From positions 1 to 24,990 of the IMG/VR virus record IMGVR_UViG_3300028829_006852: a stretch of 24,990 nt of DNA; one strand, written 5' to 3'. Below are positions 1 through 24,990 of this stretch, piece after piece. The notes under the pieces are model-generated. The model searched no databases. It had not been told where the DNA came from and worked only from the letters and a program-made list of their open reading frames with translations. Source of the DNA: a virus. Both the position numbers and the translations under genes were made by a program. The first letter of the stretch is position 1. The number at the start of each line of letters is the position of its first letter.

Positions 1-75
1 TGGATGACAAAACGTGTTACTGCTATAAAGGAAGAAATTCGAAAAGATGCCAACCTACACATTAAAAGACATTAA
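1..75 (+). CDS. C-terminal fragment of an upstream gene (partial)
   Basis: An open frame enters from the left edge and ends at TAA 73-75, giving a lysine- and arginine-rich tail of 24 residues ending in HIKRH. It would overlap the next gene by 29 nt, which is common in this genome. A second frame is also open to 65 and encodes a Cys-rich tail, so the choice of frame rests only on the more usual composition of the first. No function can be assigned. Confidence 0.35.
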   Translation, partial: WMTKRVTAIKEEIRKDANLHIKRH

Positions 76-283
76 GACTCAAAAAGAACATGATGTAAAT
101 TGTTCTTACGATGAATTGCAAGAAATCTTAAATGCACAACCTGATTTAATTAAGGTTCTGTCTACACCAGGATTTGTATCATCGACTAAAACACATGCTA
201 ACTCAAAAACCAGTAATGGCTGGAAGGATCTTTTAGGTAGAATTAAAAAAGGTTCTGGAAAGAATAACACTATTAAGACATGA
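47..283 (+). CDS. FmdB-like small phage protein
   Basis: This 78-residue protein begins MPTYTLKD and carries a later segment ELQEILNAQPDLIKVLSTPG followed by a GWKDLLGRIKKG tail. The pattern resembles the FmdB-like small proteins of marine T4-like phages (MPTYxFxxxKTGEE ... W/FxDVLxxIKK), remembered from the family. Classical FmdB proteins carry Cys pairs of a zinc ribbon. Here only one Cys (C19) remains, so zinc binding is unlikely. An AAGGAAG sequence lies about 12 nt before the ATG. The stop overlaps the ATG of the exonuclease gene, suggesting co-translation. Its role in infection is unknown. Confidence 0.6.
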   Translation: MPTYTLKDIKTQKEHDVNCSYDELQEILNAQPDLIKVLSTPGFVSSTKTHANSKTSNGWKDLLGRIKKGSGKNNTIKT

Positions 284-954
284 TGGAGTTTACACATGAA
301 ACAATTGATCTTGGATATAAAGACTTGGTTGCTGACACACGCAAGTCAGGTAGAACCTATCACACTCCTGATGGTAGGACTTTTCCTTCTATTACTACTG
401 TTTTAGGAATACTATCTGAAGCTGGTATTGCTGCCTGGCGTAAACGTGTAGGAGAAGAAGAAGCAAACCGCGTGGGCGGGCGGGCATCCGCGCGCGGGAC
501 TCTTGTACACTCTATAGTAGAAAAGTATTTACTCAATGAAAACACTACAGATTATTTGCCGCACATTAGACAAAGCCTCGAAAACTTACGTCCAATTCTG
601 GATAGCAGGATCGGAACGATCTACGGTCTCGAGGTACCTCTTTATAGTTCTTACCTCGGTGTTGCTGGCCGATGCGATTGTGTCGCTGAGTTTGACGGTG
701 TTCCATCCATAGTAGATTTTAAGACATCTAAGCGTGTAAAGAAAAAAGAATACATTTCAAATTACTTTGCTCAAATGGCAGGTTATGCGGTGATGTGGGA
801 AGAAAGAACTGGCATGCCGATTACTAATACAGTTATTATCATGGATGTAGATGATAATGAACCTTTAGTATTCAAAGAACACCGTGACAATCATATTGAA
901 CTCCTTATCGATACTAAAAAAGAATATGATAGACGAAAATTATTTTCACATTAA
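280..954 (+). CDS. MGME1/RecB-like PD-(D/E)XK exonuclease
   Basis: A 224-residue nuclease of the PD-(D/E)XK superfamily, closest in motif layout to the MGME1-like exonucleases of T4-like phages. Visible motifs in order are PSITTVLG (36-43), RGTLVH (72-77), E118 in GLEVP, GRCD (130-133), the catalytic IVDFKT (D146, K148), and Y162-x-x-Q165 of the RecB-type motif. Such enzymes degrade single-stranded DNA ends in replication and recombination; the role in this phage is inferred. The start overlaps the stop of the FmdB-like gene, and a second ATG follows at 283. Residues 64-73 are encoded by an unusually GC-rich patch. The next unit begins after a promoter. Confidence 0.8.
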   Translation: MMEFTHETIDLGYKDLVADTRKSGRTYHTPDGRTFPSITTVLGILSEAGIAAWRKRVGEEEANRVGGRASARGTLVHSIVEKYLLNENTTDYLPHIRQSLENLRPILDSRIGTIYGLEVPLYSSYLGVAGRCDCVAEFDGVPSIVDFKTSKRVKKKEYISNYFAQMAGYAVMWEERTGMPITNTVIIMDVDDNEPLVFKEHRDNHIELLIDTKKEYDRRKLFSH

Positions 955-1003
955 ATGCATTTAACGGTGTACATTTGCTGAAAACTGTGGTATAATAGAT
1001 CTA
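955..1003 (+). promoter_or_regulatory. Early-type sigma70 promoter P1 with upstream ATGCAT box
   Basis: The -35 is TGTACA at 968-973 and the -10 is TATAAT at 991-996, with a 17-bp spacer ending in ACTGTGG. AGATCT follows the -10 directly at 997-1002. ATGCAT lies at 955-960, seven bases before the -35. The same arrangement recurs elsewhere in the window. It drives the genes from 1030 onward. Confidence 0.85.
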
Positions 1004-1029
1004 TAATAAAGAAAGAGGAGAATTTTATT

Positions 1030-1212
1030 ATGGAATATATTACTACACAGGTTCTTAAAATGTCTCAATTACAAGCATTCCGGAATGAATATACAGCATT
1101 AACAGATGTTGTAAAACCCGGCGCAGACATTCTAGATAGAATTGGTTACCTTGAACAAACATTCGATCTAGTCGATATGGGTGAAATCCTTATTAACATG
1201 AGGAGCAAATAA
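1030..1212 (+). CDS. Hypothetical protein, 60 aa
   Basis: First gene after promoter P1, preceded by the strong ribosome site AAAGAGGAG (1012-1020). Sixty residues, mostly polar and probably helical, with no transmembrane segment and no motif I recognise. It ends at the A of the following ATG (TAATG overlap), so it is translationally coupled to the deoxyribonucleotidase. The leader ATAATAAAGAAAGAGGAG is shared exactly with the leader before the gene at 16042, although the two proteins do not look alike. Such leading small proteins in phage early units are often host-takeover factors, but nothing here shows that. Confidence 0.7.
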   Translation: MEYITTQVLKMSQLQAFRNEYTALTDVVKPGADILDRIGYLEQTFDLVDMGEILINMRSK

Positions 1213-1745
1213 TGACAATATATCTCGATATGGATGGAGTCATTGCAGACTTCTTTAGTGGCATCGAATTAAAATACGGTGTAGATCATTGGAAGTCTAT
1301 TCAAGATCGTGAAATCAAATTTAAAGAACTTGCTAACACAAACTTCTTTTATACACTTCCAATCTTTAGAGAAGATCGTGGACCTCGGCGAGCAGGTCCT
1401 AGTATATCCTGTGAAATCATAAGATTTGTAAAAGAAATATCCAATGGCGATTGGGGAATTTGTTCTTCACCATTACGTGGTGATACAATGAATTCATCTT
1501 ATTGGAAACGCAGATGGTTAGAAGATAAAGATTATATGCCACCTTTAGTTGAGAACATGATCTTTACTGGTAACAAACATAAGTATGCTTGGAATGCACT
1601 AACTCGCAAGCCAAATATTTTAGTTGATGATAAACCTGAAAACATCAAGCGTTGGATAGAAGCTGGAGGTATTGGTATTCGCTTCCAAGCAAATGAAGAT
1701 GATCTAGAAGAATACCTCTTTGTAGAACTGGAGAAAGCATGCTAA
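1212..1745 (+). CDS. 5'(3')-deoxyribonucleotidase-like HAD phosphatase
   Basis: A 177-residue HAD-superfamily protein of the NT5C type. Motif I is LDMDGVIADF, with nucleophile D6 and acid D8. Motif II is the CSSPLRGD region with catalytic-type serines. The C-terminal motif IV is ILVDDKPENIKRW, whose paired aspartates bind Mg2+. Family members dephosphorylate deoxynucleoside monophosphates. In a phage this would tune dNTP pools or salvage host nucleotides, which is an inference. Length fits the compact phage version of the family. It is coupled to the 60-aa gene upstream by TAATG, and its end overlaps the next ATG by 7 nt. Confidence 0.85.
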   Translation: MTIYLDMDGVIADFFSGIELKYGVDHWKSIQDREIKFKELANTNFFYTLPIFREDRGPRRAGPSISCEIIRFVKEISNGDWGICSSPLRGDTMNSSYWKRRWLEDKDYMPPLVENMIFTGNKHKYAWNALTRKPNILVDDKPENIKRWIEAGGIGIRFQANEDDLEEYLFVELEKAC

Positions 1746-1969
1746 TAAGCACAATACTCAATATGCGTACAGAATTTGAAGATATAACTGAAAATTATAA
1801 TATGAACGGGCATGCCGGTAGTAGTATAAATAGTCTTAATTGGTTTGTTGAAAATGGACATAAATCCAACTCACTTCGTAATGGATTTGATGATGCTAAA
1901 AAAATAGCAATATCGATTAAGGAGTATTACGATGGTACAGAAAACACTAGAGCCAGGGTCAATTTTTGA
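1739..1969 (+). CDS. Hypothetical protein, 76 aa
   Basis: A 76-residue soluble-looking protein starting seven nt before the end of the deoxyribonucleotidase gene, with GGAG about six nt before its ATG. It overlaps the next gene by 38 nt. A late-promoter box lies inside it. The sequence is rich in N and S, and I recognise no domain. The good ribosome site and tight fit between neighbours support that it is translated. Confidence 0.6.
   Translation: MLISTILNMRTEFEDITENYNMNGHAGSSINSLNWFVENGHKSNSLRNGFDDAKKIAISIKEYYDGTENTRARVNF
1825..1832 (+). promoter_or_regulatory. Candidate T4-type late promoter box (TATAAATA)
   Basis: TATAAATA, an exact match to the T4 late -10 consensus, lies inside the 76-aa gene and about 100 bases before the EF-hand gene start. 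It would drive the EF-hand gene and possibly the glycosyltransferase cluster. In DNA this A+T-rich, several such octamers are expected by chance in 25 kb, so position is the main support. Confidence 0.4.
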
Positions 1970-2303
1970 GAAACTGGATGCAGATGGCGATGGTATTATT
2001 ACAGATGAAGAAATGTCAAGGGCAAAAGAAATAGCTGAATTTGACCATAAAGTTGCAATGCAAGCAAACGAAGATGCAAAGGAAGATCAGATTCGTAAAA
2101 TGGCTTGGTTTGCTCTAGCAGGAATGTTACTCTATCCGAGTGGCATATTAATAACAGCTATGCTTGGCTACGAGAAAGCAGCATCACTTATTGCAGATAT
2201 TGCACCAACATATTTTGTGGCAATTGCTGGTTTAGTTGCAGCATTCTTTGGTGCTAGTGCATATACAAAAGCAAAGTCGTCTGACACACTAAAAGGTAAG
2301 TAA
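1932..2303 (+). CDS. EF-hand protein with two transmembrane segments (holin-like topology)
   Basis: A 123-residue protein with a canonical EF-hand loop, DADGDGIITDEE (residues 16-27, Ca2+ ligands D16, D18, D20 and E27). A charged helix of about 30 residues follows, then two hydrophobic segments at roughly 56-76 and 90-112, and a lysine-rich tail. No signal peptide is visible, so the EF hand is probably cytoplasmic if both segments span the inner membrane. Small size, two membrane spans and a basic tail resemble class II holins, but that is inference. A strong AAGGAG precedes the ATG, and a TATAAATA late box lies about 100 bases upstream. Its end forms a TAATG overlap with the next gene. Confidence 0.7.
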   Translation: MVQKTLEPGSIFEKLDADGDGIITDEEMSRAKEIAEFDHKVAMQANEDAKEDQIRKMAWFALAGMLLYPSGILITAMLGYEKAASLIADIAPTYFVAIAGLVAAFFGASAYTKAKSSDTLKGK

Positions 2304-2509
2304 TGTACCAAGCCTTAGTGTGGGTATGTTTAATGTCAAATCCAGCAGAGTGCATAACTTTAGAAGATCAAAGAGGTCCTTACAAGACTTATGAAAAATG
2401 TGAATCCCGTGCTTATGAAATGTCTCGTGCAGTTCATATACATATGAAGGGATACAAACCAACAAGGTGGTCATGCCGTAGTTTAGCGAAAGGTCAGCTT
2501 ACTAAATAA
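2303..2509 (+). CDS. Small cysteine-containing protein
   Basis: A 68-residue protein coupled by TAATG to the EF-hand gene. It begins with a short hydrophobic stretch (ALVWVCLM) and has four spaced cysteines (C9, C17, C33, C58) around a GPYKTYEKCESRAYEM segment. The spacing suggests a small periplasmic or secreted disulfide domain, but the N terminus is too short for a convincing signal peptide. Because it is coupled to a membrane protein, an envelope role is plausible. No family is recognised. Confidence 0.6.
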   Translation: MYQALVWVCLMSNPAECITLEDQRGPYKTYEKCESRAYEMSRAVHIHMKGYKPTRWSCRSLAKGQLTK

Positions 2510-2522
2510 TTGAAAGTATATT

Positions 2523-3287
2523 ATGCGTAATTTAGTCTTCCAATATTATATTCCTTATGAGTCTTTTGATGCTGATATGGGCGGAGTGAATATGCCTGAA
2601 TGGGCAAAGGCTGGCCAAAGATCTGCTATGGCATATGCTGATGCATGTGGTGCTGAATATATGCTTAGCCACGATAGATATTTTACACACCTTGATCCTC
2701 GTTTAGATTCACTCCGATTATTTTATGATTCGCAGTTTGAACAATACGATAATATTTTTTGTTTAGATTTAGATATGCTTATCTCTAGTAAAGATAATGT
2801 ATTTACTCGTGACATTCAAGATGTTGCAATGGTGCACGAGTACGGAGTGCACACCGGCGGACCTGCAGGATGGTTACGTAATGTAATGGATAAGCCTTTA
2901 CATGAAAGAGGTATTATTGCATACGGTAAACATTTATTTGGTCAAGACTGGATGTTCCCTAAATCAACTCGTTATCCAAATGAAAGATTCCGTTATCTCA
3001 ATGGAGGTTTTCAATTATGGAGTAAAGAAGGTAGAGCAAAAGCCAAAGAGCACTTTACTTCTGTAGATGACTATGTCCTTCATACTCGATATACAGAACA
3101 AATGTATGTCAACCTCCAACTGTCACAACCCGTTTTTAATGTAACCGAGTTTAGTACAACTTGGAATCGTATGCCGTATCAATGGCGCGGTAAACCCGAC
3201 GGTAAACTCAATCACTTCTTGGCTCGTACAAAATTCGAAATGCCAAAGTTAGAACATACGGAGTTAAGTATATGGCAACCTTCTTAG
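2523..3287 (+). CDS. GT-A-type glycosyltransferase-like protein (DxD)
   Basis: A 254-residue protein with the layout of small GT-A glycosyltransferases. An N-terminal beta strand (NLVFQYYI) is followed by a helical region with ADACGAEY. The hydrophobic strand NIFCLDLDMLI holds a DxD metal/nucleotide-sugar site at residues 82-84, and YLNGGFQLW is an acceptor-side motif. The same plan, (N)LxxQ at the N terminus and ydnvxxxDxDmf, recurs in the genes at 4941 and 6793, so the three look like diverged copies. Donor and acceptor cannot be read from sequence. It is the first gene of the carbohydrate cluster and overlaps the methyltransferase downstream by 16 nt. Confidence 0.65.
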   Translation: MRNLVFQYYIPYESFDADMGGVNMPEWAKAGQRSAMAYADACGAEYMLSHDRYFTHLDPRLDSLRLFYDSQFEQYDNIFCLDLDMLISSKDNVFTRDIQDVAMVHEYGVHTGGPAGWLRNVMDKPLHERGIIAYGKHLFGQDWMFPKSTRYPNERFRYLNGGFQLWSKEGRAKAKEHFTSVDDYVLHTRYTEQMYVNLQLSQPVFNVTEFSTTWNRMPYQWRGKPDGKLNHFLARTKFEMPKLEHTELSIWQPS

Positions 3288-3877
3288 AAATTGCAGGTGA
3301 AGCAAGGCGTGGAATTAATTGGGAAATTGTAAATGGTTTCCGTACGGATAAAACCATGGATGCTGAAATATGGGATATGAGAGATCTTCCTATGAAAAAA
3401 CCTGCAGCTTCATATGATGGCATTTATTCTGAACATTTTATTGAGCATATACATAAGTACCAAGGGATAAATTTCTTTAAGGAAGCATTTAGATTGTTAA
3501 AGCCGGGTGGAACTCTTCGTACTGTATGGCCTAAATATGAAATTATTGAATGGCTTGTTGGTCCAGAAGATTTGACTAATGATACTTTTGTAAATCATTA
3601 CTACCAAGTATATGTAAAAAAACACAAGTTTCCGGAAAAAGGTAATGAACATAGAAGACCACAAGAACAAGTTGCATTAGGATTATTACATCAAGGTGGT
3701 GAGCACAAGTATCTTTGGGGTGAAGCTGAAATGATTACTACATTAAAAGATCTTGGTTTTTCTAGTGTACAAACTTGGCCGTATGGTGTTAGTGGTAGAG
3801 CAGATTTTAATGGAATTGAAAAGCCTGATGTTATTAGGGCTGCACATTCTGGAGTAGTGGAAGCAACCAAATGGTAA
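3272..3877 (+). CDS. SAM-dependent methyltransferase (class I)
   Basis: A 201-residue methyltransferase-like protein. Residues about 44-66 hold an SYDGIYSEHFIEHI segment, typical of the motif IV region in Methyltransf_11 proteins, followed by FKEAFRLLKPGGTLRTVWP, the standard post-motif helix-strand. The N terminus is short, so motif I is poorly formed (FLEIAGE). The protein may be a reduced version of the fold. It lies between glycosyltransferase-like genes, so methylation of a sugar or lipid is the simplest reading. It starts inside the preceding gene with GGAG upstream and overlaps the next gene by 7 nt. Confidence 0.7.
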   Translation: MATFLEIAGEARRGINWEIVNGFRTDKTMDAEIWDMRDLPMKKPAASYDGIYSEHFIEHIHKYQGINFFKEAFRLLKPGGTLRTVWPKYEIIEWLVGPEDLTNDTFVNHYYQVYVKKHKFPEKGNEHRRPQEQVALGLLHQGGEHKYLWGEAEMITTLKDLGFSSVQTWPYGVSGRADFNGIEKPDVIRAAHSGVVEATKW

Positions 3878-4257
3878 CTATAATTATCGATTGTACTAAG
3901 TCTGACTATAAGTTTCCTGAGTACTGGAAACCACTACAACTTAAACATGCAAAAATGGAATTTATTTTTAATGAACATTCTATTTTATATGCAATAAAAA
4001 AAGCATCTAATAAACATGTATTTGTTACTTCGCCAAATTTAATACCAACATATGAAACAATGGTAAAATTAGAAACATTACGTGAAAATACTATGTTAGC
4101 TCCACAAAACTATATTGGTATATCAACTAAGTCAATTTCAGCTATTAGTTATGAAAAAAATAAGTGCTTATCGATGGATGAAACTTTTAGCATGAACTCA
4201 TATATAGATAAATTTAATCCAGAAATAATTGAGGAAGGAAGTATGTACAGTGTCTAA
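3871..4257 (+). CDS. Unknown protein in the carbohydrate cluster, 128 aa
   Basis: A 128-residue protein beginning VTIIIDCTKSDYKFPEYWKP, with a second strand-like segment KHVFVTSPNLIP. The alternating strand/helix pattern suggests a small alpha/beta fold, perhaps a truncated nucleotide-sugar-binding half of a glycosyltransferase. No DxD or other catalytic motif is visible. It overlaps both neighbours: 7 nt upstream, and a few nt with the methyltransferase start downstream. Function unknown. Confidence 0.6.
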   Translation: MVTIIIDCTKSDYKFPEYWKPLQLKHAKMEFIFNEHSILYAIKKASNKHVFVTSPNLIPTYETMVKLETLRENTMLAPQNYIGISTKSISAISYEKNKCLSMDETFSMNSYIDKFNPEIIEEGSMYSV

Positions 4258-4948
4258 ATTATGGGAAGAAATGCGAAAACAACTAGATATGGAGTTTACT
4301 GTTGCACCAGATAATTTTTTAAGACAACCTGTTGCAACTCGAGCATTACATCCGGATCAACTAGTAAATGGAATGAAATATATTAATGAAGTTATTACTG
4401 AAGACCATTTAATACCAGATCCTAGTGTAATGAATCCACGCTTGTGTGATGGTAGTCATAGTCTTATTACATTACAGTCTGCTTATTATATTCGAATGAT
4501 GAAAGATAATTTTGATTTTAACAACATTAATGAAATACATGACATTGGTGGTGGATATGGTAATATGGCCTGGATGCTTCGAAGCATGGGTTATAACAAA
4601 GATTATAATATTTATGATTTTCCAGAACTACATAGAATCCAAGAACATTTTCTTAAATCAAATAATATTAAAGTAACAATGAAAGATCTTTCTGAATTGA
4701 ACCCAGGAAAAAATTCATTAATGATTGCTACTCATAGTATTAATGAAATGTCATTAGACGAAAGAAAAGTAATTGACTATGATAAATTTTCTTATATTTT
4801 TATAAATCATAATAGCAATTTTGAAAAAGTTGATAATCACAAATATTTTAAAAGTATTAATAAAAGTTTAACTAATCATACTATTCAGCAATTTCAAAGT
4901 CCAATGCAAATGTCTCACTTCTTTTTTATAGGATCTAAGAATGCCTAA
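4250..4948 (+). CDS. Putative sugar O-methyltransferase
   Basis: A SAM-dependent methyltransferase of about 232 residues. Motif I is very clear as IHDIGGGYGNMAWML, followed by the acidic strand YNIYDFPEL that binds the SAM ribose. LMIATHSINEMS and FSYIFINHNS match the later strands. The layout resembles the putative sugar O-methyltransferase family. I choose the GTG at 4250 because GAGGAAGG lies at 4231-4238 with workable spacing; a TTG at 4229 in the same frame is possible but overlaps that ribosome site. The end overlaps the next ATG by 8 nt. Confidence 0.7.
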   Translation: MSKLWEEMRKQLDMEFTVAPDNFLRQPVATRALHPDQLVNGMKYINEVITEDHLIPDPSVMNPRLCDGSHSLITLQSAYYIRMMKDNFDFNNINEIHDIGGGYGNMAWMLRSMGYNKDYNIYDFPELHRIQEHFLKSNNIKVTMKDLSELNPGKNSLMIATHSINEMSLDERKVIDYDKFSYIFINHNSNFEKVDNHKYFKSINKSLTNHTIQQFQSPMQMSHFFFIGSKNA

Positions 4949-5606
4949 TATTATTCTACAACATTTTGATGGTGAACTTCGTGAATTGGACCACTTGTCA
5001 ATCGAAAACATGAAACAGTATGCTAAATTTGTAGGTGCTGAATATGCTTTAGTTAGGGGTAAGCCATTCCGTAAACATTTAACGGGTGCATGTCAGAAGG
5101 TGTTTATGCTATCAAAACACTATGATGATTATGATCAAGTACTTATGGTTGATATTGATATGTTTGCTCCAAAGGGAATGTTTACAAATGTATTCGGAGT
5201 TTCTGGTATTGGTCTATATGCTAGCACTCAACAAATGTTACATCGTAAAATAGCAAACACAGCCGGCGGTAGTATGCTTTATCCTTACTGGGGCGGAGCA
5301 ATATATAAAATGGATCTTAAAACTCGAATGATTTTAAGAAAACAATTAGGTGGTGATGAATCATGGATGGATCAATTTAACGAAGCTTATAAGTTTGAGG
5401 ATGAAGGCATTTTGCATGTTTTAGCTAAGAAAGCTAACTTCCAACCAGAAGAACCGTATATGCATCAAAGGTGGTGCCAATGTTCTTTCTTACCAAATCC
5501 AGAAAAAGCTGGCTTTATTCATGTAAGAACAAAAATTACACCACAAGGACCTAAGAAAGAAAAGATTGAAAATTACTATGATCTTAAGATGAAAGGTATA
5601 TTATGA
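4941..5606 (+). CDS. GT-A-type glycosyltransferase-like protein (DxD)
   Basis: A 221-residue protein sharing its plan with the genes at 2523 and 6793. It has an NIILQHFD start, a KFVGAEYALV segment, and the DxD motif DID at 71-73 within QVLMVDIDMFAP. A WGGAIYKMD segment follows, equivalent to the acceptor-side NGG/NAG motif of the siblings. Divalent-cation-dependent transfer from a nucleotide sugar is expected for this fold. Donor and acceptor are unknown. The stop TGA overlaps the next ATG by 4 nt. Confidence 0.65.
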   Translation: MPNIILQHFDGELRELDHLSIENMKQYAKFVGAEYALVRGKPFRKHLTGACQKVFMLSKHYDDYDQVLMVDIDMFAPKGMFTNVFGVSGIGLYASTQQMLHRKIANTAGGSMLYPYWGGAIYKMDLKTRMILRKQLGGDESWMDQFNEAYKFEDEGILHVLAKKANFQPEEPYMHQRWCQCSFLPNPEKAGFIHVRTKITPQGPKKEKIENYYDLKMKGIL

Positions 5607-6796
5607 TACATACGAAAAACCCGTATGATCTATTATCGCATAAAAGATTTGATGTTCTTATTAAATATATGTATGCATCAAATTTATCTAGCGAGTATTA
5701 TCGAAACGCATATAAAGAGCATCTGAAAGTTTGGAATAAATTTTATGAAGGAGAACCAAAAAAAAGAGGATTTAAAGATTTTGATGATGCATTTAAATTA
5801 ATAATTAATAATGTTGTTGATGAACCAGTCATTGTAAATAGTGAAGGACATCTTTCAAACGGCGCTCATAGATTAGCATCCGCATTATTTCATCAAAGAC
5901 CTATCAATATTAAAAATGCAAATCCTGATGAAAATAATCTTATTGAGTCTGATTATAAACTTTTCATTAAAAAAGGATTATCATTACACATCTTAAAAAG
6001 ATCAGCATTAGAATACGCAAAACTCAAAACCAATACACATGTCATTTGTTTATTTCCCATTGCCCACACACGGCTCAATGAGGTAATGGATATAATTAAT
6101 GAACACTGTAATATTTTTTATCACTCATCCGAAACATTGAATTCTAAAGGACAACTTGGATTAATGAAAGAAATATATCTTTCTGATGGATGGGCAAATG
6201 AACAAGGAATACAGAGAAAAAGCGATCAGTGTTTTGTAGCCGACAAAACCAAGCTTGGTTTTGTAGGTAAAGGTAGTATAACATTTGTGTTAATAGATGC
6301 AAAAAATCTTGAAACAGTAAAAGAAATGAAGAATAGGATTAGAGCATTATTTAATGTAGGTAATCATTCTGTTCATATTAACGATACGCATGAAGAAACT
6401 GTTAGGATAGCAAAAACAGTATTTAATGATAATAGCATACATTTTATTAATAACAGAAAGAACGTTTCATTTCCAAATTATACAAAACTTATGGCTGATA
6501 TGAAACCAGACAATAATAAAGTAATTACTGGTTCAAGTGTATTATCATTATATGGTTTAAGAGATTGTAAGGATATAGATCTAATTTACAACGTTAAGCC
6601 ACCTATCGATTCTCATAATCAATATTTAAAAACTTTTTATAGATTAACTCTTGATGATATTGTTAATAATCCAAAATACCATTTATATTATAATGGCTTT
6701 AAATATGCAACTTTAGATGTAATAAAGAATATGAAAAAACTAAGAAACGAACCGAAAGATCGTATAGATGTAAAACTAATTGAGAGCTTAAAATGA
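5603..6796 (+). CDS. Multidomain protein: ParB-like N-terminus and nucleotidyltransferase-like C-terminus
   Basis: A 397-residue protein with three recognisable parts. Residues about 73-95 read VDEPVIVNSEGHLSNGAHRL, like the G-x-HR pocket of ParB/sulfiredoxin-type domains. Residues about 145-285 form an alpha/beta region with HINDTHEETVRIAK. Residues 308-330 read VITGSSVLSLYGLRDCKDID, matching the GS...DxD active site of nucleotidyltransferases, with DID at 324-326. ParB-like domains are nucleotide-dependent in several families. Here the neighbours suggest a role in activating or transferring a sugar or other small group, which is inference. It overlaps both neighbours by 4 nt and lies between two glycosyltransferase-like genes. 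Confidence 0.55.
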   Translation: MIHTKNPYDLLSHKRFDVLIKYMYASNLSSEYYRNAYKEHLKVWNKFYEGEPKKRGFKDFDDAFKLIINNVVDEPVIVNSEGHLSNGAHRLASALFHQRPINIKNANPDENNLIESDYKLFIKKGLSLHILKRSALEYAKLKTNTHVICLFPIAHTRLNEVMDIINEHCNIFYHSSETLNSKGQLGLMKEIYLSDGWANEQGIQRKSDQCFVADKTKLGFVGKGSITFVLIDAKNLETVKEMKNRIRALFNVGNHSVHINDTHEETVRIAKTVFNDNSIHFINNRKNVSFPNYTKLMADMKPDNNKVITGSSVLSLYGLRDCKDIDLIYNVKPPIDSHNQYLKTFYRLTLDDIVNNPKYHLYYNGFKYATLDVIKNMKKLRNEPKDRIDVKLIESLK

Positions 6797-7599
6797 AGAA
6801 TTTAATTTATCAAGTATGGGCCGGAGATATGCGGCCAGGGTGTATATATAGCGAAAAGCTAATGCGTAAATACTGTGAACGTATTGGTGCTGATTATAGA
6901 TTAGATATTTCACCAAACATTGCGAGTAGTGTTTGTGATGTACCAATGTATTTTGAGTGGTTGAATCCTATGCTAGATGATTCATTCTTAGAATATGATA
7001 ATGTGTGTGTAATTGATTTAGATGTATTTCCTGTTGATGGATTAACTGAAAACATTTTTGAAGGATTTGATAAAGATTTTGGTATTTGCACTGAACCGTT
7101 TCAAGGAAAGTATCGTGAGTCTGTAACGATCGGCGGTAGTATTAATCGGCAGAATGACGAACGGTGGGCACGATATGTAAAGGATAAATATGGTGCTGAA
7201 ATGCCAAGAGATTCTGATGGTTATCTCAAGGTATATAACGCAGGCATGGTAATGTTTTCAAATAAAGGAATCAAACTAGCTAAAGAAAAGTTTGTTCCAT
7301 TCCAAGAATATATAGACTATATGAGAACAAAGGGATTAGGGCGATTCTATACAGTTGATCAAAACTATTTTCATGCTATGATGATTACACACGGTGATTA
7401 TGTTGAAATGCATAATGGATGGAATAATTATATTCATTACACGCGAGGTCCACTTGGCTTAGCTGATCCTATCCATGATAGCAGAACAAAAGAAACGAAA
7501 TTTGTTCATATACAATTAAGTGGCGCAGATTATTTTGATGATGAAACGCTTTATAATATTACTAATAAACCACGATCTACGTGGAATTTGAGTCAATAG
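6793..7599 (+). CDS. GT-A-type glycosyltransferase-like protein (DxD)
   Basis: A 268-residue third member of the in-house glycosyltransferase-like set. It begins KNLIYQVWAGDMRPG, has ERIGADYRLD, and carries DxD as DLD at 75-77 within NVCVIDLDVFP. YNAGMVMFS supplies the acceptor-side motif and a VDQNYFH segment follows. Both are typical of retaining GT8-like enzymes. The end overlaps the ribosome site of the next gene. Substrate unknown. Confidence 0.65.
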   Translation: MKNLIYQVWAGDMRPGCIYSEKLMRKYCERIGADYRLDISPNIASSVCDVPMYFEWLNPMLDDSFLEYDNVCVIDLDVFPVDGLTENIFEGFDKDFGICTEPFQGKYRESVTIGGSINRQNDERWARYVKDKYGAEMPRDSDGYLKVYNAGMVMFSNKGIKLAKEKFVPFQEYIDYMRTKGLGRFYTVDQNYFHAMMITHGDYVEMHNGWNNYIHYTRGPLGLADPIHDSRTKETKFVHIQLSGADYFDDETLYNITNKPRSTWNLSQ

Positions 7600-7607
7600 G
7601 AGAAACT

Positions 7608-8198
7608 ATGTTAACCGCTGAAGTAGATCATGTAAATTCAGTTAAAGAATTTTATCAAGAGATTCGTTGGCAACAAGAAGAGGCACATGGTCTTCATTAT
7701 TGTGCAATGCATGATGCCATTCAAAAATATATGAAAGATTGTAGGTCGTATAAAGAACTCGGTACACACCAAGGTGCTAGTGCTGCAGCCGCGATGTTAG
7801 GTGAACATAAGCCAAAGTATATGGAATTGATTGATATTGATCACGTTAAATATCGTAAAACACTGCAAAGATTGGCAGAACCTTATTGTAAAGAGCACGG
7901 TATTGAACTTGTAGTAAGAGAAGCAGATTCTGGTGGTCTTGGTTCTATGTCAACTAAAGCAGTGGATATGCTTATGATTGATTCAATTCATAAGAGATCA
8001 CATATGGAAAAAGAATTACAAATTCATGGGCAAATGGTTACTAAATATATCGTAGCCCACGATACTAGCAAAGCGCAATCAAGTAATTTAATTGAGCTTT
8101 ACGAATGCTTAGTTAATTTTTGTATAGACAATCCATCTTGGAAAGTCTTAGAACGAGGTGTTGAAAACGTTGGATACACCGTATTGAAAAGGAGTTAA
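7608..8198 (+). CDS. Class I methyltransferase, Methyltransf_24/CmcI-like
   Basis: A 196-residue protein with motif I as YKELGTHQGASAAAAM, the acidic strand YMELIDIDH, and MLMIDSIHKRSHMEKEL...YIVAHDT. The last is the metal- and SAM-binding signature of the Methyltransf_24/cephalosporin-hydroxylase-like family. I use ATG 7608 because AGGAG lies at 7598-7602; an in-frame GTG at 7581 would lie before that site. In bacteria such enzymes methylate sugars in rhamnosyl or surface-glycan clusters, which fits its neighbours. Methylation target unknown. Confidence 0.7.
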   Translation: MLTAEVDHVNSVKEFYQEIRWQQEEAHGLHYCAMHDAIQKYMKDCRSYKELGTHQGASAAAAMLGEHKPKYMELIDIDHVKYRKTLQRLAEPYCKEHGIELVVREADSGGLGSMSTKAVDMLMIDSIHKRSHMEKELQIHGQMVTKYIVAHDTSKAQSSNLIELYECLVNFCIDNPSWKVLERGVENVGYTVLKRS

Positions 8199-8201
8199 AT
8201 A

Positions 8202-8438
8202 ATGGAAGCACTACTTATTATCGCAGCATTAGCAGCCGGAGCACATTATCTTCAAGATGATGATGTGCCTAATAACGCAATCCATAGTTCACAGACTACA
8301 AAAAATATTTCAACTTTTAAAGCAGATATCAATCATGAATTAAGCTTAGCACAGATTGATTGGAGTAAAGCTGGCAACTTTAAAGTTGGTGATTCACCTG
8401 AAACTGGTGTACAGTGGGTATTTTTAACAGGTAAGTAA
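8202..8438 (+). CDS. Small protein with N-terminal membrane anchor
   Basis: A 78-residue protein with a hydrophobic N-terminal segment (ALLIIAALAAGA, residues 3-14) preceded by an acidic rather than basic start, and a soluble tail with SLAQIDWSKAGNFKVGD. It could be anchored in the inner membrane. A strong AAAGGAG precedes the ATG. It sits between a methyltransferase and the GT25 genes with almost no spacing, so it belongs to the cluster. No family recognised. Confidence 0.65.
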   Translation: MEALLIIAALAAGAHYLQDDDVPNNAIHSSQTTKNISTFKADINHELSLAQIDWSKAGNFKVGDSPETGVQWVFLTGK

Positions 8439-8439
8439 A

Positions 8440-9135
8440 ATGCAAGCGTATGCAATCGTAATTAAAGATCACGAAGTATCTGAGACTGGTTATAACAATC
8501 TAAAAGTTTCTTCTGAAAAATTTAAAAATTCTTTTAAGATTAGAAGGTTCGATGCTATTACACCTAAGATGGCAAGAACTGTTATGTCTGGTAATGGTCT
8601 TAAGTGGAAGTATCCTTGGGAAGGAAAAGAAACAGATTTGAAAACTGGTTTGATTAAATCGGCATATCAAACTGCTAACAAGAATACAAGAATTGCATGT
8701 GCATTAAGTCACTGGTTATTATGGCATAAATGTTTTATAGAAGATACACCTCTTCTTATATTAGAACACGATGCATTGTTTATTGAAAAGCTAGAACATA
8801 GTTCAATACTAAAAAGCAAATTTGATATTATAGGAATTAATAGTCCAGCGGCTGCAACACGTAAAGCTCATCAATTTCATGATATGGTTCAAGCCGGTAG
8901 ATCATTGATTCAACCGGTTCCTACAGTTGATGAATTTAATGTGCCACAAGGATTGGCTGGAAATAGCGCATATATAATTAAACCAACCGGAGCAAAGTCT
9001 ATATTAGATGCTGCTCGAGAACATGGGCTTTGGCCTAATGATGCATTAATGTGCAAGCAAATTATTCCAAACTTAGGTGTGACTAAGACTTATTATACTC
9101 GAGTTCAAGGTCTACCATCAACAACGGTAAGTTAA
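8440..9135 (+). CDS. GT25-like glycosyltransferase
   Basis: A 231-residue protein with the layout of LPS-type GT25 galactosyltransferases. It has an N-terminal YAIVIKDHEVSETGY strand, RFDAITPKM, the family signature IACALSHWLLW (85-95), and then LLILEHDALF in the position of the family ILEDDA motif. The first aspartate is replaced by histidine (EHD, 109-111). GNSAYIIKPTGAKSIL near residue 180 matches the acceptor-side G-x-AYxxxxxGA motif. GT25 enzymes extend LPS or collagen glycans; the acceptor here is unknown. The gene directly downstream is a second, diverged copy. Confidence 0.7.
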   Translation: MQAYAIVIKDHEVSETGYNNLKVSSEKFKNSFKIRRFDAITPKMARTVMSGNGLKWKYPWEGKETDLKTGLIKSAYQTANKNTRIACALSHWLLWHKCFIEDTPLLILEHDALFIEKLEHSSILKSKFDIIGINSPAAATRKAHQFHDMVQAGRSLIQPVPTVDEFNVPQGLAGNSAYIIKPTGAKSILDAAREHGLWPNDALMCKQIIPNLGVTKTYYTRVQGLPSTTVS

Positions 9136-9786
9136 ATGAGAGCATTTGTAATAGCAATTGAAGATAATGAAAGATCGGTGAAATATGCTCAACGGTGTAT
9201 AGCATCAGGTAAAAAGCATGGAATTGAAATTAAACAATTTAATGCATTTACTCCTAAAGATGGGCCTGAAAAATTTTTAGAGTCTCGTGGAATTAACCCA
9301 AATAGATTTAAAGAAAAATATTCGAGGCCAGAAAACTGTATGTCTGCTTTTATTTCTCACTATTCATGTTGGGAAATATCAAGAGACATGAATGAAAAAG
9401 TAGTTATATTTGAACATGATGCTCTTATAACTGGACAAGTTCCAGTTGATGTTGAGTTTGATAAAGTTATGACATTTTCTAAACCTTCCTATGGAAAATA
9501 TAAAACACCACTTAAACTCGGCGTAGATGGACTAATTCAAAAACAATACTTTGGCGGTGCCCATGGTTACATCGTTAAACCGGAAGGTGCTAAAGAATTA
9601 GTTACCAAAGCAGTGTCACATGCAGGACCTACGGATATATACCTCAATACTCAAAATTTCCCTTGGTTGCAAGAATATTATCCGTGGGTCTGCATGGCGG
9701 CTGATTCATTTTCTACAATACAAAATGAAACCGGCTGTTTAGCTAAACATAATTATAAAATAGGATATAAGATAATCGATGCCTAA
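9136..9786 (+). CDS. GT25-like glycosyltransferase, second copy
   Basis: A 216-residue protein parallel to its upstream neighbour. It has AFVIAIEDNERSV, KQFNAFTPKDG, the CMSAFISHYSCW signature (68-79), EHDA at 93-96, and AHGYIVKPEGAKELV. The EHD version of the family EDD motif is shared by both copies, so it is inherited rather than a mutation in one. Tandem duplication followed by divergence is the simplest origin. The start lies one base after the previous stop, and the end overlaps the next gene by 8 nt. Confidence 0.7.
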   Translation: MRAFVIAIEDNERSVKYAQRCIASGKKHGIEIKQFNAFTPKDGPEKFLESRGINPNRFKEKYSRPENCMSAFISHYSCWEISRDMNEKVVIFEHDALITGQVPVDVEFDKVMTFSKPSYGKYKTPLKLGVDGLIQKQYFGGAHGYIVKPEGAKELVTKAVSHAGPTDIYLNTQNFPWLQEYYPWVCMAADSFSTIQNETGCLAKHNYKIGYKIIDA

Positions 9787-10459
9787 AATGCCAGATAATT
9801 TATTCTTAACAGGATGTGATGAAAAAACTGAATGGCAATTGCCATGGTTTTTAGAAAACTATTTTAAACATAACAATACACCTATTGCTATTGGCAATTT
9901 TGGTATGTCTGATGAGATGGTACGTTGGTGTGAAACCAAAAGCCATGCTTTTTGCTTAATGCATCATGATCAAGTTGGTCAGTTTGAAAAAGCTTGGTTC
10001 TTGAAACCAGCTGCAATGTTAAAAGCACCGGGTAAAAAAGTAGTATGGCTTGACACTGATTGTCAAGTAATGTCAAATCTAGATCATATCTTTCGAATCC
10101 TTGTGCCAAATAAACTCAATATGGTAATGGATAGACCTTGGCTTAAGCGTAGGAAAGAAGAGTGGTTTAATTCAGGTGTTGTAGGATTTATTGGTAAGCC
10201 AGAAATTCTACATAAATGGGCTAAGCAAGTCGAAGATACACCTAACGTTGGTGATCAAGAAGTATTACACTCAATGCTTGATCCTCTTAATAGACAGATA
10301 TATATTCATGAGTTACCGAATAAATGGAATTGGCTAAGGCTACAAATTGAACATGATAATGAAGATTCAAATGATAAGAAAATTATGCACTGGACTGGTG
10401 CTAAAGGTAATGATAGGATTAAAGGGTTGATGAAGATTAAGGAGGTTGTTCGTGCCTAG
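9779..10459 (+). CDS. Glycosyltransferase-like protein (GT8-type motifs)
   Basis: A 226-residue protein with KVVWLDTDCQVMSNLDHIF, where DTD at 92-94 is the DxD nucleotide-sugar site. It then has FNSGVVGF (130-137), GDQEVLH (158-164) and, near the C terminus, IMHWTGAKGND. These are the ordered signatures of retaining GT8-like enzymes. It differs from the three DxD proteins upstream and probably has a separate origin. The donor sugar is unknown. It overlaps the next gene start slightly. Confidence 0.7.
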   Translation: MPKMPDNLFLTGCDEKTEWQLPWFLENYFKHNNTPIAIGNFGMSDEMVRWCETKSHAFCLMHHDQVGQFEKAWFLKPAAMLKAPGKKVVWLDTDCQVMSNLDHIFRILVPNKLNMVMDRPWLKRRKEEWFNSGVVGFIGKPEILHKWAKQVEDTPNVGDQEVLHSMLDPLNRQIYIHELPNKWNWLRLQIEHDNEDSNDKKIMHWTGAKGNDRIKGLMKIKEVVRA

Positions 10460-11120
10460 AACAGTACACATTATTGGTAATGGCGATTCAGCTGTATTAT
10501 ATCATGAAGAGCCACGTAAAGGTCTAAAGCTTACATGTAACTTACCACCATTTGCTGTGCCGGATGCATACGCCACGTGTATGGTTGACTTTAAGATGAT
10601 GCATACTATTAATACTGGCGTTATCGATGTTCCTGGTGAATGGATTCTTGGTGCTCGTCCTAAGTTGTATATGGAAAAACATCCAATCTATTACACTAAA
10701 CGTGCTCCACAAATTAAACAATTTTATACTAAACTTCCAAAGTATGCTGCAAATTATACAGACTTCAATTGTGGTCATATGGCAACATACTTTTCACTTG
10801 AGCATCTTAAAGCTGAAGTGATCCATATGTATGGATTTGATTCTATTTTTGATTTTAATTTAAGATCAAGCACAGATTTTTATATCACTTCTGATAGAGG
10901 CAATATGAATAATAATCGGTTGACTAATAACTGGCGGCCACTATTCAATAGTATGTTTAAAGATTTTAAAGATACGAAAATAAACTTGCATCACTTCCAT
11001 AGTCTATTGAAGTTTGACGTACCGCCAAATGTAGAGGTTCATAGTTATAAAAAGCGTGGAGAAATTGTAGATGCTGGGAAAGGTAGTGGCCAAATAAAAA
11101 CTGTAGATCTAAGGGATTAA
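10452..11120 (+). CDS. DUF115/sialyltransferase-like Rossmann protein
   Basis: A protein of about 222 residues. The N terminus reads TVHIIGNGDSAVLY, a glycine-rich loop like the AGNGPS loop of GT42/DUF115 proteins. Later GHMATYFSLEHLKAEVIHMYGFD matches their SGxxAxxxAxxxGxxxIxLxGxD pattern. Those families transfer or process nonulosonic-acid sugars, but the match is partial and substrate is unknown. I use GTG 10452 because AAGGAGG ends seven bases upstream; the in-frame TTG at 10446 overlaps that site. It is the last gene of the carbohydrate cluster, followed by promoter P2. Confidence 0.55.
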   Translation: MPRTVHIIGNGDSAVLYHEEPRKGLKLTCNLPPFAVPDAYATCMVDFKMMHTINTGVIDVPGEWILGARPKLYMEKHPIYYTKRAPQIKQFYTKLPKYAANYTDFNCGHMATYFSLEHLKAEVIHMYGFDSIFDFNLRSSTDFYITSDRGNMNNNRLTNNWRPLFNSMFKDFKDTKINLHHFHSLLKFDVPPNVEVHSYKKRGEIVDAGKGSGQIKTVDLRD

Positions 11121-11123
11121 CTG

Positions 11124-11158
11124 TGTACATTTACTTTTAACTGTGGTATAATAGATCT
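11124..11158 (+). promoter_or_regulatory. Early-type sigma70 promoter P2
   Basis: TGTACA at 11124-11129, a 17-bp spacer ending in AACTGTGG, TATAAT at 11147-11152, then AGATCT at 11153-11158. It is almost identical to P1 over the core. It separates the carbohydrate cluster from the SprT-like gene. Confidence 0.85.
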
Positions 11159-11175
11159 ACAATAAAGAGGGCACT

Positions 11176-11565
11176 ATGATTTTTGTAGAAGGTGGTACAA
11201 GAAAACAAAGGCAGCTAACATATGATTTAGTACAATTTGCTTGGAAAACTTTAATGCCAAGAATTCGTAAGTGTGAAGTCAATGTTAAAATTAAAAAAGT
11301 TGTAGCGTATGAAGGTACATGCCTTGATACTAATAATAGAGTTTATGAAATAGAAGTTGATAAAAAATTAAGAGGTGATGACTTTATAACTACTATATTT
11401 CATGAAATGGTTCATGTTAAACAATATGTTCGTAAAGAATTATTTTCTGAAGTTAATTTTTATTCTAATAGAGAAGAGTATTTAAAACTCCCATGGGAAA
11501 TAGAAGCATATAAACTACAAGAGGTATTGCTCGAAAAATGGAACAAACACAAGAAGACATCCTAA
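11176..11565 (+). CDS. SprT-like zinc metallopeptidase-type protein
   Basis: A 129-residue protein with the zinc motif HEMVHVKQ (H76, E77, H80). Downstream PWEIEAY (106-112) supplies a glutamate that can act as third ligand, as in gluzincin-like phage peptidases. N-terminal residues include two short strands, and there is no signal peptide, so it acts in the cytoplasm. SprT-like proteins cleave or process DNA-associated proteins in other systems. Here the substrate is unknown. It is first in its transcription unit after P2 and overlaps the next small gene by 28 nt. Confidence 0.7.
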   Translation: MIFVEGGTRKQRQLTYDLVQFAWKTLMPRIRKCEVNVKIKKVVAYEGTCLDTNNRVYEIEVDKKLRGDDFITTIFHEMVHVKQYVRKELFSEVNFYSNREEYLKLPWEIEAYKLQEVLLEKWNKHKKTS

Positions 11566-11657
11566 GAAATAATATTAAAGAACTGCAAAGACAATTGCAA
11601 CAATCTTATAAGCGTATTAAAGAATTGCGAGAAGAGCTAGATAAAAAAATCAAATAA
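11538..11657 (+). CDS. 39-aa coiled-coil peptide
   Basis: A short gene beginning in the end of the SprT-like gene, MEQTQEDILRNNIKELQRQL onward, ending at TAA 11655-11657. The residues form a continuous charged helix with heptad-like I/L spacing, so a small coiled coil or dimer is likely. The preceding AGAGGTATTGCTCGAAAA gives a weak ribosome site. Short coiled-coil proteins of this type are common in T4-like phages. No function is assigned. Confidence 0.55.
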   Translation: MEQTQEDILRNNIKELQRQLQQSYKRIKELREELDKKIK

Positions 11658-11706
11658 ATGCATTTTAGGGGTTTACATTTAGTTAAAACTATGGTATAAT
11701 AGATCT
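11658..11706 (+). promoter_or_regulatory. Early-type sigma70 promoter P3 with upstream ATGCAT box
   Basis: ATGCAT at 11658-11663, TTTACA at 11672-11677, a 17-bp spacer, TATAAT at 11695-11700 and AGATCT at 11701-11706. It drives the 97-aa gene and, through it, the RNA/tRNA region up to the terminator near 12730. Confidence 0.85.
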
Positions 11707-11730
11707 ATAAAATGGAAGAGGAGCTAAATT

Positions 11731-12024
11731 ATGACTGATCTTATTACACACATCGAAGGTATCAATGAAAAGTCTCGCCAGGAAATGGCTGAGAACCCAG
11801 GCACATTCATTGGCCTATTGGCCGAAGACCGAAAGCATTGGAATGACCAAGGCATCTTCACCACCGAACAATTCGAGTTCCAAATGGAATACTATAGTCT
11901 GTATGACTATATCGGTTGTGTGACAAGCAAGTCATATGCTCGGTATCTCTTGCAAGATTGCAAGACCAAGGATGATCTGGACATGGTCTACATCGAATTT
12001 GCTCAGCCTTCAGAGGCAGCATAA
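11731..12024 (+). CDS. Hypothetical protein, 97 aa
   Basis: A 97-residue acidic, probably helical protein with no membrane segment, preceded by GAAGAGGAG. It is the first gene after promoter P3. A stretch with aromatic residues (FEFQMEYYSLYDYIG) and a C-terminal acidic helix are visible. Its codons look more GC-rich than those of neighbouring genes. It ends in a TAATG overlap with the next gene. I recognise no family. Confidence 0.7.
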   Translation: MTDLITHIEGINEKSRQEMAENPGTFIGLLAEDRKHWNDQGIFTTEQFEFQMEYYSLYDYIGCVTSKSYARYLLQDCKTKDDLDMVYIEFAQPSEAA

Positions 12025-12257
12025 TGGTAAGAACCACAGAAATGTTTGGTTCTTATTTCACCACACATCCATACGATGAATACAATGGTGATGGTGTAAG
12101 TTTAACGAATAGGTTTGCAGAATTGCGAGAGGAATACGAAAAGTCTGATAAAAAGATTATCAATATGCAAACCTATAATAATAGTGGATTCAACCATGTT
12201 ACTCAAGAACAAGATCAAGAACGAGAGTTCGGTATTGAAGTTGAGTGGATATGGTAA
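12024..12257 (+). CDS. Hypothetical protein, 77 aa
   Basis: A 77-residue acidic protein coupled by TAATG to the 97-aa gene. It has a FAELREEYEKSDKK helix and an EFGIEVEWIW C terminus. No domain is recognised. It is the last coding gene before the structured RNA region, and its stop lies only a few bases before the first long hairpin of that region. Confidence 0.6.
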   Translation: MVRTTEMFGSYFTTHPYDEYNGDGVSLTNRFAELREEYEKSDKKIINMQTYNNSGFNHVTQEQDQEREFGIEVEWIW

Positions 12258-12262
12258 AAAGT

Positions 12263-12597
12263 TTAGTAAGTATGCTCCTGTCTCGCTCCTCTCTCAGTTG
12301 ATGCATACTTACTAATCCAAATGTAAAGTCCGAAATGACTAACTCGCGGGGTGTCAAGTTAGAAGCAATAACGCTTACTATACCACGTCAAGTGAAGAAG
12401 GGAAAACTATTAGTCGAGCGAGTATAAACGCGGTTAAGCCTGTAACGACTATAAAATTAAGACACAGGTGGGAATGGTCCGTTCGCCCTCATTAGAAAGG
12501 AACGCAATCGCATCCAGCATTTATAAGTTGGCTCTGCTAAATTTAAGGGTGATGCCTTAATACATCCGCGTGGGGCCAACGGTTAGCCCCACACCCT
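12263..12597 (+). ncRNA. Candidate structured noncoding RNA upstream of tRNA-Gly
   Basis: A 335-base stretch without a convincing gene, dense in complementary segments. The first is a 13-bp perfect stem, 12263-12275 with 12303-12315. Others are CTAACT/AGTTAG near 12339-12362, TAGTCG 12411-12416 with CGACTA 12446-12451, and CCTGT 12439-12443 with ACAGG 12464-12468, which crosses the previous stem and would form a pseudoknot. Further stems are CGTTC/GAACG 12480-12504, CCAGC/GTTGG 12514-12531, TTAAGG/CCTTAA 12543-12560, and GTGGGGC/GCCCCAC 12570-12592. GGGGTGT 12348-12354 can also pair with ACACCCT 12591-12597, closing the domain beside the tRNA. I do not recognise the class. Transcription would come from P3. 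Confidence 0.5.
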
Positions 12598-12671
12598 GCG
12601 GGTATAGTATAATGGTATTACAATCGCCTTCCAAGCCAAAGACATCGGTTCGATTCCGGTTACCCGCTCCA
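12598..12671 (+). tRNA. tRNA-Gly (anticodon UCC)
   Basis: A complete cloverleaf with encoded CCA. The acceptor is GCGGGTA (12598-12604) pairing with TACCCGC (12661-12667), and the discriminator T plus CCA ends at 12671. The D-arm is GTA/TAC. The anticodon loop is CTTCCAA with TCC at 12630-12632. The T-arm is ATCGG/CCGGT around TTCGATT. It closely follows the bacterial tRNA-Gly(UCC) plan. The anticodon stem (ATCGC against GCCAA) has two mismatches, which is unusual. It would read GGA and GGG codons. Confidence 0.9.
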
Positions 12672-12687
12672 TTTAAAATTATTTTAA

Positions 12688-12695
12688 TATAAATA
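12688..12695 (+). promoter_or_regulatory. Candidate T4-type late promoter box (TATAAATA)
   Basis: An exact TATAAATA between the tRNA and the terminator, 64 bases before the signal-peptide gene at 12760. The expected RNA start near 12702-12704 coincides with the first base of the terminator stem, so the late transcript would begin with that hairpin. Confidence 0.5.
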
Positions 12696-12702
12696 TCCCT
12701 AA

Positions 12703-12732
12703 GGGATAGTACCAGTCGGTCTATCCTTTTTT
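12703..12732 (+). terminator. Rho-independent terminator after tRNA-Gly
   Basis: GGATAG (12704-12709) pairs with CTATCC (12721-12726). ACC pairs with GGT inside it around an AGTC loop, leaving one bulged T. A run of six T follows at 12727-12732. It would end the P3 transcript after the tRNA. Confidence 0.8.
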
Positions 12733-12759
12733 AACACAAATAGGAAAAGAATAAAAAAA

Positions 12760-13095
12760 ATGAAAAAACTAATGGTTGCACTCTTCGCGCTTGGTATGTC
12801 ATCAAGTGCATTCGCTGAATCTTCAATTGAAACAACAGTTGGAGCTGAGCGTAATCTGGACACAGAAATTAATAAACTCTTTTTTGGACCTTCAATCACG
12901 TCAGGTGATTTTACCCTTAGCACAACAGTAAATATGGTAGATACTACTGCAGACAATATGAAATTTAATATGTCATCTGCAGATGTTGATCTTAATTATT
13001 CTGTAACACCTATCATTGACATCTATATGGAAAATGATCTGGACGCAGATTTTAAACAAACAGATACAACTGTAGGTATTGCAGTTAAATTCTAA
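12760..13095 (+). CDS. Secreted, outer-membrane-like beta-strand protein
   Basis: A 111-residue protein with a textbook Sec signal peptide (KKLMVALFALGMSSSAFA, cleavage expected after A19). The mature part is made of alternating polar and hydrophobic strands (FTLSTTVNMV, VDLNYSVTP, TVGIAVKF) and ends in phenylalanine, like the beta-signal of outer membrane proteins. About 92 mature residues would allow only four to six strands, so it may be a small or oligomeric barrel, or a remnant of a larger porin-like protein. It stands behind a candidate late promoter and the terminator hairpin. A role in receptor masking or envelope change is inference. Confidence 0.65.
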   Translation: MKKLMVALFALGMSSSAFAESSIETTVGAERNLDTEINKLFFGPSITSGDFTLSTTVNMVDTTADNMKFNMSSADVDLNYSVTPIIDIYMENDLDADFKQTDTTVGIAVKF

Positions 13096-13108
13096 TTTAG
13101 GAGACCCA

Positions 13109-13252
13109 ATGTTAAAATGGTATGATTACGTGATGATAGGTATGTTTGCTTATCCAATAAGCCAGGGATTAATTCATAGTTTTTTCTGGGCCTTTTTAAC
13201 TTGGGTCTTCTTTGTTCAATACATGAATGCAAGGAGAGATGGACATGTCTGA
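13109..13252 (+). CDS. 47-aa membrane protein
   Basis: A short gene with GGAG seven nt before its ATG, encoding 47 residues. A hydrophobic and aromatic stretch from about residue 8 to 38 (including LIHSFFWAFLTWVFFVQY) would form one long or two short membrane segments, followed by a basic ARRDGHV tail. It overlaps the next gene by 8 nt. Similar short membrane proteins precede the MSDDFFDFGF-type gene in related phages as I recall, but the role is unknown. Confidence 0.6.
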   Translation: MLKWYDYVMIGMFAYPISQGLIHSFFWAFLTWVFFVQYMNARRDGHV

Positions 13253-13508
13253 CGATTTTTTCGATTTCGGATTTACAGCAGTAGATGAATCTGAATTACA
13301 AGCAGTGCAAGATGCGCAAAAAGCTGCAGGTGATGAAGCTGTTACTGCTAATGTTACTCAAGAAAAATTAGATAAACTATATAATGCTATCATACCTCTA
13401 CTCAACAATCTTAAAAAGAACCCAGAAAAAGAATATATTCTGTGGCCTCAAAGGATTGAAAAGGTTGAGCAATTCGAATCTCACCTCCTTAAAATTTACA
13501 AATCATAG
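13245..13508 (+). CDS. Conserved T4-like phage protein (MSDDFFDFGF type)
   Basis: An 87-residue acidic protein starting SDDFFDFGFTAVDESEL, with a central LYNAIIPLLNNLKKNPEKEY helix and an IEKVEQFESHLLKIY C-terminal helix. I recall very similar proteins as conserved hypotheticals in marine T4-like phages. I choose ATG 13245 because AGGAG at 13232-13236 gives normal spacing; in-frame ATGs at 13227 and 13239 precede or sit too close to it. Soluble and probably helical. Function unknown. Confidence 0.7.
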   Translation: MSDDFFDFGFTAVDESELQAVQDAQKAAGDEAVTANVTQEKLDKLYNAIIPLLNNLKKNPEKEYILWPQRIEKVEQFESHLLKIYKS

Positions 13509-13559
13509 AAAAAAATCACAACGTATTGATTTCGTTAGGAACTTTACGTCACTTTTTCC

Positions 13560-13594
13560 TGTACATTTTCGTAAAAATAGTTTATAATAGATCT
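13560..13594 (+). promoter_or_regulatory. Early-type sigma70 promoter P4
   Basis: TGTACA at 13560-13565, 17-bp spacer, TATAAT at 13583-13588 and AGATCT at 13589-13594. The leader TATAAAATGGAA...GAGGAG matches that of P3. The spacer is less conserved than in P1-P3. Confidence 0.8.
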
Positions 13595-13624
13595 ATAAAA
13601 TGGAAAAGGAAGAGGAGTCCTAAA

Positions 13625-13897
13625 ATGTTTTTAGAAAATCTTACAAAGCTTGAAAAGAATCTTTGGAACAGCCATGTTGAGTTTGTTGGTGTTGATCATG
13701 GTATGGCTGAAATGTATGCCGAAGATCGTAACGATGTTCTCGAAGTAAAGAGTCGTTTCAATAAAGGTCACATGGGTTCGCTTAAAAGCTTCATTGATCG
13801 CATGGATACACATCCACGTGAAGGTGTAGTAATGGCTTTCGTTTCTGATCTTGGCGAAGATTGGGTTCTTAAAAATCTTGGTTATGAGGTACGCTAA
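13625..13897 (+). CDS. Hypothetical protein, 90 aa
   Basis: First gene after promoter P4, starting at ATG 13625 behind AAGAGGAG. The reading frame is open further upstream, but that part crosses the promoter and is not used. Ninety residues form a mixed alpha/beta pattern with FNKGHMGSLKSFIDRM and a C-terminal VVMAFVSDLGEDWVLKNLGY. No membrane segment and no known motif. One base separates its stop from the next ATG. Confidence 0.65.
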   Translation: MFLENLTKLEKNLWNSHVEFVGVDHGMAEMYAEDRNDVLEVKSRFNKGHMGSLKSFIDRMDTHPREGVVMAFVSDLGEDWVLKNLGYEVR

Positions 13898-13898
13898 T

Positions 13899-14105
13899 AT
13901 GGGTATGTCAAGTTACGTAATGGATATTGAAGAAAAGTTTGTTGATTTGATGGCTGATATCGCTATTGATTCAGAATCATTCCAAGAGTATTCAAGAAGA
14001 ACAATCCGGCATCATAAGATGGTACCGCATTTAAATAGTGAAGAAATTTCTCATATCATTGATAATGTTTGGTATGAAATGACTGTACAATTGGGAGCAA
14101 ATTAA
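13899..14105 (+). CDS. Hypothetical protein, 68 aa
   Basis: A 68-residue helical protein, starting MGMSSYVMDIEEKFVDLM, immediately after the previous gene. GAGGT lies about ten bases before ATG 13899; a second ATG at 13905 is possible. It contains an EYSRRTIRHHKMVPHL basic segment between acidic helices. No family is recognised. Confidence 0.6.
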   Translation: MGMSSYVMDIEEKFVDLMADIAIDSESFQEYSRRTIRHHKMVPHLNSEEISHIIDNVWYEMTVQLGAN

Positions 14106-14106
14106 T

Positions 14107-14352
14107 ATGGCTATTGTTATTACTAAAGAGTCGACTTATGAAGAGCGTATGGATGCTATCCGCGCGGCATCAAAAAGGTTGGCTGCATTGAAGAAGCGTG
14201 AAGCTTACTACACTCGTCAAGAAGTTGAACCGAAAAAAGGTCAAGATCTCGATGAAAACTTTAATCATTGGACAGATGCATCCAAGTATGCTGAGGAACA
14301 TTATGGTGACAAGATGCGCGATACTATTGCTATGGATAACGATTGGAACTAG
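14107..14352 (+). CDS. Hypothetical protein, 81 aa
   Basis: An 81-residue charged protein. An N-terminal helix with RAASKRLAALKKREAYY is basic, and the C-terminal half (DLDENFNHW, EEHYGDKMRD) is acidic. GGGAG lies ten bases before its ATG. The signal-peptide gene that follows starts inside it, so 50 nt are read in two frames. No known domain. Confidence 0.6.
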   Translation: MAIVITKESTYEERMDAIRAASKRLAALKKREAYYTRQEVEPKKGQDLDENFNHWTDASKYAEEHYGDKMRDTIAMDNDWN

Positions 14353-14578
14353 TGCGCATGCACAAGATTGTTTCTATGAGCAACAGGTTCAATATAAGAA
14401 CGGTGAAACCATCACCGCATTTCAACGGTACGATTGTACCAATTCTCCACCACCAAAAGTTATTGTGGTTGAGAAAGAAGCAGAGCCAAAAACTTTAGGT
14501 GATTGGTTATTTAGACTCGAAGAAAATGATTCCTTGAGTCATGTATTAAGTGCTCTAGTCAGTGGAGGAGTTCTATGA
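14303..14578 (+). CDS. Secreted protein with Sec signal peptide, 91 aa
   Basis: The frame is open upstream, but ATG 14303 has GAGGAA just ahead and gives a clean signal peptide, VTRCAILLLWITIGTSAHA, with cleavage before QDCF. The mature protein of about 71 residues has two cysteines in the N-terminal half (QDCFYE and RYDC), probably a disulfide, then a proline/valine linker (PPPKVIVVEKEAEP) and a hydrophobic C-terminal helix (SHVLSALVSGGVL). It starts inside the preceding gene and ends in an ATGA overlap with the next membrane gene. Periplasmic location is expected. Function unknown. Confidence 0.65.
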   Translation: MVTRCAILLLWITIGTSAHAQDCFYEQQVQYKNGETITAFQRYDCTNSPPPKVIVVEKEAEPKTLGDWLFRLEENDSLSHVLSALVSGGVL

Positions 14579-14700
14579 TTAGATTTATGTTAGGTGTTAT
14601 TGCTGGAGTGGCACTCGTTATATTATATCCAGATATTTTAACTTGGTTTGTCGATAGTGGCAGCCGTGATGCAATCATCGAAAGTTTGAAGGAGCTATAA
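14575..14700 (+). CDS. 41-aa single-span membrane protein
   Basis: A 41-residue protein whose N-terminal half is one hydrophobic segment (FMLGVIAGVALVILYP, residues 4-19), followed by an acidic tail DAIIESLKEL. GGAGGAG precedes the ATG, which overlaps the previous TGA by 4 nt. Its stop comes one base before the lipoprotein gene. The close coupling suggests it works with the secreted protein and lipoprotein at the envelope. Confidence 0.65.
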   Translation: MIRFMLGVIAGVALVILYPDILTWFVDSGSRDAIIESLKEL

Positions 14701-14701
14701 G

Positions 14702-15361
14702 ATGAAAAAGATTATGTTACTACCTATTGTTGCAATGGCTGCAGCATGTGATAAGACACCGCCCGATGTGTCAATGTCAAAAGAATTGTTTGAGTATAAG
14801 AAAGCTCAGGTTGAAAACCAAATTGATGAGATGCCTAAGTGGTATACTAATATTCCATCCGAAGAAGATGCAGTCTATGCAGTCGGTACTGCAGTAACTC
14901 CTGATTTACAATTAGCAGTTGATATTGCAGTGCTTTCGGCTAAGACAACTCTAGCTGATCGAGTAGATAGTCGTATTCGTTCTCAAATGAAACTATTCAA
15001 GACTAAAGTCGGTGCAACTGATTTTGATGCTACCGTTCAAAATAATTTTGAACAGGTAACTCGTAATTTAATTGCCGATGCTGATGTTGCTGGTTACTCT
15101 GTAAAAGAACAACAGATTGTTCAGAATGGCACTCAGTATCGTGCTTATGTTTTACTCGAGTATAAGAATGCTACAGCTAATGCTGTTATTAAAACTCGTA
15201 TCAGTCAGAACGAGTACTTACTTGAAAAGCTTCGCGAAACAAAAGCGTTTAAAGAGCTTGATGATAATGTAGCTGCACAAAAAGCTGATGAGCTAGCTGA
15301 AGCAAAAGTGCTCGTAGACGCAATTAACGGTGTACAATCGGATAAAACTGTGGTAGAATAG
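14702..15361 (+). CDS. LPP20-like lipoprotein
   Basis: A 219-residue protein with a lipoprotein signal. KKIMLLPIVAMAAAC ends in an AxAAC lipobox with lipidated C16 and aspartate at +2, which retains lipoproteins in the inner membrane in enteric bacteria. The rule may differ in other hosts. The mature part has PKWYTNIPSEEDAVYAVGTA and DIAVLSAKTTLADRV, the pattern of LPP20-family lipoproteins, then a long helical C terminus. It is coupled to the small membrane gene. Superinfection immunity is one plausible role; nothing in the sequence proves it. Confidence 0.75.
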   Translation: MKKIMLLPIVAMAAACDKTPPDVSMSKELFEYKKAQVENQIDEMPKWYTNIPSEEDAVYAVGTAVTPDLQLAVDIAVLSAKTTLADRVDSRIRSQMKLFKTKVGATDFDATVQNNFEQVTRNLIADADVAGYSVKEQQIVQNGTQYRAYVLLEYKNATANAVIKTRISQNEYLLEKLRETKAFKELDDNVAAQKADELAEAKVLVDAINGVQSDKTVVE

Positions 15362-15365
15362 AATA

Positions 15366-15554
15366 ATGGAAAATATGTCTAGTGATAGAATGATGGCTAT
15401 TCGAGTATTTGAAGGTGAGCTAAATAGGATGAAAGCTATTACTGAAGGTAACTACGATCCTGTGCAAAAGCTTGTTCGTAGATATCTTCAAGAGCGTATT
15501 AATGACATGACTCGAAAAGGCCATAATGCATCAACACTTGTGGAGTATCGATAA
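15366..15554 (+). CDS. Hypothetical protein, 62 aa
   Basis: A 62-residue helical, charged protein (RVFEGELNRMKAITEG, KLVRRYLQERINDMTRKG) placed five bases after the lipoprotein gene. It has no membrane segment or known motif. The ribosome site is poor (GTAGAATAGAATA), so translation may depend on coupling with the gene upstream. Confidence 0.6.
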   Translation: MENMSSDRMMAIRVFEGELNRMKAITEGNYDPVQKLVRRYLQERINDMTRKGHNASTLVEYR

Positions 15555-15556
15555 TT

Positions 15557-15907
15557 ATGACAATGCACTTGGTTCGTGGTATGACTACCATTAGTACTCG
15601 TAAGCGTAAGTCTCGGCAAAAGACTGTTGCAGTCCTTGAAGAAGAACGTAAGACAGCGAAGCTCCTCAAGTCTTTAGGCTATGATCGCAACGCTGGCCGT
15701 AAGTATAAGGCTCCTATGCCTGACTATACGGTACGTAGTACTATTCCAACAAGCGATGTTATAATGCCAGTGTCCGGCAAGCGTCATGAAAATCGCTACA
15801 CAGGCGATGAGCTTGCTGGCATTGGCACCCTCCATAAATCCAATATGGTTCCTGTTCGTAAGGATAGTAATGATGCACATGAAATCGCCAGAATGCGTAG
15901 GGGATAA
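15557..15907 (+). CDS. Basic hypothetical protein, 116 aa
   Basis: A 116-residue protein rich in Arg and Lys (TISTRKRKSRQKTVAVLEEE, KSLGYDRNAGRKYKA), without a membrane segment. The central part is Pro/Ser/Thr-rich (PMPDYTVRSTIPTSDVIMPV), suggesting an extended or disordered region. Basic composition could reflect nucleic-acid or virion binding. Codons are more GC-rich than in neighbours. It is the last gene before promoter P5. No family recognised. Confidence 0.6.
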   Translation: MTMHLVRGMTTISTRKRKSRQKTVAVLEEERKTAKLLKSLGYDRNAGRKYKAPMPDYTVRSTIPTSDVIMPVSGKRHENRYTGDELAGIGTLHKSNMVPVRKDSNDAHEIARMRRG

Positions 15908-15969
15908 ACTATACATCATTTGTTTATGAATGCACACCAGAAGGTGCCACTAAAAAAAGTTACAGCAAT

Positions 15970-16011
15970 ATGCATTTTTTCCTTTACTTTTACGTCAAAG
16001 TGTGGTAGAAT
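15970..16011 (+). promoter_or_regulatory. Early-type sigma70 promoter P5 with upstream ATGCAT box
   Basis: ATGCAT at 15970-15975, TTTACT at 15983-15988, a 17-bp spacer ending in AGTGTGG, and TAGAAT at 16006-16011. It lacks AGATCT and has one -10 mismatch, so it may be weaker or regulated differently. The rest of 15908-16041 shows nothing else. Confidence 0.75.
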
Positions 16012-16041
16012 AGTAGTATAATAAAGAAAGAGGAGTATATT

Positions 16042-16230
16042 ATGGAAAAAACATATGCATATAAGTACGGTGAGTTACTAATACTTGCACAAACACTAGC
16101 TCATACAGTTAAAGAAGATATTCGGCTGGATGTAAATGGGCCATATGCTTTTGCCCATAAACTTGTATTAGCTCAAGCTAATGCAGTTCAGGATCTTATT
16201 GTAGAACATGAAAAGAGAGGTAAGGAATAA
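16042..16230 (+). CDS. Hypothetical protein, 62 aa
   Basis: First gene after P5, with AAAGAGGAG before its ATG and the same leader as the gene after P1. Sixty-two residues form two likely helices (YGELLILAQTLAHTVKE and YAFAHKLVLAQANAVQDLIVEHE) in a helical hairpin. No family is recognised. It overlaps the next ATG by one base (TAATG). Confidence 0.65.
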   Translation: MEKTYAYKYGELLILAQTLAHTVKEDIRLDVNGPYAFAHKLVLAQANAVQDLIVEHEKRGKE

Positions 16231-17348
16231 TGGCAAAACGTAAACAGAAACTTAGGGCTAAAGCTAAAACAGGTTTATCAGCAGTTCCTATTGATAAAGG
16301 ATTTAGTGTTGCTGTAGATTACTTTCATATGAATGTTGATCGTAAAGATCTTATTAACACTATGAAGTCATATGTAAAAAAGAATATGGACAAAGAACAA
16401 GCACGATATGTTCTATCATGTCCGGACTATAAGTTCTATGCGTTTACTCATAAATGTGCTACAGCATTTTGGATTGATGCTGGTTTACCTTCAGATGATA
16501 AGGTTAAACAATATGCTGAAGGACTATATAAGCATTTAATTGAATGCACTGAAATGGGTAAGAAGCTATACTTTGAAAAGCAAGCTAAGCTAAAAGACTC
16601 AGATAAAGTTGTATCTCTTTCTCCGATGCAAAGATTGCAAAACAAAATAGGTAATACCATTATGCAAGATCTCCTTGATCTAGAAGATCAATGGATGGAT
16701 GGAGAAAAAGCTGAACTAGATATTTACCAAGAATTTAAACGACACGGTTTGCCTAACAGTGCTACTAACGCTGTAAGGCCGGTGATTGAGGGATGGTTAC
16801 TAGATTATGGTGATGCATACCATAAGCGTTGTCCTGATGCTGTTGAAGGTTATGCACATGTGAAAAGACCTGAACTCAATCGCCGCATTAAATGTTGTGA
16901 AGCTATGCTAGCTGATCTAGATAAACTTAAAGCTGCGGCTAAAGCTACTCGAGCTACAAAGGTGAAAGGTCCTAAAGCTGCGGATAAACAAATCACTCGA
17001 GTTCAATACAAAAAAGAAGATAACGAGTTTAAGTTGGTGTCTATACCACCTATCAAAATGGTTGGTCAAACTCGGCTATTCACATTTAATACTAAGACTC
17101 GTATCCTTTCTGAGTATATTACTCAAGCTGCAAATGGATTTGAGATCTCAGGTACATCACTTAAGAATTTCGATAAAGTTAATAGTAGGTGTACTAAACT
17201 TAGAAAGCCTGATGAATTCATTGCTATTGTTCAGAATAAGAGTGTAACTCAAATCGATAAGGAGTTCAAACAACTTACTACTAAAGTCAATGTACCAAAT
17301 GGTAGATTGAATATGGATACAATATTACTAAGGGCATTAGACAAATGA
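16230..17348 (+). CDS. Conserved unknown protein beside gp33/gp32, 372 aa
   Basis: A 372-residue soluble protein with a very basic N terminus (AKRKQKLRAKAKTG), a helical central part (residues about 140-240) and a Lys/Ala-rich linker near 235-255 (LKAAAKATRATKVKGPKAAD). The C-terminal beta-rich region follows (FKLVSIPPIKMVGQTRLFTF). The basic start and linker suggest nucleic-acid binding, but no motif proves it. It occupies the place where T4 has gene 59 relative to gene 33, but length and sequence do not look like the gp59 helicase loader. It overlaps the gp33-like gene by 4 nt. Confidence 0.65.
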   Translation: MAKRKQKLRAKAKTGLSAVPIDKGFSVAVDYFHMNVDRKDLINTMKSYVKKNMDKEQARYVLSCPDYKFYAFTHKCATAFWIDAGLPSDDKVKQYAEGLYKHLIECTEMGKKLYFEKQAKLKDSDKVVSLSPMQRLQNKIGNTIMQDLLDLEDQWMDGEKAELDIYQEFKRHGLPNSATNAVRPVIEGWLLDYGDAYHKRCPDAVEGYAHVKRPELNRRIKCCEAMLADLDKLKAAAKATRATKVKGPKAADKQITRVQYKKEDNEFKLVSIPPIKMVGQTRLFTFNTKTRILSEYITQAANGFEISGTSLKNFDKVNSRCTKLRKPDEFIAIVQNKSVTQIDKEFKQLTTKVNVPNGRLNMDTILLRALDK

Positions 17349-17587
17349 CAGTAGAAGAACAGTTTCTCAATAAAGCTAAATTTTCAAAGATGGTAGAAAA
17401 AGCAGTAGGTGATTTAAAGATTACTTACATGGATGCTATTCTATACATCTGTGAAAAGAACGATATTGAGCCAGAGGATGTAAAGAAATTTGTATCCCCT
17501 ATCATAAAAGGAAAGCTTGAAGCTGAGGCTATGAATCTTAACTTCATTCCAAAAACTAATTCAATTGATTCAGCATTATTCGAATAA
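17345..17587 (+). CDS. 33: Late-transcription accessory protein, gp33-like
   Basis: An 80-residue helical protein directly before gene 32, the position of gene 33 in the T4 32-59-33 neighbourhood. The sequence includes KMVEKAVGDLKITYMDAILY and CEKNDIEPEDVKKFVSP, matching small gp33-like proteins of T4-like phages in style. Its end, NSIDSALFE, resembles the hydrophobic and acidic clamp-binding tail of T4 late factors. In T4, gp33 bridges RNA polymerase and the sliding clamp gp45 at late promoters. Family assignment rests on size, context and the tail. It is shorter than T4 gp33 (112 aa as I recall). Promoter P6 begins 16 bases after the stop. Confidence 0.6.
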   Translation: MTVEEQFLNKAKFSKMVEKAVGDLKITYMDAILYICEKNDIEPEDVKKFVSPIIKGKLEAEAMNLNFIPKTNSIDSALFE

Positions 17588-17593
17588 GTTGAA

Positions 17594-17601
17594 TATAAAT
17601 A
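17594..17601 (+). promoter_or_regulatory. Candidate T4-type late promoter box before gene 32
   Basis: An exact TATAAATA two bases before the -35 of P6. A late transcript would start near 17609 and cover the same leader. Gene 32 would then have both an early and a late start, as in T4. Confidence 0.5.
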
Positions 17602-17603
17602 GT

Positions 17604-17632
17604 TGTACATTACAGTCATACTGTGTTATAAT
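17604..17632 (+). promoter_or_regulatory. Early-type sigma70 promoter P6 for gene 32
   Basis: TGTACA at 17604-17609, a 17-bp spacer ending in ACTGTGT, and TATAAT at 17627-17632. It lacks AGATCT. The leader is about 26 nt, with AAAAGGA before the ATG at 17666. Confidence 0.8.
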
Positions 17633-17665
17633 AAATCATACATTGCAATATAAAAAGGAAATACA

Positions 17666-18571
17666 ATGTCATTCGAAAATCTAAAACGCAACCGCGATCA
17701 AATCTCCAAATTAGTTCAAGCAGCAGAAGCCGTCGGTGGCGGTGAAAAAAAGTCATACGCTGATGAACGTGAATGGAAACCAACAGTAGATAAAGCAGGA
17801 AATGGATATGCCGTACTCAGATTCTTGCCAGCCGCAGAAGGTTCAGACTTACCGTGGGTTCGATATTGGGACCATGGATTCAAAGGACCAACCGGTCAAT
17901 GGTATATCGAAAACAGCCTTACATCTATTGGTCAACCTGATCCTGTTGGCGAACTCAACTCACGGCTCTGGAATTCCGGCCATGAAGAAGATAAAGATAC
18001 TGCCCGGAAACAAAAGCGTCGACTACACTATGTAGTTAATGCATTGGTTGTAGAAGATCCTTCTGCTCCACATAATGTTGGCCGTGTAGTACTCTATAAG
18101 TTTGGTAAGAAAATCTTTGATAAAGTTATGGATGTTATGCAACCATCATTTGCTGATGAGAAAGCTGTTAACCCATTTGACTTCTGGGATGGTGCAGACT
18201 TTAAACTTAAGATTCGGCAGGTTGAAGGTTATCGCAACTACGATAAATCTGAATTTGCTTCACCTGCACCATTGTTCGGTGGTGATGATACAAAACTCGA
18301 AGAGGTATATGGTAAACAACATAACCTTAATGAGTTCACTGATCCTTCGAACTACAAGACTTATGATGAACTCAAAGCTAAACTTGCACGGGTTCTCGGT
18401 GAATCACCTCAAGCCATGGGTGCACCTACTATGGCACAGGAATCTCAAATGAATGTTCCTGCTCCAGCACCTGAGTATAAAGTGGCTGAACCAATCACTG
18501 CAGAAGAAATGAATGTTACCAGTGATGATGATACGATGTCTTATTTTGCTAAGCTAGCTCAAGAAGACTAA
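17666..18571 (+). CDS. 32: Single-stranded DNA-binding protein gp32 (zinc-less)
   Basis: A 301-residue gp32 homologue, the same length as the T4 protein. The N-terminal cooperativity region (FENLKRNRDQISKLVQAA) carries basic residues. The OB-fold core has YAVLRFLPA, VRYWDHGFK, QWYIENSL, VVEDPSAPHNVGRVVLYKFGKKIFDK and FKLKIRQVEGYRNYDKSEF, all readily aligned with T4. The acidic C terminus (TSDDDTMSYFAKLAQED) binds replication partners in the family. The T4 zinc cysteines are absent: the IENCSS and CPVC positions read IENSLT and DPVG, and only the histidine of DHGF remains. It coats ssDNA in replication, recombination and repair. Its stop overlaps the stop of the convergent gene. Confidence 0.95.
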   Translation: MSFENLKRNRDQISKLVQAAEAVGGGEKKSYADEREWKPTVDKAGNGYAVLRFLPAAEGSDLPWVRYWDHGFKGPTGQWYIENSLTSIGQPDPVGELNSRLWNSGHEEDKDTARKQKRRLHYVVNALVVEDPSAPHNVGRVVLYKFGKKIFDKVMDVMQPSFADEKAVNPFDFWDGADFKLKIRQVEGYRNYDKSEFASPAPLFGGDDTKLEEVYGKQHNLNEFTDPSNYKTYDELKAKLARVLGESPQAMGAPTMAQESQMNVPAPAPEYKVAEPITAEEMNVTSDDDTMSYFAKLAQED

Positions 18572-20091
18572 TGGGCTAAATAACCATAGGCTTCCTCCAT
18601 CGGCCTATCTGGATTATTTACAGTTGGCGGTGAGGAAGTCATTACAATATCCTGTTTAACAGGATTATTTTGTGATGCATCTATTACAGTTGGTGTTGTA
18701 TTTACACCAACTGTTCTATATTTTTCAAAATATTCTATAAGCGACATATTCATTTCTTTAGCTAGTTCTTTTATTTTTGTCATATCACTTATGCCAAAAG
18801 TTGCGCTCAGCATCGCTTCCTGAGCTTTAGCATTTTCTATCCTCCTAATATTAGAGGGAATAATTTTTTTATTGTCTCTTTTAACTGCTACAAATTTTAT
18901 TATCTCATCAGCAGTTGTTTTATCTGACTGTGTTACTTTTGCCCCAAATGCCTCAGCTGCTTGTTCTGCAGTCATTCCGCCTTGAGATGATCCTCGTCTA
19001 AGCATAGCATCTCTATTATCACTATTAAGAAATGCAGCGCGCTCTGCATTAAGTTTCTCAAGTGAGGCCATAGCATTTTTCAATGCAGCAGCATCACCAG
19101 CTGAGAATTTTACCCCGGTGCGTGGATCCATCGCATCTCGTTTCTGTTTGAAAAGCGTTTGTACTTGGCTTTGAGTTTCATCAAGTAATTTTGCTCGTTC
19201 AGGTCTTGCTTGTCTAAAAGCATCTTTTTCAGCTGATGTTGTAATAAAGTCTGGAGCAATTTTATCTAGTGAATCTAATATAAAATTACCTGCAGCTATT
19301 ATACTATCTTCAACATTCTTTTTAATGTTTGCAGCTTTTTCATCTACAAGTTTCTTAAACTCTGGATCATTTTGATATCTGTCATATGCCTTATATAGAC
19401 TAAAACTACCAGCAATAATAGCGCCACCAATGGCACCTAATGGACCAAGCACTAAACCACCTATTGTAGTAAATGCTGCAATATTGGTAAGGCCTTTAGC
19501 GCTTTCACCAATAATTGGTGCCCAGTCAATATTTTGTTTAGCAAGTTCTGTTTCAACATAATTGCCTAATTCATTACTTGCTACTAAAATAGCAGATGCC
19601 AGACCACCAAGAATGGCACCTTTTGGTCCAAACATAGCTCCTATGCCAGCACCAACAATTCCAGCTTCCGTTAACGCAGCAGCAAAATCTGAGCCAGTCA
19701 AAGCTTTCACACCCTTTGCAATCTCATCTGCAAACATTGCAGCTATAAGACCAAAAACACCTCGCTTTAATAATTTTGCTAGAAATGCTAGTGAGAATAA
19801 TTTACCAGCACCGCTTAATAACTTACCAAAACCCATACCACCTAAGAAATTTCCAAGATTAAATCCATCATCGCCACCATTTTTTTTAACTTCTTGTGTA
19901 GCAGTAGCTATAGTTGCTGCTTGATTATTTTTCTTTTCTCTAAGCGCTTCTAAATCATCAAGTCTTTTTCTTTTTTCAAAATCAAAAAAACCTAATATAC
20001 CAACTTTCATTTCACTAATATTTTTATTAGTGTCTTCAGCTAGCTTTTTATTAGATAATAAAGTTTGATTAATTTCAGCTAGTGTAGCCAT
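18568..20091 (-). CDS. Tape-measure-like tail protein (gp29-type candidate)
   Basis: A 507-residue protein read after gp26 and its chaperone-like extension, the position where tail phages carry the tape-measure gene. The N-terminal 70 residues are helical and charged. Glycine- and alanine-rich hydrophobic stretches lie at about 80-115, 140-175 and 205-235 (AGIGAMFGPKGAILGGLASA). A long helical region (about 245-450) with AKLLDETQSQVQTLFKQKRD follows, then a disordered Pro/Asn/Thr tail (SSPPTVNNPDRPMEEAYGY). The hydrophobic segments fit the membrane-entering part of tape measures. T4 gp29 is 590 residues. A different virion protein cannot be excluded. Its stop overlaps the gp32 stop on the opposite strand. 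Confidence 0.5.
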   Translation of the reverse strand: MATLAEINQTLLSNKKLAEDTNKNISEMKVGILGFFDFEKRKRLDDLEALREKKNNQAATIATATQEVKKNGGDDGFNLGNFLGGMGFGKLLSGAGKLFSLAFLAKLLKRGVFGLIAAMFADEIAKGVKALTGSDFAAALTEAGIVGAGIGAMFGPKGAILGGLASAILVASNELGNYVETELAKQNIDWAPIIGESAKGLTNIAAFTTIGGLVLGPLGAIGGAIIAGSFSLYKAYDRYQNDPEFKKLVDEKAANIKKNVEDSIIAAGNFILDSLDKIAPDFITTSAEKDAFRQARPERAKLLDETQSQVQTLFKQKRDAMDPRTGVKFSAGDAAALKNAMASLEKLNAERAAFLNSDNRDAMLRRGSSQGGMTAEQAAEAFGAKVTQSDKTTADEIIKFVAVKRDNKKIIPSNIRRIENAKAQEAMLSATFGISDMTKIKELAKEMNMSLIEYFEKYRTVGVNTTPTVIDASQNNPVKQDIVMTSSPPTVNNPDRPMEEAYGYLAH

Positions 20092-20093
20092 TG

Positions 20094-20273
20094 CTATCCC
20101 CTTTGGGCTTGTTCATTTTTTTCTTTTAAGTCTTCTGTAAGTAACGTTAGATATACTTCCCTCTCCCAAGGTATCATTAAATCTATTTCTGTTAAAGAGT
20201 ATTGAAAATTTTGCATTAGTTGATAGTTAACTCTATAATAGTTTTCTAAAGAATCATGAGAGAGGTTTAAGAA
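20094..20273 (-). CDS. -1 frameshift extension of gp26 (tail-assembly-chaperone-like)
   Basis: A frame open from 20300 to the stop at 20094-20096. Its conserved-looking part starts well before the first ATG (20216), with FLNLSHDSLENYYRVNYQL, then MQNFQYSLTEIDLMIPWERE and VYLTLLTEDLKEKNEQAQRG. The SLTEI...MIPWEREVYL pattern is familiar from tail-chaperone extensions and gp26/gp51-neighbour proteins of T4-like and SPO1-like phages. A -1 shift on the T8 run at the end of gp26 would add these 59 residues, giving a 297-residue fusion. Separate translation from ATG 20216 would yield only 40 residues and lacks a clear ribosome site. I favour frameshifting; it is inferred, not shown. Confidence 0.6.
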   Translation of the reverse strand, partial: FLNLSHDSLENYYRVNYQLMQNFQYSLTEIDLMIPWEREVYLTLLTEDLKEKNEQAQRG

Positions 20274-20986
20274 AAAAAATCCTGAATGCCTTCCAATACA
20301 TTATGATTTTCTTTACCACATGATTCGCATGTAAACTTAACATCGTATTTTAATGTTGGCGCATTTGAAATAAATTTATTAATTTCATTAAATTGACTAG
20401 TCGTTAATGAATTTATAAATTGATCGATTTCTTCATCTGATTCATTTTTTAACGAAATCAATTCATCTTCTGTCATTATACTATCAATTGATATTTTAAT
20501 TGTTTCGTATACAATTTCAGTATTTGAATAATTATCTTCAGTAATAATTTTGTTGTTAATAATTTCAGTGTAAGAAGGCCATTTCATTTTAAGAGAAATG
20601 TCATCATTAATTTTTACAATATTAGATTCATTTAAATTTATTAGTTCTGCATTCTCTAAATTTACTACTACTTCGTTTGAATGCAAGCATGATTCATCTG
20701 AACATTTTACTGTAATTGTGGTAGTTTCACCTACAGCTTTAGTTCTAATATTTGTAAAAACATAATCTACATCAAATGATGTAAGTTTCTTTTCATCTAT
20801 ACTAGGACAACACGCGCTTATTGTAGCTAAAATTGAATTAAGAATTTGTTTTTTATCTTTTGTTTCAAATGCCATTAACAATACTTTTTGTTCTTTCACA
20901 AGAAATGGTCTAAATTGTATTACTTCTTGTGTCGACGGTATAGTTAATTCATATTGAGGTGATTCATTTAACCGTGGTAGTGCCAT
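20267..20986 (-). CDS. 26: Baseplate hub assembly protein gp26-like
   Basis: A 239-residue protein of the T4 base-plate (gp26) family type. The N terminus ALPRLNESPQYELTIPSTQE, followed by IQFRPFLVKEQKVLLMAFE, is characteristic of the phage family. The middle is helical and acidic. Four cysteines in two pairs (C95, C100 and C220, C223 in CESCGK) look like a zinc ribbon joining distant parts of the chain. T4 gp26 is needed for assembly of the baseplate hub. Here its end carries the slippery T8 run, so a fraction of ribosomes may make a longer product with a chaperone-like tail. AGGAG precedes the start and overlaps the stop region of the gp54-like gene. Confidence 0.8.
   Translation of the reverse strand: MALPRLNESPQYELTIPSTQEVIQFRPFLVKEQKVLLMAFETKDKKQILNSILATISACCPSIDEKKLTSFDVDYVFTNIRTKAVGETTTITVKCSDESCLHSNEVVVNLENAELINLNESNIVKINDDISLKMKWPSYTEIINNKIITEDNYSNTEIVYETIKISIDSIMTEDELISLKNESDEEIDQFINSLTTSQFNEINKFISNAPTLKYDVKFTCESCGKENHNVLEGIQDFFS
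20272..20279 (-). other. Slippery sequence T TTT TTT for -1 frameshift
   Basis: On the minus strand the gp26 frame reads GAT TTT TTT TCT TAA. The last T of GAT plus two TTT codons form an ideal X XXY YYZ heptamer, and the zero-frame stop follows one codon later. After slipping back one base the ribosome continues TTC TTA AAC into the extension frame. Confidence 0.6.
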
Positions 20987-20999
20987 TTATAATTTACTC

Positions 21000-21671
21000 C
21001 TAACCAAGTAATTGCGAAAGTGATCCAAGGCCGGCTGAAGCTTGAATCCACCGTTGTCCACCACTCGCTCTTCGCCAGTTAGTATATGACAACTGTACAT
21101 TAATTTGTACCAATCCATCCAATTCGTTATTCAATTCTACTTGTCCAATTGTAGTAGGGAATGCATCAATTAACTCAACAGAATAAACCGATCCACCACC
21201 AAGACCTACATTAATGTTTATAGGACCTATGTCTGTACCAATATTTTTTATTGGCTTTCTTAATTGATGTATTTTAACAGGCTTAGCATAGTCTCTTTTA
21301 TATCCTACTGTTTGACCCGTTTCATCTAATACTCTTTCACGCCATGCATCGAAATATTTACGAGTACCATAATCATTAAGAGCTATAAATGATAGTGATA
21401 CATCGTCAACAGCATAACCATAAGCAACCTTTTCAAATTGCATACCCGTTTTACGATCAAGTGTTAAGATTTGTTTTCCCGGCAATGTTGCAGATGAACA
21501 TAATAGATTTAGATCACCGCCTCCCATATTACCAGAAGTTAAAAGAGTAGTTAAAGCTCCAAAAATACCACCAGAACTAAATGTCCCAGGAAGTTCAACT
21601 AAGAATTGGTTTGATCGTGCAAATCCAAGCTTTGCTGAAGCAAGAGATTTAAGTTGGTCTATAGTACTCAT
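21000..21671 (-). CDS. 54: Baseplate/tail-tube initiator, gp54-like
   Basis: A 223-residue tail-tube-fold protein. FLVELPG near residue 25, LLCSSATLPGKQI (56-68), VSLSFIALNDYGTRKYFDAW and a final LVQINVQLSYTNWR are typical of the gp19/gp54 tube superfamily, in which subunits stack around the DNA channel. Its place among baseplate genes, away from a sheath gene, favours gp54 (junction between baseplate and tube) over the main tube protein gp19. T4 gp54 is 320 residues, so this is a short form. The start overlaps the stop of the preceding gene by 4 nt. Confidence 0.65.
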   Translation of the reverse strand: MSTIDQLKSLASAKLGFARSNQFLVELPGTFSSGGIFGALTTLLTSGNMGGGDLNLLCSSATLPGKQILTLDRKTGMQFEKVAYGYAVDDVSLSFIALNDYGTRKYFDAWRERVLDETGQTVGYKRDYAKPVKIHQLRKPIKNIGTDIGPININVGLGGGSVYSVELIDAFPTTIGQVELNNELDGLVQINVQLSYTNWRRASGGQRWIQASAGLGSLSQLLG

Positions 21672-22258
21672 ATTGCTTTCCTTGATTGCTTATACACATT
21701 AGCAGCACTCGACTTTTCCCAGCTTGCAGTTGGTAAGAATGTTGCAATCTCCCACTCGGGTGCGGGTACACGCGCGAGTCTTGATTTAACATGTGCGGTT
21801 AAGTAGTGTTTAAAACATGGCTGAAAATATCTCATTTTAGATGAAGCCATTAACATTTTGTATGACATTTGAAACCGTGTAGTTTCATCATACTTTTTGT
21901 TATTAGTTATATCTAATAATGCATCAAGGAATTTAGCTCTCAGTAAAGGAGGCAAGTAATGTAGATTCAAACCATAGAAACCTTTTTCTGCGGGTCCTAC
22001 GATGATAGCCAAGGGAAATCGATCGTAGAAGGGCAAAGTGTCCTTTGTTTTTGGATCATAGAAAAACATGTTCATAGATCCAATCAAAGGTTGTTGTCTA
22101 TTTACAAGCTTTACTTCCTCGGAGTTCATTAACGCTGTCCGATTCACTCTACGCATTTGTTGTGCTTTACGCCTGAACCAATCCTGTGCCTCTTTAGTTC
22201 TAGGATTAATGCCGGCTCTAAAAGCTTCGTAGCCAAGTTTTGCAAATAGATTACTCAT
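21668..22258 (-). CDS. Virion protein, possibly DNA-end protector gp2-like
   Basis: A 196-residue protein with the conserved block IGSMNMFFYDPKTKDTLPFY followed by DRFPLAIIVGP, then GFYGLNLHYLPPLLRAKFLD and a C-terminal TSHV-like HYLTAHVKSRLARVP. I recall this block from T4-like virion proteins annotated as DNA-end protector gp2. Position next to gene 4 agrees with the T4 order 2-4-53. In T4, gp2 protects injected DNA ends from RecBCD. The assignment is from memory and synteny, so a different head or tail completion protein is possible. It has no clear ribosome site; a TATAAATA lies just before the start. Confidence 0.5.
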   Translation of the reverse strand: MSNLFAKLGYEAFRAGINPRTKEAQDWFRRKAQQMRRVNRTALMNSEEVKLVNRQQPLIGSMNMFFYDPKTKDTLPFYDRFPLAIIVGPAEKGFYGLNLHYLPPLLRAKFLDALLDITNNKKYDETTRFQMSYKMLMASSKMRYFQPCFKHYLTAHVKSRLARVPAPEWEIATFLPTASWEKSSAANVYKQSRKAI

Positions 22259-22266
22259 ACCTGTAT

Positions 22267-22767
22267 TTATATCTTTTTCTTAGGCTTTTTACGATATGGT
22301 TTCAATGGTTTTAGTGGTTTAAGTTTACCCGGCTGATCTTTCATTATACCCATAGACTTCAGTGTATTCTCTGTCCAGATCTGAAATGTCCATCCTCTAT
22401 CCTGTGCAAAATTATTTGCAGCTTCCCACTTATTCATATTCTTTACATAGGTCATTGCTTCACCTATATATCTTTTACTCTTATTAGGATTCTTAGGAAC
22501 CTTTGTTTCTTTGTCTGGTTTAATTTCAACTAAGATTGTTTTTCCATCTGCGAATGTTATTTTTAGATCTACAAAGTACCGGTGCATCTTCTTGTCTATA
22601 TCCCAGAAATAAGGTACAACAGTTTCTTCTGAGCTCCAAGATTTGACAGAAGGATTGCTATCGCACCACATAAAGCATAGCTTTTCCCAATGAGAACGAT
22701 AAGTTACTTTATCAGGATCACCACTATACTTTTTTATGTTGGGTTTATACTTACCAGAATACGCCAT
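22267..22767 (-). CDS. 4: Head completion protein gp4 (TnsA/PD-(D/E)XK fold)
   Basis: A 166-residue protein readily recognised as the T4 gp4 (50/65) family. The nuclease-type motifs are in order: E28 in YRSHWEKLCFMW, D67 in RYFVDLKI and E81-x-K83 in ILVEIKPDKE. This is the TnsA-like arrangement. The tail is very basic (KLKPLKPLKPYRKKPKKKI) and may contact DNA. In T4 the protein is required to complete filled heads before tail joining. It is first in the minus-strand structural unit, behind a candidate late promoter, divergent from gp48. Confidence 0.9.
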   Translation of the reverse strand: MAYSGKYKPNIKKYSGDPDKVTYRSHWEKLCFMWCDSNPSVKSWSSEETVVPYFWDIDKKMHRYFVDLKITFADGKTILVEIKPDKETKVPKNPNKSKRYIGEAMTYVKNMNKWEAANNFAQDRGWTFQIWTENTLKSMGIMKDQPGKLKPLKPLKPYRKKPKKKI

Positions 22768-22774
22768 TTTTCGT

Positions 22775-22782
22775 TATAAATA
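22775..22782 (+). promoter_or_regulatory. Candidate late promoter for gp48 unit (TATAAATA)
   Basis: Exact TATAAATA 32 bases before the gp48 ATG, in the 47-bp gap between divergent genes. The expected RNA start is near 22789. Confidence 0.6.
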
Positions 22783-22796
22783 GTTCAAGATATTTT

Positions 22797-22804
22797 TATT
22801 TATA
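22797..22804 (-). promoter_or_regulatory. Candidate late promoter for gp4 unit (TATAAATA, minus strand)
   Basis: TATTTATA on the plus strand is TATAAATA on the minus strand, 29 bases before the gp4 ATG. The expected RNA start is near 22790, about the same point as that of the opposing promoter. Confidence 0.6.
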
Positions 22805-22814
22805 GGATAATCAT

Positions 22815-24083
22815 ATGGCATCTGGTCGAAAGCAACATTACATTAGTAAAGAAGTACCTCCTTCAGCATCTCCACGTAATGGTGGTAATTCAAGTGGTAC
22901 TACTCTTACTGCACGAAGTCAAGCTGATATAGTTTATAGAGGCGGTAAAACAGCTACACGTAAAGAGCAAGAAATCACAGGACATTTAAGTAGGCGTAGT
23001 GTTAAGTTATCTTATCCATTACATAATATGGATAATCATCCAGCAAAAATAAAGTTTACGGCATATAAAGTTAATGCATACACTATTGACCCTAAAAGCA
23101 TTTCTGAAATTTGGGATATTCCTTTACTGGGATGGGGTACTAGTGATTTAAGAGGTAATAGAGAAAAATTAAAAGAACAGGCATATCAACAAAAAACTTT
23201 AGAAGAACAAAAAAGAAGACAACAAGGTCAACTTGGTAGTGACGTAAGAACTGCAACTGTTGGAGGTAGTGATGGAGATATTGAAGATGAAACTTCACAA
23301 TTAGTATTTTCTAAGGATGGCGAATCTAAGTCTGATGCAGTAAAAGGCGCCAACATACCAGATAAAACGCCAATTGACGCAATTGCTGATCATAAAATTC
23401 CTGTTATGGAATTATATTTTCCACAATCACTTACATTTAACGATGATGTAAACTATAATCAAGTAGATCTTGGTCCAGCTGGACTAGCTACTGCTGCAGC
23501 TATAAATGGTAGAGCAGGTTTGTTAAAAGCTGTTGGTAAAGGAATTAGTGAAGGGTTTGAATCTATCTTTAATTTAGCAAAGGGTACAATGACAACTGAA
23601 GCGGCGCAAGTTGCTGGTGCTCGAGCTGCGCAGTTTATTCCTCGCGAAGGAATAAGAGCTGCAGTTACTTCAGCAATTCAAACAGGTATTAACCCAGGTA
23701 CTCGACTACTTTTTGATAAACCAAACATTCGCCAATTTTCATTTACATTTAAGTTAATTGCAACTTCTGCTCAAGAAGCAAATCAAATAGAATCAATTAT
23801 TAGAACATTTAGAACACAGATGTATCCAGAAACAATTAATATTGGTGCTGGTGTGCCGGCTGGATATAAGTTTCCTAATTTGTTTAAGATTGATTTTAGT
23901 ATGAGAGGATCTAATATGAGAGTGCCGGCACTTCAGTATTGTTATTTACGAAGTGCGCAAGCTTCATATAATGCTACTTCAATGACATTTCATGATGACG
24001 GTCATCCTACTGAAGTTGATCTTACTCTTGTATTCCAAGAATACAAAGCACTAAGTAAACAAGATATTGAAGGTGGTTACTAA
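22815..24083 (+). CDS. 48: Baseplate tail-tube cap/junction protein gp48
   Basis: A 422-residue protein whose C-terminal 130 residues match the gp48 plan: FSFTFKLIATSAQEANQIES, IIRTFRTQMYPETI, YKFPNLFKIDF, LQYCYLRSAQASYNATSMTF and the final EVDLTLVFQEYKALSKQDI. The region 1-110 carries LSYPLHNMDNHPAKIKFTAY. A charged and Gln-rich insert at about 130-185 is probably flexible, and a Gly/Ala-rich segment lies at about 215-290. T4 gp48 (364 aa) sits on the hub and starts tube assembly with gp54. The gene overlaps the gp53 ATG by one base (TAATG). Confidence 0.85.
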   Translation: MASGRKQHYISKEVPPSASPRNGGNSSGTTLTARSQADIVYRGGKTATRKEQEITGHLSRRSVKLSYPLHNMDNHPAKIKFTAYKVNAYTIDPKSISEIWDIPLLGWGTSDLRGNREKLKEQAYQQKTLEEQKRRQQGQLGSDVRTATVGGSDGDIEDETSQLVFSKDGESKSDAVKGANIPDKTPIDAIADHKIPVMELYFPQSLTFNDDVNYNQVDLGPAGLATAAAINGRAGLLKAVGKGISEGFESIFNLAKGTMTTEAAQVAGARAAQFIPREGIRAAVTSAIQTGINPGTRLLFDKPNIRQFSFTFKLIATSAQEANQIESIIRTFRTQMYPETINIGAGVPAGYKFPNLFKIDFSMRGSNMRVPALQYCYLRSAQASYNATSMTFHDDGHPTEVDLTLVFQEYKALSKQDIEGGY

Positions 24084-24829
24084 TGCAATACTTTAATAAA
24101 TTTCCTCGTGCTTTTTATATATTTGGAGACCAAGAAGCACAGGGCACAGGTAAAATATCTAGTGAACTCGTTCAAGATATATCAGCTTATTCTGATATTT
24201 TAGATAAAATATCTGATAATATTGCGTTCCATACTTTTTATAATATACAAGAAGGTAATAGACCTGATCAGTGCTCTTATGATATATACGGTACACCTAT
24301 CTATCACTGGACATTTTTTCTTTTAAATGATCATTTAAGAAAGCAAGGTTGGCCAGTAACAAACGAAGAAATAAATAAAAGAGCAAAGGTTGATTTTCCG
24401 CACTTTACTTATACAACTACAGATTCATTAACAAATACTCATAAGGTTGGAGAAACAGTAATTGGAGCTCAAACAGGTTCAAGAGGAACAGTACTACGTA
24501 GAAATTTAGATATTGGTCAAGTTACTGTAGCGGCGCAATCTGCATTTGCAATAGGTGAAGCAATAAGTAACGTGTCTGCAGCTGTTACTACTCAAACAAT
24601 TACTACAACCGGTGCATCTTTAGAATATCTTTCAGCACATCATTACGAAAACGCTAGTGGTGAAATAGTAGATATTGATCCGGCTGTTGGACCCGGTGCA
24701 CAGCTTACAGAAGTAACACATCTAGATAGATACATAAAAGATAATGATAATCTAAAACAAATTAAGGTAGTAAAACCGGATCTTATCAATCAGGTTGTTT
24801 CACTGTTTAAACAGGCTATTAATTCATAA
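24083..24829 (+). CDS. 53: Baseplate wedge protein gp53
   Basis: A 248-residue protein with the hallmark block HTFYNIQEGNRPDQCSYDIY followed by GTPIYHWTFFLLNDHL, typical of gp53 near residues 65-95. A central Thr/Val/Gly-rich region (VGETVIGAQTGSRGTVL) forms beta structure, then SLEYLSAHHYENASGE and a C-terminal helix. T4 gp53 (196 aa) clamps neighbouring baseplate wedges together. It is longer here because of the central insert. It is coupled to gp48 upstream and to the partial gene downstream through TAATG. Confidence 0.85.
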   Translation: MQYFNKFPRAFYIFGDQEAQGTGKISSELVQDISAYSDILDKISDNIAFHTFYNIQEGNRPDQCSYDIYGTPIYHWTFFLLNDHLRKQGWPVTNEEINKRAKVDFPHFTYTTTDSLTNTHKVGETVIGAQTGSRGTVLRRNLDIGQVTVAAQSAFAIGEAISNVSAAVTTQTITTTGASLEYLSAHHYENASGEIVDIDPAVGPGAQLTEVTHLDRYIKDNDNLKQIKVVKPDLINQVVSLFKQAINS

Positions 24830-24990
24830 TGTCAAGTAATACCGAATCAGTAAAGGGTTACGCCCTTGAAAGTGTAATTATTAATTCCTCTCGATTTTTA
24901 GATCCAAGTGGGCTAGAAATTTTAGGAAGTGTTACTGATCTTGAAATTTTCGAAAATATAGAAAGTAACTACCTTACTGCTAAATTAGCT
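24829..24990 (+). CDS. Baseplate hub-like protein, N-terminal part (runs off window)
   Basis: A frame beginning at ATG 24829, one base overlapping the gp53 stop, and open to the window end (54 residues). VIINSSRFLDPSGLEILGSV followed by TDLEIFENIESNYLTAKLA resembles the first strands of gp27-like hub or tail-tube-fold proteins, where a tdLxIxENI...LTAxLxFxD pattern is common. Gene order after 48 and 53 supports a baseplate component. With only the N terminus available the assignment stays tentative. Confidence 0.5.
   Translation, partial: MSSNTESVKGYALESVIINSSRFLDPSGLEILGSVTDLEIFENIESNYLTAKLA

Follow-up and report, generated by a model that had tools for sequence, protein, structure and literature searches.

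The gp26 gene of an uncultured T4-like phage very probably yields two tail chaperones, a short one and a long one, through programmed −1 ribosomal frameshifting close to its stop codon. We analysed this gene in a 24,990-base virus record (the window, which is probably a fragment), where it occupies positions 20267–20986 of the minus strand. Its zero-frame product is a TAC-N-like protein of 239 aa that matches the Pfam family PF12322 (T4_baseplate, 1.4e-53) and phrog_150 (1.2e-55); the AlphaFold2 model of this protein has a mean pLDDT of 91. On the minus strand, the end of the gene reads ATT CAG GAT TTT TTT TCT TAA ACC. The heptamer T TTT TTT (20279–20273) lies in frame within a run of eight T, and the zero-frame stop TAA is found at 20267–20269. 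The −1 frame that opens at the heptamer (20094–20273, minus strand) continues for 59 codons, translates as F-LNLSHDSLENYYRVNYQLMQNFQYSLTEIDLMIPWEREVYLTLLTEDLKEKNEQAQRG and ends with a TAG stop at 20096–20094. The predicted transframe product, composed of gp26 residues 1–238 and these 59 residues, has a length of 297 aa. The minus-strand sequence agrees with the earlier note on this DNA in the coordinates, the T TTT TTT heptamer and the 59-codon −1 frame.

We infer that slippage occurs, that it is the less frequent outcome and that its products serve as chaperones. Most ribosomes would terminate at TAA 20267 and release the 239-aa short chaperone (TAC-N, like T4 gp26). A minority would slip back by one base on T TTT TTT with two Phe tRNAs paired, translate 59 further codons and thereby produce the 297-aa long chaperone (TAC-NC, like T4 gp51). 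On the model of lambda G/GT, the tape measure or hub protein would be coated by the short form and recruited by the extension during tail assembly.

We compared 146 gp26 loci from IMG/VR and deposited phages, and all of them carry T TTT TT[C/T/A] in frame just before the gp26 stop. The last base of the heptamer is C in 107 loci, T in 36 and A in three, and the distance from the heptamer to the zero-frame stop is 2–4 codons, except for five loci in which it is 10 codons. A −1 extension of 56–67 aa is present in 143 loci, the other three being cut by the contig end. The taxa covered are Kyanoviridae, Schizotequatrovirus, Ceceduovirus, Angelvirus, Emdodecavirus, Pootjesviridae, Menderavirus, Otagovirus, Chakrabartyvirus and Ionavirus. 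IMG/VR scans with vibriophage and Delftia phage queries returned almost no further loci, and a scan with a Vibrio K476 query returned none. At below 80% identity the loci form 53 clusters, and in every cluster TTT is the first Phe codon of the heptamer and the codon before it ends in T. Measured against each gene's own codon usage, this choice of Phe and preceding codon has a joint probability of ~1e-19 (not corrected for relatedness). In pf16, phiN3, Marzo, PhiW-14 and OLIVR5, TTT accounts for 12–33% of Phe codons overall, yet it is kept at the heptamer, which persists even in GC-rich phages where TTT is rare. A further 573 genes of the same DNA served as controls: five have such a heptamer within their last 12 codons, and none combines it with a −1 frame of at least 45 codons.

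The eight consecutive T of the window are long enough in principle for transcriptional slippage, in which case RNA polymerase would insert an extra U into some mRNAs and thereby open the −1 frame. We regard this explanation as very improbable, given that 107 of the 146 loci read T TTT TTC, where the run is usually six T and too short for efficient slippage, and that the ribosomal heptamer pattern stays in frame even with short T runs. Both the conserved frame phase and the Y at the last position fit tandem tRNA slippage. Homopolymer runs are also error-prone in some sequencing methods, and a sequencing or assembly error could have split one gene in two. The conservation over 146 loci, which include the isolates P-SSM2, HTVC008M and PhiW-14 in addition to independent metagenomes, refutes this reading and leaves it a negligible probability: the run comprises six T in most loci, and a terminated gp26 on its own is a real product in T4.

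In most clusters, the extension is conserved ahead of any ATG. In the alignment of the 53 clusters, variability at the three codon positions of the −1 frame is 0.50/0.33/0.62, the pattern expected of coding DNA. A conserved block, FFxxxLSHxxLxNYYxxN, precedes the first ATG in most relatives. The earlier proposal that the extension is coding before any ATG is thus borne out. The opposite case, a lack of conservation upstream of ATG 20216, was looked for, and the residues before the first ATG turned out to be conserved.

Most records annotate the extension as a CDS of its own that starts at an internal ATG; vibriophages, Marzo and PhiW-14 have an ATG that overlaps the stop codon of gp26 (TAATG or TGATG). 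This would suit a separate small gene, a short 'gp51' whose translation re-initiates, or starts independently, past the gp26 stop. We consider such a gene very improbable: the conserved residues lie before the annotated starts, which vary among relatives; the first ATG occurs at codon 14 or later in 35 of the 53 clusters, and two clusters have none; a start codon with even a 4-nt Shine-Dalgarno match is found in only five; and the invariant heptamer would be left unexplained. The extension of the window contains just two in-frame ATGs, at 20216 and 20177, neither of which is preceded by a Shine-Dalgarno-like sequence, while the next gene (ATG 20091) does have one: AAAGGGGA. No relative turned up that encodes the extension as a separate gene, equipped with a strong ribosome site and lacking a slippery run; the heptamer is kept in all 146 loci. 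In every record examined, gp26 is annotated to its zero-frame stop, as the earlier note had expected. In Aeromonas CC2 (L063:3690–3858) and Cronobacter S13 (L155:3217–3381), the extension is present and no gene is annotated there. CC2 (Emmerichvirinae) is an Aeromonas phage that we take to be related to Aeh1.

The frameshift reading is further supported by the homology of the extension, which is TAC-C-like and corresponds to the C-terminal part of T4 gp51. The 58 residues of the window extension match phrog_634 ('baseplate hub assembly catalyst') at 3e-22 and also match the last 47 positions (236–282) of the gp26 family profile phrog_150 at 2.3e-8. In an hhalign comparison, the extension profile aligns to residues 200–246 of T4-type gp51 (2.5e-7). 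T4 gp51 (249 aa) in turn matches phrog_150 over residues 3–248 (2.6e-84). T4 gp26 and T4 gp51 recognize each other in a pairwise BLASTP search (2e-6), the profiles of frameshift-type gp26 and T4-type gp51 match at 1.8e-12, and the frameshift-type family profile matches T4 gp26 at 3.8e-23. The whole-length match of gp51 to the gp26 family, together with the match of the extension, indicates that T4 gp51 resembles gp26 and carries the extension in the same frame, T4 gp26 being the version without it. The tail-chaperone-like extension fused to gp26, as the earlier note described it, has its homolog in a protein that is itself the same fusion. In T4-type gp51, the residues that flank the junction on both sides are encoded in a single frame, which also speaks against a separate small gene. 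AlphaFold2 models of gp26 and of T4-type gp51 (pLDDT 83 for the latter) agree in how helices and strands follow one another over the shared part, and the extension is predicted to form helices. A possible relationship of the extension to T4 gp28 was rejected (E 0.12).

All five Tevenvirinae-type phages examined (T4, Bhz15, Cronus, Ae31 and RB43) carry both genes and lack the heptamer as well as the −1 extension. The two genes lie on opposite strands in T4, Bhz15, Cronus and Aeromonas phage 31, and in tandem in RB43. In an unrooted tree of 30 sequences, which contains some long branches, the single-gene frameshift type is split from the T4-type genes with support 96/98, and the T4-type gp51 genes cluster together with support 100/99. 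This topology fits a single duplication in the lineage of the Tevenvirinae. T4 gp26 resembles the short form of the window and T4 gp51 the long form, with a homologous C-terminal part; the difference is that T4 encodes them as two paralogous genes on opposite strands, without a slippery site. In one IMG/VR genome of Tevenvirinae type, the T4-type gp51 is split mid-gene between two frames (L168:1501–2246), possibly as a result of a sequencing error.

Several features near the heptamer were considered as stimulators of slippage. Strong anti-Shine-Dalgarno pairing occurs 8–10 nt upstream of the heptamer in most clusters, with a mean rank of 0.10 within the gene. In the window, this position is occupied by the Shine-Dalgarno-like sequence GAAGG (20289–20293, minus strand), nine bases upstream of the heptamer. 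It may aid slippage, as in dnaX. GAAGG overlaps a conserved E-G residue pair, and a codon-choice test gave a weak signal (17 of 39, against 11.2 +/- 2.7 expected); at the level of sequence, the upstream signal cannot be separated from protein constraint. RNA folding downstream of the heptamer is weak, both in the family (mean z −1.22, with 28% below −2) and in the window (−4.5 kcal/mol for 90 nt), and therefore provides no clear 3′ stimulator. A conserved downstream pseudoknot or stem is unsupported by the family folding.

The genes around gp26 are recognisably T4-like and belong to tail and head: tail tube, DNA end protector, head closure, tail tube cap, gp53 and gp32. A nucleotide search of deposited phages with the gp26 locus revealed no close relative, and the comparison was therefore made at the protein level. 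The nearest deposited phage by protein is C48C1 (Kyanoviridae), whose gp26 is 43% identical to that of the window. Elsewhere in the window, a cluster of glycosyltransferase-like genes (8440–11117) comprises two Glyco_transf_25 members and one borderline Glyco_transf_8 member, and is immediately preceded by a weak methyltransferase-like gene. A 372-aa protein of unknown function (16230–17348) matches phrog_11903 at 1.8e-55; its gene sits just before that of a late promoter transcriptional regulator at 17345.

The gene that follows the extension (18568–20091, minus strand) encodes 507 aa and is a candidate tape measure gene, as suggested by its position, its size and a hydrophobic stretch. Its sequence matches that of phage C48C1 only, and a comparison with T4 gp29 gave no sequence match. 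The HTVC008M gene in the comparable place is annotated as 'putative tail tape measure'. In T4, the listed hub assembly chaperones include gp26 and gp51, of which the latter was reported to be needed for assembly yet absent from the particle (PMC3004832). By analogy with these two T4 proteins, gp26 and its extension in the window would function as tail assembly chaperones. Among the PDB hits listed in a fold search, the HK97 tail assembly chaperone 2ob9 had the highest probability (0.60; E 1.4, TM 0.19/0.39). The fold searches gave no significant PDB match, and a sequence search of solved structures gave no relevant match. The weak resemblance of the model to the HK97 chaperone is suggestive and points in the same direction as a chaperone role, without proving it.

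A gp51-like extension in the −1 frame also occurs in Ackermannviridae (Kuttervirus, Taipeivirus and Miltonvirus), in the Vibrio phages K476 and K357 and in Aeromonas TSW001 (gp26 ends of loci L152, L153, L154, L170, L171, L068 and L172–L186). In this group, PWHLD replaces PWERE, and most members show conservation of the extension upstream of the first ATG. The canonical heptamer is absent: the first Phe codon is replaced by ATT, GTT or CTT, and only T TTY is conserved (NTT TTC or CTT TTT). Tentatively, and with more doubt than confidence, one may envisage that the short and long chaperones arise by three routes. The window and most T4-like groups would use tandem −1 slippage on T TTT TTY, and Tevenvirinae a gene duplication; in Ackermannviridae and the Vibrio and Aeromonas phages related to them, the −1 extension with T TTY only would suggest single-tRNA (P-site) slippage or another route.

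Tail chaperones produced by −1 frameshifting are known from several phages. P2 E/E′ and Mu 41/42 are examples, and those of the lambda G/GT type were reportedly described by Xu, Hendrix and Duda in 2004. Lambda G/GT-type chaperones comprise a major form, which is short, and a minor form, which is lengthened by frameshifting, and are encoded beside the tape measure gene. The system of the window would work in the same way, next to a candidate tape measure gene; no sequence relationship between the two is evident, the likeness to the 2ob9 fold being only suggestive. For T4-like phages, Vladimirov, Gautam and Davidson are said to have reported in 2022 that frameshifting is conserved in several groups and that T4 uses genes 26 and 51. 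Frameshifting by −1 has already been cited for T4-like TAC-N genes (PMC12846349), with reference to these authors (Virology 2022;566:9-15). As far as the cited account extends, their system involves the same gene family, with short and long forms and a polyT −1 slippery site that ends the short form. Measured against that account, the window does not appear to differ in kind and represents an uncultured marine or aquatic relative with no close deposited match. TAC frameshifting with a GTTTTT motif has been described for Vandenendeviridae and Andersonviridae, where a polyT slippery motif likewise ends TAC-N and the −1 extension precedes the tape measure gene (PMC12846349); these are other phage families with another conserved motif.

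The arrangement also accounts for puzzling gp51 annotations. A 2010 report by Sullivan et al. described cyanophage gp51 as only ~20% of its usual length and gp51 as missing in Aeh1 (PMC3037559). The former is explained by the frameshift; an unannotated extension, as in CC2, could explain the latter. Judged by sequence, what T4-like cyanophages, pelagiphages, vibriophages and rhizobiophages have beside gp26 as a small gene annotated 'gp51' or 'baseplate hub assembly catalyst' most likely represents the end of gp26 itself, reached by frameshifting, a reading that would correct a persistent annotation error around this gene. With the window, a scheme that had been proposed in earlier publications gains one uncultured lineage. 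T4 has a separate gene for each form, which makes the system convenient for tests of the role of the long form.
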